Origin: Cytophagales bacterium
GTDB lineage: Bacteria > Bacteroidota > Bacteroidia > Cytophagales > Cyclobacteriaceae
Length of the DNA: 64,000 nucleotides
Direction of reading: 5' to 3'
Assembly (NCBI GenBank): GCA_017303795.1
Contig: JAFLBR010000003.1
Location: forward strand, 62,001-126,000
Below the pieces are notes generated by a model. The model saw nothing but the letters and a program-made list of their open reading frames with translations, was not told the DNA's origin and did no database searches. Position 1 is the first letter of the stretch, and each line of letters opens with the position of its first letter. Shown piece by piece: positions 1-64,000 of the stretch. Made by a program: the position numbers and the translations under genes.

Positions 1-779
1 GCACTTGAAAATGTAAACGGCATAAACGGCACACTCCAGGCTCTTCTGGTAATGTTATCCCACGACTCCTCGCTACCGGTGCGCTTGCGCAGATAATTTA
101 CCATGTGGTAACCCAGCACATAATGATCGGGAATGTTGTGTTTGTAAGAACGTAGAAATTGTTTGTTGTAGTTAAACGTGCGGCCTTCCTGCAAATTGGT
201 TCTGAACAACAAATCGAAATGTGGAATACGACCACGACCAGATTTCGTAAACTCTGTTTCAGTTACTACGGCATCACCTTCCCAAAACCATTGCGGCACA
301 GCCACGTAACTCATAGCGGCAAGTGTATTGGCACCAAATAAATAATAAAGTGCTTTGTTAAAACCGCGGTTGGCCTGATTGAATTGAACAATGTGCCGAT
401 ACTCATGTGTAGCCAGTAAATCCAACCAATCCAGATTGCCTTGAAAGTTATAATTCTGCGAAGGCATAGCAAAAAACTCAGACCTGCGCGGGGTTATAGA
501 AACAAACCCATTACTAACAGCCGATTGATTTTGCAAAACGATGGAAACTTTGCGGGGCGCACCGCCTAACGTTCTTGATTCCGGAATGCGAATATGTTCT
601 AACGTATTAGCCATGCGCATGGCCTGCACCTCAAAACCTGTAGGGAAAATTACATTGAAGTTGGGTGTTTTAACCTGCTTCCATTTCAGGTTAGGATTGT
701 TATCCAGCACGGTGGTTGACTGACTGAAAGCCGGAACGTAAGCCAGAACAGCAACAACCAGGATTAATTTTATGCGCAT
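1..779 (-). CDS. Secreted HExxH metallopeptidase-like protein, N-terminal part (cut by window edge)
   Basis: The reading frame is open from an ATG at 779 to the window start, so 259 residues of the N-terminus are visible and the C-terminus is missing. Residues 1-19 form a signal peptide ending AFSQ. A zinc-binding HEYRH motif lies at residues 125-129, and a WFWEGDA motif follows whose Glu167 fits the third ligand of a gluzincin. The 38-residue spacing is reasonable for that fold. Bacteroidota proteins that start this way often continue into a TolB-like beta-propeller, but that part is outside the window. It is on the same strand as the DUF4249 and TonB genes and may be co-transcribed with them. 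The peptidase fold is well supported; the substrate is unknown. Confidence 0.75.
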   Translation of the reverse strand, partial: MRIKLILVVAVLAYVPAFSQSTTVLDNNPNLKWKQVKTPNFNVIFPTGFEVQAMRMANTLEHIRIPESRTLGGAPRKVSIVLQNQSAVSNGFVSITPRRSEFFAMPSQNYNFQGNLDWLDLLATHEYRHIVQFNQANRGFNKALYYLFGANTLAAMSYVAVPQWFWEGDAVVTETEFTKSGRGRIPHFDLLFRTNLQEGRTFNYNKQFLRSYKHNIPDHYVLGYHMVNYLRKRTGSEESWDNITRRAWSVPFMPFTFSS

Positions 780-869
780 AGTTCCATCTAAAATGGAAAG
801 CTACACCACCAAGAGGAATTTTGCTAAACAGAATCAGTTAAAAGTAACCGAGGTTAGGCTGTCTATATA

Positions 870-918
870 AAGACCTTTCAGGTTTTTGCTTCGATGCGTA
901 GAAAACCTGAAAGGTCTT
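870..918. repeat. Perfect 17-bp inverted repeat between two minus-strand genes
   Basis: AAGACCTTTCAGGTTTT at 870-886 is exactly complementary to 902-918, with a 15-base loop. It lies between the stop of the DUF4249 gene (927) and the start of the peptidase-like gene (779). There is no clean T-run on either side beyond the stem, so it is a possible attenuator, mRNA-processing hairpin or copy of a dispersed palindrome rather than a textbook terminator. Confidence 0.6.
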
Positions 919-926
919 AGAAAATT

Positions 927-1847
927 TCAATTCTCCGTTACATCATCCAGACTGTTAAACTTACGACCGAGGCCAGAAACCGCGCCCACATTAAAGAAGC
1001 CCACCACTTTGCTACCGTTAGTATTTAAATTGCGAATATTGGTTGACACGTTTGCCAAAGGCGTTGAAAACAATTCACTGAAACCACCTGGTCTATCGGT
1101 TTGAATGGCAACCTGATTTAAGAAGTTAAAAGCTGCTTCCGTTACCGCATGAATCCGAACCGAAACGGAATCACCAACCTTATAGGGCGATAACAGCTGA
1201 TCGTTCGCATCTGTATCGAATGGATTAATTGCTCTGCGAATGGGCGGAATAAACTCTACCCCACTAAAGTTGCCGCCTTTAGTAAAGCCGGCATCGTAGG
1301 CGGTAATAATTTCGCTGGGTTTATTTTGCTGCACACCATTTTTATAAAACTTAATCCAATACGCATCTCCGGTTTCAACCGGATCTTTGGCCCAGAACTC
1401 AGCCTGATATAAGTCATCAATAAATTGATTTCCCTCCTGCACGAAAAATGTTATACTATCCACAACCGGCACACGACCCATGCGCGATTCCGCTACAAAC
1501 GTTTCGCCATTGGTTTGCACAGAAAGTGCGTAGTTTAATCCCAACGTTCCAAAAACATCATTACCAGAAGGCACCCAAACATACTCGCCCGGTTTATCTT
1601 CTAAAAAAGAAAATACAGTTCCGTTCTGATCCGTAATAGTAACAATTGCACCCGATACCGCAGGCGGCAAAATATTTTGAAAGTATGGTTGCGTGCGCGT
1701 TAATATAACTTTCTGCGAATCGGGCAGGTTGTTAATCCAGGCATCAATGACCAATACAGGTTCTGCAATTTCCAATTCAGGATTGATTACATCTTCGCAC
1801 GAATAGAAGATTGCTGCAGTGAACAATAAAATTATAATTCGTTTCAT
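927..1847 (-). CDS. DUF4249 family lipoprotein
   Basis: A 306-residue protein with a lipoprotein signal (MKRIIILLF... with lipobox FYSC, Cys17), so it is expected to be anchored in the outer membrane or periplasm. The N-terminal mature region (PVLVIDAWINN, VILTRTQPYF) matches the DUF4249 family, whose genes in Bacteroidota sit next to TonB-dependent receptors much as SusD sits beside SusC. Here the receptor gene ends three bases upstream, which supports one transcript. DUF4249 proteins are presumed accessory surface or periplasmic partners of the receptor; no biochemical role is established. Length is slightly below the family norm of roughly 350-400. Confidence 0.85.
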   Translation of the reverse strand: MKRIIILLFTAAIFYSCEDVINPELEIAEPVLVIDAWINNLPDSQKVILTRTQPYFQNILPPAVSGAIVTITDQNGTVFSFLEDKPGEYVWVPSGNDVFGTLGLNYALSVQTNGETFVAESRMGRVPVVDSITFFVQEGNQFIDDLYQAEFWAKDPVETGDAYWIKFYKNGVQQNKPSEIITAYDAGFTKGGNFSGVEFIPPIRRAINPFDTDANDQLLSPYKVGDSVSVRIHAVTEAAFNFLNQVAIQTDRPGGFSELFSTPLANVSTNIRNLNTNGSKVVGFFNVGAVSGLGRKFNSLDDVTEN

Positions 1848-1850
1848 TGC

Positions 1851-4223
1851 TTAAAATTTAAAATTGTAAGAAACCGAGGGAATAACTGTACCAATAATTG
1901 CCAACTGCCGGGCTTCACTATTAATCGGGCTGCCCACAGCTACACGCTCGCTACCCTGCGTGAAATAAATGGAGAACGGATTTCTACGGCCATACAAATT
2001 GTACACCCCAAATACCCAATAGTCAGAATTTTTTCGTGGGCTGCCATTCTTCCGCATTGTTTTTCCTTCCAGCCGGAATGAAACATCTAAGCGATGGTAA
2101 GTCGGTAAGCGCACATTGTTGCGACTGTCCTCGGCATTGTACGGAATCAGAATACCTTGTACAATGTAACGCGAAGTTGGAAACGTAGCGGGCGTACCAC
2201 TTACAAATGTGAAGTTTGCGGAAGCAGACCAACGTTTATTCAGATCATAAAATCCACTAAGCTTCAGATTATGGGCTTGATCGTAACGCGCAGCATACCA
2301 TTCACCTTTATTAATTCCATCCACTTTTAATTCGGTGCGGGCCAGTGTGTAGGCAGCCCAACCGGTAAACTTGCCCACCTTTTTTTGAAGGTAAAATTCC
2401 AACCCATAGGCACGACCAATACCTGTTAATAAATCGCCTTCCAGAAACTGGTTAATCAACAAATCGGCACCATCGATATAATCAATTTGATTTTCAGTTG
2501 TACGATAATACGCCTCAACCGAAAATTCAAACATTTTATCTTTACCAAAATCACGGAAGTAGCCAAGCGCATACTGGTTACCCAGTTCAGGTTTGATATT
2601 GTTTGTACTCGGTGTCCATACATCTAAGGGATTAGATGCAGTAGTGTTGGAAATGAGGTGAACGTATTGCGCCATGCGATTGTAGCTGGCTTTAATTGAA
2701 CTTTGATCGTTTAATTCTGCTTTGATCGAAAAGCGAGGTTCGAAGTTTTGATACGTAACCATTTTTTCCCCACTTGAGAATGTGCGCTCTTCAATAGGAG
2801 TTTTTCTTAAGCCAGGCACAGTATCATTATAAATAAACTGCGAACCTGCACCTAAACCCACAAAGTGCGAGAATCGAATACCGTACTCAATTGCTATTGC
2901 CTGCGACAACTTCTGGTTATTCCCAACATAATAAGCCGTTTCAAGATTATATTTTTCGGGCAGACTTATATCAATACGATTTCCGTTCGAAGTACCATAA
3001 GCATTGGCGGGTTCGAAGGAATAGTAATTGGCCTCAGCCCCAAACGATAATTCATTATTTGCATTGATGAAGTAGCTGAATGTTGGTTTGAAGGTGAGGT
3101 TACGCACAGAAGATTTCCACCGAAAGTTGTCGCGCTCGTTTTCGCCAAACTGTAACGAATAATCGTACTTGCTAAAAATCCCGGAAAAGTTTGCAAACAG
3201 ACGATCATTAAAAATTTTGTTCCACCGCACCGTGCCGGTATTATTTCCCCACGAAAATCCCTGATTCTTATCAAAGAAAAATTTATCGCGCCCGGTATAA
3301 CCCGAAAGGTAAATACGGTTGCGATCGTTGATGTTATAATTTGCCTTTCCTGTTAAATCATAAAAATTCAGTGCGGCTCCATCTTGCAGAATGTCAACAA
3401 ACGGCCGGGCTAAAATATCAGCATACGATCTGCGGCCCGCAACAATGAAAGAACCTTTACCATCAAACAACGGCCCTTCTACTGCAGCGCGACTAAAAAT
3501 GGTACCAATACCACCACTCACTTCATGTTTTTTATTATTGCCTTCTTTCATGCGCACATCTAACAAAGAAGAAATGCGCCCACCAAACTGAGCGGGTACC
3601 GCGCCCTTATATAATTTAACATCTTTTACCGCATCGGGATTAAAGACTGAAAAGAACCCTAACAGGTGCGATGAATTATAAACGGTAGCCTCGTCTAATA
3701 AAATCAGATTCTGCCCTACACTTCCGCCCCGCACATTAAAACCAGATGCGCCTTCGCCCACCGTTGAAACGCCAGGCAATTGCTGCAAACTTTTAATCAG
3801 ATCGGGCTCGCCCAGAAAAGCCGGAATGCGCGTAATCGTTTTTATATCTAACCGGTTCACACTCATCTCCAGCGACTTTGCGCCTTGCTCTTCTCTGTCC
3901 GAACTTACTACCACCTCTTCCAGTTGGGTGCCTTCCGGAATCAGTTCAAGATCAAGCCGCACGTTGCCAGTAAGCGAAACTGTTTTTACCTGTGCAGCAT
4001 AACCAATGTAACTGAATGTTACTTCATAGTCGCCTGGATCTAGCGTAAGCGAATAAAATCCGTACACGTTTGTGGTAGCCCCGGTACTTAATGATTTAAT
4101 GTAGATGGTGGCACCGATTAATGCCTCGCCATTTGACGAATCTTTCAGATACCCGCTAAGCGTGGCCCGGCTCTGGGCCAATAATCCGACAGGAAGAAAT
4201 AAGACAAAAAGTAAAATGCGCAT
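1851..4223 (-). CDS. TonB-dependent receptor with carboxypeptidase-like regulatory domain
   Basis: The chosen start at 4223 (MRILLFVLFLPVGLLAQ) gives a normal signal peptide and 790 residues; a start at 4313 would put 30 non-signal residues in front. After the signal comes a CarboxypepD_reg-like beta-sandwich (SGYLKDSSNGEALIGATIYI to about residue 105), then a plug domain (LPGVSTVGEGASGFNVRGG, NLILLDEATVYN) and a large beta-barrel ending in the aromatic SVSYNFKF. It is an outer-membrane active transporter driven by TonB/ExbBD. The DUF4249 gene follows after three bases. The substrate cannot be told from sequence. This architecture is typical of DUF4249-paired receptors in Cytophagales. Confidence 0.92.
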   Translation of the reverse strand: MRILLFVLFLPVGLLAQSRATLSGYLKDSSNGEALIGATIYIKSLSTGATTNVYGFYSLTLDPGDYEVTFSYIGYAAQVKTVSLTGNVRLDLELIPEGTQLEEVVVSSDREEQGAKSLEMSVNRLDIKTITRIPAFLGEPDLIKSLQQLPGVSTVGEGASGFNVRGGSVGQNLILLDEATVYNSSHLLGFFSVFNPDAVKDVKLYKGAVPAQFGGRISSLLDVRMKEGNNKKHEVSGGIGTIFSRAAVEGPLFDGKGSFIVAGRRSYADILARPFVDILQDGAALNFYDLTGKANYNINDRNRIYLSGYTGRDKFFFDKNQGFSWGNNTGTVRWNKIFNDRLFANFSGIFSKYDYSLQFGENERDNFRWKSSVRNLTFKPTFSYFINANNELSFGAEANYYSFEPANAYGTSNGNRIDISLPEKYNLETAYYVGNNQKLSQAIAIEYGIRFSHFVGLGAGSQFIYNDTVPGLRKTPIEERTFSSGEKMVTYQNFEPRFSIKAELNDQSSIKASYNRMAQYVHLISNTTASNPLDVWTPSTNNIKPELGNQYALGYFRDFGKDKMFEFSVEAYYRTTENQIDYIDGADLLINQFLEGDLLTGIGRAYGLEFYLQKKVGKFTGWAAYTLARTELKVDGINKGEWYAARYDQAHNLKLSGFYDLNKRWSASANFTFVSGTPATFPTSRYIVQGILIPYNAEDSRNNVRLPTYHRLDVSFRLEGKTMRKNGSPRKNSDYWVFGVYNLYGRRNPFSIYFTQGSERVAVGSPINSEARQLAIIGTVIPSVSYNFKF

Positions 4224-4375
4224 AGGTAAAAATGAATTCAGCTTATAAACAGGATTAACGGGGTAAGTGTTGCAAAAACTGCCAGTTATAATTTCAAAGC
4301 GTTGATTTAGCATGGCGGAGTATAACGATAACCCAACAATGCCTTTATTTTTTGATAACTTGCACGGCAGTTAGT

Positions 4376-4498
4376 ATGAAAAAATTGATAGAACTATACA
4401 AACGTTATAAAGCCTACGTTCGGGTAGACTTGGTTATGTACGCGGTAATGATTTTGCTGATTGTGCTGTACTTTATCTACACCGTACTTTCGGAATAA
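4376..4498 (+). CDS. 40-residue single-pass membrane protein
   Basis: This short frame encodes MKKLIELYKRYKAYVRVDLV followed by a hydrophobic segment (YAVMILLIVLYFIYTVL) and ends SE. A basic amphipathic N-terminus plus one membrane helix is typical of a real small membrane protein. TAACTTGC at 4356-4363 resembles the Bacteroidota -7 element, just upstream of the ATG. It is divergent from the TonB receptor gene and its last 22 bases overlap the 3' end of the bestrophin gene on the other strand. I do not recognise a family. Confidence 0.5.
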   Translation: MKKLIELYKRYKAYVRVDLVMYAVMILLIVLYFIYTVLSE

Positions 4499-5397
4499 GG
4501 CGGTAAAAGAATTTCGCGCACGTTGGCGGTAATTTTTTCAGCAAGTTCATCGGTTGGTAAATCATTAATATCTGTACCAAAGGGGTCTTCTATTTCTTCT
4601 GCAATCAACTCCACACTCAATAATACAAACGTTACCAGTGTAACTATGGGAACGGTTATATAGCCGGAAGTAGTAACAAAGGCAAAGGGAAGCGTGATGA
4701 GGTAAATAAAAATAAACTGTTTGATGTACATACTATAATTATAGGGAATCGGGGTGTTCCTGATCCGCTCGCAAGCACCCAGAATATCCGAAAACTCCTT
4801 CAACTCTTTATCTACCAGAAACAATTGGTCGCCCGTAAGGTCGCCACGTTTATACATTCCATTGATGCGCGTGTACATCATAGACGAAAGGCGGTTAGGA
4901 ATATGTTTTACACTTCGCAGGTTATCCAGAAAATCAAAACCCACTACTTCAAGTTCAGATAATTTTGTTCCCTTACGTAAATGTTCTTTGGTAGCAAAAA
5001 CAAAGTTAGGTATCATAGCGGCAAACCATTTTCTGTTTTCCAGATCGGTATCGGGCAACATGGCATTTAGCTTATGCGATAGGTTGCGCGTGTTGTTCAC
5101 CATACTTCCCCAAAGCTTGCGACCCTCCCACCAACGGTCGTACGAAGAATTGGTACGAAACACCAGGAACAAGCCGAGCACAATACCCAGCAGCGAGTGC
5201 ATGGAGATGGTGGTATGAAAATCTTCTTCGTGAAATCGTAAAACATCTAATAAAAGATAACACATGCCAGCCGCAAAAACGGTCATAAAAATTAAGGCTG
5301 GAAGAAGGGTGCGCATTACACCACGGCTATAAGCGTGGAAAATGAGTGAAAACCACTGTTTGGGGTTATAGTTTACCATAGGTTGTAAAAGGCCCAC
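4477..5397 (-). CDS. Bestrophin-like (UPF0187) chloride channel family protein
   Basis: A 306-residue membrane protein with the bestrophin/UPF0187 signature: an N-terminal NYNPKQW, two early membrane helices, then GLFLVFRTNSSYDRWWEGRKLWG at about residues 94-116, and a C-terminal membrane pair followed by an acidic stretch (AEEIEDPFGTDINDLPTDEL) that matches the calcium-clasp region of eukaryotic bestrophins. Bacterial members form pentameric channels; both anion and cation selectivity have been reported. It sits in the inner membrane. An alternative start seven codons in (MVNYNPKQW, 5379) is equally plausible and closer to the family N-terminus. The 3' end overlaps a small plus-strand gene. 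Confidence 0.9.
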   Translation of the reverse strand: MGLLQPMVNYNPKQWFSLIFHAYSRGVMRTLLPALIFMTVFAAGMCYLLLDVLRFHEEDFHTTISMHSLLGIVLGLFLVFRTNSSYDRWWEGRKLWGSMVNNTRNLSHKLNAMLPDTDLENRKWFAAMIPNFVFATKEHLRKGTKLSELEVVGFDFLDNLRSVKHIPNRLSSMMYTRINGMYKRGDLTGDQLFLVDKELKEFSDILGACERIRNTPIPYNYSMYIKQFIFIYLITLPFAFVTTSGYITVPIVTLVTFVLLSVELIAEEIEDPFGTDINDLPTDELAEKITANVREILLPPYSESTV

Positions 5398-5491
5398 AAT
5401 AAACCGATTAGAAAAAATATTTCAAAATCGTAACCCGCGAACTGAATTTCCGTTACTTTTATCAAAGTAATATCATTTTAATATCAAATTT

Positions 5492-6343
5492 ATGAATACC
5501 GAAAAATCCTACTCCCCGCTTTCCGGCTACCTGATGGTGCTGATTGTATTGGTTTTTATTTTGGCCGGCAGCGTTGGCGTGCTGGTAACCCGAAGCTTTC
5601 ACCTGTTTTGGTTTTTAGGCATTGGCCTTTTTCTACTGTTCGGATTTTTCTTTGTTAATCCAAACGATTCTGTAGTGCTGGTGCTGTTTGGCGATTACAA
5701 AGGCGTGGTAAAAGAGAATGGTTTCTATTGGGTAAACCCATTCTTTAGCAGAAAGAAAATTTCGTTGCGCGCCCGTAACTTCGATAGTGAAAAAATTAAA
5801 GTAAACGACAAAGTGGGTAACCCGATTCAGATTGGGGTAATTCTGGTGTGGCAGGTAAAAGATACGTTCAAAGCTGCCTTTGAAGTTGATAACTACGAAA
5901 ACTTTGTACGCATACAAAGCGACTCGGCCGTGCGTACACTGGCCGGCTCTTATCCTTACGATAACTTCGATCACGAAAGTGAAGTAACGCTGCGCTCGGG
6001 CCACACCGAAGTAAACAATGCATTGGAAGAGTACTTGAAAAACAGGCTGGAGATTGCCGGCATACATGTAATTGAAGCCCGCATCGGATACCTGGCTTAT
6101 GCCTCTGAAATTGCCGGAGCCATGTTACGCAGACAACAAGCTGCTGCGGTGGTGGCCGCCCGCTATAAAATTGTAGAAGGTGCAGTAAGCATGGTACACA
6201 TGGCGCTTGATCATTTGGCAAAAGAAAATGTGATACACCTGGATGATGAGCGCAAAGCGGCTATGGTAAGCAACCTGATGGTTGTGCTGTGTGGTGATAA
6301 AGATGTAAGCCCAGTTGTAAACACCGGTACGCTGCATAATTAA
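5492..6343 (+). CDS. SPFH / Band 7 domain membrane protein
   Basis: A 283-residue protein with two close N-terminal membrane helices (about residues 12-30 and 32-52) followed by a stomatin/prohibitin/flotillin/HflK-type domain: DSVVLVLFGDYKGVVKENGFYWVNPF, LRARNFDSEKIKVND and GNPIQIGVILVWQVKDT. A helical C-terminal part (EIAGAMLRRQQAAAVVAARYKIVEGAV) is the usual oligomerisation coil. Proteins of this kind form membrane-associated rings and microdomains. Only one base separates its stop from the small ribbon-helix-helix gene, an arrangement I know from other Bacteroidota, so the two are probably co-transcribed. Confidence 0.88.
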   Translation: MNTEKSYSPLSGYLMVLIVLVFILAGSVGVLVTRSFHLFWFLGIGLFLLFGFFFVNPNDSVVLVLFGDYKGVVKENGFYWVNPFFSRKKISLRARNFDSEKIKVNDKVGNPIQIGVILVWQVKDTFKAAFEVDNYENFVRIQSDSAVRTLAGSYPYDNFDHESEVTLRSGHTEVNNALEEYLKNRLEIAGIHVIEARIGYLAYASEIAGAMLRRQQAAAVVAARYKIVEGAVSMVHMALDHLAKENVIHLDDERKAAMVSNLMVVLCGDKDVSPVVNTGTLHN

Positions 6344-6344
6344 T

Positions 6345-6500
6345 ATGGCCGATAAAAAACCTTTTGTGTTGCGGCTCGACCCCGAGCTTCTGAAAGCAGT
6401 TGAAAAGTGGGCTAGTGATGAATTCAGGAGTACAAATGGCCAACTGGAGTGGATTATCAGCAAAGCGCTGAAAGATGCCGGGCGGGTAAAGCAAAAATAA
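6345..6500 (+). CDS. Small ribbon-helix-helix (Arc-like) DNA-binding protein
   Basis: A 51-residue frame starting one base after the SPFH gene stop. The sequence PFVLRLDPELLKAVEKWA then DEFRSTNGQLEWIISKALKDAG has a short beta-strand followed by two helices, as in Arc/MetJ repressors. Its hydrophobic pattern and size match the Arc family DNA-binding domain proteins found beside SPFH genes in Bacteroidota. It is probably a dimer. Whether it regulates the SPFH gene or has become a non-DNA-binding partner is not shown by the sequence. Confidence 0.8.
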   Translation: MADKKPFVLRLDPELLKAVEKWASDEFRSTNGQLEWIISKALKDAGRVKQK

Positions 6501-6556
6501 CGCTTGTCCGTAATGTGGTTATTGTCTTATTTGGCAACTCCAAATATAGCCATACC

Positions 6557-7318
6557 ATGTTACGGACTTTGTTGATGTTGATTGTGCTTCCGGTTGCCGC
6601 TTTTGCACAAACCGATTATGTGATTACTGCTAAAGCAGACACCCTGCGCGGTGAAGTGCGCCTGCTTACCTACGATAACATTGATCGACTTCAGATTACC
6701 GTGGGTAAGAAGAAAGAAATGCTTACCGCATTACAAGTGCTAAGCGTTTACCACGAAGAAAAATTTTACAAGCCCATTCAATACGATAATCGCGTGTTGC
6801 TGATGCAGCAATTAAAAACCGGCTACCTCAGTTTGTATGCCTTCAGGATGCCGAACCAAACTACGTATGACGGTCGCTATCTCTTTCGCATGGATGGTAA
6901 ACACCTGGAGGTACCTAACCTGGCATTTAAAAAAATGGTGTCAAGCTATCTTGAAAGTTGCTCCGGTGTAACCGATAAGGTTAAGTCGGGAGAACTAGGT
7001 AAAAAAGATATTGAACAAATTATAGATGAATACAACACGTGTATGGCTTCGGCCAAACCCATTCTTGCTGTGCCAACCGAACCTGAACCGATTGTTACCG
7101 AATTAACTACGGCCATTCAAAACCTAAAACAAAAAATTTCTGATCAGGACTTCGGCAGCAAGAAAGATGCGGTGGATTTATTAACCGATCTTGAAAAGAA
7201 AGCCGGTCGCAACGAAACAATACCCAACTACCTGTTGGAAGGTTTAAAATCGTACCTCGCATCAGTACCGTCTGTGCAAACAGAATTAGAAACCGTATTG
7301 CAGTTATTGAAGAAATGA
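6557..7318 (+). CDS. Secreted protein of unknown function with paired-cysteine EYNxCM motif
   Basis: Start at 6557 is preferred because it gives a clean signal peptide (MLRTLLMLIVLPVAAFAQ); a longer frame from 6449 would overlap the preceding gene and bury the signal. The 253-residue product has an N-terminal region of short beta-strands (TAKADTLRGEVRLLTYD), then two cysteines 27 residues apart (YLESCSGV ... DEYNTCM) and a helical C-terminus. The same layout occurs in the 34998-36191 gene, so both belong to one lineage-specific family. I do not know a named domain. Its last 15 bases overlap the DoxX gene on the other strand. Confidence 0.7.
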   Translation: MLRTLLMLIVLPVAAFAQTDYVITAKADTLRGEVRLLTYDNIDRLQITVGKKKEMLTALQVLSVYHEEKFYKPIQYDNRVLLMQQLKTGYLSLYAFRMPNQTTYDGRYLFRMDGKHLEVPNLAFKKMVSSYLESCSGVTDKVKSGELGKKDIEQIIDEYNTCMASAKPILAVPTEPEPIVTELTTAIQNLKQKISDQDFGSKKDAVDLLTDLEKKAGRNETIPNYLLEGLKSYLASVPSVQTELETVLQLLKK

Positions 7319-7711
7319 GGGCAGCCATTTTTGTATTGATGCCGGAATAGTTTTTCGGCTGATCCAGAAAACATAGGTGGCACTCACCAACACAATTGCT
7401 GCATAGATAAAAAGTTGGCCACCATCGCCTTGCACTTCAATACCCAGTAAGGTAACGTGCATGCCCATAGCACCAGCCATCAGGCCAATAGCAAGTACAG
7501 CACCCAGCCACACCGTTGCCGGGATAAATAACAGAATGGAAGCCACTAACTCCAGCGCACCCACCAGCCATCGGCCCCAAGGCTCCATACCTACGGTTGT
7601 GAAAATAAAAACAGATTCAGGCGAAGCTGTAAACTTGAAATAAAGCGTTTGAAGCATAATGATCGCAGCCACAATCCGCGCAAGCCAAAAAAGAATTACA
7701 GTTGGTTTCAT
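7304..7711 (-). CDS. DoxX-like membrane protein
   Basis: A 135-residue protein with four membrane helices. The features FWLARIVAAIIMLQTLYFKF and GRWLVGALELVASILLFIP fit the DoxX/DoxD family, including the conserved Glu in the second-helix region. Family members are small inner-membrane proteins, some linked to thiosulfate:quinone oxidoreductase or redox stress, but most have no proven role. It stands alone on its strand, converging on the upstream plus-strand gene with a 15-base overlap. Confidence 0.82.
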   Translation of the reverse strand: MKPTVILFWLARIVAAIIMLQTLYFKFTASPESVFIFTTVGMEPWGRWLVGALELVASILLFIPATVWLGAVLAIGLMAGAMGMHVTLLGIEVQGDGGQLFIYAAIVLVSATYVFWISRKTIPASIQKWLPSFLQ

Positions 7712-7793
7712 ATTCGTCTGAATGATAGCACTAGGTAAGGCTATTAACTTATAAAGATTGTCAACTGTGCGACAAGCACAAGGTCTTTCTGTT

Positions 7794-7801
7794 TATTTTT
7801 G
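7794..7801 (+). promoter_or_regulatory. Bacteroidota-type -7 element (TATTTTTG)
   Basis: TATTTTTG matches the TAnnTTTG -7 consensus exactly and ends 17 bases before the ATG of the NmrA-like gene, giving a short leader. No clear TTG -33 element is seen at the ideal distance. Confidence 0.5.
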
Positions 7802-7818
7802 ATAATCTTAAAATCACG

Positions 7819-8676
7819 ATGAAGAAAATAGCAGTTATTGGCGCATCGGGTATGTTGGGTTGGCCGGTGGCAAAAGCTTTGGCTGATGCCGGGTTTGAAG
7901 TAACGGCATTGATCCGATCTTCCAAAAACATAAAACCATATCCAAACTTAAATTGGGTAGAGGGCGACCTTAGAAATCCGGAGTCACTTCAAAAATTACT
8001 GATGGGTAAAGATGCCGTGCATTTGAATTTATCGGTAAAGCAAACCGAAAAAGAAACTGACTGGCACGCGGAAGAACAAGGCCTTGAAAACGTTTTACAG
8101 ATAGCGCAAGCTGTAAACATAAAGCGAGTCACGTATCTGTCGTCTTTAATTATGAATTACCAGGGTACCAATAATTTCGATTGGTGGGTATTCCGGTTAA
8201 AGCAAAAGGCCGTTGCTCAAATCAAAAATTCAGGATTGCAGGCGGCCATCTTCTACCCTTCTACTTTTATGGAAACGTTGGTTCACCAATATAAAGCCGG
8301 ACCATTTATGCTGCTGGCCGGGAAATCAAAACACAAACAATATTTTATTGCTGCCGCAGATTATGCCCAACAGGTTGTTCAATCGTACAAACTTTCGTTA
8401 ACCGGAACTCAGGATTACGTAATACAAGGCCCGACTGCTTATACCACAGATGAAGCGGTGGCTATCTTTAAACAAAATACCTCTGCAAACTTGTTTACCC
8501 TACGGGCACCACTAGGGTTAATTCGGTTTTATGGCCGCTTCTTTCAAAAAATGCATTATGGCTTTCACATTCTGGAAGCGCTGAATGATTACCCTGAAAA
8601 ATTTGAAGCTAAAAAAACGTGGCAACAATTGGGTGAACCCAAGATTAGTCTGGAAGAATTCAGCAAACAAGTTTAA
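7819..8676 (+). CDS. NmrA-like NAD(P)-binding protein (atypical SDR)
   Basis: A 285-residue protein beginning MKKIAVIGASGMLGWPVAKAL, the GxxGxxG dinucleotide-binding turn of an atypical short-chain dehydrogenase. It continues with ALIRSS after the second strand, EGDLRNPESLQKLL and VTYLSSL. A canonical YxxxK catalytic pair is not evident, which is common in NmrA/HSCARG-like members that act as redox sensors or reductases of unknown substrate. The last four bases overlap the convergent DUF3667 gene. Cytoplasmic. Confidence 0.82.
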   Translation: MKKIAVIGASGMLGWPVAKALADAGFEVTALIRSSKNIKPYPNLNWVEGDLRNPESLQKLLMGKDAVHLNLSVKQTEKETDWHAEEQGLENVLQIAQAVNIKRVTYLSSLIMNYQGTNNFDWWVFRLKQKAVAQIKNSGLQAAIFYPSTFMETLVHQYKAGPFMLLAGKSKHKQYFIAAADYAQQVVQSYKLSLTGTQDYVIQGPTAYTTDEAVAIFKQNTSANLFTLRAPLGLIRFYGRFFQKMHYGFHILEALNDYPEKFEAKKTWQQLGEPKISLEEFSKQV

Positions 8677-9551
8677 TTGTTGGATGGCCTAATCATTTCG
8701 ATTAACTCAGGATTTAACAGCACTACGATTATACCAACAATGATTCCGATAATTGTAAAAGTTATTTGCGCAATAATGTAAATCCCCAACCCTTTCAGGA
8801 ATGCTTTAAACTTATTTTGATAGGTAAATAAATCTGCGTAGGCAAAACCAAAATAGCCGAAGCTAACAATTAACTGAACCCAGGCAGGTAAAAACTTGCC
8901 AAAAATTGAATATGAAAGTAAACTTAAAATACTAAGCCAATAAATGTGGCCCAGCGTATAAAAAGGTAATACGGTATGCTCAATAAAATTAAGATTACTC
9001 TTTCTGAAAAAAAGATAGCGCGAATAAAAAGCCTGAATCGGAACAATAGCGAATGAAACCAATTTCATGTTCTCTGAAATCAATTTCATTAAATCTTCTA
9101 AAAACTTCTGTTGCCCTGTACCAGCCTTTGGAGGTTGCTGCATGCTTGCCTCAGCAGAGTTTTTCATGAAGTCCAACATATCTATACCTAGTAAACTTGC
9201 AACCAGGTACATAAGTGTAATCGTAAGGAAGAAATAACCTACCGGGCCATAATATGAAACCCGGTTTCGCTCAATAAACTTTAGTGTAGCTTTTCCCGGT
9301 CTGATAGTCAAATCACGAAGTGTGCGCGGAAACATGCCATCGAAACCATAGATGCGTGCTACAAAATCGTTCAACCCCTCCTTAAATGTTAATCGTTTTA
9401 CAGTAGCGCGCTGGCCACAATTTGAACAAAAAGTACCCGTAACCTCCGCACCACAATTAACACATGGCACTGGCGAGCGTGCTGTTGATGTTGCCTCTGT
9501 TATTAGAGCAATAGTTGGTAACTCATTCTCTGAAAGTTCTGAGGATTCCAT
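8673..9551 (-). CDS. DUF3667 protein (zinc ribbon plus membrane domain)
   Basis: A 292-residue protein. An N-terminal zinc ribbon (CVNCGAEV ... FCSNCGQ) is followed by KRLTFKEGLNDFVARIYGFDG and TLRDLTIRPGKATLKFI, the DUF3667 signature, and then by about five membrane helices. The zinc ribbon faces the cytoplasm by the usual topology. Function is unknown; the family is common in Bacteroidota. It is a single gene that overlaps the NmrA-like gene by four bases at the 3' end. Confidence 0.88.
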   Translation of the reverse strand: MESSELSENELPTIALITEATSTARSPVPCVNCGAEVTGTFCSNCGQRATVKRLTFKEGLNDFVARIYGFDGMFPRTLRDLTIRPGKATLKFIERNRVSYYGPVGYFFLTITLMYLVASLLGIDMLDFMKNSAEASMQQPPKAGTGQQKFLEDLMKLISENMKLVSFAIVPIQAFYSRYLFFRKSNLNFIEHTVLPFYTLGHIYWLSILSLLSYSIFGKFLPAWVQLIVSFGYFGFAYADLFTYQNKFKAFLKGLGIYIIAQITFTIIGIIVGIIVVLLNPELIEMIRPSNN

Positions 9552-9613
9552 CGGTAAAGGTTAGCCCTAAAACTATCAAAATTTCTCCACGTCAAAAAAA
9601 ATGAGAGGGGGAA

Positions 9614-10369
9614 TTATTTGTCCAACCAGTCTTTAAACTCTTGTACCCGTTCGCGGGCTACTATTACATCATCGTCATCGCTGGTTTTAAGCACCAGTTT
9701 AATCCGGCTGTTAGTGTGGCTGATCATATCTTTAATCGCATCTACCCGTACAATGTACTTACGGTTTATCCTAAAGTAGCGTGTGGGATCCAGCAAGCCA
9801 TCCAGTTGATCGAGTGTGAAATCTAAGATATGCTTGCGGCCATCAACAGTTTGGGCAAAGGTTGTTTTCTCCAGACTGAAGAAGAATAAAATCTCTCCTA
9901 CGCCAATGGACTTTAAATGCTCGCCTACTTTTACTACAAAGCGTTCTTTGTATTTTTTGGTCAGCATCTGCATGGCATAAGTAATGCTTTCCATCATTTT
10001 ATCGGGCGAAGGTTTGCCGGTAAGCGTTTCGTATTTGGCAAAAGCTGCGCGCAATTCATCCGCATCCACCGGCTTAAGCAGATATTCAATGCTGTTTACT
10101 TTAAAAGCTTTTAAAGCATATTCGTTATAAGCGGTTGTAAAAATTACCGGAGCACTTACCGTTACCTGATCAAAAATCTGAAAACTCAATCCATCTGCCA
10201 GTTGAATATCCATAAAGATTAAATCGGGAGCCGGATTTTTCTTTAGCCAATCCACGCTGCGTGTTACCGTATCGAATTGACCTAATACATTAACCTGCTT
10301 TTGTTGTTTGATTAATGAAATCAACCGTTCGGCAGCAAGCGGTTCGTCTTCTATTATCAGAATATTCAT
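9614..10369 (-). CDS. LytTR-family response regulator
   Basis: A 251-residue regulator. The receiver domain (residues 1-120) has the acidic pair IEDEP, phospho-acceptor Asp54 in LIFMDIQLADG, the conserved Thr in FTTAYNEYALKAF and Lys in YLLKPVD. The C-terminal LytTR DNA-binding domain (about 145-250) is recognised by FTLDQLDGLLDPTRYFRINRKYIV. It sits four bases downstream of the sensor kinase gene and is surely its partner. Targets cannot be read from the sequence; the neighbouring TonB-TPR operon is a candidate only by proximity. Confidence 0.93.
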   Translation of the reverse strand: MNILIIEDEPLAAERLISLIKQQKQVNVLGQFDTVTRSVDWLKKNPAPDLIFMDIQLADGLSFQIFDQVTVSAPVIFTTAYNEYALKAFKVNSIEYLLKPVDADELRAAFAKYETLTGKPSPDKMMESITYAMQMLTKKYKERFVVKVGEHLKSIGVGEILFFFSLEKTTFAQTVDGRKHILDFTLDQLDGLLDPTRYFRINRKYIVRVDAIKDMISHTNSRIKLVLKTSDDDDVIVARERVQEFKDWLDK

Positions 10370-10373
10370 TTAA

Positions 10374-11396
10374 TTAATTTGAAATTACAGGAACTGATAC
10401 TTTAAACGTGTTATTTCCAGTTTCAACCTTTACAGGAACCGAACTTAAAAATTCATAGCGTCTTTTTATATTCTCCAATCCAGCACCTGTGGACTCTTCG
10501 GAGGGAATGGATTTTTTCTGTAAGTTGTTCTCAACCACTATCAAGGAATTTTCTCGATAAACCCGAATGGTTAAGGGTTGCTCATCGGCTATAATATTAT
10601 GTTTGATGGCATTCTCTACCAACATCTGCAAAACCAAGGGCGCAACAAAACCTTCGCCACTCAGCTCCACCTGCAATTTTAATTTTTCACCAAACCGAAT
10701 CTGTTGAAGAAATAAATAGGAATGCAGGAACTCAAGTTCTTCGGTAAGCGGCACCAACTCTTTATCGCGGGTGTTAAGCACGTAGCGATATACAGTAGAA
10801 AGTTGCTTGATAAATTTTACAGCCTTATCCTGATCCTGATAAACCAGATTGGTTAACGCATTCAAACTGTTGAATAAAAAATGTGGATTAACCTGACTGC
10901 GTAAACTGTTATACTGTGCCTCCATGTTTTCCTTTTTCAAACGTTCTGCTTCAACGGCACTTTCGCGCCAACTCAGCAAAAATGTTCGGCCCGTCATAAA
11001 CATCGTAATCACCAGCGTAATTAGTATGGTAGAGTAAAATGTTCCGTAGAGCTGATCGCCAACATCAAATCCAAATGCAAAATGGAAAAAATAGATTAGT
11101 CCGAACACCGCACCTATTGTATAAACCGTCATCCCCACAAGGCCGGCTACCAATCGCTTTACTGGATCTTTATGCCACGAAAAAATATTATCCATCCAAT
11201 CCGACACAAATGCATTGCCCAACCAAAGTGCCATCCAAAGGCAAACCGTAAAGACGATGATCCAAATAAGTGATGAGAATTTTCCACAGCAATCGCGCCA
11301 GATAAACCAACCCATTACAGTACCCGCTATTAACATCCCGACAATAGGCTTTCGGTTCTCTCGCAAAAAAGGTATGAGGGCTGGTAACTTGAGCAT
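10374..11396 (-). CDS. LytS/YehU-type sensor histidine kinase
   Basis: A 340-residue inner-membrane kinase with four N-terminal membrane helices (to about residue 150), a short coiled coil (ESAVEAERLKKENMEAQYNSLRSQ) and the His_kinase (PF06580) domain: phospho-acceptor His in VNPHFLFNSLNALTNLVYQD and the N-box VLQMLVENAIKHN. There is no separate periplasmic sensor domain, so it probably senses through the membrane part. The partner LytTR regulator follows after four bases. Confidence 0.92.
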   Translation of the reverse strand: MLKLPALIPFLRENRKPIVGMLIAGTVMGWFIWRDCCGKFSSLIWIIVFTVCLWMALWLGNAFVSDWMDNIFSWHKDPVKRLVAGLVGMTVYTIGAVFGLIYFFHFAFGFDVGDQLYGTFYSTILITLVITMFMTGRTFLLSWRESAVEAERLKKENMEAQYNSLRSQVNPHFLFNSLNALTNLVYQDQDKAVKFIKQLSTVYRYVLNTRDKELVPLTEELEFLHSYLFLQQIRFGEKLKLQVELSGEGFVAPLVLQMLVENAIKHNIIADEQPLTIRVYRENSLIVVENNLQKKSIPSEESTGAGLENIKRRYEFLSSVPVKVETGNNTFKVSVPVISN

Positions 11397-11483
11397 GGCT
11401 ACGGGTTATGCGCGAATATAAAAATTAAACATAAACACAGGCGATGAGTTAGCTTTGAAATACTCACTCACCACCAGAAAAAA

Positions 11484-12116
11484 TTATTTACACTGCTTCA
11501 ACAATTCATCCGTCATCTCTTTTCCCCAAACGGGTGCGAGTGGATTATCAATTTTATAAGAACCAAATTGTTCCAATGCTTTCTTAGCCATACCACACGC
11601 TTCGTTTGTTGATGACCCAAAAAACTGCGCAGTACCAAACTGCATTTGCGCCATCAGCGCCAGCGCCCGTGGATTGTTAGGATTAATTCCCAACGCTTTG
11701 CCAAACGCCTGCATGGCCATACCCGAAAATTGCGGGCCGCGGGTACCCGGATCAACCGTTAACCGAATCATGTGTACAAAACCTTCTAAAGCAATCAACT
11801 CCGATTCGTTTGCCTGAATAGTTTTTCCCTTTTCAATCGCAGCAAGTGCAAGATCAAGGTAACTATCTTTCTTTGAGCCTTCAGTTGCTTGTGTAGCCAA
11901 CATCAGGTTACCAAAAGCACTGTAGTAGTAAGGTTCCCATTTTGTTTTTTCGGCAAGGGCTATCCTATCCAATGCATTGATAGCTGACTGATACTCATCC
12001 ACACTTTTAGCTGTGTAAACGGCATGAATGTGTTTGCTCATTTGTTCGGTGTACTTGTCGGATGCAAATGCACTTACCGAAATCAGTAAAGCGAAAATGA
12101 AGGTTGTTGTTTTCAT
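11484..12116 (-). CDS. Secreted TPR-like protein
   Basis: The start at 12116 (MKTTTFIFALLISVSAFAS) gives a 210-residue protein with a signal peptide; a longer frame reaching 12335 would run into the TonB receptor gene and lacks a signal. The mature part is helical and contains TPR-like segments, for example AFGKALGINPNNPRALALMAQMQFG. Homologous short proteins follow TonB receptors in many Bacteroidota. It lies 28 bases after the receptor gene on the same strand, so co-expression is likely. Periplasmic; specific role unknown. Confidence 0.72.
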   Translation of the reverse strand: MKTTTFIFALLISVSAFASDKYTEQMSKHIHAVYTAKSVDEYQSAINALDRIALAEKTKWEPYYYSAFGNLMLATQATEGSKKDSYLDLALAAIEKGKTIQANESELIALEGFVHMIRLTVDPGTRGPQFSGMAMQAFGKALGINPNNPRALALMAQMQFGTAQFFGSSTNEACGMAKKALEQFGSYKIDNPLAPVWGKEMTDELLKQCK

Positions 12117-12144
12117 AGTTTTAAAATTTAGTTGTTGGTTGATT

Positions 12145-14304
12145 TTAAAGATTAGGTAATTGGTTAACTGATTTATTTTTTGATAACGTGATGAACACAC
12201 CCACAAATAAAAACCGATTGGCTGCCTGCCGTACCGCCCGGCTTTCGTATTGGCCCTGGGCATTGGTTGCTGCACTATACTGATAGCCGAAAATATTATC
12301 GCGGCCCAACAGATTGGTACATGACAGATAAACAATCAAATTATTCTTGGGCAGATAGGCAACGTTAGCACTCAAATCGTGATAAGCCGGAGTGCGATCT
12401 TCATGAAACTGTGAAGCCGGGCGATTAGGATTGTAATACGGACGGCTGCTGCTAAAGCTATAGGTAAAACCAAGCTGCGACTTCCACTTACTGATGAAAT
12501 GTTTATACACTGCTGAGAAATTATGTGCCGAAGCAAAAGTTGGTGTTGCTGCAATAGGATAATCTAAATACAAACGCCTGGTATCCAGAAAAGAATACGA
12601 CAACCAATAATCCACATTCTTGATTGTCTTGCTATCGCGCCAGAAAAGTTCAATACCGCGGGCATTACCTTTTCCTGCATTAGAAATTATAGTTGGGTTG
12701 GCTGTGTTAAATTTTACCAGGTTGCGATATTCTTTCTGATAAGCTTCGATGCGAAATGTTTTACGATCGGTTACAACCTGATAGTTAAGAATAAAGTGTT
12801 GCGCAGTTTCTGGTTGCAACTGTGTATTGAACCGCAGGTATTGATTTTGAGCAGATTGGGTAAACGATCCGTAAGCAAAAGAAAACTGACCTTGCTTACC
12901 AGGCTTGTAGGCTAATGACAACCGGGGACTCAGTGTGGCGGATTGATTCAGACTCACATATTCAAACCGGCCACCTGCCTTTGCTACAACTTTGTTGCTG
13001 ATGTAGTATTCACCTTCAGCAAATGTGGCCGACAACATTTCGCGAAACGAAAGTTCTTCGCTGTTACCCAACACTTCGTTGTGACGAGCGGATTTATAGT
13101 CACGATGAATGATTTCACTACCCATTCTGATTTCAAACTGATCGGACACGGAATGCTCAGCAACAAGTTTTGTATGAATACCCGTTTCGGTTTCACCCAT
13201 TGGGTTTTCACTTACACGCACATCGTTTTGATTGTATGAGTATGATGCTCCGCCCCGCAATGTCCACGTACCAAGCGCTTGCTGATACGAGGCATTCCCA
13301 TACCGATAGCGATTGGTGAGATCAAATTTTTGTTTGACCGTTGGATTTAGAATATCGTGATTGAACAACGAGAATGAAGATTGATTGAAGTTGCCGAAGA
13401 ATTTAAACATACCGCTCTTGCCCACTTGCTGCCGATAAGCGGCACTACTCTCGAACGATTCCGGTGCTTTAATCCAATCAACACGTTGATTGATTAAACC
13501 AAAGTACGGTTGAATATTGGTGTATTGAACTTTACCCGAAACGGAAGCCCGATCCCAAACCTGCGTATGCGCCACATCCGCACCCACCGAAAGGATGCCG
13601 ATGTCAGTTTGATTCATCTCAGCTTTATCTTTTGATGTAAGCACCAATGCCGATGACAATGCCTGGCCATATTCTGCTGAGTAACCACCAGTGCTGAAAC
13701 TTGTTCCTTTAAACATGAAGGGAAGAAACCTTCCGCGTGAAGGAGTATTGGGTGCAGCGGGGCCATATGCATCTAACACCACCATGCCATCAATAAAGGT
13801 GCGCGCTTCAGAACCATCGCCACCGCGCACAAATAGTCGCCCACTCTCGCCTACTTTTTGTGTACCGGGCAATGTGTTTAAGGCTCCGGCAATGTCGGCT
13901 GTTGCTCCAGCTGTCATGGCAATGTCAACCGGTTTTAAAATGGTTCTGCGTTTTTCTTCACCAGCCGTAAACGAACCCGCAGAAATTACCACGCCATCCA
14001 GTTGATTGATTTCTTCTTTAAGTGTGGCTGTTATCGTAATGACTGTACCCGAAAGTTCAACTTGTTGTGTAAACTGTTTATAACCAACAAATGTGACGAT
14101 CAACGTTTGAAGACCTTGTTCTTCGGTAACAAAAGAAAATGTTCCATCTAATCCGGAACTTGTTCCATCGTACGAATCTTTGATCAACACATTGGCACCG
14201 GGAATGGTTTCGCCTTTTACATCGGTAACCTTGCCGGTGATGCGGGTTTGACTGAATGCCGGAATCAGGATAGTGAAAAGAACAAGAGTGGTTAGTGCCT
14301 TCAT
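12145..14304 (-). CDS. TonB-dependent receptor, carboxypeptidase-regulatory type
   Basis: A 719-residue outer-membrane receptor. Signal peptide MKALTTLVLFTILIPAFSQ; a CarboxypepD_reg-like domain (ITGKVTDVKGETIPGANVLI to about residue 95); a plug (IAGALNTLPGTQKVGESGRLFVRGGDGSEARTFIDG is split over the TonB-box-proximal region); then a beta-barrel. The extreme C-terminus (FITLSKNKSVNQLPNL) runs beyond the usual terminal aromatic residue. A TPR-like gene follows after 28 bases. It is divergent from the SBF transporter across a 199-base gap. The substrate is unknown. Confidence 0.9.
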   Translation of the reverse strand: MKALTTLVLFTILIPAFSQTRITGKVTDVKGETIPGANVLIKDSYDGTSSGLDGTFSFVTEEQGLQTLIVTFVGYKQFTQQVELSGTVITITATLKEEINQLDGVVISAGSFTAGEEKRRTILKPVDIAMTAGATADIAGALNTLPGTQKVGESGRLFVRGGDGSEARTFIDGMVVLDAYGPAAPNTPSRGRFLPFMFKGTSFSTGGYSAEYGQALSSALVLTSKDKAEMNQTDIGILSVGADVAHTQVWDRASVSGKVQYTNIQPYFGLINQRVDWIKAPESFESSAAYRQQVGKSGMFKFFGNFNQSSFSLFNHDILNPTVKQKFDLTNRYRYGNASYQQALGTWTLRGGASYSYNQNDVRVSENPMGETETGIHTKLVAEHSVSDQFEIRMGSEIIHRDYKSARHNEVLGNSEELSFREMLSATFAEGEYYISNKVVAKAGGRFEYVSLNQSATLSPRLSLAYKPGKQGQFSFAYGSFTQSAQNQYLRFNTQLQPETAQHFILNYQVVTDRKTFRIEAYQKEYRNLVKFNTANPTIISNAGKGNARGIELFWRDSKTIKNVDYWLSYSFLDTRRLYLDYPIAATPTFASAHNFSAVYKHFISKWKSQLGFTYSFSSSRPYYNPNRPASQFHEDRTPAYHDLSANVAYLPKNNLIVYLSCTNLLGRDNIFGYQYSAATNAQGQYESRAVRQAANRFLFVGVFITLSKNKSVNQLPNL

Positions 14305-14503
14305 AACTTTTTTGTGCGATTACACGGTAAAAGTGAAGGCAATGGGCGGCATTCTATAAAAGGAGTTACCGAACTGTTGCGTTAGCCGGATGAGTTGTTG
14401 AGGGCCGCCAACTGGCCGGTTTGATGGTTTTTGGTTTTATGTGTTATCTTTCCTCATAACAATTAGTTCTGATTAATTTTTAAAAACATATCCCGGTCTA
14501 AAA

Positions 14504-15370
14504 ATGCAACAGTCAGCCGCTACCGCCTTGTTTCTTCCCATTGCCCTTGGCATCATTATGCTCGGGCTCGGACTTTCACTTACGTTGGAAGATTTTAAAC
14601 GTGTTACCAAATATCCCAAAGCCATAACCATTGCCTTGGTTTGTCAGATGGTATTGTTACCAGCATTGTGTTTTGGTATTGCCATCTTCAGCGGACTTAG
14701 TCCGGTGCTGGCTGTGGGATTGATTTTGTTGGCCGCATCGCCTGGCGGACCAACAGCTAATTTGTATAGCCATCTTTCCAAAGGCGATGTAGCATTAAAC
14801 ATTACACTCACTGCTGTAAATAGTGTGCTTACCCTTTTCACCCTTCCGTTTGTGGTAAATCTGGGTATGGAATATTTTCTGGGTGCAGGCCAATACATTC
14901 CGTTGCCTTTTGCCAAAGTAATTGAAGTGTTTGTAGTGGTACTGGTGCCCGTGGCAATTGGAATGCTTATAAAAAGTAAAGCCCCCACGTTTGCCGATAA
15001 AATGAATAAGCCTGTTAAAATAATTTCAGCGTTACTACTCATTATTATTATTGTGTCCGTTACCCTTCGCGAGAAGCAAGTGCTGGTTGGACATTTTGCG
15101 CACTTAGGGATGCCGGTGTTGCTGTTTAATATTGTGAGTCTGGCAGTTGGTTATTACCTGCCCTTGTTATTGAAAGTAGAGAAGAAACAGGCTATTGCCA
15201 TTGGTATGGAGATTGGCATTCATAATGGTACGCTTGCCATCTATATTGCATTAAATGTGCTGAATAATTCTACCATGAGTATACCTCCGGCTATTTACAG
15301 TTTGCTCATGTTCTTTACTGCGGCTGCGTTTGGATTTATTGTAAATCTGGGCCGCAAGCAAACCTCCTGA
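14504..15370 (+). CDS. Bile acid:sodium symporter (SBF/BASS) family transporter
   Basis: A 288-residue protein with nine or ten membrane helices. It has the family marks GLGLSLTLEDFKRV in the first helical region, LAASPGGPTANLYSHLSKGDVALN in the crossover helix region and EIGIHNGTLAI near the C-terminus. BASS proteins use sodium to import organic anions such as bile acids, pyruvate or pantoate; the bacterial substrate is rarely predictable. Inner membrane. The M28 peptidase gene follows on the same strand 66 bases later with its own putative promoter. Confidence 0.9.
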   Translation: MQQSAATALFLPIALGIIMLGLGLSLTLEDFKRVTKYPKAITIALVCQMVLLPALCFGIAIFSGLSPVLAVGLILLAASPGGPTANLYSHLSKGDVALNITLTAVNSVLTLFTLPFVVNLGMEYFLGAGQYIPLPFAKVIEVFVVVLVPVAIGMLIKSKAPTFADKMNKPVKIISALLLIIIIVSVTLREKQVLVGHFAHLGMPVLLFNIVSLAVGYYLPLLLKVEKKQAIAIGMEIGIHNGTLAIYIALNVLNNSTMSIPPAIYSLLMFFTAAAFGFIVNLGRKQTS

Positions 15371-15424
15371 CATTACTTTAAGATAGCTTGCGGAAATAAT
15401 TTTTCGACAGCAGTTAATGTTTGC

Positions 15425-15432
15425 TATGTTTG
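15425..15432 (+). promoter_or_regulatory. Possible -7 element (TATGTTTG) directly before the M28 start
   Basis: TATGTTTG fits TAnnTTTG exactly but ends only four bases before the ATG at 15437. If used, the mRNA would be almost leaderless. It may instead be a chance match. Confidence 0.3.
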
Positions 15433-15436
15433 ATGC

Positions 15437-16741
15437 ATGAAGAAACTTACCACACTACTTTTTGTCTGCGCCAGTCTCGTTAGCTTCGCACAGCCGGTTA
15501 ACAAACACATTACAGAAGCCAATGTTGCCCGCGTAATCAAAACACTGGCAGCCGATGATATGATGGGCCGCTCGGCTACACGCCCCGAACACATTGATAA
15601 AGCCGCAGCCTTTATTGCCAATGAATTTAAAACCATCGGGCTTACGCCATTGCAGGGATTAAAAACCTTCCGGCAGGAATTCAAAAAAGATATGATTGCG
15701 CCCCAAACTTTGGAGGTGGTTATCAACGGTCAGAAAATTTCACCTGAAAATGCCTTGCTGGTTACGGAAAATACTTCAGTAAACCTTACTAAAAATGTGG
15801 GCGTAATTGTTATACCGTATGATACTGCTATTAAAAACACCCGCCAATATTTATTAAGCAAAGCCTTTAATCTTACGCGCGATACCACTACTGCCTTTGT
15901 ATTGGTAGCTCCGGAATACAAAGAAAACTTTAAAGAACTGAGAGGCTACTTCGGTAAACGATTTGTAAGCGGTCGTAAAACCAATAAGATTTTTGTGTTG
16001 GGTGTTACTTCTGTGCTTAACTATTCCGTAAAGGCTACACAAACCATAGAACCTATTACCATGAGTAATGTGGTGGGCATTATACCCGGCAAAACCAAAC
16101 CTGATGAGTTTGTTGTGTTCTCTGGTCATTACGATCACATTGGCATTCGCCCTGCTATTGAAGGCGACTCTATTGCTAATGGTGCCGATGATGATGCCTC
16201 GGGTACAACTGCCGTAATTGAATTGGCGCGTTACTTCAAGAAAATCAAAAACAATAATCGCACGTTAATTTTTGTTGCCTTTACTGCCGAAGAGATTGGT
16301 GGTTATGGTTCACGCCATTTTTCAGAACAATTAAATCCCGACAAGGTGGTGGCCATGTTTAATATTGAAATGATTGGCAAGCCCAGCAAGTGGGGCCAGA
16401 ATTCAGCGTTCATTACCGGTTACGAGCGTTCTGACTTTGGTGAGATTCTGCAAAAGAATTTGAAAGGCACGCAGTTTCAATTTAATCCCGATCCCTATCC
16501 GCAGCAAAATCTTTTCTATCGTTCAGACAATGCCACGCTTGCACGCTTAGGCGTTCCGGCTCATACTATTTCAACCGATGAAATTGACATTGATAAATTT
16601 TATCACACCGTAAACGATGAAGTAGAAACGCTGAACATGGCGAATATTACGAGTACCATTCGTGCGATAGCATTAAGTTCACAATCGATAGTTGCCGGAA
16701 CGGATACTCCGAAAAGAATTGATAAGAGTACGGTGCGGTAA
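15437..16741 (+). CDS. Secreted M28-family zinc aminopeptidase
   Basis: A 434-residue protein with a signal peptide (MKKLTTLLFVCASLVSFAQ). The M28 zinc sites are visible: HYDHIG at 231-236 (first ligand His231), GADDDASG at 249-256 with the bridging Asp, the catalytic Glu pair in FTAEEIGGYGS, NIEMIG, and FYHTVNDE with the last His. A PA-type insert probably occupies about residues 100-200. It should release N-terminal amino acids from peptides in the periplasm or outside. A strong terminator follows. Confidence 0.92.
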   Translation: MKKLTTLLFVCASLVSFAQPVNKHITEANVARVIKTLAADDMMGRSATRPEHIDKAAAFIANEFKTIGLTPLQGLKTFRQEFKKDMIAPQTLEVVINGQKISPENALLVTENTSVNLTKNVGVIVIPYDTAIKNTRQYLLSKAFNLTRDTTTAFVLVAPEYKENFKELRGYFGKRFVSGRKTNKIFVLGVTSVLNYSVKATQTIEPITMSNVVGIIPGKTKPDEFVVFSGHYDHIGIRPAIEGDSIANGADDDASGTTAVIELARYFKKIKNNNRTLIFVAFTAEEIGGYGSRHFSEQLNPDKVVAMFNIEMIGKPSKWGQNSAFITGYERSDFGEILQKNLKGTQFQFNPDPYPQQNLFYRSDNATLARLGVPAHTISTDEIDIDKFYHTVNDEVETLNMANITSTIRAIALSSQSIVAGTDTPKRIDKSTVR

Positions 16742-16763
16742 TTAAGATTAATTTTCAGATAAG

Positions 16764-16796
16764 AGGCATCAGGCGAAATAGCTTGATGCCTTTTTT
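16764..16796 (+). terminator. Rho-independent terminator of the M28 peptidase gene
   Basis: An 11-bp stem with one G-U pair (AGGCATCAGGC at 16764-16774 with GCTTGATGCCT at 16781-16791), loop GAAATA, then TTTTT. It ends at the edge of the convergent gene at 16795. Confidence 0.88.
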
Positions 16797-17343
16797 ATGT
16801 TAACCTGAGTCGGTTCCATACAAACATAAATGCAGGTCTTATCAGCTTGTGAATCACCACAGCACCCAACATAAGTATGGAGCCAATAAAGATCGGAAGC
16901 ACTCCACCAAAGGTGTATACCAAACCCAAAATAAATCCGAGTAAATACTCCGATCTATAAACCGGAAAGAATAACGCCAACGCAAAAACCGATAGCATCA
17001 TATAACCGGGTAAACCCGATACGCGGAGGGCGAAGGAGACAGACAATAAAATCGCAAACAATAGAGCTGCAAAAAACGGAAACCAGACATTTTGGGGTAT
17101 CTCAGTTACCGGATTGGTTGCTTCGTGTGTCAGCCGCTTTTGAATCCTGAACGCAAGAAACCAGGTTAACACCGGAATCAAAATTCCGCCCCACCAATTA
17201 GAAAAAGATGGCAAATCTTCACGAGCTAGTAAATGATGACTGGGCACACCGCCATGAAAATAATCCCAGACTAATAAACTCCATACAAAAAGGGTTGCAA
17301 CAAGTGTAACGTAGATTCGGGCTTTAAAAAGTTTGTTGGTCAT
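16795..17343 (-). CDS. Membrane protein of unknown function
   Basis: A 182-residue protein with about five membrane helices (around residues 10-27, 48-66, 86-105, 112-128 and 140-165) and a conserved-looking extracytoplasmic loop (YFHGGVPSHHLLAREDLPSFSNWWGG). I do not recognise a family. It stands alone on the minus strand between the M28 gene and leuS. Its stop overlaps the T-tract of the M28 terminator. The start region is divergent from leuS, whose promoter lies about 85 bases away. Confidence 0.65.
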   Translation of the reverse strand: MTNKLFKARIYVTLVATLFVWSLLVWDYFHGGVPSHHLLAREDLPSFSNWWGGILIPVLTWFLAFRIQKRLTHEATNPVTEIPQNVWFPFFAALLFAILLSVSFALRVSGLPGYMMLSVFALALFFPVYRSEYLLGFILGLVYTFGGVLPIFIGSILMLGAVVIHKLIRPAFMFVWNRLRLT

Positions 17344-17426
17344 TTGGGTGGGGTTGCCCTTACAGACGGAGCCGAAGGCTTACATGTTGCGTTTCCAACA
17401 ATCTTATCTTCATAAAAACCTATTTA

Positions 17427-17457
17427 TTGTCATTTGGCGCAAGCCTGTGTACTTTTG
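17427..17457 (+). promoter_or_regulatory. leuS promoter, TTG-N20-TACTTTTG
   Basis: TTG at 17427-17429 and TACTTTTG at 17450-17457, with 20 bases between, match the Bacteroidota sigma factor consensus. Transcription from about 17464 would give a 22-base leader to the ATG at 17486 and excludes the longer upstream start at 17333. Confidence 0.72.
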
Positions 17458-17485
17458 TGGTTCACATTTTACAGAACTGCTCAAA

Positions 17486-20400
17486 ATGGCCGAATACACG
17501 AAAGACGAGATCAAACGCATTGAAGAAAAGTGGCGTAAGACCTGGATTGAAAAGGAAGTTTACAAGGTTTCTAATAATACCGAAAAGCCTAAGTGTTATG
17601 TGCTGGATATGTTTCCCTACCCGTCCGGGGCGGGGCTGCACGTTGGCCACCCGCTGGGTTACATCGCGTCTGATATTTATGCCCGCTTTAAGCGCATAAA
17701 AGGATTCAACGTATTGCACCCTATGGGCTTCGATGCCTTTGGCCTTCCGGCAGAACAATATGCATTAGAGCATGGCATTCATCCCGCTGTCTCTACAGCC
17801 GATAACATCAACAACTTTAAGCGGCAGTTAGGCAACATTGGTTTTTCATATGACTGGAGTCGCGAGGTGCAAACCTGCGATCCGAAATATTACCGTTGGA
17901 CGCAGTGGATCTTCTTACAGATTTTCGATAGCTGGTTCAATCGCAACAAACAAAAAGCCGAACGGATAAGTGAGTTGGTTAAGATTTTTGAATCGGAGGG
18001 AAACAAGAATCACCCGGTTCCAAATCCGAAATCCGAAATCCGAAATTTTGAATCCTCTGAGTGGAAATCGTACCCTGAAAAAGAGCAGCAAAGTATTCTG
18101 ATGGAATACAGGTTAGCCTACCTGGCTTACACCGATGTAAACTGGTGCGAAGCGTTAGGTACCGTGCTGGCTAACGATGAAGTAATAAATGGTGTAAGCT
18201 ATCGCGGGGGATTCCCAGTAATAAAAAAACAAATGCGCCAGTGGAGTTTGCGCATTACCGAATATGCCGATCGTTTACTAAAAGGCTTGGATGAAATCGA
18301 CTTTAGTGAGTCGATGAAAGAGATACAAAAAAATTGGATTGGCAAGAGTGTGGGGGCTGAGTTGGAGTTTGGCCTCACCCCCCAACCCCCTCTCCGGGGG
18401 AGAGGGGGAGAAGGCTCCGAAAAAGGTTTTGAGACTTCGGAAAAAAAATATTGGAAATACCTCAAAGAATTCTCAAAAGAAAATAGGCAAAACCCAACAG
18501 CAGAAGAATCCATTATATGGGAAGAATTGCGAAACAATAAGTTAGGGTATAAAATTAGAAGACAGCATGCCATCGGTGTTTTCATAGGTGATTTTGTTTG
18601 CCTTGATCGCAGGACGGTTATTGAAATTGATGGTGATTATCATTTAACAAATAAAGAATTTGATCAGGCCAGAACAGAGTTTTTAAACTCAGAAGGCTTT
18701 ACTGTTATCCGATTTACAAATGATGATGTTAAGCAAGACTTAACGAAAGTTCTAACTTCCATTAAAGAATCGTTAGCCAAATCTCCATCCATTAAAGAGT
18801 CTTCCCCCCTCTCCCCCGGAGAGGGCCGGGGTGAGGCGATAAGAGTCTTCACCACCCGCCCCGACACCATCTTCGGAGTGGACCTCATGGTGATTGCGCC
18901 TGAACACGAGCTTGTTAAAAAGATTACTACTCCCGAACAAACAGAAGAGATTGAAAAATATCTGAAGTATGTAGAGAGTCGCTCAGAAGTGGATCGCATG
19001 GCGGAGGTAAAAAAGATTACCGGTGCGTTTACGGGTGCTTACGCGATCAATCCGTTTAACGGAAAACAAATTCCGGTGTGGATTAGCGAGTATGTTTTGG
19101 CCGGTTATGGAACGGGTGCCATCATGGCTGTGCCGTGTGGCGATGAACGCGATCATAAATTTGCCAAACACTTTAATATTCCCATCACCAACATTATTGG
19201 TTCGCATTACAATGGCAACGAAGCCAACCCCACCAAAGAAGCGATTCTCGAAAACTCAGGCTTTCTGAATGGTATGATAATGCACAAAGCCATTGATGTG
19301 GCTATTGCCGAAATTGAAAAACTCGGCATCGGCAAACGACAGGTGAATTACAAAATGCGCGATGCCGGTTGGAGCCGACAGCGATATTGGGGCGAACCCT
19401 TTCCGGTTTATTTTAAAGACGATGTGCCCTATGCGATGAACGAAAGTGAGTTGCCATTGGAGCTTCCGCCTTCCAACAACTTTAAACCTTCTGGTAATGG
19501 TGAAGGCCCATTGGCTAACCTGCCCGACTGGATAAATTTTGCTGCCGATAAAAAACGCGATAGCAACACCATGCCTACACATGCCGGTGCTGCGTGGTAT
19601 TTTTTACGATACATGGATCCGCACAACACCCACGCTTTCGCGGATAAGAAAGCTTTGGACTATTGGAACCAGGTTGATGTTTACATTGGCGGCTCGGAAC
19701 ATGCTGTTGCACATTTGTTGTACTCACGCCTGTGGACCAAAGTACTGCACGACTTAGGCTACCTGAATTTTGATGAGCCTTTTAAGAAGTTAATTAACCA
19801 AGGGAAGATTACGGGAGAAACAAAGTTTGTTTATCGTCTTCCAAAGGAACATTTTGTATATGAAATCTCTGCTGGGTATTCTGCAACTTATCCTAGTGTT
19901 TTAGGGGAAAAGTTGGATCAAATAACACCAAGTTTATTTGTATCAGGTAGCCTTGCTGAAAAAATAATTAATAAAACAGCTACGGATTCTGACTACGCCT
20001 ACATTCAGTCAGAGTTAACGAAAATAAATACCAATCTAAATAATCAAAAATATCCTGGTGCATATTTTCAGTTGCGCATTAATGAAGATATTTCTGTTCA
20101 AAAATTGCGTGTTGATATTAGTCTTGTGAAAGGTAATGAATTAGATACTGAAGGATTAAAGAAATGGAAACCTGATTTTGCTGGAGCTGAATTCATTCTT
20201 GATCAAGAGGATAAAAAATATTACACTGATAGCGCCATTGAAAAAATGAGCAAAACCTACTATAATGTAGTTAATCCTGACTCAATTATTGAAGATTACG
20301 GAGCCGACACCCTACGCATGTACGAAATGTTCCTCGGTCCGCTGGAGGCCTCCAAACCGTGGAGCACACAAGGCATTGATGGCGTGTTTAAATTTTTAAG

Positions 20401-20926
20401 ACGCTTCTGGAATTTGTTTCATGACAACACCGGTAAGTTAAAAATCACTGATGCCGAACCTACCCGCGAAGAATTAAAAGTACTTCACAAAACATTAAAG
20501 AAAGTAGAATACGACATCGAAAACTTCTCGTTCAATACTTCCGTGAGTGAGTTTATGATTTGTGCCAATGAACTTTCGTCACTCAAGTGCAACAAACGCG
20601 CAGTGTTAGAGCCATTGGTCATTGCCCTCTCGCCTTTTGCCCCACACATCGCAGAAGAGTTGTGGTCGTTACTCGGTCATGCTGATACGGTGCTTAACGC
20701 ATCCTTCCCGAACTACGATGAGCAATACTTAACCGAAAGTTCACACAACTACCCTATCTCCATCAATGGCAAAGTTCGCGCGCAAATGAATTTTGCGTTG
20801 GATGTATCGAAAGAAGAAATTGAAAAAGTTGTGCTTGCTTCTGAGATTGTGCTGAAGTGGAGCGAAGGCAAACCACCTAAGAAGGTGATTGTAGTACCGG
20901 GTAAGATTGTGAATGTGGTGTTCTAG
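17486..20926 (+). CDS. leuS: Leucyl-tRNA synthetase with in-frame DUF559 endonuclease insert
   Basis: This class I synthetase charges tRNA-Leu. The start at 17486 (MAEYTKDEIKRIEEKW) fits the family and the promoter. Visible motifs: HVGH at residues 52-55, TTRPDT of the CP1 editing domain at 456-461, KMSKT at 920-924 (the usual KMSKS with a Thr), and a C-terminal anticodon-binding region. At 1146 residues it is about 220 longer than the roughly 925 usual in Bacteroidota. The surplus is a DUF559 nuclease domain at 296-451, in the loop between the first two strands of CP1, plus an enlarged, AT-rich segment at about 795-870 before KMSK. Near residues 178-192 the frame also contains a simple repeat. 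The frame is intact throughout, and all synthetic and editing motifs seen remain, so it is probably functional as one long polypeptide. Confidence 0.95.
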   Translation: MAEYTKDEIKRIEEKWRKTWIEKEVYKVSNNTEKPKCYVLDMFPYPSGAGLHVGHPLGYIASDIYARFKRIKGFNVLHPMGFDAFGLPAEQYALEHGIHPAVSTADNINNFKRQLGNIGFSYDWSREVQTCDPKYYRWTQWIFLQIFDSWFNRNKQKAERISELVKIFESEGNKNHPVPNPKSEIRNFESSEWKSYPEKEQQSILMEYRLAYLAYTDVNWCEALGTVLANDEVINGVSYRGGFPVIKKQMRQWSLRITEYADRLLKGLDEIDFSESMKEIQKNWIGKSVGAELEFGLTPQPPLRGRGGEGSEKGFETSEKKYWKYLKEFSKENRQNPTAEESIIWEELRNNKLGYKIRRQHAIGVFIGDFVCLDRRTVIEIDGDYHLTNKEFDQARTEFLNSEGFTVIRFTNDDVKQDLTKVLTSIKESLAKSPSIKESSPLSPGEGRGEAIRVFTTRPDTIFGVDLMVIAPEHELVKKITTPEQTEEIEKYLKYVESRSEVDRMAEVKKITGAFTGAYAINPFNGKQIPVWISEYVLAGYGTGAIMAVPCGDERDHKFAKHFNIPITNIIGSHYNGNEANPTKEAILENSGFLNGMIMHKAIDVAIAEIEKLGIGKRQVNYKMRDAGWSRQRYWGEPFPVYFKDDVPYAMNESELPLELPPSNNFKPSGNGEGPLANLPDWINFAADKKRDSNTMPTHAGAAWYFLRYMDPHNTHAFADKKALDYWNQVDVYIGGSEHAVAHLLYSRLWTKVLHDLGYLNFDEPFKKLINQGKITGETKFVYRLPKEHFVYEISAGYSATYPSVLGEKLDQITPSLFVSGSLAEKIINKTATDSDYAYIQSELTKINTNLNNQKYPGAYFQLRINEDISVQKLRVDISLVKGNELDTEGLKKWKPDFAGAEFILDQEDKKYYTDSAIEKMSKTYYNVVNPDSIIEDYGADTLRMYEMFLGPLEASKPWSTQGIDGVFKFLRRFWNLFHDNTGKLKITDAEPTREELKVLHKTLKKVEYDIENFSFNTSVSEFMICANELSSLKCNKRAVLEPLVIALSPFAPHIAEELWSLLGHADTVLNASFPNYDEQYLTESSHNYPISINGKVRAQMNFALDVSKEEIEKVVLASEIVLKWSEGKPPKKVIVVPGKIVNVVF
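18020..18054 (+). repeat. ATCCGAA short tandem repeat inside leuS
   Basis: Three near-copies of the heptamer AAATCCG/ATCCGAA are followed by TTTTGAATC, in frame within leuS (residues about 178-190, PNPKSEIRNFES). The 19-mer AAATCCGAAATTTTGAATC at 18036-18054 recurs exactly at 22052-22070, outside any gene. Confidence 0.75.
18371..18838 (+). mobile_element. In-frame DUF559 endonuclease element with GC-rich inverted repeats
   Basis: A 468-base (156-codon) insert in leuS. It encodes a complete DUF559 / Vsr-like PD-(D/E)XK domain: TAEESIIWEELRNNKLGYK, RRQHAIGVFIGDF, then VIEIDGDYH and FTVIRFTNDDV. The expected active-site residues Asp369, Glu380, Asp382 and His386 (leuS numbering) are present. 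Both ends are GC-rich inverted repeats of about 40 bases: 18372-18413 reads CCTCACCCC...CTCTCC...GGAGAGGGGG...GAAG, and the complement of 18800-18838 reads nearly the same. Each repeat has its own hairpin (18386-18395 with 18399-18408; 18807-18814 with 18818-18825). In the leuS frame the repeats encode Pro/Gly linkers. No intein splice-junction residues are seen. Confidence 0.85.
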
Positions 20927-20931
20927 GTTGC

Positions 20932-20969
20932 CGGTTTCCCGTTACTGGTTTGCCGGTAACGGGAAACCG
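20932..20969. terminator. Strong hairpin downstream of leuS
   Basis: CGGTTTCCCGTTAC at 20932-20945 pairs with 20956-20969, extendable inward to a TTTG loop. It begins six bases after the leuS stop. No T-run follows, so it may stabilise the mRNA end or act as a factor-assisted terminator. Confidence 0.55.
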
Positions 20970-21035
20970 AAAACTAACACACATTAGTCTTTCCGTAACA
21001 TTTCCTTAATTTTAGAGCGCACTTAACACACTTCT

Positions 21036-22034
21036 ATGCGCCACTCTAAAATTGTAGGCCTCGGGCATCACGTACCCGAAACGGTAATCACCAACGCTCA
21101 TCTTTCTACTATAATGGATACCACCGATGAGTGGATTGTGGAGCGCACGGGCATAAAAGAAAGACGGTGGATCGATCCCGCCAAGGACACGGTAGCCAAC
21201 ATGGCCGCCAAAGCCACACGACTTGCCTTGCAGCGCGCGAACCTCACTGAAAAAGACATAGACTTTATTGTTTTCGCTACCATCACACCCGATTATTTTT
21301 TTCCCGGCTCCGGTGTTTTGCTGCAACGTGAATTGGGTTTGGAAAGCATTGGCGCATTAGACATCCGCAATGCCTGTTCGGGTTTTATCTATGCATTATC
21401 CGTTGCCGATCAGTTTATTAAATCGGGCATGTATAAAACCATTTTGGTAGTCGGTGCCGAAATTCAGTCCACCGCTATTGATGCAACCACACGTGGAAGA
21501 AATACCGCAGTTATTTTTGCTGATGGTGCCGGAGCTGCTATTCTGCAACCATCTGATAAGCCCGGTATTCTTTCCACACATTTACATTCCGATGGCCGGT
21601 TTGCCGAAGAACTTTATGTGCGCGATCCGGGTAGCAGCAGGCCACGGGAAGAGCGGCAACCCGAGCAGATTTTAGATACTACTCACTTTAAAGTGGTAAT
21701 GAATGGTAGCCAGGTTTTTAAACATGCCGTAGTCCGGTTTATGGAAGTGATAAACGAAGCCCTCACCGCCAACGGAATAAAAAAAGAAGAGATTGATTTG
21801 TTGGTACCGCATCAGGCCAACCTTCGCATCAGCCAATTTATTCAACAGAAAATGGAATTGCCCGACTCGAAAGTTTATAACAACATTATGCGTTATGGAA
21901 ATACAACGGCTGCGTCTATTCCCATTGCCATGAGCGAAGCCTGGGCAGAAGGTAAAATCAAAGAAAATGACGTTATTTGTTTAGCTGCCTTTGGAAGCGG
22001 GTTTACGTGGGCATCTGCTTTGATTCGTTGGTAA
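21036..22034 (+). CDS. fabH: Beta-ketoacyl-ACP synthase III
   Basis: A 332-residue cytoplasmic thiolase-fold enzyme that condenses acetyl-CoA (or a branched acyl-CoA) with malonyl-ACP to start fatty acid synthesis. The catalytic triad is Cys114 (DIRNACSGF), His259 (VPHQANLRI) and Asn289 (RYGNTTAASIP). Length and the N-terminal DTTDEWIVERTGIKERR are standard. It is followed on the same strand by a small hypothetical gene and the GntP-RidA-PLP enzyme run, with no functional tie apparent. Some Bacteroidota have several fabH copies, so whether this is the main one cannot be said. Confidence 0.93.
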   Translation: MRHSKIVGLGHHVPETVITNAHLSTIMDTTDEWIVERTGIKERRWIDPAKDTVANMAAKATRLALQRANLTEKDIDFIVFATITPDYFFPGSGVLLQRELGLESIGALDIRNACSGFIYALSVADQFIKSGMYKTILVVGAEIQSTAIDATTRGRNTAVIFADGAGAAILQPSDKPGILSTHLHSDGRFAEELYVRDPGSSRPREERQPEQILDTTHFKVVMNGSQVFKHAVVRFMEVINEALTANGIKKEEIDLLVPHQANLRISQFIQQKMELPDSKVYNNIMRYGNTTAASIPIAMSEAWAEGKIKENDVICLAAFGSGFTWASALIRW

Positions 22035-22051
22035 TATGAATCACAAATATT

Positions 22052-22070
22052 AAATCCGAAATTTTGAATC
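22052..22070 (+). repeat. 19-bp exact match to the leuS internal repeat
   Basis: AAATCCGAAATTTTGAATC lies in the 55-base gap between fabH and the next small gene and continues with a further TTTTGAATC copy at about 22075-22083. It is identical to 18036-18054 within leuS, so this short sequence is dispersed. Confidence 0.75.
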
Positions 22071-22089
22071 TTGATTTTGAATCGAACTA

Positions 22090-22314
22090 ATGAAGACAAC
22101 CGCTTATAACCCCAGCCCCCTCGAAGTAGATTTTGCCAACGCTTTGTTTATTCTTCAAAAAGAAATTCAAAAGCATCTGCAAGACAATGAAATTATTCAT
22201 GTTGAACCCAACCTTACGCGCGATAATCCTACCTTAACATTTAACTTACTGGATAAAGATGGCGACCCACACGAGATCGTTGTTCGCATCGTACAGATTC
22301 CGGATAAATTCTAA
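22090..22314 (+). CDS. 74-residue hypothetical cytoplasmic protein
   Basis: A small, charged protein (MKTTAYNPSPLEVDFANALF ... PHEIVVRIVQIPDKF) with a predicted helix (residues 11-33) followed by beta-strands. It has no signal peptide or membrane segment. It lies between fabH and the GntP permease, 11 bases before the latter, so it is likely part of the same transcript. I do not recognise a family. Codon use resembles the neighbours, which supports a real gene. Confidence 0.6.
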   Translation: MKTTAYNPSPLEVDFANALFILQKEIQKHLQDNEIIHVEPNLTRDNPTLTFNLLDKDGDPHEIVVRIVQIPDKF

Positions 22315-22325
22315 AACCAGCAATC

Positions 22326-23642
22326 ATGGCCATACTCATTATTGTAGTATGTATTGCGTTGCTCGTAGTGCTCATCTCGTATTTTAAAGTAAACGCATTT
22401 CTTTCCTTCCTCATTGTTTCTATTCTGGCAGGTTTACTGTTGGGCATAGAAGTTTCCAAAATCAGCAGCTCGGTACAAAAAGGCGTGGGCGATATGCTCG
22501 GCTCGCTTGTAATTGTGGTAATTGCCGGAGCCATGCTGGGTAAATTAGTTGCCGATAGCGGTGCCGCACAACGCATCTCTTCCGGACTAACAAAAATCTT
22601 TGGCGAAAAAAATTTACAATGGGCTTTAATGACAACCGGCTTCGTAATCGGTATTCCGTTGTTTTATAATGTGGGATTTGTTTTGGTATTCCCGCTCATC
22701 GCCTCAATTGTATATCGGTATAAACTTCCGGCTGTGTATATCGGATTGCCCATGATGGCCGCACTATCGGTAACACATGGTTTCTTACCACCACATCCCT
22801 CGCCCACTGCATTGGTCGCCCAGTTTGGAGCACACATGGGCACTACTTTGTTGTATGGATTTGCCATTGCAATCCCCACTGTATTGATTGCCGGTTTACT
22901 TTATTCCAAAACCTTAAAAGGAATTAATGCCAACCTGATTAAAACATTTCAATCGGAAGGCTTACCCGAAGACAAACTGCCTGGCTTGGGTAACAGTTTG
23001 TTCTCCGCCTTACTGCCTGTAATTTTTCTTACAGCAACTACGTTACTTAATCCGTATGTAAGTGCGGATTCTTCCATAAAACCTGTTCTCACTTTCTTAA
23101 GCGATCCGGCCATTGTCATGCTCATCTCGTTGGTAGTAGCCACATTCTCGCTCGGCATTTTGCGCGGCACACAAATGAAACACATTATGAACACGTATGG
23201 CGATGCCGTAAAAGATGTGAGTATGATTCTATTAATTATGGGTGGTGCCGGTGGATTAAAACAGGTGTTAATGGATAGCGGCATCAGCACTGAAATTGCA
23301 TCTCTGCTGGATGGCATCAACGCACATCCTTTAGTTTTGGGTTGGATTATTGCGTGTATCATTCGTGTTTGTGTCGGTTCAGCTACCGTTGCCGGACTTA
23401 CTGCTGCGGGTATCATGATGCCTTTCATTGGCCGGCCCGATGTTGATCCTAATTTAATGGTACTCTCCATTGGTGCCGGTAGCCTAATGTTCTCGCATGT
23501 AAACGATGCCGGCTTCTGGCTCTTTAAAGAATACTTCAACCTCAGCATTCGCGATACGGTGCGGTCATGGTCGGTAATGGAAACCATTGTTGCCGTGTGC
23601 GGATTGATTGGGGTAATGGTAATAAATACTTTTCTGAACTAA
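22326..23642 (+). CDS. GntP-family permease (gluconate / D-serine type)
   Basis: A 438-residue inner-membrane transporter with about 12 helices. Family features include GVGDMLGSLVIVVIAGAMLGKL, HGFLPPHPSP in the middle, and the C-terminal CVGSATVAGLTAAG with SHVNDAGFWLFKEYF. GntP proteins import gluconate and related acids with protons, but the E. coli D-serine permease DsdX is in the same family. Next to RidA and a D-serine dehydratase-like enzyme, D-serine or a related D-amino acid is the better guess for this copy. Eight bases separate it from ridA. Confidence 0.88.
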   Translation: MAILIIVVCIALLVVLISYFKVNAFLSFLIVSILAGLLLGIEVSKISSSVQKGVGDMLGSLVIVVIAGAMLGKLVADSGAAQRISSGLTKIFGEKNLQWALMTTGFVIGIPLFYNVGFVLVFPLIASIVYRYKLPAVYIGLPMMAALSVTHGFLPPHPSPTALVAQFGAHMGTTLLYGFAIAIPTVLIAGLLYSKTLKGINANLIKTFQSEGLPEDKLPGLGNSLFSALLPVIFLTATTLLNPYVSADSSIKPVLTFLSDPAIVMLISLVVATFSLGILRGTQMKHIMNTYGDAVKDVSMILLIMGGAGGLKQVLMDSGISTEIASLLDGINAHPLVLGWIIACIIRVCVGSATVAGLTAAGIMMPFIGRPDVDPNLMVLSIGAGSLMFSHVNDAGFWLFKEYFNLSIRDTVRSWSVMETIVAVCGLIGVMVINTFLN

Positions 23643-23649
23643 TTTCACT

Positions 23650-24120
23650 ATGGATAATCTTACTCCCGATCAGCGCTTTGCGCAACTTAACCTTACCCTT
23701 CCACCTGCCCCTACTCCGCTTGGCGTGTATAAACCTTTTCTTATTGTAGATAAATTCGTTTACGTATCAGGCCACGGAACAGTAAAAGAAGATCGCAGCC
23801 TGATTATTGGAAAAGTGGGCGTTGACTTTAATGCCGATGAAGCCAAACTTGCCGCGCAACAGGTTGGACTTGCAATTCTCGCCACACTCAAAGCAAACCT
23901 GGGTAGCTTCAACAAAATAAAACGGGTAATAAAAGTGTTGGGCATGGTAAACGCAGTGCCTGAATTTGAACGCCATCCATTTGTAATTAACGGCTGCAGC
24001 GAATTGTTTGCAAAAGTCTGGGGGCCTGAAAATGGTGTGGGTGTACGTAGCGCTGTGGGTATGGGTTCGTTACCCGATAACATCCCGGTAGAAATTGAAG
24101 CAATGTTTGAACTGGTTTAG
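23650..24120 (+). CDS. RidA/YjgF-family enamine/imine deaminase-like protein
   Basis: A 156-residue protein of the RidA superfamily, longer than the 128-residue RidA itself. The hallmark region RSAVGMGSLPDNIPVEIEAMFEL carries the conserved Arg that binds the substrate carboxylate. RidA hydrolyses reactive 2-aminoacrylate formed by PLP-dependent serine/threonine dehydratases. The next gene is exactly such a PLP enzyme, so a protective or catalytic partnership is likely. The stop codon TAG is the first three bases of a tandem repeat. Confidence 0.88.
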   Translation: MDNLTPDQRFAQLNLTLPPAPTPLGVYKPFLIVDKFVYVSGHGTVKEDRSLIIGKVGVDFNADEAKLAAQQVGLAILATLKANLGSFNKIKRVIKVLGMVNAVPEFERHPFVINGCSELFAKVWGPENGVGVRSAVGMGSLPDNIPVEIEAMFELV

Positions 24121-24266
24121 TCCTGAGTACTTAGTTAATAGTCCTGAGTACTTAGTTAATAGTCCTGAGTACTTAGTACATAGGCTATTTAGAACTAAAT
24201 ACTAACTACTAAAGACTAAGGACTCAAGACTCAAGACTAAGGACTAAGGACTAACTACTAACGACT
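24118..24266. repeat. Inverted arrays of heptanucleotide repeats between ridA and the PLP enzyme gene
   Basis: Left part (24118-24180): a 21-base unit (three heptamers TAGTCCT, GAGTACT, TAGTTAA) occurs 2.8 times. Right part (about 24214-24276): GACTAAG, GACTCAA, GACTCAA, GACTAAG, GACTAAG, GACTAAC, TACTAAC, GACTATG, GACTCTT run head to tail and enter the start of the next gene. The left heptamers are roughly the complement of the right ones, so the whole block is a large imperfect inverted repeat. Confidence 0.85.
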
Positions 24267-25373
24267 ATGGACTCTTCTTACTTAATAAAAAACATAACCG
24301 AGTTAGACTCTCCTGCTCTCGCAGTATATCCTGATCGGGTTAAAGAAAACATTAAAATCCTGCAACAGTTTGTGCCCGATGTAACACAACTTCGGCCGCA
24401 TGTAAAAACCAACAAGACTCCGGAGGTTTGTAAACTGATGATGGATGTAGGGATTAAAAAATTTAAGTGCGCCACTATTGCCGAAGCTGAAATGCTGGCC
24501 GCTATCGGTGCCCCGGATGTGCTGCTGGCGTATCAACCGGTTGGGCCGCGTGGTGTTAGGTTTGTGCAACTCATTAAAAAATTTACTTCCACACAGTTTG
24601 CATGTTTGATTGATAACGAAGCAACCGCACAAGAACTTGCAGCAGTAGCACAGGCAAATAATCTTACCATTCGCATTTTTCTTGATTTAAATGTAGGCAT
24701 GAGTCGTACGGGAATTCTACCAGAAAATGCCTTGCCACTTTTTGTGTTCTGTAAATCATTAAAAGAATTAAATCCTGTTGGATTACATGCCTACGATGGG
24801 CATCATCGCGATGCTGATCTGCAAGTAAGAACAAAAGGCTGCGATGCCGGTTTTGAGCGTGTCTTAAATCTGAAACAAACTATTGTTGCGCAAACCGGAG
24901 TTGATGCAACCATTGTTACGAGTGGTAATACTACTATCTCCATTCACGGCAAACGAAAAAATATTGAATGCAGTCCGGGTACATTTATTTTTTGGGATTA
25001 CGGTTACCACAAACAATTTGCGGAACAATCTTTTGTATTTGCGGCTTTGTTAATTACGCGCATCATTTCAAAACCCGATGCCGAAACGCTTTGTATTGAT
25101 CTTGGCCATAAAGCCGTAGCTTCTGAAAATCCTTTGAACAACAGAGTGTATTTCCTCAACGCACCAGAGTTACAAGCTTACGGCCACAGCGAAGAACATT
25201 TAATTTTGAAAGCCCCAAAAGGTAACACGTATAAAGTTGGCGATGTATTGTATGGTGTGCCGTTTCACATTTGCCCTACAGTTGCTTTACACGAAACGTT
25301 AGCCGTTGTTGAAAACAATGTAGTTACCAAAACCTGGAATGTAGTGGCAAGAAAAAGAAAAATCACAATCTGA
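24267..25373 (+). CDS. D-serine dehydratase / D-threonine aldolase-like PLP enzyme
   Basis: A 368-residue fold-type III (alanine racemase N-domain) PLP enzyme. Lys47 in RPHVKTNKTPEV is the cofactor lysine. HAYDGHHRD and CSPGTFIFWDYGY are family landmarks, and the C-terminal FHICPTVALHE supplies the His and Cys zinc ligands of eukaryotic-type D-serine dehydratase and D-threonine aldolase. It should act on a D-beta-hydroxy amino acid, giving pyruvate plus ammonia or glycine plus aldehyde. Neighbours RidA, GntP and an M19 dipeptidase fit D-amino-acid catabolism. Heptamer repeat blocks lie on both sides of this gene. Confidence 0.88.
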   Translation: MDSSYLIKNITELDSPALAVYPDRVKENIKILQQFVPDVTQLRPHVKTNKTPEVCKLMMDVGIKKFKCATIAEAEMLAAIGAPDVLLAYQPVGPRGVRFVQLIKKFTSTQFACLIDNEATAQELAAVAQANNLTIRIFLDLNVGMSRTGILPENALPLFVFCKSLKELNPVGLHAYDGHHRDADLQVRTKGCDAGFERVLNLKQTIVAQTGVDATIVTSGNTTISIHGKRKNIECSPGTFIFWDYGYHKQFAEQSFVFAALLITRIISKPDAETLCIDLGHKAVASENPLNNRVYFLNAPELQAYGHSEEHLILKAPKGNTYKVGDVLYGVPFHICPTVALHETLAVVENNVVTKTWNVVARKRKITI

Positions 25374-25392
25374 TCATATAATAAGTTCAATC

Positions 25393-25456
25393 GTCCATGG
25401 TCAATAGTCGATAGCACTCACTGCTATGGACTATCGACTAAAGACTAGGGACTATT
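25393..25456. repeat. Second inverted heptamer repeat block, between the PLP enzyme and M19 genes
   Basis: TAGTCGATAG near 25404-25413 is the exact complement of CTATCGACTA near 25432-25441. The right half reads as heptamers GGACTAT, CGACTAA, AGACTAG, GGACTAT, the same family as the block at 24118-24266. The two blocks bracket the PLP enzyme gene. Confidence 0.75.
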
Positions 25457-25471
25457 AAACCAACAAAAAGA

Positions 25472-26533
25472 ATGTCAACTTTCATTGTCGATGCCCATCT
25501 GGATTTAAGCATGAATGCGATGGAATGGAATCGCGACTTACGCAAACCCATTTCAGAAATCAGCCAACGCGAAAAAAATCTTACCGATAAACCCGATCGT
25601 GGTAATGGTGTGGTTAGCTTTGAAGAACTCCGCAAAGGAAATATAGGGCTGGTTGTGGCTACTCAAATTGCACGCTATGTTGCACCTGATAATCCACTCC
25701 CTGGCTGGCACTCGCCAGAGCAAGCGTGGGCACATACGCAAGCACAACGCGCATGGTATGCCGAGATGGAAAAGGTTGGCGAATTAAAATCCATTACTGA
25801 TCTCGCTTCACTTGAAACACATCTTAAAGATTGGTCGCCCCAAAAACCAATTGGTTATATCTTAAGTTTGGAAGGTGCAGACTCATTGGTAACACTAAAG
25901 CATCTGGAGACAGCATATCAATATGGTTTGCGGGCTATTGGCCCTGCGCATTATGGTCCCGGTCGGTATGCACAAGGTACCGATGCCACGGGCGGAATCG
26001 GATCAAAAGGAAAAGAGTTGCTAAAAGAAATGGAGCGCCTCAACATCATTCTGGATGCGACACATTTGTGTGATGATTCTTTTTGGGAAGCACTGGATAA
26101 TTTTAATGGTGCAGTTTGGGCAAGTCATAACAACTGTAGAGCATTGGTAAATCACAATCGCCAGTTTAGCGATGAACAGATTAAAGAACTGATAAAGCGT
26201 GGTGCCGTAATTGGCGGTGTGTTGGATGCATGGATGTTAGTTCCGAATTGGGTTCGGGGTAAGTCAACACCAAAAAGCATGAATTGCACCTTGGAAAAAC
26301 TTATTGACAATTACGATCACATCTGCCAACTGGCAGGCAATGCCAACCACATTGGTATTGGATCTGACTTAGATGGTGCATTTGGTAAAGAGCAAAGCCC
26401 AAGCGATATTGAAACCATTGCCGACCTGCAAAAAATTTCAACCCTGCTATCGCAACGCGGTTATAAAAAGCAAGACATTGAAAATGTAATGCACGGGAAT
26501 TGGTTGCGGTTTTTAAGGGGGGCTTGGTCTTAA
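25472..26533 (+). CDS. M19-family membrane dipeptidase-like zinc peptidase
   Basis: A 353-residue amidohydrolase-fold enzyme of the renal dipeptidase family. Metal-site motifs in order: DAHLDLSMNAMEW (HxD), SLEGADSL (bridging Glu), DATHL, WASHNNCRAL and GIGSDLDGAFG. M19 enzymes cleave dipeptides and tolerate a D-amino acid at the C-terminal position. No signal peptide is evident, so it is probably cytoplasmic here, fitting the breakdown of imported D-containing dipeptides beside the D-serine dehydratase-like gene. It is at the end of the D-amino-acid run; the S41 protease gene starts 117 bases on. Confidence 0.9.
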   Translation: MSTFIVDAHLDLSMNAMEWNRDLRKPISEISQREKNLTDKPDRGNGVVSFEELRKGNIGLVVATQIARYVAPDNPLPGWHSPEQAWAHTQAQRAWYAEMEKVGELKSITDLASLETHLKDWSPQKPIGYILSLEGADSLVTLKHLETAYQYGLRAIGPAHYGPGRYAQGTDATGGIGSKGKELLKEMERLNIILDATHLCDDSFWEALDNFNGAVWASHNNCRALVNHNRQFSDEQIKELIKRGAVIGGVLDAWMLVPNWVRGKSTPKSMNCTLEKLIDNYDHICQLAGNANHIGIGSDLDGAFGKEQSPSDIETIADLQKISTLLSQRGYKKQDIENVMHGNWLRFLRGAWS

Positions 26534-26541
26534 GTTGTCTT

Positions 26542-26557
26542 GACCGCTCCAGCGGTC
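26542..26557. repeat. Short palindrome GACCGCT-CC-AGCGGTC
   Basis: A 7-bp perfect stem with a two-base loop, eight bases after the M19 stop. No T-run follows, so termination is uncertain. Confidence 0.4.
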
Positions 26558-26650
26558 TGACGACCACAATCTTAAAACCCCAAATTTCCACATAATAATT
26601 CCAACCCACACGCATGGTTTTCGTACCTTTCATTGTTGAACCGTGTGTTT

Positions 26651-28303
26651 ATGAAGATAAAGAATAAAAAATGGGTCGTTGCAGCCCTGGTTGTTTGTGG
26701 AGCTGTAGCCTTCTCGTTTACATCGCCTGCGGAACGCTATTTCGAAATAGCTAAAAACCTTGACATTTTCGCTTCGTTATTCAAAGAAGTGAATGCCATG
26801 TATGTGGATGAAATAAATCCCAACAAAACCATTCGCACGGGTATCGATGCCATGCTCGAATCGCTCGATCCTTACACTAATTTTATTTCGGAAGATGAGG
26901 TAGAAGATTTTCGCACGTTAAACACCGGCCAGTATGGTGGTATCGGTGCTGTTACGCGCCCCATCGGCAAGCGCACGGTTGTTACCATGGTTTTTGAAAA
27001 TTACCCGGCTTACAAAAGTGGTTTACGCATTGGCGATGAAGTAGTAAAAATAAACGGATTGGAATTAGCGCGGCTTACCGCTGAAGAAGCTAACCATGTT
27101 ATGCGTGGGCAAGTGGGCACTCCGGTTAGCCTAACCATAAAAAGAATTGGTGTTGATAAACCAATAGAGTTGGAGTTTAAACGTGAAAAAATAAAAATCA
27201 GCAACGTACCCTACTTTGGTATGCTGGCTGCTGATGTGGGCTACATTCAGTTAACCGAGTTTACACCCGATGCCGGTAAGGAAGTAAAAAATGCTTTAGT
27301 CAGTCTAAAGGAAAAAGGTGCAAAATTTTTGATCCTGGATCTCCGAAACAATGGTGGCGGTCTGCTGCACGAAGCGGTTAACATCTGCAACCTATTCATC
27401 CCGAAAGGAAAAAAGGTAGTTGACACAAAAGGTAAAGTAGAAGAAAACAACATCACGTATGAAACGCTCAACCCGCCCGTTGATCTTGAGATTCCGGTAA
27501 CGGTGTTGATCAATCGCGGCAGTGCTTCGGCATCTGAAATTGTGGCCGGTACTTTACAGGATTACGATCGTGGGATAATTTTAGGTGAACGCTCTTTTGG
27601 CAAAGGTTTGGTGCAAGTACCACGCTTGTTATCGTACAACTCGCAGGTAAAAATTACTACCGCTAAATACTATACGCCCACGGGCCGATGCATTCAGGTT
27701 ATGGATTACACTCACCGTAGAGATGATGGTAGTGTAGCTTCTATTCCTGATTCTTTGAAACAAGAGTTTCGCACTGCGCACGGACGAAAAGTGTATGATG
27801 GTGGCGGTATTGATCCTGACATAGCGTTACCTGCTGCCGAAGATGCAACCATTACAAAAGTGGTTTACCTAAACGGATTTATTTTTGATTACGCAACTGT
27901 GTATGCAGCTCAACATCCTACCTTGGAAGAGCCTCGTGCATTTTCCCTCACGGAAAAAGAATATGCCGATTTTGTTAACTGGATGAAAACCAAAGACTAT
28001 TCATTTCAATCGCCCGTAGAAACAGAGCTGGAAGAATTGATTTCGGAAGCCACAAAAGAAAAATCGTATGCCGAATTAAAGAGCAACATTGAGCAGATAC
28101 AGGCCAAACTTAAAGACTTACGAAAAAGTGAATTACTTAATCATAAAGAAGCAATCAAAGCTTTGCTGGAACGTGAAATTGCCGCACGTTATTATTTTGA
28201 AAAGGGAGCTGTTGAAACTGGCTTTAAAAACGATAAAGAAATTAAAGCTGCTATGGAAGTAATGCGTAACCAGGCGGAATACAAACGCATTCTTAAAATC
28301 TGA
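26651..28303 (+). CDS. S41-family C-terminal processing peptidase
   Basis: The start at 26651 (MKIKNKKWVVAALVVCGAVA) provides the signal anchor; 550 residues. Order: N-terminal helical region with LDPYTNFISEDE, a PDZ domain (about residues 95-180, VVTMVFENYPAYKSGLRIGDEVVKI in part), the S41 core with LDLRNNGGG, catalytic Ser in RGSASASEIVAG and Lys in SFGKGLVQ, and a helical C-terminal extension with a coiled coil around 465-500. These periplasmic proteases trim the C-termini of envelope proteins. The hydrolase gene overlaps its stop codon by one base (TGATG). Confidence 0.92.
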   Translation: MKIKNKKWVVAALVVCGAVAFSFTSPAERYFEIAKNLDIFASLFKEVNAMYVDEINPNKTIRTGIDAMLESLDPYTNFISEDEVEDFRTLNTGQYGGIGAVTRPIGKRTVVTMVFENYPAYKSGLRIGDEVVKINGLELARLTAEEANHVMRGQVGTPVSLTIKRIGVDKPIELEFKREKIKISNVPYFGMLAADVGYIQLTEFTPDAGKEVKNALVSLKEKGAKFLILDLRNNGGGLLHEAVNICNLFIPKGKKVVDTKGKVEENNITYETLNPPVDLEIPVTVLINRGSASASEIVAGTLQDYDRGIILGERSFGKGLVQVPRLLSYNSQVKITTAKYYTPTGRCIQVMDYTHRRDDGSVASIPDSLKQEFRTAHGRKVYDGGGIDPDIALPAAEDATITKVVYLNGFIFDYATVYAAQHPTLEEPRAFSLTEKEYADFVNWMKTKDYSFQSPVETELEELISEATKEKSYAELKSNIEQIQAKLKDLRKSELLNHKEAIKALLEREIAARYYFEKGAVETGFKNDKEIKAAMEVMRNQAEYKRILKI

Positions 28304-29172
28304 TGTTATCAAATTTTAATTTGAAGAAACTAAAGCGGCCACTGATTTTTGTGGCCGTTCTTTTTAGTATCATCTTTCTAATGGATTCGTGTATGCAATT
28401 CAGGATGAGTAAAAGCGAGATAGAATCCTTTCAAGCTAAAAATCCCAATGCCGAATTTAAAAGTTACCATGTAGGCAAACGTAAACAAACGTATCTCATG
28501 CATGGCGATTCGCTTAAGCCTTTGGTGATTTTTGTACACGGTTCACCAGGTTCGCTTAGTGCATTTATTGATTTCATGACTGATTCTGTATTGCTTCAAT
28601 CTGCGAGATTAATTAGTGTTGATAGGCCCGGTTTTGGTGATGCTAATTTTGGCTATGCGGAACCTTCGCTCGCACGACAAGCGGCATTGCTTAAACCCGT
28701 CTTACTGGCCCATAAAAATGATAAACCAATTTATTTAGTGGGGCATTCGCTTGGCGGACCGTTGATTGCACAAATGGTATTGGATTATCCCGAACTGATT
28801 GATGGACTAATTATGGTGGCACCATCCATTGCACCTGAACTGGAACCTCATGAATGGTTTCGCGCACCGCTGGCAACACCCTTTCTGAAATGGTTGATGC
28901 CACGATCATTACGCGCATCCAACGATGAGATTTACAAACTCAAACCTGACCTGGAAAGTTTAATACCAAGATGGAAAGACATTCGGGTTCCGGTGATTGT
29001 GATTCAGGGAAGCAAAGATTCACTTGTTCATCCAGACAATGCAGCCTTCGCCAAACGCATGATGACCAACACCACGGTTGAGGTTCAACTCATAGAAGGT
29101 ATGGATCATTTTGTGCCATGGAGTAATCCGGAGTTGATTCGGGAGGCGATTCTAAAAATGATTAAGCCATAA
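28303..29172 (+). CDS. Alpha/beta hydrolase lipoprotein
   Basis: A 289-residue hydrolase with a membrane/lipoprotein signal (LFSIIFLMDSC, lipobox Cys). Fold marks: HGSPGS oxyanion region, nucleophile Ser in YLVGHSLGGPL, acid in QGSKDSLVHPDN and His in EGMDHFVPWSNP. It is translationally coupled to the S41 protease gene through a TGATG overlap. Substrate unknown; esterase or lipase-like activity at the envelope is the general expectation. A strong bidirectional terminator follows. Confidence 0.88.
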   Translation: MLSNFNLKKLKRPLIFVAVLFSIIFLMDSCMQFRMSKSEIESFQAKNPNAEFKSYHVGKRKQTYLMHGDSLKPLVIFVHGSPGSLSAFIDFMTDSVLLQSARLISVDRPGFGDANFGYAEPSLARQAALLKPVLLAHKNDKPIYLVGHSLGGPLIAQMVLDYPELIDGLIMVAPSIAPELEPHEWFRAPLATPFLKWLMPRSLRASNDEIYKLKPDLESLIPRWKDIRVPVIVIQGSKDSLVHPDNAAFAKRMMTNTTVEVQLIEGMDHFVPWSNPELIREAILKMIKP

Positions 29173-29175
29173 GAA

Positions 29176-29199
29176 AAGCCACGCGAAAACGCGTGGCTT
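29176..29199. terminator. Bidirectional terminator between the hydrolase gene and glnN
   Basis: A perfect 10-bp stem, AAGCCACGCG with CGCGTGGCTT, loop AAAA, placed between two convergent genes. The T-run is short on both sides. Confidence 0.72.
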
Positions 29200-29222
29200 A
29201 GTTTCAACTAAAGTAAGTACAA

Positions 29223-31385
29223 TTATCTCAAGAACAACAACTCTCTGTACTTAACCAATGGCCAATCTTCATCGTCCACCAGCAATTCTAACTTATCTAC
29301 TGCATCGCGAATTTTATCGAAGTATTTTTCTTTAATATCATCGCAGTAACCAAAGGCTCGTTTGTGTGTATCGGTTAGCTTATTCAGGCGCTTGCGTTCT
29401 TCCACCATTTCACGCACGTTTCCTTTTATCGTTTCGATATGGCCAGAGATTTCTTTAATGGTTTGCACCACCGCAGTGTTATCAACACCTAACCCTTTTA
29501 AGCCATTTGCATTTGTGATCAACTTGTTCTGATACGCAATTGCTGTAGGAATTATGTGGTTCATAGCTAAATCGCCCACTACGCGCGCTTCAATCTGCAC
29601 TTTCTTGATATAGCTTTCCAGTTTAATCTCATTGCGAGCCTCCACTTCCTTGTGGCTCATTACACCGTGCTTCTCAAACAACGCCAATGATTTTTTAGAA
29701 ACGTAAGCTTCAATAGCCCGTGGCATATTCTTGATGTTGTTCAGGCCGCGTTTCTCTGCTTCCTTCACCCATTCCTCAGAATAACCATCGCCTTCAAAAC
29801 GAATAGCTTTTGATTCTTTGATGTACTTGCGCAGCACATTTACAATTGCCAGACGTTTCTCTTCACCTTTCTCAATTTCTTTTGAAACCGTTTCAAAGAA
29901 CTGCGTAAGTTGTTCGGCTACAATCAGATTAAGTGCAGCCATTGGAGTAGCACAATTGTCTGATCCACCAACAGCCCGGAATTCAAATTTATTTCCTGTA
30001 AAGGCAAATGGCGAAGTACGGTTACGATCGGTAGCATCCAGAATAATTTCCGGAATCTGATCGATACCTAACTTCATGTACATGTTATCGCCTTTCTCAA
30101 TCTTTACATTTCCGTTTTTCTCTAACTCATCTAATACGGCCGTCATCTGCGAACCAATGAATACAGACATGATGGCCGGAGGTGCTTCGTTAGCGCCCAG
30201 ACGGAAATCGTTACCTGCAGTAGCAATGCTGGCGCGAAGTAAATCCGCGTGCTCATGCACAGCCTTAATAGTGGTAATAAAGAATGTTAAGAAGAGTAAG
30301 TTATCGCGGGCAGAGCTTGAAGGCGCATACAAATTAACACCAGTGTCAGTAATCAACGACCAGTTGTTGTGTTTACCGCTTCCGTTTACACCGGCAAATG
30401 GTTTTTCATGGAATAAGATTTTTAATCCATGCTTCTCGCCAACACGGCTCATCACATCCATCATTAATTGGTTGTGATCGTTCGCCACGTTTACTTCTTC
30501 GAACAATGGTGCCACCTCAAACTGACTGGGTGCTACCTCATTGTGACGGGTGCGAACCGGTATCCCTAATCTCCATGCTTCAAGTTCAAACTCGCGCATG
30601 AAATCGTACACACGACCGGGTATTGTACCGAAATAATGATCTTCTAATTGCTGACCACGAGCCGGAGCATGACCAAACACGGTGCGTCCAGCCATTACAA
30701 GATCAGGGCGTGCATCGGCCAAAGCCTTATCTACAGCAAAATATTCCTGCTCTGAACCAAGAGATGCCACTACGTGATTGATATCCTTATCGAACAATTG
30801 GCAAACCTGAGTAGCTGCCAGATCAACCGATTTAAGAGCTTTTAATAATGGAGATTTTGTATCAAGCGTTTCGCCAGTGTATGAAACAAAGATGGTTGGG
30901 ATGCTCAATGTTTTGCCATATAAAAACATGGGCGAGGTTGGATCCCACGCTGTATACCCGCGCGCTTCAAATGTGCTGCGAATACCACCGCTGGGGAATG
31001 AAGAAGCATCAGGTTCTTGCTGTACCAGTTCACTGCCTTTAAATTTTTCAATCCCCGAAAGGGCATCGAAAAATGAATCGTGTTTTTCAGCGGTTCCGCC
31101 CGTCATAGGTTGGAACCAATGGGTAAAGTGCGTTGCACCTTTGACAATTGCCCACGATTTGGCAGCAGAGGCAACAGCATCGGCCGTGGCTTCGTCAATC
31201 TTTTCGTGATTCTTAATTGCGTTACTAACTTTTTTGAAAACGGCCGGAGCCAGAGTAGCACGCATCTGCTCCATACCAAATACATTTTCGCCAAAGAATT
31301 GCGAAATGTGGGGCGTGGTTGCTTCTACATGTACCTTAGTGCGTTCGTTTAATTTTTTGAGGGCCTCAAATCGTAATTTCGCCAT
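29223..31385 (-). CDS. glnN: Type III glutamine synthetase
   Basis: A 720-residue GSIII, the large glutamine synthetase typical of Bacteroidota and some cyanobacteria, which makes glutamine from glutamate, ammonia and ATP in the cytoplasm. Recognised by LASLGSEQEYFAVDKAL, GHAPARGQQLEDHYFG, the AxxQFE-type RHNEVAPSQFEVAPLFE, NGSGKHNNWSL and FRAVGGSDNCATPM. The C-terminal helical part (after about residue 600) is the GSIII-specific extension. It is a single gene with a TAnnTTTG promoter element at 31415-31422 and a 354-base gap up to the next gene. Confidence 0.95.
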   Translation of the reverse strand: MAKLRFEALKKLNERTKVHVEATTPHISQFFGENVFGMEQMRATLAPAVFKKVSNAIKNHEKIDEATADAVASAAKSWAIVKGATHFTHWFQPMTGGTAEKHDSFFDALSGIEKFKGSELVQQEPDASSFPSGGIRSTFEARGYTAWDPTSPMFLYGKTLSIPTIFVSYTGETLDTKSPLLKALKSVDLAATQVCQLFDKDINHVVASLGSEQEYFAVDKALADARPDLVMAGRTVFGHAPARGQQLEDHYFGTIPGRVYDFMREFELEAWRLGIPVRTRHNEVAPSQFEVAPLFEEVNVANDHNQLMMDVMSRVGEKHGLKILFHEKPFAGVNGSGKHNNWSLITDTGVNLYAPSSSARDNLLFLTFFITTIKAVHEHADLLRASIATAGNDFRLGANEAPPAIMSVFIGSQMTAVLDELEKNGNVKIEKGDNMYMKLGIDQIPEIILDATDRNRTSPFAFTGNKFEFRAVGGSDNCATPMAALNLIVAEQLTQFFETVSKEIEKGEEKRLAIVNVLRKYIKESKAIRFEGDGYSEEWVKEAEKRGLNNIKNMPRAIEAYVSKKSLALFEKHGVMSHKEVEARNEIKLESYIKKVQIEARVVGDLAMNHIIPTAIAYQNKLITNANGLKGLGVDNTAVVQTIKEISGHIETIKGNVREMVEERKRLNKLTDTHKRAFGYCDDIKEKYFDKIRDAVDKLELLVDDEDWPLVKYRELLFLR

Positions 31386-31414
31386 AGTGTGGTTGTTTTA
31401 AGGTAGATGGGAGC

Positions 31415-31422
31415 CAAAAATA
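31415..31422 (-). promoter_or_regulatory. glnN -7 element (TATTTTTG on the minus strand)
   Basis: TATTTTTG fits TAnnTTTG and ends 29 bases before the glnN ATG. No obvious TTG lies at the matching -33 position, which may mean an activator is needed. Confidence 0.5.
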
Positions 31423-31739
31423 TAGCATTTCGATAAATCTAGGGTTGAATGTTATCTTATTTTGAAAAAAATATTACCGCACTCGTTAGCAATAGGGTAA
31501 AAATTGACCCTAACAGGAATTAGTGCCGGTGTATTCCAGGCGGATGCGGAAAGTTAAAGCCGGAGCAGATCCGTAAATCACTTCTCAGAACTTTATGACT
31601 CTAATGCGTTCTTTAACTTCTTTCCAGTGAAGTCTGTCGCTATTGCAAACGTTTTGGGCGAAAGTCACAACATTTTTTTCGATCGGTATAAACTAAAACG
31701 GTTTTTTTTACGTCTAACCGTTTATAAAAAGATTAAGAT
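31423..31739. other. Gene-poor stretch upstream of glnN and the 49-residue gene
   Basis: No credible reading frame is seen. It must hold the regulatory DNA for glnN and the divergent small gene. An inverted repeat AAACGGTT / AACCGTTT (31696-31703 with 31716-31723) lies 16 bases before the small gene and could form a leader hairpin. No riboswitch class was recognised. Confidence 0.4.
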
Positions 31740-31889
31740 ATGATTAACATAGCATTTATACACCCTAATGCGGGTACAAAACTGGTAGGTTCCTATCTCA
31801 AGAACTTTAACCTGGCATTGGTTAATTGGGAATTAAACCGGAAAGAAGACCAAACCTACGGTAAGAAAAACCGGAAAGGCATTAAATAA
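31740..31889 (+). CDS. 49-residue basic protein of unknown function
   Basis: A short frame (MINIAFIHPNAGTKLVGSYL ... KKNRKGIK) with a hydrophobic first half and strongly basic end. Support comes from the strong terminator that starts one base after its stop codon and from the lack of any other gene that terminator could serve on this strand. It is divergent from glnN. No family recognised; a small DNA- or membrane-associated protein is possible but not shown. Confidence 0.5.
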   Translation: MINIAFIHPNAGTKLVGSYLKNFNLALVNWELNRKEDQTYGKKNRKGIK

Positions 31890-31890
31890 A

Positions 31891-31916
31891 AATCGGGCAA
31901 GAGCCCGATTTTTTTT
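31891..31916 (+). terminator. Rho-independent terminator after the 49-residue gene
   Basis: AATCGGGC at 31891-31898 pairs with GCCCGATT at 31903-31910, loop AAGA, then TTTTTT. The preceding A-run pairs with the T-run, extending the stem. Confidence 0.9.
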
Positions 31917-31936
31917 GTTCATTAATTCTCAAATTT

Positions 31937-32617
31937 TTAAAGTGCCTTTTTTACAGAACCACCACTGCTTGAATTAGTGTTGGTCTTTGCCGGGCTTCCG
32001 CGATACCGAATACTGCCGCCACTACTCGCCCGCGCTATTAACTCCTTAGATGCTGAAATTTTTGCACTACCTCCACTACTGGCGCTGGCTGCTACTGCTT
32101 CGCTATCTACGGAATAGGCATCCACTTCGCCTGCACTGCTTACATCTACATCCAGATTTTTGGCTTTACCCTCCAATACAATGTCTCCGGCAGAAGATGC
32201 TTCGGCAGTTACTGTATTCGCATCAATCGAAAGTTCAATAGAAGCCGCACTTGAGGTACTGATCTCTAAGTTTGTTGCTTTAATAGTTCCTTCCGAAAAA
32301 ATGTTTGCCGCAGAGCTGGCGTGAATTTTAGTTAACGAAATATAGGTTACATAAACTTTTACACTTTTGTTTTTATACCGGCCATCGCGCATGTGTATAC
32401 GCAAGTAGCCGCCAGCAACTTCTGTTAGCACATTAGAAGCATCGGTACCCGTAACCTCTACCCGCACACTTTCTTTATCACCTTTCTTCAGGTACACATC
32501 AATTGCTTCGCCAGCCTTTACCCCACTAAACGAACCCACCGACCGCACATCGCTTTGCTGAGCCATTGCCAGCCACCCGCACAGTGCCACAACTGAAGTT
32601 AATAAGAGCTTTTTCAT
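31937..32617 (-). CDS. Head-GIN (DUF2807) domain secreted protein
   Basis: A 226-residue protein with a signal peptide (MKKLLLTSVVALCGWLAMAQ). The start VRSVGSFSGVKAGEAIDVYLKKGD is the GIN domain signature, followed by a repetitive right-handed beta-helix of SSA/SSGGS-type turns (STSSAASIELS, ASSAGDIVLE, SSGGSAKIS). These are auto-adhesin-like periplasmic or surface proteins of Bacteroidota with no proven function. Low-complexity Ser/Gly turns are a normal feature. Confidence 0.87.
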   Translation of the reverse strand: MKKLLLTSVVALCGWLAMAQQSDVRSVGSFSGVKAGEAIDVYLKKGDKESVRVEVTGTDASNVLTEVAGGYLRIHMRDGRYKNKSVKVYVTYISLTKIHASSAANIFSEGTIKATNLEISTSSAASIELSIDANTVTAEASSAGDIVLEGKAKNLDVDVSSAGEVDAYSVDSEAVAASASSGGSAKISASKELIARASSGGSIRYRGSPAKTNTNSSSGGSVKKAL

Positions 32618-32749
32618 TTCCGTTTACTTTTAACTCATAGACCAGCCAGCTGCAAAGAGGTTGCGTAGCCGCTCATTCCGGCTTTCATTTTTTTTTGGAT
32701 GGTGTAAGAAATAATCAATTTTTACCCTAAATTTCGTCTATTGACAGCA

Positions 32750-32757
32750 TACTTTTG
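32750..32757 (+). promoter_or_regulatory. -7 element (TACTTTTG) before the TerB-like gene
   Basis: TACTTTTG fits TAnnTTTG exactly and gives a leader of about 14 bases to the ATG at 32778. Confidence 0.55.
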
Positions 32758-32777
32758 CACAAAACTAAAAACTCGTC

Positions 32778-33170
32778 ATGATTAAAGAACAATTGAATGT
32801 ACTAATTAACCTTGCTGCCAGCGATCGTAACGTTGGTGAAAAGGAAGCTAAAGTAATTCATCTGATTGGTAAAGCTAATGGTCTTTCTAAAGACGAAATA
32901 GAAACCATGATGAAAACCCCAAAGCCTATTGGCGATTTAAGTGCATTCTCTGAGGATCAGAAATTCGAAAACCTGTACCACCTTATTCAGATCATGAAAA
33001 GCGATGGCCAGGTATTTAAAAGTGAAATTCACTTTTGCGAACAGATTGCAGAAAAATTAGGTTACAAAAAGGCTGTTGTAGGCGAGCTTTCTACCCGAAT
33101 CTACTCAGACCCAACCATTACAGCCGATAGAAAATTGCTTTTTGAACGGGCTCACAAATTTTTGAAGTAA
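32778..33170 (+). CDS. TerB-like helical protein
   Basis: A 130-residue all-helical cytoplasmic protein. LINLAASDRNVGEKEAKVIHLIGKANGLS followed later by MKSDGQVFKSEIHFCEQIAEKLGYK has the paired acidic helix-loop pattern of the TerB tellurite-resistance superfamily. Such stand-alone TerB-like proteins are common in Bacteroidota; a tellurite role is not implied. It is a monocistronic gene, with its own promoter element and terminator. Confidence 0.78.
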   Translation: MIKEQLNVLINLAASDRNVGEKEAKVIHLIGKANGLSKDEIETMMKTPKPIGDLSAFSEDQKFENLYHLIQIMKSDGQVFKSEIHFCEQIAEKLGYKKAVVGELSTRIYSDPTITADRKLLFERAHKFLK

Positions 33171-33196
33171 GCTTTTCAAGAATCTGAATTACCCTA

Positions 33197-33226
33197 AAGG
33201 CCCGCTATCCGGGCCTTACTTTTTTT
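33197..33226 (+). terminator. Terminator of the TerB-like gene
   Basis: AAGGCCCG at 33197-33204 pairs with CGGGCCTT at 33210-33216 (loop CTATC), followed by ACTTTTTTT. It overlaps the stop codon of the convergent amidohydrolase gene at 33216. Confidence 0.87.
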
Positions 33227-34916
33227 CATACAAAACTTTGCCTCCCAAAATTGTCATACTCACTTCCGTGGAAAGTATTTCCGCATCGGGTATAGTCATC
33301 AGGTCTTTGCTGAACACGACAAAATCGGCAAGCTTGCCTGCCTTGATCGAACCTTTTATTTTTTCTTCGAAAGCACCATAAGCGGCATCGAGCGTGTATG
33401 AGCGTAAAGCTTGTTGGCGCGTCATCTTTTCTTCAGGTTCAAATCCACCTTCTGGTTCACCTTTTAAAGTTTGACGCGTAACCGAAGCAAAGAAAGAGGC
33501 GATCGGATTTATCGGTTCAACCGGAACATCAGTACCATTAACAATTACTGCCCCCGACTTTAACAAAGACTGCCACATGTATGCACCCTCTTTAATGCGC
33601 TTCTCGCCTAACCTATCAATAGCCCAGGACCTGTCGGATGATAGGTGAATTGCCTGCATAGCCGGAATAACTCCCATCTTACCAAAGCGTGCAATATCAT
33701 TTGGGTGTAAATGTTGTGCGTGTTCAATCCGGTACCGATGATCTTTGTTTGCAGGATTTTCCGTGAAAGCAACTTCATACCGATCCAGAATCTCTTTGTT
33801 GGCTCTATCGCCAATGGCATGCGAACAAATCTGAAAGCCATACTTTAAACCTTCGCGGGAAATTTTAAGCACAGTATCCATTGAGAGTGTGGCCATGCCA
33901 CTAAAGTCGGTTCGATCGCTATAAGGCTCCAACAACCACGCACCGCGCGAACCAAGCGCTCCATCGCAATTCAATTTTATTGATCTAATGGTAAGAAGAT
34001 TTAAGGGATCAACTTCGGGGCCTTTGCGGAACCACTCATAAAGCAATTCGCTATCAAAACCGGTAAGCATTACATAAAGTCTGGTATTCAATTTACCGGC
34101 TTCTTTAAATTTTCTGAATAACTCAATGTTCTCGCGCGATACTCCCGCATCGTGAAAACTGGTGATACCATTTCGTAAGCTTGCCGCAATTGCCAGTTCA
34201 AGTGCCTGCTCATCCGTTTCGGTTGTGTTATCGGGAATGTATTGGGTTATTAATGATTGAGCTCTTTCATTAAACAAGCCTGTAGGATTTCCTAATTCAT
34301 CTAACAAGATTTCTCCGCCCTCGCCCAGATTTTTGCCAAGCTTCTCAACCGAAAGCTGATTCACTCCGGCAAGTTGCATGGCTTTGGCATTGGCAAAACC
34401 GGCATGGCCACTGGCGTGCCGCAGAAACACGGGGTTGTTTGGTGAAACTTCACTTAACAATTGATGTGTCTGAAAACCTTTAATCAACTTCTCAGGTTTG
34501 GTTGTCCATTTATCCTGATGCCAGCCTCTACCAATAATCCATTGGCCGGGTTGTGCTTTGGCAACAGCTTCTTTTACCTTCTCGACCATTTCATCGTAGC
34601 TGGTAATATTCATCAGGTCGAGGTTCAATTCATTGTACCCCAAACCCATAAAGTGTCCGTGGCCTTCAATGAAACCGGGCGTCATGGTTTTGCCAGCCAG
34701 ATCAATCACTTTGGTTTGTTCGCCTTCATATTTTGAAAGTCCGGCTAGGTTTCCGGCATATATAATTGTATCGCCTATAACAGCCACGGCCTCTACGGTT
34801 GCATTCTCGGTTTCAACTGTGTAGATCGTTCCGCCTTTTATAATGAGGTCGGCTGGGGTTTTAAATGAACAAGCTGATAACCAAAGCATGCACGTAGTAA
34901 AAACAATCGCTCGCAT
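33216..34916 (-). CDS. Amidohydrolase lipoprotein (YtcJ / Amidohydro_3 family)
   Basis: A 566-residue protein with a lipoprotein signal (TTCMLWLSAC). Then IIKGGTIYTVE, KTMTPGFIEGHGHFMGLG (HxH metal motif), a middle RGWHQDKW, later CSHAIGDRANKEILD and IEHAQHL with metal-binding His residues, and VNGTDVPVEPINP. The C-terminal IKAGKLADFVVFSKD closes the beta-sandwich. The family hydrolyses amide or ester bonds in diverse small molecules; the substrate is unpredictable. Location is the envelope, unlike cytoplasmic YtcJ. Confidence 0.88.
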   Translation of the reverse strand: MRAIVFTTCMLWLSACSFKTPADLIIKGGTIYTVETENATVEAVAVIGDTIIYAGNLAGLSKYEGEQTKVIDLAGKTMTPGFIEGHGHFMGLGYNELNLDLMNITSYDEMVEKVKEAVAKAQPGQWIIGRGWHQDKWTTKPEKLIKGFQTHQLLSEVSPNNPVFLRHASGHAGFANAKAMQLAGVNQLSVEKLGKNLGEGGEILLDELGNPTGLFNERAQSLITQYIPDNTTETDEQALELAIAASLRNGITSFHDAGVSRENIELFRKFKEAGKLNTRLYVMLTGFDSELLYEWFRKGPEVDPLNLLTIRSIKLNCDGALGSRGAWLLEPYSDRTDFSGMATLSMDTVLKISREGLKYGFQICSHAIGDRANKEILDRYEVAFTENPANKDHRYRIEHAQHLHPNDIARFGKMGVIPAMQAIHLSSDRSWAIDRLGEKRIKEGAYMWQSLLKSGAVIVNGTDVPVEPINPIASFFASVTRQTLKGEPEGGFEPEEKMTRQQALRSYTLDAAYGAFEEKIKGSIKAGKLADFVVFSKDLMTIPDAEILSTEVSMTILGGKVLYEKK

Positions 34917-34997
34917 ATTTAGTAATTAAAAGTTTTCTATTAAGGTATATTTTTAAACCTATTTAAGTATTTTAGTAAACTCTAAAGTTAAAAATTA

Positions 34998-36191
34998 ATG
35001 ACCGCGAAATTACTAATCTTCTTTTTTGGATTTATAATTTGTTTTAAGGTCTTCGGACAAAATGGATATTCAAATGGATACATAATAACAATTGATGGAG
35101 TTAAAAAAGACTGTCTGGTTCGGAATAAAGATACATTCGTGACACCAAACAGGATTAGAGTTCTTTATCCAAATGAAAACGAACCTAAAGATCTAGGTAC
35201 TGACTTGATCAAAGAGTTTGGTTTTGAAAATCATCGATTTATTCGAGCCAAAGTTAATATCGACCAATCCAGTCAGGACGCAAGGTACTTAAGCGCAGAG
35301 AGTAGGCCGAATTGGATTGAAAAGGAAGTTTTTTTGCGCTTTCTTGTTGATGGTAAAGCTGATCTCTTTCATTTTTATGAAGATGGTAAAGAATTGTACT
35401 TCTTTCGAATGGATACCTTAGAAATAGTACCCCTTGTCTACAAGTTATACCTAACTCCTCACCGAACAAGTTTAAGTGAAAACACCCGTGGTTATCAACT
35501 CAGCGCTGCCGCCAAAAACCTTACGTTTATAAGTCAGCTTAATTCAAGTTTTGCAAATTGCCCGGATTTCAAAAAATATACTATTAAATCTATCAACTAT
35601 AACCGATCATCATTGGTAAAAGCTTTTAAGGAATACAATAGTTGTATGAACAGCAGCAGTGAAACGTATTCCGATTTGACAATGGAGGTTAAGTTTAGAT
35701 TAAGGCCGGGTATTGATCTATCTACTTCTTCATTCAAGTATTACCATAACACAGTTTATGATCCTTCAATGAACTTTCGATTTGGTGTGGAGATGGCATT
35801 AATTCTTCCCTATAACAAGAAGAAATGGGAAATACTCATCGAGCCAGCATTCCAAAACTACACTACCCCCCAACCAATAGACCTTAAATATCAGTCCATA
35901 GAGTTAAGTAGTGGATTACGATACAAAATTCCTATTGCAGCAGAAACAAAATTATTTTTAAATACACAACTTGTAATCGATATACCTCTTAAAATCACAG
36001 GAAAATGGCCAAATACCACATCGTTCGAATCAAATTCATTAAGGATGTTAAACACTACCGGAGGAGGAGCATCGTTTAAAAAATTTCAACTTGAATACAG
36101 GTTTTATTCCAAAAGAACTCGATTTGATGGGCTGGGGGCACCTATCTTTGATTTTGTAAAATCGTCTATTATTCTGTCTTACGAATTATAA
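34998..36191 (+). CDS. Secreted protein of unknown function, relative of the 6557-7318 product
   Basis: A 397-residue protein with a signal peptide (MTAKLLIFFFGFIICFKVFG). The first half (IITIDGVKKDCLVRN, RIRVLYPNE, ELYFFRMDTLEIVPLVYKLY) and the cysteine pair NCPDFKK ... KEYNSCMNSS, 28 residues apart, repeat the plan of the 6557 gene. The second half (about 225-397) has alternating strands ending with FVKSSIILSYEL and looks like an outer-membrane beta-barrel. The sequence is AT-rich relative to neighbours. A similar secreted gene follows 45 bases later. No named family recognised. Confidence 0.68.
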   Translation: MTAKLLIFFFGFIICFKVFGQNGYSNGYIITIDGVKKDCLVRNKDTFVTPNRIRVLYPNENEPKDLGTDLIKEFGFENHRFIRAKVNIDQSSQDARYLSAESRPNWIEKEVFLRFLVDGKADLFHFYEDGKELYFFRMDTLEIVPLVYKLYLTPHRTSLSENTRGYQLSAAAKNLTFISQLNSSFANCPDFKKYTIKSINYNRSSLVKAFKEYNSCMNSSSETYSDLTMEVKFRLRPGIDLSTSSFKYYHNTVYDPSMNFRFGVEMALILPYNKKKWEILIEPAFQNYTTPQPIDLKYQSIELSSGLRYKIPIAAETKLFLNTQLVIDIPLKITGKWPNTTSFESNSLRMLNTTGGGASFKKFQLEYRFYSKRTRFDGLGAPIFDFVKSSIILSYEL

Positions 36192-36236
36192 TTTAATTTA
36201 TAAGGAGATTATGGTTAAGCTCATGAGACCTCTAAT

Positions 36237-36923
36237 ATGAAAAGGTTATTTTTTTCAATAGTGCTATGCATGACAGTTCTGTCTACACATGCTCAGGACG
36301 TAGGGTTATCATTCTCCTATTTCATTCCACGTAATGGATATTTCTCTACACCCATTAGTCCGTTTTCATTTCGGGGGTTGGGTGTAAGTTTGAACCGGTT
36401 TGTTGCATTGGAGACAGGCATTTCACTCTACCGCATGTCGGGCATGAACATGCTTGATCTTCCGTTCAGCACGAAAGATCCCTTGCTTGGGCCTAACTTT
36501 ACACTCTTTGTTCCTGCAGAATTAGTTCTGGAATTTAAAGGCAAACAAGCTGAGTTTGATATTAAAGGTGGTGGCTTTGCTTTTTATGGATTCGATCAAA
36601 AATTAAATCTTGGAAACTTTGATCGAGCCATTCGATTGCATGAAAGTTGGGATGTGGCTAACTCAGACTTAAACTTCGAAAACAATCCCGGTTTTGGATT
36701 TCTGGCTGGGGTAGAATTTACCGTGCCAGTAACGCGACAGTTTTCTTTATCGCTTGAAATTAATTACCTGATGGGTACGGCAAAGTTTCCACTGCGTGGA
36801 TCGTACACAGGCGGCACAACAGTAAACGGATTAGAAACTATTGATGTTGATTATAAAGATGCCAAAGTAGATTTTACCGGACTTGAGTTTTCAATTGGTG
36901 TTACCTTCGGGTCGGGGCGGTAA
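36237..36923 (+). CDS. Putative outer-membrane beta-barrel protein
   Basis: A 228-residue protein with a signal peptide (MKRLFFSIVLCMTVLSTHAQ) and alternating hydrophobic strands rich in aromatic residues (VGLSFSYFIPRNGYF, FGFLAGVEFTVPVTRQFSLSLEINYL, LEFSIGVTFGSGR). This is a small barrel of the porin/OmpA-like beta-barrel type common in Bacteroidota, with no specific family recognised. A GGAG ribosome-binding-like stretch lies about 30 bases upstream. The last 33 bases overlap the CapA-family gene on the opposite strand. Confidence 0.62.
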   Translation: MKRLFFSIVLCMTVLSTHAQDVGLSFSYFIPRNGYFSTPISPFSFRGLGVSLNRFVALETGISLYRMSGMNMLDLPFSTKDPLLGPNFTLFVPAELVLEFKGKQAEFDIKGGGFAFYGFDQKLNLGNFDRAIRLHESWDVANSDLNFENNPGFGFLAGVEFTVPVTRQFSLSLEINYLMGTAKFPLRGSYTGGTTVNGLETIDVDYKDAKVDFTGLEFSIGVTFGSGR

Positions 36924-38240
36924 CTCCAGATCAGTTCTGCGCACCACGCGCAATCTGCGTAAGCTGGTGCTACCTGCAACTTGTAACAATGCTTGTTTGG
37001 CTAATTCATAATCATAAAAGATACCCAGCATCCGCACTTCACTTTCTTTAGTCAGGTGTAAGCCATAAAATTTTATTAGTGGGTTTTCCAACAATACCGA
37101 ATCCACAACCACATCATCAGTCAGTCTGATGGAATAGACAACTGAATCAGGCAATTGTGATTGCATTCGTTCCCTTATGCTCACATTATGTTTTGAAAGT
37201 AACGCCCGCGAATCTTTTGTAAAAAGAGTCATCGCATCGCGCGCTACTTTATCTTTTATAAAAATGGTATCGCCTTCAAAATACCGGAGCGGTCGCATTA
37301 CAAACTCTGTCGATTTCTGTACCCACTCCAACTCATATTCTGAATTATGGATTGACGTTGCTGCCATAGAATCCTTAACAACCTTTTGTAAATCTACCCA
37401 CAACATAGCGCCACCATCGCGGTAACGCGGCCGCTGCCCCGACACAAAATTGCCGAGCGAATAAACCACTAACTGATCGCGCTCTTTGTTCCACTCCATC
37501 GGCTGCAACACATGCGGGTGTGCACCAATCACTAACTTGGCGCCTTCGCGGAAGCAAAGTTTTGTTAATCGTTTTTGCTCCGCATTGGGTAAACTTTGAT
37601 ACTCGGCACCCCAATGCATGAACACAATAATCGCATCGGTTTTTTGATCGCGCGCTTTTGCCAGATCGAGCTTTAGCTGCACCGTATCAATCAGGTTTAC
37701 AATGTTAGGTTTGGTTATCGGAATGCCGTTGGTTCCATACGTATAATTCAACAGGGAAAGTCTGAAACCATTTTTTTCAATGATTAAGGGATAGGTATTG
37801 GCCCGCGCAACAGAATCCACAAATGTACCGGTGTGTAAAAAATGTAATGAATCCAGCACGCGTATGGTTCGCTCCACGCCTTTTTTTCTACGATCTACAC
37901 TGTGGTTGTTGGCCGTAACCAGCACATCAAAACCGGTTCGCTTAAGTTCAACCGCCAGCGCATCGGGCGCACTGAATTGCGGATAACCTTTGTAGGGCGC
38001 ACCCGCCAACGTAAGTTCAAGATTACCAATAGCCAGATCGGCCGAGCGAATAATCGGAGCCACGTATTCAAAACACGCGGAGTAATCATACTTCTTCGAC
38101 ACCGGATCGAACGCGGTTGTAATGTTTGAATCATGTTGCATGATATCGCCCACAAATAATAATGAAAGCCGAGTGGTGTCTTGCGCAACTGCCATCGCGC
38201 AAAGCATTAAAGCAAAAAATGTTAGTACCTGTTTATTCAT
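36891..38240 (-). CDS. CapA-family (PGA_cap) metallophosphatase-like protein
   Basis: A 449-residue protein with a signal peptide (MNKQVLTFFALMLCAMAVAQ). The PGA_cap domain (about residues 25-290) shows LLFVGDIMQHDSN, ADLAIGNLELTLAG, VLVTANNHSVDRRKKGVERT, FMHWGAEYQSLPN and LVIGAHPHVLQPMEW. CapA proteins are linked to poly-gamma-glutamate export, but most Bacteroidota members are stand-alone with unknown role. The C-terminal part (about 390-449) has an SPOR-like YDYELAKQALLQVAGS segment, weakly supported. Genes for PGA synthesis are absent here. Confidence 0.87.
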   Translation of the reverse strand: MNKQVLTFFALMLCAMAVAQDTTRLSLLFVGDIMQHDSNITTAFDPVSKKYDYSACFEYVAPIIRSADLAIGNLELTLAGAPYKGYPQFSAPDALAVELKRTGFDVLVTANNHSVDRRKKGVERTIRVLDSLHFLHTGTFVDSVARANTYPLIIEKNGFRLSLLNYTYGTNGIPITKPNIVNLIDTVQLKLDLAKARDQKTDAIIVFMHWGAEYQSLPNAEQKRLTKLCFREGAKLVIGAHPHVLQPMEWNKERDQLVVYSLGNFVSGQRPRYRDGGAMLWVDLQKVVKDSMAATSIHNSEYELEWVQKSTEFVMRPLRYFEGDTIFIKDKVARDAMTLFTKDSRALLSKHNVSIRERMQSQLPDSVVYSIRLTDDVVVDSVLLENPLIKFYGLHLTKESEVRMLGIFYDYELAKQALLQVAGSTSLRRLRVVRRTDLELPPRPEGNTN

Positions 38241-38295
38241 GTGCCAACAATATACGATTTATGATTTACGAGGTACGTTAACAAGTATCGTTATG

Positions 38296-38934
38296 TCAAT
38301 AAGCGATCACTTTGTTTTCTGCAATTACAAAAATTCTATCGTCTTTTTTGGGTTTAATCCGGGCTGTTCCTGTAAACGAACCAAATGCCGGAAGAATACC
38401 TTGTTGTTTTCCAAAATAAAAACATGGCAATGTTACCGATTGCCGCCCGGTACCCCGCAATTGCACAGCCGGATGGATGTGGCCTGATAGATTATACACA
38501 CCTTGCGGGATGGTTTCCAGCGGTTCGTGCGTAAGCAAGAAATTACCCAACTGATATTCATTTACATGCACCAACAAATTATGGCGTTCATATTGCAGCG
38601 CACTTAAAATATCATGATTGCCCAACACCAACTCGAACGAACAACTTGCAAAATGCCTGCACACCCGGCCCAGCACTTCCCACTCTTCGTTATAATGACT
38701 GTGAAATAAATCGCCCAAAAAAATTACACGCTCAGCTTTGGTAGTTTGCAAAATTGAAATGAGCAGATCGGTATTTTTATCGTTTGCCTTTGGCGGAACC
38801 GGAATACCCGACTTGCGGAAATGATTGATCTTTCCAAAATGCAAATCGGCTAACAAAACAGTGTTTCTGTTTTTAAGCCACATCGCTTTTTGGGGCATTA
38901 ACTCAATAACTTCATCTAAAATCTCAACTTCCAT
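38296..38934 (-). CDS. pdeM: Ligase-associated DNA damage response endonuclease PdeM
   Basis: A calcineurin-like metallophosphoesterase. The start at 38934 (MEVEILDEVIELMPQKAMWL, 212 residues) fits the family N-terminus; a start at 38967 adds 11 residues. Metal motifs: LLADLHFGK (DxH), VIFLGDLFHS (GD), LVLGNHDIL (GNHD), SGHIHPAV (GHxH). PdeM is the nuclease encoded with the ligD-like ligase, Lhr helicase and exonuclease of a bacterial DNA-repair set; those partners are not next to it here. Cytoplasmic. Confidence 0.87.
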   Translation of the reverse strand: MEVEILDEVIELMPQKAMWLKNRNTVLLADLHFGKINHFRKSGIPVPPKANDKNTDLLISILQTTKAERVIFLGDLFHSHYNEEWEVLGRVCRHFASCSFELVLGNHDILSALQYERHNLLVHVNEYQLGNFLLTHEPLETIPQGVYNLSGHIHPAVQLRGTGRQSVTLPCFYFGKQQGILPAFGSFTGTARIKPKKDDRIFVIAENKVIAY

Positions 38935-39112
38935 TCCAGACCGGTTCAACAAACCGCAAATTGTCATAATTCATCGTACTAAAAAATGGCCAATCAAGTC
39001 CGCTAAAAAATTTCTTACGCACTGATAATCATTGCCTTGAGTCATTTTTATTGGATCAAAAAGTAGCTCCCACTCCTTTTCTTAAATCTAAATTGGTAAC
39101 ATTACCTTAACA

Positions 39113-39140
39113 TTGACCTATACTCAACCCTGTACCTTTA
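39113..39140 (+). promoter_or_regulatory. Putative promoter of the phosphate transporter, TTG-N18-TACCTTTA
   Basis: TTG at 39113-39115 and TACCTTTA at 39133-39140 are near-consensus, 22 bases before the ATG at 39162. The last base differs from TAnnTTTG. Confidence 0.45.
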
Positions 39141-39161
39141 CCGCACTTCTATACCTATAGT

Positions 39162-40574
39162 ATGTTCGACTTAGAGCTCTCCTACACCATTCTACTCATT
39201 GTCTGTTTATTGGCTGCCTGCGGGTTTGAATTTGTAAATGGCTTTCACGATACGGCCAATGCTGTAGCTACTGTTATTTATACCAATTCGCTTAAGCCGT
39301 GGGTTGCTGTTATCTGGTCGGGCATTTGTAATGCGGTTGGGGTTTTTCTGGGTGGGATAACCGTGGCAATGGGCATTGTAAATCTGCTACCGGTTGAATC
39401 TTTAGTCGATCAGAACATTGCACACAGCCTGGCTATGGTAATGGCGCTTTTGCTTAGCGCGATCTTTTGGAATTTATTAACGTGGTATCTTGGTATTCCT
39501 TGTTCTAGTTCGCATACATTAATTGGTTCTATATTCGGAGTAGGTCTCGCATATTCTTTACTACCTGATGCCAATGAGGCTGCCGTAAGATGGGGCGAAG
39601 CACAAAAAATTGGAACCTCTCTCTTAATCTCACCTTTGTTTGGTTTCTCGCTCACCATCATCCTCATGTTTTTATTGCGCAACCTTACCAAAAATACCGA
39701 TGCAGGCGATGGACTATTTAAAGAACCAAAGAAAAACCAGCCGCCACCGTGGTGGATCCGGATCATATTAATTCTTACCTGTACAGCTGTGAGTGGTTTC
39801 CATGGTTCGAACGATGGCCAGAAAGGCGTGGGCTTAGTGATGTTAATTTTAATTGGAATTGTTCCGGCATACTTTGCACTAAATCCATCCTTTACACCAT
39901 CGCGATTAAGCGATCCTCTAAAGAAAATTGAAATTACCATTAACGGACTGGATGGTTCACCGCTTGCGCAATCCGATAAAGCAAAACTGGATAGTTCTAA
40001 AGTGATGACTGCGCGTTTGATCACACAAGTAAGTGGCTTGGCATCCGTAGGCAGCATTGAATCGAACGATCGGTTTTTGGTGCGCAAGGATATTATGTTG
40101 CTAAACACCAACATTAAATCGCTAACCAGCAACGATGAGCTTGCTATGAGCGAAGCCGATAAAAAAATACTTAACGATAACATGAAGTCAGTGCGAAAAA
40201 TTACGGACTACTCGCCTCAATGGGTAATTGTAATGATTGCACTATCACTTGGTTTAGGTACAATGATTGGCTGGAAGCGAATTGTAAAAACCATTGGCGA
40301 AAAAATTGGTAAAGAACATTTAACCTATGCGCAGGGGGCCAGTGCAGAATTAGTTGCCTCCACCACCATCGGACTTTCTACTGCCTTTGGTTTACCGGTA
40401 AGTACCACGCACGTATTGTCATCCGGTATTGCCGGCTCAATGGTTGCGAGCAAGGGTGTAAAAAATCTGCAACCCGATACCGTGCGCAATATTTTAATTG
40501 CCTGGTTGCTTACTTTACCTGTGGTGATGGTAATGGCGGGTACGTTGTTTTTGATCTTTAGAGCGACATTTTAA
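39162..40574 (+). CDS. Inorganic phosphate transporter, PiT family
   Basis: A 470-residue inner-membrane protein with the duplicated PiT signature: FEFVNGFHDTANAVATVIYTNSL near the N-terminus and GFHGSNDGQKGVGLVML at about residues 208-224. A cytoplasmic or periplasmic loop of roughly 120 residues (Ser/Asp-rich, about 250-350) separates the halves, followed by ASTTIGLSTAFGLPVSTTHVLSSGIAG. It imports phosphate with protons or sodium. No PhoU-like regulator gene is adjacent. The first copy of a structured repeat lies just downstream. Confidence 0.92.
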   Translation: MFDLELSYTILLIVCLLAACGFEFVNGFHDTANAVATVIYTNSLKPWVAVIWSGICNAVGVFLGGITVAMGIVNLLPVESLVDQNIAHSLAMVMALLLSAIFWNLLTWYLGIPCSSSHTLIGSIFGVGLAYSLLPDANEAAVRWGEAQKIGTSLLISPLFGFSLTIILMFLLRNLTKNTDAGDGLFKEPKKNQPPPWWIRIILILTCTAVSGFHGSNDGQKGVGLVMLILIGIVPAYFALNPSFTPSRLSDPLKKIEITINGLDGSPLAQSDKAKLDSSKVMTARLITQVSGLASVGSIESNDRFLVRKDIMLLNTNIKSLTSNDELAMSEADKKILNDNMKSVRKITDYSPQWVIVMIALSLGLGTMIGWKRIVKTIGEKIGKEHLTYAQGASAELVASTTIGLSTAFGLPVSTTHVLSSGIAGSMVASKGVKNLQPDTVRNILIAWLLTLPVVMVMAGTLFLIFRATF

Positions 40575-40634
40575 CGTTGATTCTTACTGTTCTTTTTTGT
40601 TAGAAATTTAACCACCGATTTAGTATTAAAAATG

Positions 40635-40700
40635 AAAAGCATCATCTATCAAGAAGATGCCCGTCAATAAAAGCATCGTTGCGAAATGGAGATGATGCTT
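40635..40700. repeat. Structured dispersed repeat, copy 1
   Basis: Two successive GCATC...GATGC hairpins. The outer arms AAGCATCATCT (40637-40647) and AGATGATGCTT (40690-40700) are perfectly complementary over 11 bases. The core AAAAGCATCGTTGCGAAATGG is shared with copies at 41518-41597 and 42221-42303. It lies between the convergent PiT and 40785-41450 genes, where it could also end transcription. Confidence 0.75.
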
Positions 40701-40784
40701 GATATCAACTCATCAAAGACTTGGAAGGTTTCTGATTAATTAGGATAATCAAACACACAATCATTAAGACCAGACGAGTTGAAA

Positions 40785-41450
40785 TTACTTCAACGAGCCG
40801 ATCTGCAAATTGGAAAAATAACCATCAGTGCCAGGGCCAACCCAAAGTGCGATTGCACCGCTAGACTTTCCAGACTTAAGATCTTGCACAATCAGACAAG
40901 GCTGGCTTGCTCCATTTACATATAACCTGGCTTTATCATCCTTCACTTCAATTTTCAAATGAGTCCACTCTCCTATCACCATATCAGCATACGATTCATA
41001 AGCACCGGGATTCTCTTCACGAAGTTTGAACCAAGTGTATTTAGGATGTGAAATATATTGTACGCTGTGATTCCTTCTAAGTTGATCTTCGGCACGACCA
41101 TTTGTAGGGCGAATGTAAAAACACTCGTATCGAATAGAGTCTGTGTTCCGCACCCGAAATGCCAGTCCAATAAAACCACGGGCTCCCTCGCCTGCATTAG
41201 GCAATGTTGTACCGGCTACATCCAATTCAATTATTCCGCTCTCGAAATTTTGATTCTTTATAATAGCAATTGTCTCGCCTTCTCCTGAAGCCATAATACG
41301 CAACGCTTTCTTTCCTTTGTACGAAACATCTTCCAGCTTCACATTAACAGGTTCAATTTTCTGTACTGAAAGTGGTATTGACTGTGACCATGCAGGTATA
41401 GTTACACAACACATGATAACAATACTAAGATTTAGGACAGTGCGAATCAT
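40785..41450 (-). CDS. Secreted ConA-like lectin/glucanase-fold protein
   Basis: A 221-residue protein with a signal peptide (LSIVIMCCVTIPAWS). FESGIIELDVAG, GFIGLAFRVRNTDSIRYECFYIRP, WTHLKIEVKDDKARLYVNG and SGAIALWVGPGTDGYFSNLQI form the jelly-roll pattern of laminin-G / 3-keto-disaccharide hydrolase (DUF1080-like) domains. Catalytic residues are not evident; it may bind or cleave carbohydrate in the periplasm. It stands alone between two copies of a structured repeat. Confidence 0.72.
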   Translation of the reverse strand: MIRTVLNLSIVIMCCVTIPAWSQSIPLSVQKIEPVNVKLEDVSYKGKKALRIMASGEGETIAIIKNQNFESGIIELDVAGTTLPNAGEGARGFIGLAFRVRNTDSIRYECFYIRPTNGRAEDQLRRNHSVQYISHPKYTWFKLREENPGAYESYADMVIGEWTHLKIEVKDDKARLYVNGASQPCLIVQDLKSGKSSGAIALWVGPGTDGYFSNLQIGSLK

Positions 41451-41517
41451 ACGATAGGTGTTTTGATGAATGGAGAAATCTTAAAATAACTCTAACGTAG
41501 ATCAATGAATATGGTTA

Positions 41518-41597
41518 GGCTTCAACATTGTCTCTCGAAGAGGAAGATGTTCAACACTTCAACAAAAAGCATCGTTGCGAAATGGAGACAATGTCTG
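41518..41597. repeat. Structured dispersed repeat, copy 2
   Basis: The outer arms ACATTGTCTC and GAGACAATGT are perfect complements over 10 bases, and the inner segment AAAAAGCATCGTTGCGAAATGG matches copy 1. The outer stem sequence differs from copies 1 and 3 at paired positions on both sides, so pairing is kept. Confidence 0.72.
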
Positions 41598-41603
41598 ACC
41601 GAT

Positions 41604-42098
41604 TTAATCTTCCTCCCACGGCATTTCAGGATCAAACGGCACGTCATCATCCGGATCTTTATCAAAAGGACCAACACCGGGCGGATTAAATAATCCCCAG
41701 CGATCAATAATATAATTCCACTGATCGAAGCTGGCAACCCAATCGATAAAGAGCAGCCGATACTCTTCCAACAGATCTCTTACGATTTGGAAATACGCTA
41801 CTTCTTTGAAGTCAAACATTTCTAATGAATGATTGGTAATCATCAGGTCGCGTGCGGCTTTGCGAATGATAGCCGCGGCCTCCATCCGGATGTCATATAA
41901 ATCTCCGCTGCAAGCTCCGCCAACTTTTACCGTAAGCAGCGCAGCATCGGAAATCATGTTTGCCTTAATGTGTTGCAAGGGCGAGTCTTCCTCATTCGGA
42001 ATCAACTCAGCAATTTTATGTACCACATCAAAAATTTCTTTTCCCTTTCTGAAAAGCGGAATGGCTGTGGGATCGAGATGTTCTTCAGGGTTTCGCAT
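41604..42098 (-). CDS. Hypothetical helical protein with acidic C-terminus
   Basis: A 164-residue cytoplasmic protein. The body is helical (LFRKGKEIFDVVHKIAELI, MISDAALLTVKVGGACSGDL, IRMEAAAIIRKAARDLMI, EVAYFQIVRDLLEEYRLLF), consistent with a four-helix bundle. The tail is acidic and Pro-rich (FDKDPDDDVPFDPEMPWEED). No signal, no recognised family. It stands alone between repeat copies 2 and 3; its stop is seven bases from copy 2. Confidence 0.65.
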   Translation of the reverse strand: MRNPEEHLDPTAIPLFRKGKEIFDVVHKIAELIPNEEDSPLQHIKANMISDAALLTVKVGGACSGDLYDIRMEAAAIIRKAARDLMITNHSLEMFDFKEVAYFQIVRDLLEEYRLLFIDWVASFDQWNYIIDRWGLFNPPGVGPFDKDPDDDVPFDPEMPWEED

Positions 42099-42220
42099 AG
42101 TTAACGGTGCCGTGTAAGTTGTTGAATATAAGGTATTTCAAGTATCAATTACAAATTACTCAATTGATTGAGTAATTATACTCAGTGTGTTTTTGAAATG
42201 TTATTAAGGGATCTTTTTAA

Positions 42221-42303
42221 GCTTCAAGCATCGTCTTTCAAAGACTCAAAGAAGGATGCCTCGCCAATAAAAAGCATCGTCCCGAAACGGAGACGATGCC
42301 TTA
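42221..42303. repeat. Structured dispersed repeat, copy 3
   Basis: GCATCGTCT near 42228-42236 pairs with AGACGATGC near 42291-42299, and an inner GATGC...GCATC pair is also present. It lies between the divergent starts of the 41604-42098 gene and the Fic gene, so unlike copy 1 it cannot be a terminator for a neighbouring gene. Confidence 0.73.
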
Positions 42304-42342
42304 ATATAAAGATAAAATTCAGTAGATTTATTCAATATTATT

Positions 42343-43698
42343 ATGAATTCTATGGCCAGTTATCAAGATCGAATAGAATCCCTTGTTAGCCAATTCCAAA
42401 GTTTGGAGCCCCTAAGTAATGAGAACCGTCAAAGGCTCGATAAAAAAATTCGATTGGAATTTAATTACAATTCAAACCATATGGAGGGTAATACTCTTAC
42501 CTATGGTGAAACTGAATTGCTATTAATATTTGACGACACCAAGGGCAGTCATACTATGCGTGAGTATGATGAGATGAGAGCTCATGATGTTGCTTATAGA
42601 TTAGTCGGGGAATGGGCTAGGGACATGGAACATCCATTAACTGAGCAGAATATCAAAAATCTGAATGAGATAATTTTAGTAAAACCATTTTGGAAAGAAG
42701 CAATAACTCCAGATGGGCAAAACACAAGGCGATTAATTAAAGTAGGAGATTACAAGGAACATCCCAATTCAGTACGCCTTCAAAATGGAGAAATATTTCA
42801 TTACGCAACTCCTATTGATACTCCAATCTTAATGAAGGAATTGGTTGAATGGTATCGAAGCGAAGAAAAGAGTTTGCATCCGGTTACCCTCGCATCAATG
42901 CTCCATTATAAATTTGTTCGTATCCATCCATTTGATGATGGTAATGGTAGGGTTGCTCGTCTTTTAATGAATTACGTTCTACTCAGAGGTGGCTATCCAC
43001 CCGTAATAATAAAATCTGCCGACAAAGCTAACTATTTAAGGGTTTTGCGAAGTGCTGATATTGGGGATTTTCAGCCACTAATTTCTTATGTAGAAGAGCA
43101 GTTAATTTGGACATTACAAATATCCATTAAAGCAGCTAAAGGCGAAAGTGTTGATGAACCTGGTGACTTGGATAAAAAAATAAAGGCACTTAAACAAAAG
43201 TTAAATACGGATGAAGCTTTGCGGGTGAGAGTCACAAAGAATCGAGATTCAATTATAATTGCATATGAAACAGGTATTTTACCATTAATTGATAAACTCG
43301 CAAAAAAATTATCAGAATTCGATCCTCTATTCAAATCAACTTCCGAAAATCTTACTATTCTAACTATCAACCAATCACACCCAGCGCTTATAAATAAAAG
43401 CAATGTAAAAGGGCTACTTAAGCAAATTCCTGAAGTCGCAAATCAATTTATTTACCATTACAAATTTAGCTTCTTACGAAAAGTCAGCAAGGAAAAACTA
43501 TCAGTGACTCTTGAGTTAAATTTCATATTTCACAAGAATATTTATGAAATCACATCGGAAGCTCTTCAAACCACATTTGAGAAGCTATATGATGAAAGTT
43601 TTTCTGAAGAAGAGATGAAACTTCTGATTGAAGAAGCTGGAAACTATATTGTTGAGCGAATTGAAAAAGCTTTAGATAAACATTTTACAGCAGAATGA
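42343..43698 (+). CDS. Fic-domain protein (class II, with its own inhibitory motif)
   Basis: A 451-residue protein. The Fic motif IHPFDDGNGRVAR has catalytic His195. The N-terminal inhibitory motif S44-NHM-E48-GN matches (S/T)xxxE(G/N), so this is a self-inhibited class II Fic that should transfer AMP or a similar group to a protein target. The C-terminal 160 residues are helical and charged, without the usual winged helix that I can recognise. The gene is AT-rich compared with its neighbours, alone on its strand and next to repeats, so recent transfer is possible. No antitoxin gene is adjacent, as expected for class II. A start at 42352 is also possible. Confidence 0.9.
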   Translation: MNSMASYQDRIESLVSQFQSLEPLSNENRQRLDKKIRLEFNYNSNHMEGNTLTYGETELLLIFDDTKGSHTMREYDEMRAHDVAYRLVGEWARDMEHPLTEQNIKNLNEIILVKPFWKEAITPDGQNTRRLIKVGDYKEHPNSVRLQNGEIFHYATPIDTPILMKELVEWYRSEEKSLHPVTLASMLHYKFVRIHPFDDGNGRVARLLMNYVLLRGGYPPVIIKSADKANYLRVLRSADIGDFQPLISYVEEQLIWTLQISIKAAKGESVDEPGDLDKKIKALKQKLNTDEALRVRVTKNRDSIIIAYETGILPLIDKLAKKLSEFDPLFKSTSENLTILTINQSHPALINKSNVKGLLKQIPEVANQFIYHYKFSFLRKVSKEKLSVTLELNFIFHKNIYEITSEALQTTFEKLYDESFSEEEMKLLIEEAGNYIVERIEKALDKHFTAE

Positions 43699-43789
43699 TA
43701 CGGACCACAAGTATCTTCAAATCAAAAATTATTTCAAGGAGAGTAAAAAAGATAACTATCGAATCAAAAAACTAATTTCAAATTCAAAC

Positions 43790-43911
43790 CCCGGCCAGGG
43801 ATTGAGGCATTGTTTGAGCCCGGAATGGCACGTGCGTAAGGCTGGCGAGTGCCGAAAGCCCGACCCTGATTGCTTTACGCGCTTCGCGTGAAGCAATCAG
43901 GGAGGCCGCAT
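43790..43911. repeat. GC-rich hairpin-bearing intergenic element
   Basis: This block is much richer in G+C than the preceding Fic gene. It has GGCAC...GTGCC around 43828-43853 and an 18-bp near-perfect stem at 43864-43881 with 43885-43902 (CCCTGATTGCTTTACGCG, loop CTT, one T-G pair). It ends just before the molybdopterin gene stop at 43919. No T-run, so it is probably an inserted palindromic repeat rather than a classic terminator. Confidence 0.55.
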
Positions 43912-43918
43912 AATGAAT

Positions 43919-46168
43919 TTACCCCAACGTTATCCCTTCACCCAAATACGGTTGCTGGTAATGGCGTTTGCCGGTTGCTTTATAAAGTGCATTGGCCAAT
44001 GCTCCGATTACAGGCGGGAATGGTGGCTCACCCAGTCCGGTGGGATCAACATCGCTCTCTACAAAATGAACATCAATAGCTTTAGGTGCCTCCTTATGGC
44101 GGATTAAGCGATACTTATTAAAATTAGTCTGATCGGGTGTGCCGTTGGTAAAGGTTAACCCGCTATACATCGCGTGACCAATTCCATCTACGGAACCACC
44201 TTCCACCAGGTTAGTGGCTGCAATAGGATTGACTACAATACCACAATCCACCGCACAATGTACTTTCTCTACACGTGGCTTGCCGCTCTCTACTTTTAAA
44301 TCAATAACATGTGCCACATAACTATCATGACAGAAGTACGCTGAAACCCCGCGGTGAATGTTGGGTGTTTCCAGGCCCCAGTTCGATTTACTTCTTACCA
44401 ACTCCAACACGCCTGCTAAACGTTTCGCTTCATAGTCGTTCTTCTCGCCAACGGGTTTGTTCAGTGCGCGATCCAACAAATCCAGTCGGAACTGAATCGG
44501 ATCTTTACCCGCGGCTTCGGCTACTTCATCTAAAAACGATTGCTCGGCACCGGCAATAAAGTTGGAAGCCGGAGCGCGAAATGCACCTACACTAATATTA
44601 GAGGAAGCCGTCCACGATTCCGCGAGGTAATTATCAACCGCACCAGCCGGGAAACGATTGGCAAACAACGGACTCTCCGGAATACCACCGGCCTTTACAT
44701 GAAATGCAATCAGATTATTATTTTCATCTAGTGCAGCACGATATAACGCATGATACGCAGGGCGATACACCCCAAACGACATATCATCTTCGCGGGTGTA
44801 AACTAATTTAACAGGAGCTTTAATTTTTTTCGAGATCAGCGCAGCTTCTACTAAGAAGTGTCCGTACAATCTTCTTCCGAAACCTCCACCCTGCCGTGTC
44901 ATCTGAATATCAATTTTTTCCAAGGGCAGGTTGAGGATGGCGGCTACACTCTTCTCCATAAACTCCGGAGTTTGAATCGGGCCCACCAATTCGGCCATCT
45001 CATCAGTAACGTTAGCAAAGAAGTTCATCGGCTCCATGGTGTTGTGTGCAAGGAACGGAGCCGAGTACGATCGCTCCACAACTTTTGCCGCTTTCTTAAA
45101 TACGGCTTCGGGGTTACCATCTTTACGCACTACGTTTCCACCCTTAGCCGAAAACTCAGCCATCACTTTAGCATGTTGTGCGCTGTTCTCTAAACCGCCC
45201 GGCACTTTTATTTTTACTGTAGAGCCCCAGAAAGTTGAAGACGTAAGTTCATGATCAGAGAATTGTTCCCACTCTAACTTCAACGCTTTGCGCGCATTCA
45301 TTACCTGCCACGTAGTATTGCCAACTACTACAACCAACTCGGGAAAAGAATCTACATCGCACCATTGCAGCGCATACTCTTCCGGATAGGTTTTAATGGT
45401 AAATACATCTTTAATACCGGGCATACTCCGCGCCTGCGAGTCGTCCACACTTTTTAGTTTCATACCAAAAGCAGGTGGATGTGCAATCATGGCAATCAAC
45501 ATCCCTTCCTTGCGATAATCCAAACCAAATAACGGCTGACCGGTAACAATTTTTTGTCCATCCACATTGTTGCGCGATGTACCAATGATTTTAAAGTCGC
45601 TATTGTTTTTCAGTTCAACTTCTTTCGGCACTTCTATTTTAGCTGCAGCCGATGCCATCTCGCCATAGCTGGCCGATTTGCCGCTGGCTTTATGATACAG
45701 CATGCTGGCTTCGGTAGTAACTTCATCTACCGAAACCTGCCACGCTTTTGCTGCGGCTTCGCGCAACATTCTTTTTGCAGTAGCACCGGCCATACGCAAA
45801 CTCTTCCAACCCTGACTGATGGATTGACTTCCACCTGCAAGTTGTCTTGTAAATATTGTGGTGTTAAGCGGTGCTTGTTCTACGATTACATTTTTCCAAT
45901 CCACATCCAATTCTTCCGCCACCAACATGGGCATAGATGTTTTTACATTCTGGCCAATCTCGGGGTTGGGCGACATAATGGTAACTAAACCATTATCACC
46001 AATTTTTAAATACCCGTTTAGCTCAAACCATTCTTTAGGAAGCGCTACTGTTTCATCGGGCGGTTTACAGCCGGCCAGCCAACTGAAACTTAACATCATA
46101 CCACCACCAGCCAATGCAGAAGTTTTCAAAAATGATCTTCTACCTATTGAAGTTTTTATTGCTGTCAT
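43919..46168 (-). CDS. Molybdopterin-binding subunit of a xanthine dehydrogenase-family oxidoreductase (IorB-like)
   Basis: A 749-residue protein with a twin-arginine signal (SIGRRSFLKTSALAGGGMM) that also contains a lipobox (WLAGC), so it is exported folded and may be lipid-anchored. The molybdenum-binding region follows: VEQAPLNTTIF, MTRQGGGFGRRLYG, VGAFRAPASNFIAGAEQSFLDEVA and VDCGIVVNPIAATNLVEGG. It resembles isoquinoline 1-oxidoreductase beta and aldehyde dehydrogenase subunits. The (2Fe-2S) subunit gene is four bases upstream. No cytochrome subunit gene is adjacent, so the electron acceptor is unknown. Confidence 0.92.
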   Translation of the reverse strand: MTAIKTSIGRRSFLKTSALAGGGMMLSFSWLAGCKPPDETVALPKEWFELNGYLKIGDNGLVTIMSPNPEIGQNVKTSMPMLVAEELDVDWKNVIVEQAPLNTTIFTRQLAGGSQSISQGWKSLRMAGATAKRMLREAAAKAWQVSVDEVTTEASMLYHKASGKSASYGEMASAAAKIEVPKEVELKNNSDFKIIGTSRNNVDGQKIVTGQPLFGLDYRKEGMLIAMIAHPPAFGMKLKSVDDSQARSMPGIKDVFTIKTYPEEYALQWCDVDSFPELVVVVGNTTWQVMNARKALKLEWEQFSDHELTSSTFWGSTVKIKVPGGLENSAQHAKVMAEFSAKGGNVVRKDGNPEAVFKKAAKVVERSYSAPFLAHNTMEPMNFFANVTDEMAELVGPIQTPEFMEKSVAAILNLPLEKIDIQMTRQGGGFGRRLYGHFLVEAALISKKIKAPVKLVYTREDDMSFGVYRPAYHALYRAALDENNNLIAFHVKAGGIPESPLFANRFPAGAVDNYLAESWTASSNISVGAFRAPASNFIAGAEQSFLDEVAEAAGKDPIQFRLDLLDRALNKPVGEKNDYEAKRLAGVLELVRSKSNWGLETPNIHRGVSAYFCHDSYVAHVIDLKVESGKPRVEKVHCAVDCGIVVNPIAATNLVEGGSVDGIGHAMYSGLTFTNGTPDQTNFNKYRLIRHKEAPKAIDVHFVESDVDPTGLGEPPFPPVIGALANALYKATGKRHYQQPYLGEGITLG

Positions 46169-46172
46169 GATG

Positions 46173-46637
46173 TTAGGCGTTTAGATTTTTAGAAGCTGTT
46201 TTAACTGCGGCTTTGATGCGCACATAAGTACCACACCGGCAAATGTTTCCATTCATGGCCGTTTCAATCTGCTCATCGGTTGGTGTAGGATTTTCTTTCA
46301 GCAACGCAGCCGCACTCATTATTTGTCCGGCCTGACAATAACCACATTGCGGCACATCATGTTCCAGCCAGGCTTTCTGTACGGGGTGATCGCCTTTTTC
46401 AGATAACCCTTCAATAGTGGTTATTTTCTGATCGCCTACTGACGAAACCGGCAGAATACACGAACGCGTGGCGGTGCCATCTATATGAATAGTGCACGCT
46501 CCGCATTGCGCCATGCCGCAGCCAAACTTTGTACCTACCAGGTCGAGGTGATCGCGCAACACCCAAAGCACCGGTGTTTCCGGATCAACATCTACTGCTT
46601 GCTTTTTACCATTTACGTTTAGGTTGAAGGTTGCCAT
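46173..46637 (-). CDS. (2Fe-2S)-binding subunit of the molybdopterin oxidoreductase (IorA-like)
   Basis: A 154-residue two-cluster iron-sulfur protein. The plant-type cluster is at FGCGMAQCGACTIHIDG with a following RSC, and the second cluster is in CGYCQAGQIM and NICRCGTYVRIKAAV. It passes electrons from the molybdenum site. There is no signal peptide, so it is probably carried across the membrane by the twin-arginine signal of its partner. Four bases separate it from the large-subunit gene. Confidence 0.93.
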   Translation of the reverse strand: MATFNLNVNGKKQAVDVDPETPVLWVLRDHLDLVGTKFGCGMAQCGACTIHIDGTATRSCILPVSSVGDQKITTIEGLSEKGDHPVQKAWLEHDVPQCGYCQAGQIMSAAALLKENPTPTDEQIETAMNGNICRCGTYVRIKAAVKTASKNLNA

Positions 46638-47105
46638 AGTGGTAATGATTATTTGTTAGTGGTTAGATCGATAAAACTACAAACTTTCAGATTGAGAATG
46701 ATTCTAAATTTTAAAATTGAAAATGGAGTTAACGGAAAATTCACCAAGAGGTACTCCGACACTTATGTAAAGAAATTGTTAAAACTGCTGTACATTGGAC
46801 GAGTAATCCTACATTTAAAAATGCTGAAAAAACATAACAAAGAGATGATTGAAGCAATGAAAATTCTTTTTTTGAAATGTCATTCCGGAGGAGCTTCAAC
46901 GCAAGCTACCCAACCGCGATGACTGCCTGGAAAGAGGGCGCATGCTGCCCTTGTAGGCAGAGCACCAATCCATTTATACAAATACGAACAACTATTTTAC
47001 TTGATCAGCCGAACAGAATTCAGTACCTTCAACCTTGCTACTAACCTGTGCTTTATAAAAGTTAGGTTAGCTATAAAGTCTTCGAAAATTTCACGAATCC
47101 TTAAC
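46638..47105. other. 468-base intergenic region with two leader hairpins
   Basis: No convincing gene. An 89-codon frame at 46653-46922 has no recognisable features. Near the plus-strand gene there are two inverted repeats: AGCTT/AAGCT (46892-46896 with 46903-46907) and a nested hairpin CTGCCT ... GGGC ... GCCC ... AGGCAG (46923-46960). These could form a structured mRNA leader for the esterase gene. No known riboswitch class was recognised. Confidence 0.45.
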
Positions 47106-50100
47106 GTGTTTAAGAATAGAAAAACATCCTGGTTCTTATCACTGCTGCTCAGCTTACTGACGGTTTCGGGGCTATCTGCGCAAACGTATTGTCCTTCCTG
47201 TCAGGTAAGCATGGAAACTCCAAACGTGACGCCTGCTAACCGGATTAAGTTTTGGATGTACACCCCACCGGGAAATGATGGTACACCTGCCCCACTCCTC
47301 ATTAACTTACATGGGCAAGGCCAGATTGGTGATAATCTGAATTTGTTAATCAACCAATCCAGCGATGCGACACCCGCTTACCTGATTGCTAACTCGCAAT
47401 GGCCAGCATCAAGACCGTTTATTGTAGTGTCGCCACAACTCAAACGCGATCTTTCCATTCCAAATATTTCCGATCAGGATTGGGTTGCCAGCTACATTGA
47501 TGAAGTGGTGGAGTATGTTAGAACACAACGGAACATCAATCCAAACAAGATTTACATCATGGGCTTAAGCCTGGGTGGGCAGGGTTGTATGATTTACAGT
47601 GCAGCCTATCCTAACAAAGTAGCTGCTATGATACCTATGTGCGGTCGCACCGATGATATCATTCAGGATGGCTTAGCGTGTTCGCTGGTTAATATTCCCA
47701 CTTGGATTTTTCACGGAACAGAAGATATAACCTTGAATTATAGTAACGCCACTAACATGGCTGCTGCCATTAATGCCTGCACTAATTCGGGCAGCATTAA
47801 GCCACACGTAACCTTACTGGATGCCGGTGAGCACACCGGTGTTAGCGTGTGGAACCCGCTGTATAATCTTTCATGTGGTTATCCCCTATACGACTGGCTG
47901 CTCAAGTTCACTAAAAATTCTACTGCCAATGTGCTTCCGTATGTAAACGTTGGCCCCGATAAAAAATTTCTGGTAAGTGATGGCACTGTTTATTTGTTCG
48001 GTGATTATTTCGATGATGATGGTTCTATTACTTCGGTTGCTTGGACGCAAACACAAGGCACTGCGCTTACATTACAACAAACCAATACGCGTATTTTAAA
48101 AATTACCAATTTGCAGGCGGGCACGTTTCAATTCCGGCTTACTATAACGGATAACCTGGGTGGCATTAGCAGTGATGATGTAACGATTCAATTGTTAAGT
48201 ACAGCTGGATCGCTCAAAAGTATTTCGGGTTTTATGTTAACCAATGCGGCTGCCGGCAACACCGACATCGGATCTTTGGTAAACGAGCAGGTTATTAGTA
48301 AAAGTGTGGTTGGTACTAATGATCTTAATGTTCGGGCAATAATGTCTCAAGGAGGAAGTATTGTGTTTAAGGTAAACAATAACCAATTTACAAGAGGTTT
48401 AGATGGATGGGGAAGCTTTAACAATCTATACGTCTATCCAAATGATGCATGGTATTTTCCAAATGGTTGGAAAATGTTATCCGGTGATCACTTAGTTTGC
48501 GCAACACCTTATGCTGATAATGGAACGGAAGGTATTACCAGATGCGTAAAATTCTCTGTTATCAACCCCATCCTCCAAAACTACTATCCCAAGGCTGGAC
48601 AAAACTTAAGTTTGACAGCTTCCTGGGGAACAGCAACTGATGGTAATGGTACTTCACCTGCTTTCTTCAACAGTAATACTGGCAGCAACTTTCAAATCTT
48701 TAATGTAAACAAAGTAGCTACGCAAGGCGGACCGTTAGCTATTGGCGGTAATGAATCCGCGTTGTGGGTACGGAACGGTGGTGAGATGAACGTGAGCGAT
48801 AGGTTTACAGGCGTGATCAATGTAGAAGGCAATGGCATTGTAAATGTAAATACAAACTTGCCCGTGGCGTTCGGATCACTTTCTCCTACTTCTACTATTC
48901 GTTTTGGAGCCAATGCTACTAGCATACCTGCGCATACGTATGGTAATGTGGTAGTTCAAAGCGGAACCAAAACGCTGAGCAGCGGTACTACTACCATTAT
49001 GGGTAATTTAACCATTGCTGATAATGTTACTGTAAATGGCGTTGCCAACAACACCAGCACCATTCAACTTACGGGTAATCTTATTCTACAAGAAGATGGT
49101 GAATTTAATCCCACCCAAAAATTTGGACTTACGCTAACCGGAGGCCCACACACAATTAACCTGACGGGAACTAAAGCCGTTTTTAATCACCTCACTATAT
49201 TGGGTGGTTCCGTAGTAACCGTAACGGAAGGTACCGCTCCCAAAACATTTGAGTTTGGCTCCCCTACCGGTGGCGGAGTAGTAGTTGCAAACGGAAGCGA
49301 ATTGAACATTGGGAAAAATCATTTAACGATAACCGGTGCGGGTACCATTAATCCACAAAACCAAACCGGAAAAATTGCATTCGATAAAAGTAATATCACG
49401 ATTGTTTCCAGCAGCGTATCCAATTCCAATCTATACACCAAAGCAACCCGCGATACCGTTGCCTCACTTTCTGCTAACCTAACCGGTGGCGCTTTGTATT
49501 TGCGCGATTCTGTTTTTCTAACCGATCGCGTTAAAATTTTTAATGGCACGGTGCACGCCAATAATTTTTTAACATTGATTTCCACGGCCACTAAAACTGC
49601 GCGCATCGAGCGCGTAGAAGGCTCCGGAAATATTTTGGGTGCGGTTCGCTTTCAACGGTATGTTGATCCTGGCCGAATGTATCGCTACCTGAGTTTCCCG
49701 GTGAAGAATGTGAAGGTGAGTGATCTGCAAGAGCATGTTCCGGTAACGGGTAATTTCACCGGCAGTTCAACCGGTGCAGGTTTAACGGCTAACCCATCAT
49801 TGTTTCAATATACTGAACCCGCGGGTTGGTTGCCCTATCCTACTGTTGCCAGTACACAAGAGTTTTCGCTGGGCCGCGGCTACTCGGTGTTTATCCGAAA
49901 AGCAGAAGATCCATCGCTTATCAAAGTAGCCGGAGAAGTACAGGTGGGTAATTTTCCTTTTCAATTGAACGCAGGTTCTGCCAATCCAAATCTGGGTTGG
50001 AGTCTGGTAGGTAATCCTTACGCGGCTCCGATACAATGGGGAGCAACAGGTTGGCAAAGCGTTAATTTAAATCCTACTATATATGTGCGCGATAATGAAG

Positions 50101-51134
50101 TTGAGAATGGCCGTTTCTTATCATGGGATGGTGAAGATGGCGACATAGAGTTTGCAGGGTTGATTGCACAAGGGCAAGCGTTCTGGGTAAGAGCAAGCGA
50201 TGTAAACCCAACGCTTACCGTACAGGAAACCGCTAAAGTAAATTCGCAGGCGAATATGTTTCGTACAACCGGTGAAGGAAGTTCATCATTAGCCATTTCA
50301 TTAAACCATGCCGGACTAACCGATCGTACTTTTCTAAAATTCAATGATCGTTCGGATTTGAAATTCGATGCCCGCAATGATGGACTAAAACAAAAAAACG
50401 GTTACTACAATTTAGCCACGCTTACTGCGGATTCAGTTTTAGTAGCCATCAAAAATTTGCCTGATACCTGTAGTACTACAATAACCCTTGCCGTTGAGAA
50501 TACAAAACCGGGTGCTTATACATTCAGTTTCTCAGGTTCGGCTTTGGATAGTAAAAGTGAACGAACGTTTTTCTTAGTAGATAACTACCTTGACTCGATG
50601 ATAACCGTAAGTCGCAATGGCGAGTACCGGTTTCAGATAACCGAACTACCCAATACATTTGGTAAAAATCGTTTTCAGTTACTTGCAGGAATTGCCTTAC
50701 CAGAAATTTCAGTGGAAGCTGGAACGTTGAAATCAAATGCGGCCAGCGGTAATCAATGGTTGTTGAATGGTGAACTAATTACCGGAGCAACACAACCTAC
50801 CTACACACCCGTAGTAAGTGGCGCGTATCAGGTGCAGGTGGTGACGGTTTCGTGTTCAACTATCTCCGCTCCTTTTATATACGTGATTACCGGAACAGAG
50901 TCGCAACCGGTTATCCAACTCTATCCCAACCCCGCGCAGCATTCTGTTTTCGTGAAAGGAATTTCAAACCCAACACCATATAAGCTTATCAATCAATGGG
51001 GGCAGGTTATGCACAGCGGCCTGTTAACACCTGCCGATACCGAAATTGAATTGAAGTTTGCTTCCGGCCCTTACCTCCTAGCACTTGAAGTGGAGTCGGG
51101 CATACAACGGCATAAACTTATTGTAAAGCAGTAA
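47106..51134 (+). CDS. Large type IX-secreted esterase with PKD-like domain
   Basis: The GTG at 47106 gives a good signal peptide (FKNRKTSWFLSLLLSLLTVS) and 1342 residues; an upstream TTG at 47001 would add 35 residues before it. Domains: an alpha/beta hydrolase (PHB depolymerase/feruloyl esterase-like, about residues 25-275) with nucleophile Ser in YIMGLSLGGQG, acid in HGTEDITLN and His in AGEHTGVS; a PKD/cadherin-like domain (YVNVGPDKKFLVSD ... FRLTITDNLGG); a long beta-rich central region; and a C-terminal type IX sorting domain (VIQLYPNPAQHSVFVKG to the end IVKQ). It should be exported to the cell surface and act on an ester polymer or glycan. Confidence 0.85.
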   Translation: MFKNRKTSWFLSLLLSLLTVSGLSAQTYCPSCQVSMETPNVTPANRIKFWMYTPPGNDGTPAPLLINLHGQGQIGDNLNLLINQSSDATPAYLIANSQWPASRPFIVVSPQLKRDLSIPNISDQDWVASYIDEVVEYVRTQRNINPNKIYIMGLSLGGQGCMIYSAAYPNKVAAMIPMCGRTDDIIQDGLACSLVNIPTWIFHGTEDITLNYSNATNMAAAINACTNSGSIKPHVTLLDAGEHTGVSVWNPLYNLSCGYPLYDWLLKFTKNSTANVLPYVNVGPDKKFLVSDGTVYLFGDYFDDDGSITSVAWTQTQGTALTLQQTNTRILKITNLQAGTFQFRLTITDNLGGISSDDVTIQLLSTAGSLKSISGFMLTNAAAGNTDIGSLVNEQVISKSVVGTNDLNVRAIMSQGGSIVFKVNNNQFTRGLDGWGSFNNLYVYPNDAWYFPNGWKMLSGDHLVCATPYADNGTEGITRCVKFSVINPILQNYYPKAGQNLSLTASWGTATDGNGTSPAFFNSNTGSNFQIFNVNKVATQGGPLAIGGNESALWVRNGGEMNVSDRFTGVINVEGNGIVNVNTNLPVAFGSLSPTSTIRFGANATSIPAHTYGNVVVQSGTKTLSSGTTTIMGNLTIADNVTVNGVANNTSTIQLTGNLILQEDGEFNPTQKFGLTLTGGPHTINLTGTKAVFNHLTILGGSVVTVTEGTAPKTFEFGSPTGGGVVVANGSELNIGKNHLTITGAGTINPQNQTGKIAFDKSNITIVSSSVSNSNLYTKATRDTVASLSANLTGGALYLRDSVFLTDRVKIFNGTVHANNFLTLISTATKTARIERVEGSGNILGAVRFQRYVDPGRMYRYLSFPVKNVKVSDLQEHVPVTGNFTGSSTGAGLTANPSLFQYTEPAGWLPYPTVASTQEFSLGRGYSVFIRKAEDPSLIKVAGEVQVGNFPFQLNAGSANPNLGWSLVGNPYAAPIQWGATGWQSVNLNPTIYVRDNEVENGRFLSWDGEDGDIEFAGLIAQGQAFWVRASDVNPTLTVQETAKVNSQANMFRTTGEGSSSLAISLNHAGLTDRTFLKFNDRSDLKFDARNDGLKQKNGYYNLATLTADSVLVAIKNLPDTCSTTITLAVENTKPGAYTFSFSGSALDSKSERTFFLVDNYLDSMITVSRNGEYRFQITELPNTFGKNRFQLLAGIALPEISVEAGTLKSNAASGNQWLLNGELITGATQPTYTPVVSGAYQVQVVTVSCSTISAPFIYVITGTESQPVIQLYPNPAQHSVFVKGISNPTPYKLINQWGQVMHSGLLTPADTEIELKFASGPYLLALEVESGIQRHKLIVKQ

Positions 51135-51187
51135 GGTGCATAAATTTTCAAAAGTGCGATTTAGGAGGAACGATTTTAGGCTTATCG

Positions 51188-51218
51188 ACATGAAACATTT
51201 TTAATTGTTATTTCATGT
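51188..51218. repeat. Inverted repeat ACATGAAA / TTTCATGT
   Basis: A perfect 8-bp inverted repeat with a 15-base AT-rich spacer, between the esterase stop and the SGNH gene start. It could be a weak terminator or an operator; nothing decides between these. Confidence 0.35.
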
Positions 51219-51257
51219 ACGCTCCATCCCTCTTACTGTTACCTTTACCGATAGATT

Positions 51258-52361
51258 ATGATGCAAAAAATTCTTTCTTACGCTAAAAGTATAACCATTA
51301 GCGTAGTTGTATTTCTGATTCTGTTGGCTGTTACCAACTGGGCGGCTGGTATTTACATGGCCAAGAAAGGTGGCGAAAAGCGGCATCTCTTACCAGCCTA
51401 TGAACATGAACAAGAAGCTGCCAAAGCAATCTTCAACGATTATCATAGTGTGGCCCATCGGTATAAACCTTTTGCCGAATGGCAGATGTTACCCTATCAG
51501 GGAAAAACATTATCGATAAATGACCAAGGACTTCGCACACATACGCCTCCTGCTGGCGCAACAGCTAATCCGGTAATTCGTTTTTTTGGTGGCTCTACCA
51601 TGTGGGGCGAAGGCTCGGACGATGCCAACACAATACCCGCTTTGGTGCATCAAAAAATTAATAGCGGCACGGTGATTAACCACGGACAACTGGCTTACAA
51701 CTCGCGCCAAAACCTGGATGCATTAATATCCATGTATGCCAAAGGCGAAACAGCCGATGTGGTTATCTTTTACGATGGCGTAAACGATGCAGCCTTTCTT
51801 TGCCCGAATGAAATACAAGAGCTTCCGGGCCACCGGTTAATTCCTTTGTTTCAAAAAAAGATTTACGGTGGCGCAAAACAATTTGTACTGACTGTCCTCA
51901 ATAATCTTTTTACCGAGAATATTTTATTGGTAATTCAATACCAACAAAGCAAAGGCACTAATCAAGCTTCGCAGTACGATTGTTTGAATAGCGACAAGGG
52001 TAAAACCGTAGCGAGTATGCTGGTAAAAAATTGGGAGATGGCAAATGAATTAGTCACCAGCCGGGGCGGTAAGTTTATTGCCATCCTGCAACCTGTTGCT
52101 TACGTGGGTTCACCCCGCCTCGACCACCTTGAACTGAATGCAGAGCTAGGTACCAATTTTCAATTTGTGTATGATGAAGTTCACAAAATAATCGACACGC
52201 AGCAACAGCCGTGGATCTATGACTTCTCACAAGCTTTTAATGGCGAAGATTATATCTACATCGATTTTTGCCATGTAACCAAAACAGGCAATAAAATTAT
52301 TGCCGATAGGCTCGTGGATTTACTGCTTAATGATACATCTCAAAGTAATCCGAAATATTAA
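51258..52361 (+). CDS. SGNH/GDSL-like hydrolase with N-terminal membrane anchor
   Basis: A 367-residue protein with one N-terminal membrane helix (ITISVVVFLILLAVTNWAAG). SGNH blocks are visible: VIRFFGGSTMWGEGSDD (block I Ser), NSRQN (block III-like), VIFYDGVNDAAF (block with Asn-Asp) and IDFCHVTKTGNKIIAD (block V, His). Such anchored esterases are common in exopolysaccharide loci, where they add or remove acetyl groups. It opens the polysaccharide-related region of this window. Confidence 0.8.
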   Translation: MMQKILSYAKSITISVVVFLILLAVTNWAAGIYMAKKGGEKRHLLPAYEHEQEAAKAIFNDYHSVAHRYKPFAEWQMLPYQGKTLSINDQGLRTHTPPAGATANPVIRFFGGSTMWGEGSDDANTIPALVHQKINSGTVINHGQLAYNSRQNLDALISMYAKGETADVVIFYDGVNDAAFLCPNEIQELPGHRLIPLFQKKIYGGAKQFVLTVLNNLFTENILLVIQYQQSKGTNQASQYDCLNSDKGKTVASMLVKNWEMANELVTSRGGKFIAILQPVAYVGSPRLDHLELNAELGTNFQFVYDEVHKIIDTQQQPWIYDFSQAFNGEDYIYIDFCHVTKTGNKIIADRLVDLLLNDTSQSNPKY

Positions 52362-52425
52362 GGCTGCTCCTCAGGAGCTTATAAACAATTGCTTATAGTT
52401 CGTGCAGCGGTACAATTCCGCAACA

Positions 52426-53157
52426 TTATAAGCGTAGTTTTTTAAATATAAATTCCGGAATACACCGGATCACCAACATGATCCATCGCCAGGCCGGCAA
52501 CACGTAAATTACATTTCGTTTGGCAACCATTGCCTTGATAACGCTGCTGGCAACTTGTTCGGGTTTGGCTGTTAGTAAACCGGGTGTTGCAATCCCTTCA
52601 ATCATTTTTGTTCGTATAAATCCGGGCTTTACCGTAACCACATGCACCGCACTTTTAACTAATCTATTTCGCAACCCCGATAAGTACGCTGTAAAACCTG
52701 CTTTAGCACTGCCATAAAAATAATTACTTTGCCTACCGCGTTCGCCCGCTACCGAGCTAATGCCTACAATAACTCCCGCTTTACGGCTTTCAAAATCGTT
52801 GGCGATTACATTCAGAATAGAAACTGCGCCCACATAGTTGGCCGTTAATATAGTCGCACATTCATCCCAATTAACTTTTGCTTTATCATGGTCGCCCAGA
52901 AAACCAAAAACACAAATGGCTGCATCGGGTTTAGGATCAAGGTGTTGATAAAAATCAGCATGTGAATTCATATTGGCCGCATCAAACGCTACCACCGTTA
53001 CCGTTACTCCAAAGCGTATAGTTAAGTCGGCCTTTACGGGATTTAGTTTTTCAACTTGCCGGGCCGCCAATATTAAGTTGATGGATTTGGCTGCTAATTG
53101 ATCGGCTAATGCCAAGGCTACTTCGGAGGTAGCGCCTAATATCAGTACAGTTTTCAT
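52426..53157 (-). CDS. Short-chain dehydrogenase, DprE2-like
   Basis: A 243-residue SDR. MKTVLILGATSEVALALADQLA is the Rossmann turn, VGISSVAGERG gives the catalytic Ser and YFYGSAKAG the YxxxK pair. The length and the C-terminal hydrophobic patch (WRWIMLVIRCIPEFIFKKL) match DprE2, the NADH-dependent half of the decaprenylphosphoryl-ribose 2'-epimerase. The FAD-dependent half (DprE1-like) is the next upstream gene on this strand, 119 bases away, so the pair probably acts together on a polyprenyl-linked pentose. Confidence 0.82.
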   Translation of the reverse strand: MKTVLILGATSEVALALADQLAAKSINLILAARQVEKLNPVKADLTIRFGVTVTVVAFDAANMNSHADFYQHLDPKPDAAICVFGFLGDHDKAKVNWDECATILTANYVGAVSILNVIANDFESRKAGVIVGISSVAGERGRQSNYFYGSAKAGFTAYLSGLRNRLVKSAVHVVTVKPGFIRTKMIEGIATPGLLTAKPEQVASSVIKAMVAKRNVIYVLPAWRWIMLVIRCIPEFIFKKLRL

Positions 53158-53276
53158 GTGTTAATACTTTTTTTTGATGGTCACATAGAATTCGCATATA
53201 TAGAGTCATACTACAAAGTAGATTAGTGGAATTAACAACTCGCTGGGTATAGTGCGCTTTATGCTCATTTCATAGA

Positions 53277-54599
53277 TTATTTAATTTCAAGGCGCGTTGA
53301 AAGTGAGGATACAATTTTCTTTTCAGGATCAATCTTGTTTAGAAATGTTGTGAAAGAAGCAGCATTGGGGTACGTGCTATGAAATATTTCGGCTTTCATG
53401 CGCGCGTCTTTGGTCAGGTAAATCCGGCCACCATATTCTTTTATCATCAGGTCAAGTTCATCCAAAAAGGAAAAAAGTTTTGAGTTAATGGGAATGTCTA
53501 ATGCCAGGGTGTAGCCTTCCATATTAAAAGAGATGGGCCCTTGTTGGGTACCAAAAAGTTTAAGCACAGCTAAGAACGAGCCCCAGCCCTTCTCGCTAAT
53601 CCGCGTTAAGATGTCGCGAATACCAACCTTCCCCACCTGTTTGGGAATCACAAACTGGTATTGTACAAATCCGCGGCTTCCGTAGATTCTGTTCCAATGT
53701 AAAATGGCATCCAACGGGTAAAAGAATTTTTCGTAAGAAGTTATACCATGCATTTCGCGTTTATAATTCTTACCATAATAAACAGCGTTAAATGCTTTTA
53801 CGGAGAGTCCGTTTAATACAAAGGAAGGAAAGTTGAAAGGCACCGAGAGTGTTATTGATTTTTTAGGTTGTTGCCGCCCGCCATTTAAATCTGGCACAGT
53901 GGCATGTTCGCCTACCATCAGGATACTTCGCCCAAAGTTTGATCCGGTTTTAAGGCAATCGATCCACGCTACAGAATACGTATAGTGACTATACTGCTCA
54001 AAAAGATCCAGCACTTCATCCAGTCCGTTGGCTTTAATCTGTACTTGTTTAATAAAACCCGTTTCTATTTTTTTTAAACTAAAGGTTACTTCCAGAATAA
54101 TACCGGTAAGCCCCATGCCACCACAGGTAAACCAAAAGTATTCACTGTTCTCGGTAGCGCTACAGTGAATAATAGCACCGGCTGGCGTTAGAATTTTTAG
54201 TGCAATTACATGCTGCGAAAATGATCCATCTTTATGATGATTCTTACCATGCACATCGGAAGCAACGGCTCCACCTACGGTAATAAAACGGGTACCGGGC
54301 GTTACCGGCAAAAACCAACCCTTCGGCATAGTCAGTTCCAAAACATCCGAAAGCAGCAGTCCGCTTTGGCAGGTGATGATGCCGTGTACTGCATCGAAGT
54401 TTAAAATTCTATTAAACTTTAGCGAGCTTACAACAGAAGCGCCTAGCGATGCATCGCCATAGCAACGGCCATTGCCCCGAACAATAAATGCAGAATTGTC
54501 GGCTAAAGTTGTATCAAAGTCATGAGCAAATACGGGCGATGAGACTTTTGCTTTCTCTCTTGGGTAATTGTTCCAATTTGTAATAAAATCACTCGCCAT
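53277..54599 (-). CDS. FAD-dependent oxidoreductase, DprE1-like
   Basis: A 440-residue VAO-fold flavoenzyme. The FAD-binding part has FIVRGNGRCYGDASLGASVV, ITCQSGLLLSDVLELTMPKGWFLPVTPGTRFITVGGAVASDVHGKNHHKDG (broken here for length into its landmarks PGTRFITVGGAVASDVHGKN), and a sugar oxidase-like C-terminal domain. It is the expected partner of the DprE2-like gene downstream: DprE1 oxidises the 2'-hydroxyl of polyprenylphosphoryl ribose and DprE2 reduces it to arabinose. In mycobacteria the product feeds GT-C arabinosyltransferases; two GT-C-like genes start just next door here. Confidence 0.85.
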   Translation of the reverse strand: MASDFITNWNNYPREKAKVSSPVFAHDFDTTLADNSAFIVRGNGRCYGDASLGASVVSSLKFNRILNFDAVHGIITCQSGLLLSDVLELTMPKGWFLPVTPGTRFITVGGAVASDVHGKNHHKDGSFSQHVIALKILTPAGAIIHCSATENSEYFWFTCGGMGLTGIILEVTFSLKKIETGFIKQVQIKANGLDEVLDLFEQYSHYTYSVAWIDCLKTGSNFGRSILMVGEHATVPDLNGGRQQPKKSITLSVPFNFPSFVLNGLSVKAFNAVYYGKNYKREMHGITSYEKFFYPLDAILHWNRIYGSRGFVQYQFVIPKQVGKVGIRDILTRISEKGWGSFLAVLKLFGTQQGPISFNMEGYTLALDIPINSKLFSFLDELDLMIKEYGGRIYLTKDARMKAEIFHSTYPNAASFTTFLNKIDPEKKIVSSLSTRLEIK

Positions 54600-54652
54600 T
54601 CTATTAAAATCTATACCTTTAACTCCGATAGTTACGCTTTAATTCAACGTTT

Positions 54653-55852
54653 ATGAAGAAATTTATTAACGAAATTTTTTCTTTTCAAAACCTTACCTGG
54701 AGGCATTGGACTTTGATCCTTTCACTTTACCTGGCCCTTCATATTCCGGTTGTGATGAAAAACACGTATGATTCCAATCTTGCCGTAATGCAGGCTAAAG
54801 CGTTTCTGCAAGGCAACCTTAACATCGAAAATTATTTTTGGGATGCCTCGGTATTTGAAGATAAATTCTATGTGTGCTTTCCACCTTTCCCTTCAATTCT
54901 GCTAACGCCATTGGTAGGTATATTCGGTAGTGGCATTAACACGATATTCATCAGCCTCTTGATTTCCTGCTTCAGCATGTTTTTGCTGTATAAATTTTTA
55001 AACAAAGTAATGGGGAATTCAGATGGTAAACTTTGGGTGTTTCTCGCATTCTTTTTTGGTAGCGGCTATTGGTGGGTTGTGCTCACCAGCGACTACATCA
55101 ATGGGTTTGCCCACGTAATTTGTACTTGCCTGCTGCTTTTGTTACTGCTGGAATTGCAACATAAAAAAAGACCACTGCTGCTCGGGCTATTATGGGCATT
55201 AGCTTTTCTAACCCGGCAGATGACCATTTTCTATATCATTCTTATTATCTACTTTCTGTATGTGGATCAAGTTGATAAGAAGCTTGCATTCAAAAAACTA
55301 GTAAGTGTGTTTGTTGTGGCCGGGGTTTGCGTAGTTCCTTACTTCGTATTCAACTACCTGCGGTTTCATAATTTATTCGATACGGGCTACCAATACCTGA
55401 TTTACGCAGCACCCATTCAAGAGCGAATAGATCAATACGGGTTGTTCAGCACAAAATACTTTTTGTTTAACTTCTACCACCTGATGCTAAAGGGTCATAA
55501 TGTAATTTTTTCGGGTACCATGAATTTGCAGATCACTGGCATGGACCAATACGGCACGTCTATTCTGGCAGCCTCGCCCTTTGTTATTTTTGCTTACAAG
55601 GCTCAGCAGCAAATAAAATTTAAGATTGCATTCTGGGCTACCATTCTGTTGATCTTAAGTAGCATACTGCTCTATCATAATAACGGGTGGATGCAGGTTA
55701 ACACCCAACGTTTCGCGCTCGATTTCTTTCCGGCATTAGTAGTGTTGATTGCCCTAAGTTATACTGTAATTCCAAAATGGTTGTTTAAATCGTTTATCAT
55801 TTACGCTATCGCCTTGAATTGTTTAAGTTACACCATCCACATTTTACGCTAA
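54653..55852 (+). CDS. GT-C-like membrane glycosyltransferase
   Basis: A 399-residue integral membrane protein with about ten helices. The first extracytoplasmic loop has YDSNLAVMQAKAFLQGNLNI with the acidic residue typical of GT-C enzymes (ArnT, PMT, arabinosyltransferases), followed by EDKFYVCFPPFPSILLTP. Such enzymes use polyprenyl-phosphate sugars as donors at the outer face of the inner membrane. The gene is divergent from DprE1-like and overlaps the next membrane protein gene by one base (TAATG). Confidence 0.7.
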   Translation: MKKFINEIFSFQNLTWRHWTLILSLYLALHIPVVMKNTYDSNLAVMQAKAFLQGNLNIENYFWDASVFEDKFYVCFPPFPSILLTPLVGIFGSGINTIFISLLISCFSMFLLYKFLNKVMGNSDGKLWVFLAFFFGSGYWWVVLTSDYINGFAHVICTCLLLLLLLELQHKKRPLLLGLLWALAFLTRQMTIFYIILIIYFLYVDQVDKKLAFKKLVSVFVVAGVCVVPYFVFNYLRFHNLFDTGYQYLIYAAPIQERIDQYGLFSTKYFLFNFYHLMLKGHNVIFSGTMNLQITGMDQYGTSILAASPFVIFAYKAQQQIKFKIAFWATILLILSSILLYHNNGWMQVNTQRFALDFFPALVVLIALSYTVIPKWLFKSFIIYAIALNCLSYTIHILR

Positions 55853-57474
55853 TGAAAAAGTGGACTTCATTTAGCATTGAACTACTCCCCATCCTGGGGT
55901 GTGCGCTATTTCCATTATTCTTCGAACTGTCTTACCAGATAAATCTCTATATGATTTGGGAAGGCGCTTACCGACTTTCGCTTGGAGAGTTACCCTACAA
56001 AGATTTTGGCATTCCCATGGGAGTTTGCTCTTGGGTAATTCCTGCGCTATTTTTTAAACTCTTTGGGCCAACCCTTTTTACGTTAGCCAAAGCACAGGCA
56101 TTTATGAATATTGTTTCCGGTCTTGCTTTCCGTTGGATACTGGTAAACAATGGCGCTAACTTTTATACCCGCTTTCTCAGCATCTTCATCTTTGCACTTA
56201 CCTTTATACTCGGGCTATATTGGCCGCAATACAATCATACCGTTATCATCTTTCAACTTGTTGCGTTGGGCTTTCTATTTCATTACTTTAAATATGCCGA
56301 GCAAAAATTTTCATGGGCTTATCTGATTGGCTCAGGTTTCTTTTTTGCGGTTGCATTCTTCACCAAGCAAGACGGAGGCGCACTGGGCTTACTGATTGGT
56401 TTAATTCTAATAGCCATTTATGCCTTTCAGTTACGCACCGTTAAACCGGCCATTATCTTCACCACAACTGTTGTTGCATTATTCTTACTTTTTATTCTTC
56501 CGTTTCTTAAATATGACTTTGGGTATTGGTTTAACTATGGGCAGGAGCCACACTACGCCCGTGTATCCCTGCAGGATTTGCTGAGAATTAATATGGAAGA
56601 ATCGCGTTGGGAAAAGTTCTATTTTATTGGCGTGCTTTTGATTTTTTATGTTCAATGGCGAAACGGCACTATTACCCGAATGAGTTTTTTATTTACGTTG
56701 CTTATACTCGGCATTCTGGTTCAGGCCATGATCTATCAGGTTACCAGTTATGTGCCCAAGGATAACAACTTCTTTTTTCATGCCTTTGCATGTGCTTTTA
56801 TTCTTGTGCAATTGCAGCATTCAAGTTGGTATCAATCGCGTCTTACATTTTCAATTTTGTTTGTGCTGGTAAGCCTGTGGTGGTCAGAAAAATATTGGAA
56901 GTATGCCGACAAGATTTTGGTCAAAACAATTTTCAAGCCCTCCAATCAAGATGTGGTTTCTATAAACACGTACATCCTGCAACCACCCGAGTGCAACTTC
57001 TATGCCAACCTATCTACCTGGAAAAAATCTTCGTTGCCTTCATTTCAGAACATCCGAATGCCGGAAAGCACGGTTAATGGCATGAATAAGCTCATTCCAT
57101 TGATCGATCAGGTACGCAGGATAAAGGAGCCGATTGTATTGAATATGTCGGAGCTTACCCCGTTAGCAGTTGAGGCTAATTTCAAATTAGAAACCGGACC
57201 ACTCTGGTTTCACTTGGGTGTAGGTATGTTCGATCGGGAACTCAATCAGTTTTTAACGCGAATAGAAGAACAGCACTATGATGTGGTAATCTTTGAGCAT
57301 CTGCCTCTGCTGAATAATTTCTATCCTTTTGCCGTTTGGGAAAAACTAGGCCAACACTATACACTTGTTGATTCTTTTGAAGCCCCGCGTATTGTATATC
57401 CGGGTACTATTGAGGTTTATGTTTCCAAAAGATTAACTTCTTTACAACCGGTGGCGGTTCAAACAATGCATTAA
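55852..57474 (+). CDS. GT-C-like membrane protein, second of the pair
   Basis: The start at 55852 overlaps the previous stop (TAATG), giving 540 residues; a start at 55819 would add 11 residues and lie inside the upstream gene. It has about ten helices in the first 370 residues and a soluble C-terminal domain. IWEGAYRLSLGELPYKDFGI and PMGVCSWVIPALFFKLFG resemble the PYxDF loop of GT-C glycosyltransferases. It is translationally coupled to the first GT-C gene. The last 68 bases overlap the convergent acyltransferase gene. Confidence 0.68.
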   Translation: MKKWTSFSIELLPILGCALFPLFFELSYQINLYMIWEGAYRLSLGELPYKDFGIPMGVCSWVIPALFFKLFGPTLFTLAKAQAFMNIVSGLAFRWILVNNGANFYTRFLSIFIFALTFILGLYWPQYNHTVIIFQLVALGFLFHYFKYAEQKFSWAYLIGSGFFFAVAFFTKQDGGALGLLIGLILIAIYAFQLRTVKPAIIFTTTVVALFLLFILPFLKYDFGYWFNYGQEPHYARVSLQDLLRINMEESRWEKFYFIGVLLIFYVQWRNGTITRMSFLFTLLILGILVQAMIYQVTSYVPKDNNFFFHAFACAFILVQLQHSSWYQSRLTFSILFVLVSLWWSEKYWKYADKILVKTIFKPSNQDVVSINTYILQPPECNFYANLSTWKKSSLPSFQNIRMPESTVNGMNKLIPLIDQVRRIKEPIVLNMSELTPLAVEANFKLETGPLWFHLGVGMFDRELNQFLTRIEEQHYDVVIFEHLPLLNNFYPFAVWEKLGQHYTLVDSFEAPRIVYPGTIEVYVSKRLTSLQPVAVQTMH

Positions 57475-58480
57475 ATCCAAACCTGATAAATGCTTTATAT
57501 AAAGCAATGGGTATAAATATGCCGCCAATCATAATAACAATTAACATGAGCAGCGGTGGTGCTTCCGGATAGAGTTTAAGGAATACCATTCGGATACCGC
57601 TTGTAAAGATTAAGTGCATAATGTAGATGTACAACGAATGGCTTCCGATGAACTTTAGAATTTTTAACAGATTCCATTCGTCCAGCTTATACGAAAAAAT
57701 AAAAATCAGAAGTGCGCCAATAATGGTTATGGGCACAAACATAACAAACCCAATAAAATCCAATTCGTTAAGTTTATTCGTGTCAGGGTACTGCACCCGC
57801 CAAAAAATCTGCAATAAAACAAAAACTGGAAGCGCGTAGAGTAACCACTTGCCCTTAAAGAAAGTACTATCCACCGGCATTAATATCTCGGCAATCAAGA
57901 ATCCAAAAACCAAAAACAGATAATAAAAGGTTATGTCGTGCAGTGAGAAAAAATCTGTTTTAATGAAATAAGATGCTACATAAAGAGCAAGCGCAACAAC
58001 CACATTTAGTAGAACATTAAATTTTAGCAGCTTAAAATTTACTGTTGCAAAGACTATCATAACTGCAAACAAGGCATATAAATACCAGAATTGATCTATC
58101 GCCCTGGGGAAGGTGAACAGATAGCCGTAATATTCAATACCCTTATTATAGTTGGAGTACTGACTAAATACGATTTGAATGGTAAGGTGAATAGTGGCCC
58201 AGATAAAATAGGGATACATCAACGATTCGAACTTAAAGCGCACAAAAGTATCCAGTCCTCTTTTTAATGCACTGGAGCGGATAAAAATTCCGGAAACAAT
58301 AAAAAATATGGGCATGCTGGATTCCTGAACCAGATAGATGGCATTTTTAATATCTACACCTGCACCCAATAAACCAGTTAGCGCATGCCGATAAACTACA
58401 TAAATGATTACAATGCCTCTGGCATAATCAATCCAGCCACGTCTATGAACCTTCGCATTATCAACAACAGTAGAACCCAT
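57407..58480 (-). CDS. Acyltransferase family 3 membrane protein
   Basis: A 357-residue protein with about ten helices. The start of the domain, RRGWIDYARGIVIIYVVYRHALTG, has the conserved His (YRH) of the acyltransferase 3 (OafA/NodX) family, and MPIFFIVSGIFIRSS follows. These inner-membrane enzymes O-acetylate or succinylate sugars of surface polysaccharides. It is in the exopolysaccharide region and converges on the GT-C gene with a 68-base overlap. A terminator separates it from the upstream minus-strand genes. Confidence 0.87.
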   Translation of the reverse strand: MGSTVVDNAKVHRRGWIDYARGIVIIYVVYRHALTGLLGAGVDIKNAIYLVQESSMPIFFIVSGIFIRSSALKRGLDTFVRFKFESLMYPYFIWATIHLTIQIVFSQYSNYNKGIEYYGYLFTFPRAIDQFWYLYALFAVMIVFATVNFKLLKFNVLLNVVVALALYVASYFIKTDFFSLHDITFYYLFLVFGFLIAEILMPVDSTFFKGKWLLYALPVFVLLQIFWRVQYPDTNKLNELDFIGFVMFVPITIIGALLIFIFSYKLDEWNLLKILKFIGSHSLYIYIMHLIFTSGIRMVFLKLYPEAPPLLMLIVIMIGGIFIPIALYKAFIRFGFNALFEPPPVVKKLIFWKHKPQ

Positions 58481-58520
58481 CAGTTAAAATTTCGTATTAA
58501 AAGAATATCAACAAACTTAA

Positions 58521-58558
58521 ATAAAAAACCACATTTCATTGAACAATGAAATGTGGTT
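58521..58558 (-). terminator. Rho-independent terminator on the minus strand after the TolC-like gene
   Basis: A perfect 15-bp stem (AACCACATTTCATTG at 58527-58541 with 58544-58558) with a two-base loop, followed on the minus strand by TTTTTTAT. It ends the minus-strand polysaccharide operon. Confidence 0.9.
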
Positions 58559-58637
58559 AAGGCAGGTTATGAATAAACTCAAGTTACTCTAACCAGTGTG
58601 TTTATAAGGGTCTGGTATAAGTTTTTAGAATAAAGGT

Positions 58638-59333
58638 TTACATCACATCTTCCAGCCTAACCCCTATTAACTGCTCCAGATCAAGTTTTGCATTTTTGAA
58701 ATCCCGGTCGGCTTGCAGCATGGCAATAGAAGCGCGGTTAAGTTCAGCCTGACTTGATGTATAAACTTCGAAGTTAGTTTCGCCTCTCTTAAAGCGCTGT
58801 TCAATTAATTTGAGATTACTTTCTGTATCAGAAAACTGTTGAGATTGAATTTTAAAAACTTTTTCGGCAAGCAGGTAATCGTTATATGATTTTAATACGA
58901 TTCTTCTTACCTCCAGTTTTTGTGCATTCACCTGCTCCTGAGCTATGGATAACCTCTCCCGGTTTTGTTTTGTCTCATTAGGACTTTTTACAAAAATTCC
59001 AAGCGGCACAATTAAACCAAAATTATAACGGGGAAGAAAAACAGGTACATTTGCATCCTGCTTAATATTTATCTCATTTATGTTTCCCTGCAGAGTAACC
59101 ATATTAAGCCAATCCGCAGCAGACTTACCAACCTGATATTGGGCAATGTTTACATCGCGTCTGTAGATTTCGTTGGTGGGATGATTTTTCCAGGCTAGTT
59201 GAACCAACTTCTCTCCAAAGTCGGCACTTTGAACCCGCTCGGGTAAAATAATTTTGTTATAATCTACAGACTGGGCTTGCACGGCTATGCATCCGAGTAG
59301 TACAAAAAGGGGGAACAGTTTTATGGTTTTCAT
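58638..59333 (-). CDS. TolC-like outer-membrane efflux protein, half length
   Basis: A 231-residue protein with a signal peptide (MKTIKLFPLFVLLGCIAVQAQ). RRDVNIAQYQVGKSAADW, then LPRYNFGLIVPLGIFVKSPNETKQNRERLSIAQEQVNAQ and RGETNFEVYTSSQAELNRASIAMLQADRDFKNAKLDLEQLIG give one OEP repeat: a coiled helical hairpin plus a beta-strand pair. Normal TolC proteins carry two repeats in about 450 residues. It could trimerise differently or be an export component of this polysaccharide system. The frame is clean, with no sign of truncation. Confidence 0.75.
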   Translation of the reverse strand: MKTIKLFPLFVLLGCIAVQAQSVDYNKIILPERVQSADFGEKLVQLAWKNHPTNEIYRRDVNIAQYQVGKSAADWLNMVTLQGNINEINIKQDANVPVFLPRYNFGLIVPLGIFVKSPNETKQNRERLSIAQEQVNAQKLEVRRIVLKSYNDYLLAEKVFKIQSQQFSDTESNLKLIEQRFKRGETNFEVYTSSQAELNRASIAMLQADRDFKNAKLDLEQLIGVRLEDVM

Positions 59334-59337
59334 ATAA

Positions 59338-60762
59338 TCAAATAATTGTGTCTGACTTTAATTTATCGAATTGGGGTAAGCGAATTAACAAAGCATAAAT
59401 GGCAATAACGAGTAAGTTTGATGGCTTCGAAAACATAGCATGTTGTGTAAAGTGCCCAACGGTTAATGCAAAAAATGGAATTGTATAAGCCAAATTTAAA
59501 TTTCGAAGTAATGGATCAACAATTAAAAAGTGATTGTTTATACCCTTTATCATTACAGCAGCAAAGAACGATACAAATATAAGCAATCCGACCCATCCCA
59601 GCTCCAACCCGGTTGCCAGGTAGCCGCTATCCGGATCCCACCCACCCGCTAATGGATGCCCCGGTGAATAAATTACTCCACTTGTTCCGGTTGTCATAGG
59701 CCCCCCGCCAATAGGATTGCTACGAATATATTCCTGAAACCGCAGGCGTTTATAATCCCGCACACCCATAGAAGCATCTTCGGATGGGGTAAAGGTAGAC
59801 CGCAGACGAATTACCGGACCACTGTAAAACGGGCCAAAAAAAAGTATTCCGCCAGCAAGCACAACAACCATTGCAAAAAGTATAACCTTCTGATTATTGA
59901 CATTAAGTAGAAACAAAAGCAAAAAGCCGATGGCAACCATTGCAGTAGCCGTTCGGGTTCCGGAGTTCGTCATGGCTATGAAGCAGATCATCGCAGAAAC
60001 CCCTGAAAAAATCTTCCAGCGCAATCTGTAAGGGCCAAAAAGTAATGTACTAAAAGCTAATCCGCAGAAGGCAAGAAACAACCCATAGCTGGAAGGATCC
60101 GAAAGAAAAGAAAACTTCCGCATACTGCCCCACTGAAAATAAAGTTCGAACCGACCGGGTGCTTCATAAATCCACCGCCATTCAAAATCTGTTAAACCAA
60201 AAGTATCTTGATAAATGCCATAAAACGCCACCGCTAATGCAACCCCAAGCCAAAGCATAGTGAAGTGCTTGATGTTCTTTATGGTGACAAAGAGCTGAAA
60301 GAAAATAATGTAGGTAAGCAAAGAGGTGTTATTCCGCATGGAAATTGCCCAACCTGCTAATGAAACTGCATTGGGATTAAACAGCTGTAGTATTTGATAC
60401 GCTGTTATAATCACAAAAAATAAAGTAAAGATATTGTTGAAGCCTGTCCAGTCTTTAGGCTTCTTTACATTAAGAAAAATACAGACAAAAGTTATAACCA
60501 CCAACGCATCATAAAAAACCCCAAAAGGAATTTGCGATGAGATGAGGCGCGAAACATAAAACATAAAGGAGCCCATTAAAAAAAGAATATAGACTCCAAT
60601 ACGAAAATCAAAAACAATTGCGCTAACAACAAAAAAACCAATAACACCTAATATTATTAATGCCCCAACCATAATGTTGGCGGAGGCAATAAAATACGAA
60701 GCCGCTGTGGAAGCGAGTACGGCTACAAACACCAGAAGGAAAGTGTTGTTACGCGCTTTCAT
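59338..60762 (-). CDS. O-antigen ligase / polymerase (Wzy-like) membrane protein
   Basis: A 474-residue protein with about 12 membrane helices. The large extracytoplasmic loop contains RLRFQEYIRSNPIGGGPMT and DSGYLATGLELGWVGLLIF, typical of the O-antigen ligase (WaaL/Wzy) family, including the Arg and the Gly-rich segment. It polymerises or transfers glycan at the outer face of the inner membrane. A 34-codon membrane gene overlaps its ATG by the ATGA arrangement. It lies between the TolC-like gene (four bases away) and the flippase gene. Confidence 0.85.
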   Translation of the reverse strand: MKARNNTFLLVFVAVLASTAASYFIASANIMVGALIILGVIGFFVVSAIVFDFRIGVYILFLMGSFMFYVSRLISSQIPFGVFYDALVVITFVCIFLNVKKPKDWTGFNNIFTLFFVIITAYQILQLFNPNAVSLAGWAISMRNNTSLLTYIIFFQLFVTIKNIKHFTMLWLGVALAVAFYGIYQDTFGLTDFEWRWIYEAPGRFELYFQWGSMRKFSFLSDPSSYGLFLAFCGLAFSTLLFGPYRLRWKIFSGVSAMICFIAMTNSGTRTATAMVAIGFLLLFLLNVNNQKVILFAMVVVLAGGILFFGPFYSGPVIRLRSTFTPSEDASMGVRDYKRLRFQEYIRSNPIGGGPMTTGTSGVIYSPGHPLAGGWDPDSGYLATGLELGWVGLLIFVSFFAAVMIKGINNHFLIVDPLLRNLNLAYTIPFFALTVGHFTQHAMFSKPSNLLVIAIYALLIRLPQFDKLKSDTII

Positions 60763-60863
60763 TGTAAAATAAGAATTTTAAGAATCATGAAGAGGTAGAT
60801 GGAAACCACAAATACGATTACCACTACCCGTATTAAATCTTTTTCTGTAAACTTCTTGCTCAA
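60759..60863 (-). CDS. 34-residue single-pass membrane protein, coupled to the O-antigen ligase gene
   Basis: A TTG start gives MSKKFTEKDLIRVVVIVFVV SIYLFMILKILILQ, a basic head followed by one membrane helix. Its TGA stop overlaps the ATG of the ligase gene (ATGA), the usual sign of translational coupling. No upstream ATG is in frame before a stop. It sits between the flippase (60909) and the ligase. The unusual start codon is the main doubt. No family recognised. Confidence 0.5.
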   Translation of the reverse strand: MSKKFTEKDLIRVVVIVFVVSIYLFMILKILILQ

Positions 60864-60908
60864 AACAAATTGATATTTAGAAAATATTTTAGCTACTACA
60901 ATAAGAAC

Positions 60909-62258
60909 TCACTTTACTTTTGGTTTAATCCAGTCTTTGAGAAACTGCCACCCAAAAGAATACCAGCCCCACAACTCCACAAATACAAACCACGTGTTGA
61001 TTTTAAACTTGTTATAAAGAATAATCTGATTAACAATAAAGATAACTCCAAATGAAATAACCGTACCGTAAGCCGCACCAATAACCCCAAAAGCGTGAAG
61101 CAGGAAATAGTTTAAAACAATATTAAGCACAGCCATGAGTAACGATAAATAGAAATTCAGCTTTGGCATATGTAAAGCATCCATAATTGTTCCGAATTGC
61201 CGGCTAAAAGGCATCAGCATGGTGTAAAATATGGTTACCTGTAAAATTGGAACAGCCTCCATGTAATCATTTCCAAAAATAATGAGTATAATAAAATCCG
61301 CCAGGAAATAAATTGGGATTACTACCGGAAGCATAATGGCTAATATTAAACCAACCGACTTGTAGTACAGAGATTGAACACCTTCAATACCAGACTCCGC
61401 CATTTTATTTCCTACCTGCGGGAAAACCACATTTGCAATGGCCATAGTGGGCACTTCCACGATATTTGAAATACGTAATGCCGGATTGTACATCGCTACT
61501 CCAGCACTAGAGATCATTCTGCCAATCATCCAACTATCTGTATTACGGATAAGGATGGCACTGATATTAGTACCGAATGTGTACTTACCCAAATGAAACA
61601 ATTTCTTAAGAATTTTACTATCAACAAGATTAAACTGAAAACCAGGAATTTTGCCCTTTACCAATTGATATGAAAAAAACGAAGCTACAGCCGTAGCGCA
61701 AAGTTGTACTATTGCCAGTTCAGTTAATGATGGACTTCCGCCCATAACATAATACCCAAAGATGTAAGCCAGAAATAAGAATAGCCGAACAAAGTTAGTT
61801 GTGAAGATGGCTTTGAACTCCAGGTTTGATTGTAAAAAATATTCAAAATGAAGAAAAACAATAAGGATAAAAGAATTCAGTCCATAGATATAAAAGAGTT
61901 GCTCCAGGTTTTCAACATGCCAGAATTTTGCGAGTAAGCCAGCACACGAAACTAATATAATAACAACTAAACAAGTTAATAACACATGAAGAACAAGTGA
62001 GCCTTGGATAATTTTGGTGCGTTCATCTTCTTTAGCAACAACCAACATGCTAATAAAGGGTATTCGTATAAAGCCAATGCGCAAAGTCTCCAATATGCCC
62101 CCTACACTCGTAAATAATACCCATACTCCAACCTCAGCAGGAGGAAGCATGCGCACCAGAAAATAGATACTGGCAAAGCCCAATAAAACTACAGCAGCTT
62201 GATTTATCAGAGAGTACACTCCATGATTTATCCAACGGGATGAATTACTTGTTGTCAA
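60909..62258 (-). CDS. Polysaccharide flippase (Wzx-like, MOP superfamily)
   Basis: A 449-residue membrane protein with about 12-14 helices. It begins RWINHGVYSLINQAAVVLLGFASIYFLVRMLPPAEVGVWVLF, the usual N-terminus of polysaccharide biosynthesis proteins (split motif: YFLVRMLPPAEVGVW). It contains GKYTFGTNISAILIRNTDSWMIG-type sequence in the middle (landmark: NTDSWMIGRMIS). It flips lipid-linked repeat units across the inner membrane for the Wzy-like enzyme next to it. Confidence 0.87.
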   Translation of the reverse strand: MTTSNSSRWINHGVYSLINQAAVVLLGFASIYFLVRMLPPAEVGVWVLFTSVGGILETLRIGFIRIPFISMLVVAKEDERTKIIQGSLVLHVLLTCLVVIILVSCAGLLAKFWHVENLEQLFYIYGLNSFILIVFLHFEYFLQSNLEFKAIFTTNFVRLFLFLAYIFGYYVMGGSPSLTELAIVQLCATAVASFFSYQLVKGKIPGFQFNLVDSKILKKLFHLGKYTFGTNISAILIRNTDSWMIGRMISSAGVAMYNPALRISNIVEVPTMAIANVVFPQVGNKMAESGIEGVQSLYYKSVGLILAIMLPVVIPIYFLADFIILIIFGNDYMEAVPILQVTIFYTMLMPFSRQFGTIMDALHMPKLNFYLSLLMAVLNIVLNYFLLHAFGVIGAAYGTVISFGVIFIVNQIILYNKFKINTWFVFVELWGWYSFGWQFLKDWIKPKVK

Positions 62259-62392
62259 AAATTAATTGATTTTAAGTAAAGAAACCACCGGTTGGGGTAC
62301 CTCACTATTAATGATAGAGAAATCATTCTGATGATATTACTAAAGCTATAAAAAGAAGGGCCGTACTTTTGTGTTTTGATTTCTACTAGTTG

Positions 62393-64000
62393 TTAAGATT
62401 TATAATCCTTCGGATCAATTTTATTCAGCACACAGCCACCAAACTTAATACCTAGTGATTTAACGTATTGAATAGATTCACGATCTTGCTGAGCTACAGT
62501 TGACTGAGCTGAGAAAATGGTGATCACTTTATCCACATATTGAACAAGCTCTTTGGTATCAGCATAATCATTTAAGGCGCCACCCTCTAAAATGATGTAA
62601 TCAAAATTTGCTTTAAAACCTTCAATCAGGTTTGCGAAATTTCTTCCACTTAATATTTCAGCGGGTGAGGCGATACCACCGCCAGCATTTGTTACTACAA
62701 ACACGTTTTTATAGATGGTTGGCGTAATCAACTCATATGCCATTTCTTTGTCCTCAGATTCAACATCTGCTTTTCCCTGCTTGGATGAAGTTAGAAGCCC
62801 TGCAACCAGTTGCCGGTCTTCAATTGATTTAACTTTTGATCCTTTCGGTAATATCTGCGAGAGTACGTTGTTTCTAAAGTTAGTATCAACAATTAGCACG
62901 CGCTTGTTAACTAAACTTAAAATATAAGATAGCGCCATAATGGTAAAAGTCTTGCCTTCATTTTTACGAAGGCTGGTTACTAAAAACACCTGCGAGTTTA
63001 ATGAAACTACCTCATGCCTTATTTTTCGTAAAATCGACTTAAACAATTCCCCGCTTTCATTTCCGGTTTGATTAAAGATTTGAGGAATATTAAAATTGTT
63101 GATGTTTAAACGAATGATGGAGCCTATCAAGGGTAAGTTAACAATCGAACTAAACTTATCAACCGAACGAAGTGATTGATCTAAAAATTCGAATAGCGCA
63201 ATGATAAAAATACAAATGGAGAAACTGCTGAATCCTGCCAGGCCAACAATTATTAGTCGTTTGCTGGATAGCGGATCGTGCGGTGGAAACGCTGCTGAAG
63301 TTTGTCTTAAAGTATTTGAAGCCAATAACCGGTTTTTTGCTTCATTAAATTTTGCCACGGCTGCCAGATATTCTTCCGAGGCCAGATCCACATCCTTTTG
63401 AATAGCTTCGAGCTTTGCTTCTTTAGAAGCATACCCCGAAAAACTGTATTGTAAACTGGTAATCTTGGCTTCAACGGTAATTAGGTTAGTGCGGGCAACC
63501 TGATACTCTACCTCTAAATCGTTAAGCTTGTCTTGAATCTCAGCCTTTGTTAAGGTAGGGGTGGCTGGGCTAGAACCCGTTCCTGCAGTTTGAATCCTCA
63601 GTTGCTCGCGTAAAAAACTGATGGAGTCTTTTAATGCATTGTCTTGTTGGCCCCCGGTTATATACCGATCATTTAAATTGTTAATGGTGTTGCGTAGCTC
63701 TATAATCTTCTGATTATCCAACACGCTGGTTGTGCCTGCTATTCCATTTAGCTGCCGGTTTAAATTTCCTCTGGTAAGTTCAACACGTTGAAGCGAACTT
63801 CGAATCTCATCGCGTTGTTTTTCAAGATCAGATAGTTGAACAAGTTTATTCTCGCCTTCCTTTTCAACATTAAAGAGGTTATTCCCGGTTTTGAACAATC
63901 GCTGGGTTTCCATCTTATCATCCAGATCACTTTTCTTTTGAATGACAAGGTTGTTGAGAAAATCAACTGATTCACCGGCACGCTCTGTTGTTAAGGATTT
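62393..64000 (-). CDS. Wzc-like polysaccharide chain-length/export ATPase, C-terminal part (cut by window edge)
   Basis: The frame is open through the window end; 535 residues are visible and the N-terminus is missing, so the Met at 63913 is internal. Visible parts: a long coiled coil (about 60-250 of the visible part), a transmembrane helix (LIIVGLAGFSSFSICIFIIA), and a BY-kinase-like ATPase: VFLVTSLRKNEGKTFTIMAL (Walker A), RVLIVDTNFRNN (Walker A') and FDYIILEGGALNDYAD (Walker B region). Walker A reads RKNEGKT instead of PGEGKS and Walker B has Glu for Asp. The C-terminus (NKIDPKDYKS) has a single Tyr, not the usual Tyr cluster, so autokinase activity is doubtful. Confidence 0.85.
   Translation of the reverse strand, partial: KSLTTERAGESVDFLNNLVIQKKSDLDDKMETQRLFKTGNNLFNVEKEGENKLVQLSDLEKQRDEIRSSLQRVELTRGNLNRQLNGIAGTTSVLDNQKIIELRNTINNLNDRYITGGQQDNALKDSISFLREQLRIQTAGTGSSPATPTLTKAEIQDKLNDLEVEYQVARTNLITVEAKITSLQYSFSGYASKEAKLEAIQKDVDLASEEYLAAVAKFNEAKNRLLASNTLRQTSAAFPPHDPLSSKRLIIVGLAGFSSFSICIFIIALFEFLDQSLRSVDKFSSIVNLPLIGSIIRLNINNFNIPQIFNQTGNESGELFKSILRKIRHEVVSLNSQVFLVTSLRKNEGKTFTIMALSYILSLVNKRVLIVDTNFRNNVLSQILPKGSKVKSIEDRQLVAGLLTSSKQGKADVESEDKEMAYELITPTIYKNVFVVTNAGGGIASPAEILSGRNFANLIEGFKANFDYIILEGGALNDYADTKELVQYVDKVITIFSAQSTVAQQDRESIQYVKSLGIKFGGCVLNKIDPKDYKS

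Follow-up and report, generated by a model that had tools for sequence, protein, structure and literature searches.

The window analysed here, a stretch of 64,000 nt (G000:C18:62001-126000), contains a leuS gene, coding for leucyl-tRNA synthetase, whose product carries an additional nuclease domain (Table 1). The gene lies within an uninterrupted open frame spanning 17333-20926, and its product scores as leuS_bact at 1e-273 in NCBIfam. Between ...GAELEF and IRVFTTRPDT of LeuS, 156 extra in-frame codons are present, in which a Pfam search identified a DUF559 domain (PF04480; 2.4e-31, 108.3 bits against a cut-off of 20.6) flanked by LeuS domains. A first-pass annotation of the window had proposed an in-frame DUF559 insert of 156 codons before TTRPDT, and both the frame reading and the Pfam match confirm it. 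No in-frame stop occurs across the insert, an Rfam scan of 17000-21200 gave no match, and no intein domain was found among the Pfam matches of this LeuS. The DUF559 domain itself contains no methionine.

Table 1. Features of the window leuS gene and of the element inserted in it
Feature	Position	Strand	Remarks
leuS (leucyl-tRNA synthetase) with insert	17486..20926	+	1146 aa; ATG at 17486 taken as start
Whole in-frame element, with matching ends GCCTCACCCC / GGGGTGAGGC	18372..18837	+	read from the sequence
Left terminal unit: tag GCCTCACCCC and palindrome	18372..18408	+	peptide LTPQPPLRGRGG
Left palindrome CCCTCTCCGGGGGAGAGGG	18388..18406	.	
DUF559 nuclease domain (Vsr/EDxHD-like)	18458..18775	+	Pfam; model pLDDT 88; fold search
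Right terminal unit: palindrome and GGGGTGAGGC, inverted copy of the left unit	18805..18837	-	peptide PLSPGEGRGEA
Right palindrome CCCTCTCCCCCGGAGAGGG	18807..18825	.	

The inverted arms at the two edges of the insert (18388-18408 and 18805-18825) are 21 nt long and 100% complementary, with a palindrome inside each, in agreement with the inverted repeats and internal palindromes that had been noticed there before. Since the outermost GCCTCACCCC (18372-18381) is complementary to GGGGTGAGGC (18828-18837), the element was delimited at these two tags, which narrows the previously proposed span of 18371-18838 to 18372-18837. Both ends, read in frame, encode the peptides given in Table 1; the first-pass annotation had described them as Pro/Gly linkers. 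Its further statement that the left repeat is free of stops in all forward frames was looked at by eye only and is given no weight here. Searching the window with the palindrome pattern (up to three mismatches) returned four matches, i.e. the two sites on both strands, against 0.01 expected. Both ends of the window element recur exactly at loci L142 and L143; at L144 the right end has one mismatch, and at L145 and L146 the left end alone is clear. Elsewhere in the gene, at 18022-18046, the leuS stretch AAATCCGAAATCCGAAATCCGAAAT, which forms part of NPKSEIRNF, has the look of a short repeat, but a segment of similar length is present there in relatives. A model of full-length LeuS, built from a six-row alignment, reached a mean pLDDT of 35, and the placement of the insert on the LeuS structure is therefore based on sequence alone.

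A profile of 33 domains matches PDB entries 3hrl (5.6e-35) and 3r3p (1.1e-6); 3r3p is the catalytic domain of I-Bth0305I, a homing endonuclease. When the model of the window domain (pLDDT 88) was used in a Foldseek search, 3hrl and 3r3p again came first and Vsr lower, at E 0.06. The E-x-D..H..D residues of DUF559 presumably correspond to EDxHD. By its fold and its acidic/histidine motif, the insert nuclease is EDxHD/Vsr-like. PADLOC gave only a weak match, to AbiO (4.6e-4).

Matches to leuS were obtained in 113 of the 118 sampled genomes of the family, and frames longer than 1030 aa occur, among the matches listed, only in the window genome (1203 aa) and in G019 (1078 aa). Two genomes of the same genus, G064 and G144, have LeuS proteins 91% and 83% identical over 287 aa, and both lack the insert. 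At the window's insertion point (site A), 30 loci were read: two contain DUF559 (the window and G088), one contains another insert, 25 have a short turn and two are unreadable. Close relatives without the insert are therefore found, whereas the first-pass annotation had allowed that all of them might carry it. Long leuS frames are no proof of DUF559, because the domain was absent from five (G081, G017, G094, G056 and G115) of 13 leuS loci chosen for long frames and present in the other eight. At the leuS locus of G073 (L048), a longer insert of other make-up (EEREEREEGRKEEGEK...) occupies the site-A turn without DUF559.

A GTDB scan with the insert protein, which detects close relatives only, found five relatives with 59-80% identity, all at the same leuS site and all Cytophagales or Cyclobacteriaceae MAGs. 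Because five other genome records, one of them titled a chromosome, share both the insert and its position, an assembly error, also raised in the first-pass annotation, is unlikely. Nor was a second intact leuS, which might have marked this copy as a pseudogene, found among the matches listed for the window genome; its other match, a weak one (2e-4), is in a different frame. In the LeuS tree the carriers are scattered, with three changes, and a single carrier clade was weakly rejected (AU 0.032). The six leuS inserts of the window group look compatible with the host tree, as judged by eye. In pairs with finite dS, host LeuS has an omega of 0.035-0.069; only two of 15 pairs gave a finite dS in the nuclease domain, with omega 0.050 and 0.064.

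The window insert belongs to a family spread over many host genes. DUF559 is present in at least 222 of 395 sampled Bacteroidota genomes, and many of the matches listed lie in frames of 800-1500 aa; long-frame loci were fetched on purpose, with 60 short-frame loci added as a counterweight. In leuS there are two insert sites, site A before TTRPDT and site B before STMPGWAGSSWY. DUF559 also lies in frame in metH, before ILMATVKGDVHDIG, which we take to be between the cap and the cobalamin-binding parts, and in recG, between DEQHRFGV and TATPIPR. Further in-frame hosts are an IcmF-type acyl-CoA mutase, hsdR, restriction methylases and UvrD-like helicases. NCBIfam named the scanned representatives methionine synthase, RecG, IcmF, HsdR, ValS, HemF and HisF; L085, an hsdM by eye, received no name at 1e-30. 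In Pfam, L091 and L093 have UvrD domains, and L084 matches Eco57I. A contig from a viral collection (L233:1-3177), probably host DNA beside a provirus, ends in a valS gene whose DUF559 insert precedes TTRPET, which corresponds in motif position to site A of leuS, and has a 30-nt perfect inverted repeat. In four genomes belonging to a single family, DUF559 is placed before hemF (L103, L107, L110 and L114; HemF confirmed for L103), and in L098 it is placed before hisF (HisF confirmed). Since the domain precedes the enzyme in these cases, they may be start-site readings and not insertions.

A tree was built from 137 DUF559 domains, 61 fused and 76 stand-alone, over 129 columns, leaving out the duplicate L186 and one fragment of L219; its bootstrap had not settled. 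It contains an in-gene clade of 41 rows (100/97) with 38 of the 61 fused and three of the 76 stand-alone domains. The remaining 73 stand-alone and 23 fused domains (restriction-modification, hemF, hisF and a few others) fall outside this clade, which can therefore not be defined by fusion alone. Several groupings show that host genes switch inside the in-gene clade. The site-B leuS insert of G019, from the window's own family, groups with six site-A inserts including that of the window (100/96). Inserts of metH are joined by the site-B leuS insert of G085 (99/93), and site-A leuS inserts by one from a UvrD-like helicase (100/99). In a tree of 78 rows the domains cluster by host gene, with 25 changes as compared with 54 after shuffling. 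That tree also placed mcm with site-B leuS inserts (98/99), a grouping that was not recovered with 137 rows and was dropped. The D..E-x-D motif is kept in all 38 fused clade members and in 73 of 75 stand-alone domains. Between 30 codons before the domain and the first motif, an ATG is found in 21 of the 38 clade members as compared with 74 of 75 stand-alone domains; as only 17 of the 38 lack one, loss of the start codon was rejected as a general rule.

Among the matches listed for the genus of G228, recG frames of at least 844 aa occur in seven of 150 genomes, and all seven are filled with DUF559 at one codon position. The recG site was read in 33 of these genomes, i.e. the 30 best matches and three more with long frames, and most of the other sites have only two or three residues after KLW.K. 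In G724 (L327) recG contains the left end of the element and a short tail only, an apparent remnant or solo unit. G716 (L332) has a few extra residues at the insert site. A recG host tree of 35 rows (the 30 best matches, three more carriers, G425, and G247 of another genus) shows scattered carriers with seven changes, and placing the eight carriers of the genus in one clade was rejected (AU 4.8e-71). The two data sets reject each other's topology, the insert data that of the host at AU 1.3e-8 and the host data that of the insert at 1e-4.

In three species, G696, G228 and G425, pairwise comparison of the recG insert gave 5, 3 and 4 differences in 456 positions (0.7-1.1%), as against 93, 141 and 135 differences in 1884 positions of recG outside it (4.9-7.5%; p = 7e-5, 1.5e-10 and 3.5e-9). 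The same holds at fourfold sites, with 2/45, 1/47 and 1/45 differences in the insert versus 52/221, 65/219 and 66/219 in the host gene (p = 0.002, 1e-5 and 1.7e-5). Differences in recG are seen at a distance of 10 nt on the left side of the insert and of 5 nt on its right side, which gives the similar segment sharp edges. This low divergence is not the effect of a slowly evolving domain, since in 32 of 36 recG pairs divergence is higher in the insert than in the host gene, the exceptions being these three pairs and G669/G726. By eye, no target-site duplication was seen on comparing filled and empty recG sites. The simplest reading is that the insert has moved recently and separately from its host gene. 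Recombination of recG alleles without any action of the nuclease may be an alternative, but exchange would then have had to take place close to either edge. Same-site occurrence, sporadic presence and horizontal spread, by which homing is recognized, coincide in recG, whose inserts have spread between species like homing elements.

Inverted repeats were sought within 200 nt on each side of the domain, with controls taken 800 nt further out. Removal of short duplicates left 78 loci, of which L055 and L075 were dropped for short flanks. A repeat score of at least 15 was obtained for 41 of the 76 remaining DUF559 loci but for none of 71 controls (control maximum 13); the 35 loci without a strong repeat include the recG copies L109, L111 and L112. 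Left and right ends of the same locus match with a mean of 17.0, compared to 9.4 for other pairs and at most 11.05 for permuted pairs, and the locus's own partner is the single best end match in only 22 of 76 cases. End types vary by locus (CCCTCTCC..GGAGAGGG, CCCCC..GGGGG, CCCTCCCC and others). Genome G030 holds four clade members with similar ends: two are stand-alone, one lies within a helicase gene and another at the 3' end of a gene with a GATase_5 domain.

A search for further copies of the repeats, suggested by the first-pass annotation, showed that the palindrome recurs in the window genome, with 33 sites (up to two mismatches) against one for a reversed control. One solo palindrome lies in frame in an hrpB-like helicase gene (L001:193-230, G000:C1 ~166408-166445; LSPLSLGRGAGGEG); a clean empty-site junction in hrpB was ruled out, as loop length is too variable in six relatives. 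The minus strand at L001:1447-1860 carries another DUF559 gene of the window genome, a stand-alone one, in which a palindrome of this type codes for the C-terminus. At G000:C1:214979-215458 (L005-L009), five exact and one near-exact palindromes are spaced 68-113 nt apart within longer repeats that alternate. The solo palindromes and the hrpB copy suggest that the ends are themselves mobile. Five Y1_Tnp (RAYT-like) loci of this genome (L018-L022) have other palindrome types nearby and none of the window type.

Across the 395 genomes, palindrome number was associated with DUF559 (odds ratio 7, p = 7e-9 at five or more palindromes). Once two palindromes were subtracted per DUF559 copy, the association within families had p = 0.10-0.14, and since it was not significant, palindrome counts were abandoned as proof that DUF559 moves REPs and serve as a lead only. 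After the same subtraction, palindrome richness had an odds ratio of 4.4-5.6 with DUF559 (counted at E<=1e-10) versus 2.4-3.2 with Y1_Tnp (counted at E<=1e-3). All 18 genomes with strong DUF559 and at least ten palindromes after subtraction also contain Y1_Tnp; among genomes without Y1_Tnp, DUF559 had no effect (at least ten palindromes in 0/30 vs 3/94). Five genomes have at least ten palindromes without strong DUF559.

These counts bear on a composite transposon, in which a Y1 transposase of the RAYT type would mobilize the palindromes as REPs, with the nuclease as cargo between two of them. The dispersed solo palindromes, one of them in frame in hrpB, and the dependence of the DUF559 effect on Y1_Tnp speak for such an arrangement. 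However, none of the Y1_Tnp loci in the window genome is accompanied by the element palindrome, palindrome richness follows DUF559 more closely than Y1_Tnp, and untargeted transposition would not give the same-site spread in recG, so that we regard this explanation as unlikely. An unrecognized splicing element, an intein or intron of a novel type, would share the fixed site in conserved genes and the homing-like spread; we consider it extremely improbable, given the absence of intein domain, Rfam match and in-frame stop, termini that consist of repeats, and a short remnant that is tolerated at the recG site.

Two further explanations do without present-day movement or give the domain a use. 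If the inserts were old domain fusions that have been inherited and lost many times, with no present mobility, their clustering by host gene and the apparent agreement of the six window-group inserts with the host tree would follow. For recG this is contradicted by inserts far less diverged than their hosts in three species, at fourfold sites as well, and by the mutual rejection of host and insert topologies; the close grouping of site-A and site-B leuS inserts within one family also argues against it, and we judge it very unlikely. It would be just as surprising if the insert were a domesticated domain that works to the benefit of its host, e.g. in defence or DNA repair, through the expression or location of the host protein. 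Purifying selection on the leuS insert, in the two measurable pairs, would also fit a useful domain, and the motif is intact in all 38 fused clade members; in other groups, the fusion partners of DUF559 are restriction-modification proteins and helicases. Yet the hosts are functionally mixed (LeuS, ValS, MetH, IcmF-type mutase and RecG), presence is sporadic, as reflected by long frames in two of 113 leuS and seven of 150 recG among the matches listed, and the PADLOC match to AbiO is weak.

We therefore favor as the probable explanation that the insert is a homing-type selfish nuclease with inverted REP-like palindromes, translated with its host gene and kept as a permanent domain of the host protein. 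The sequences show the anatomy of the element, its recurrence, the switching of host genes, the same-site spread of recG inserts between species, sporadic presence and the retained motif, all of which fit this reading. The nuclease, made within LeuS (elsewhere within RecG, MetH etc.), would cut an uninterrupted allele of the same gene, and repair of the break would copy the element in. Such break-driven gene conversion would account for the fixed site and its sharp edges as well as for the sporadic carriers and the conflict between trees. The host would survive because the element sits in a turn or linker, is stop-free in the frame used and has ends that read as Pro/Gly/Glu/Ser linkers. Persistence without splicing would thus depend on the choice of sites, probably turns and linkers at the protein surface, and on ends that read as flexible peptide. 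A new gene may occasionally be reached, perhaps via the palindromes, and loss would occur through in-frame deletion. The recG data form the centre of this reading. The window leuS does not show the recG pattern, and for it the same mechanism is suggested by membership in the family; that locus by itself would also fit inheritance with losses. The first-pass annotation is supported overall: its central idea holds, namely that a selfish or domesticated nuclease inserts into genes while leaving them intact and persists as an enzyme domain. The range of host genes and the homing-like spread in recG could not be seen from the window.

The survival of homing elements in conserved genes is generally put down to their splicing out. 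In the available part of one account, inteins and intron-encoded endonucleases are the two recognized homing classes, both self-splicing (PMC7282813). The DUF559 insert resembles inteins in being in frame in conserved genes, at a fixed site, sporadic and spread between species; unlike inteins, it has palindromic ends, and no splicing domain was found in it. With I-Bth0305I (3r3p), it shares the nuclease fold and detectable sequence kinship, and the recG inserts are distributed in a homing-type manner. The I-Bth0305I family is placed among group I intron homing endonucleases in the accessible portion of PMC3943268, whereas the DUF559 nuclease is translated within its host and no intron was found by Rfam or in the continuous frame. 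The WHO elements of yeasts are described, in the same partial source as the two classes, as homing without protein splicing and occasionally moving to other loci; WHO genes adjoin FBA1 and replace its 3' end, whereas the DUF559 nuclease sits inside the reading frame (PMC7282813). Rickettsia palindromic elements, of ~150 bp, are palindromic and in frame in unrelated genes; they encode a conserved peptide, the available excerpt names no nuclease, and their likeness to the DUF559 element is one of description only (PMC10969869). REPs and REPtrons are short palindromes, some of them within genes, that carry GTAG or CGTC tags, and GTAG-tagged REPs often occur with RAYT transposases, as far as the available text of PMC3733652 goes. 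Unlike REPs, the element has units with GCCTCACC-type ends (by eye), DUF559 and no GTAG/CGTC tag; unlike REPtrons, the five Y1_Tnp loci of the window genome are not flanked by its palindrome. Neither DUF559 as a mobile or in-frame element nor the combination of a homing-type nuclease, in-frame residence and palindromic ends was found in the open-licence literature, as far as its accessible text extends.

Opinion could go either way on whether the elements form a third homing class beside introns and inteins, that of a splice-free nuclease at fixed sites of essential genes, lastingly part of the host protein, whose palindromic termini serve both as DNA ends and as linkers, and which may drive a large, ownerless family of REP-like palindromes. 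This can be put directly to the test, since a single recG site exists in filled, empty and remnant form within the same genus. Our results offer a function for DUF559 and a candidate mobilizer beside a dispersed palindrome family. The nuclease seems to home while staying in the protein, and this would be a way, open to testing, for enzymes to acquire entire domains.
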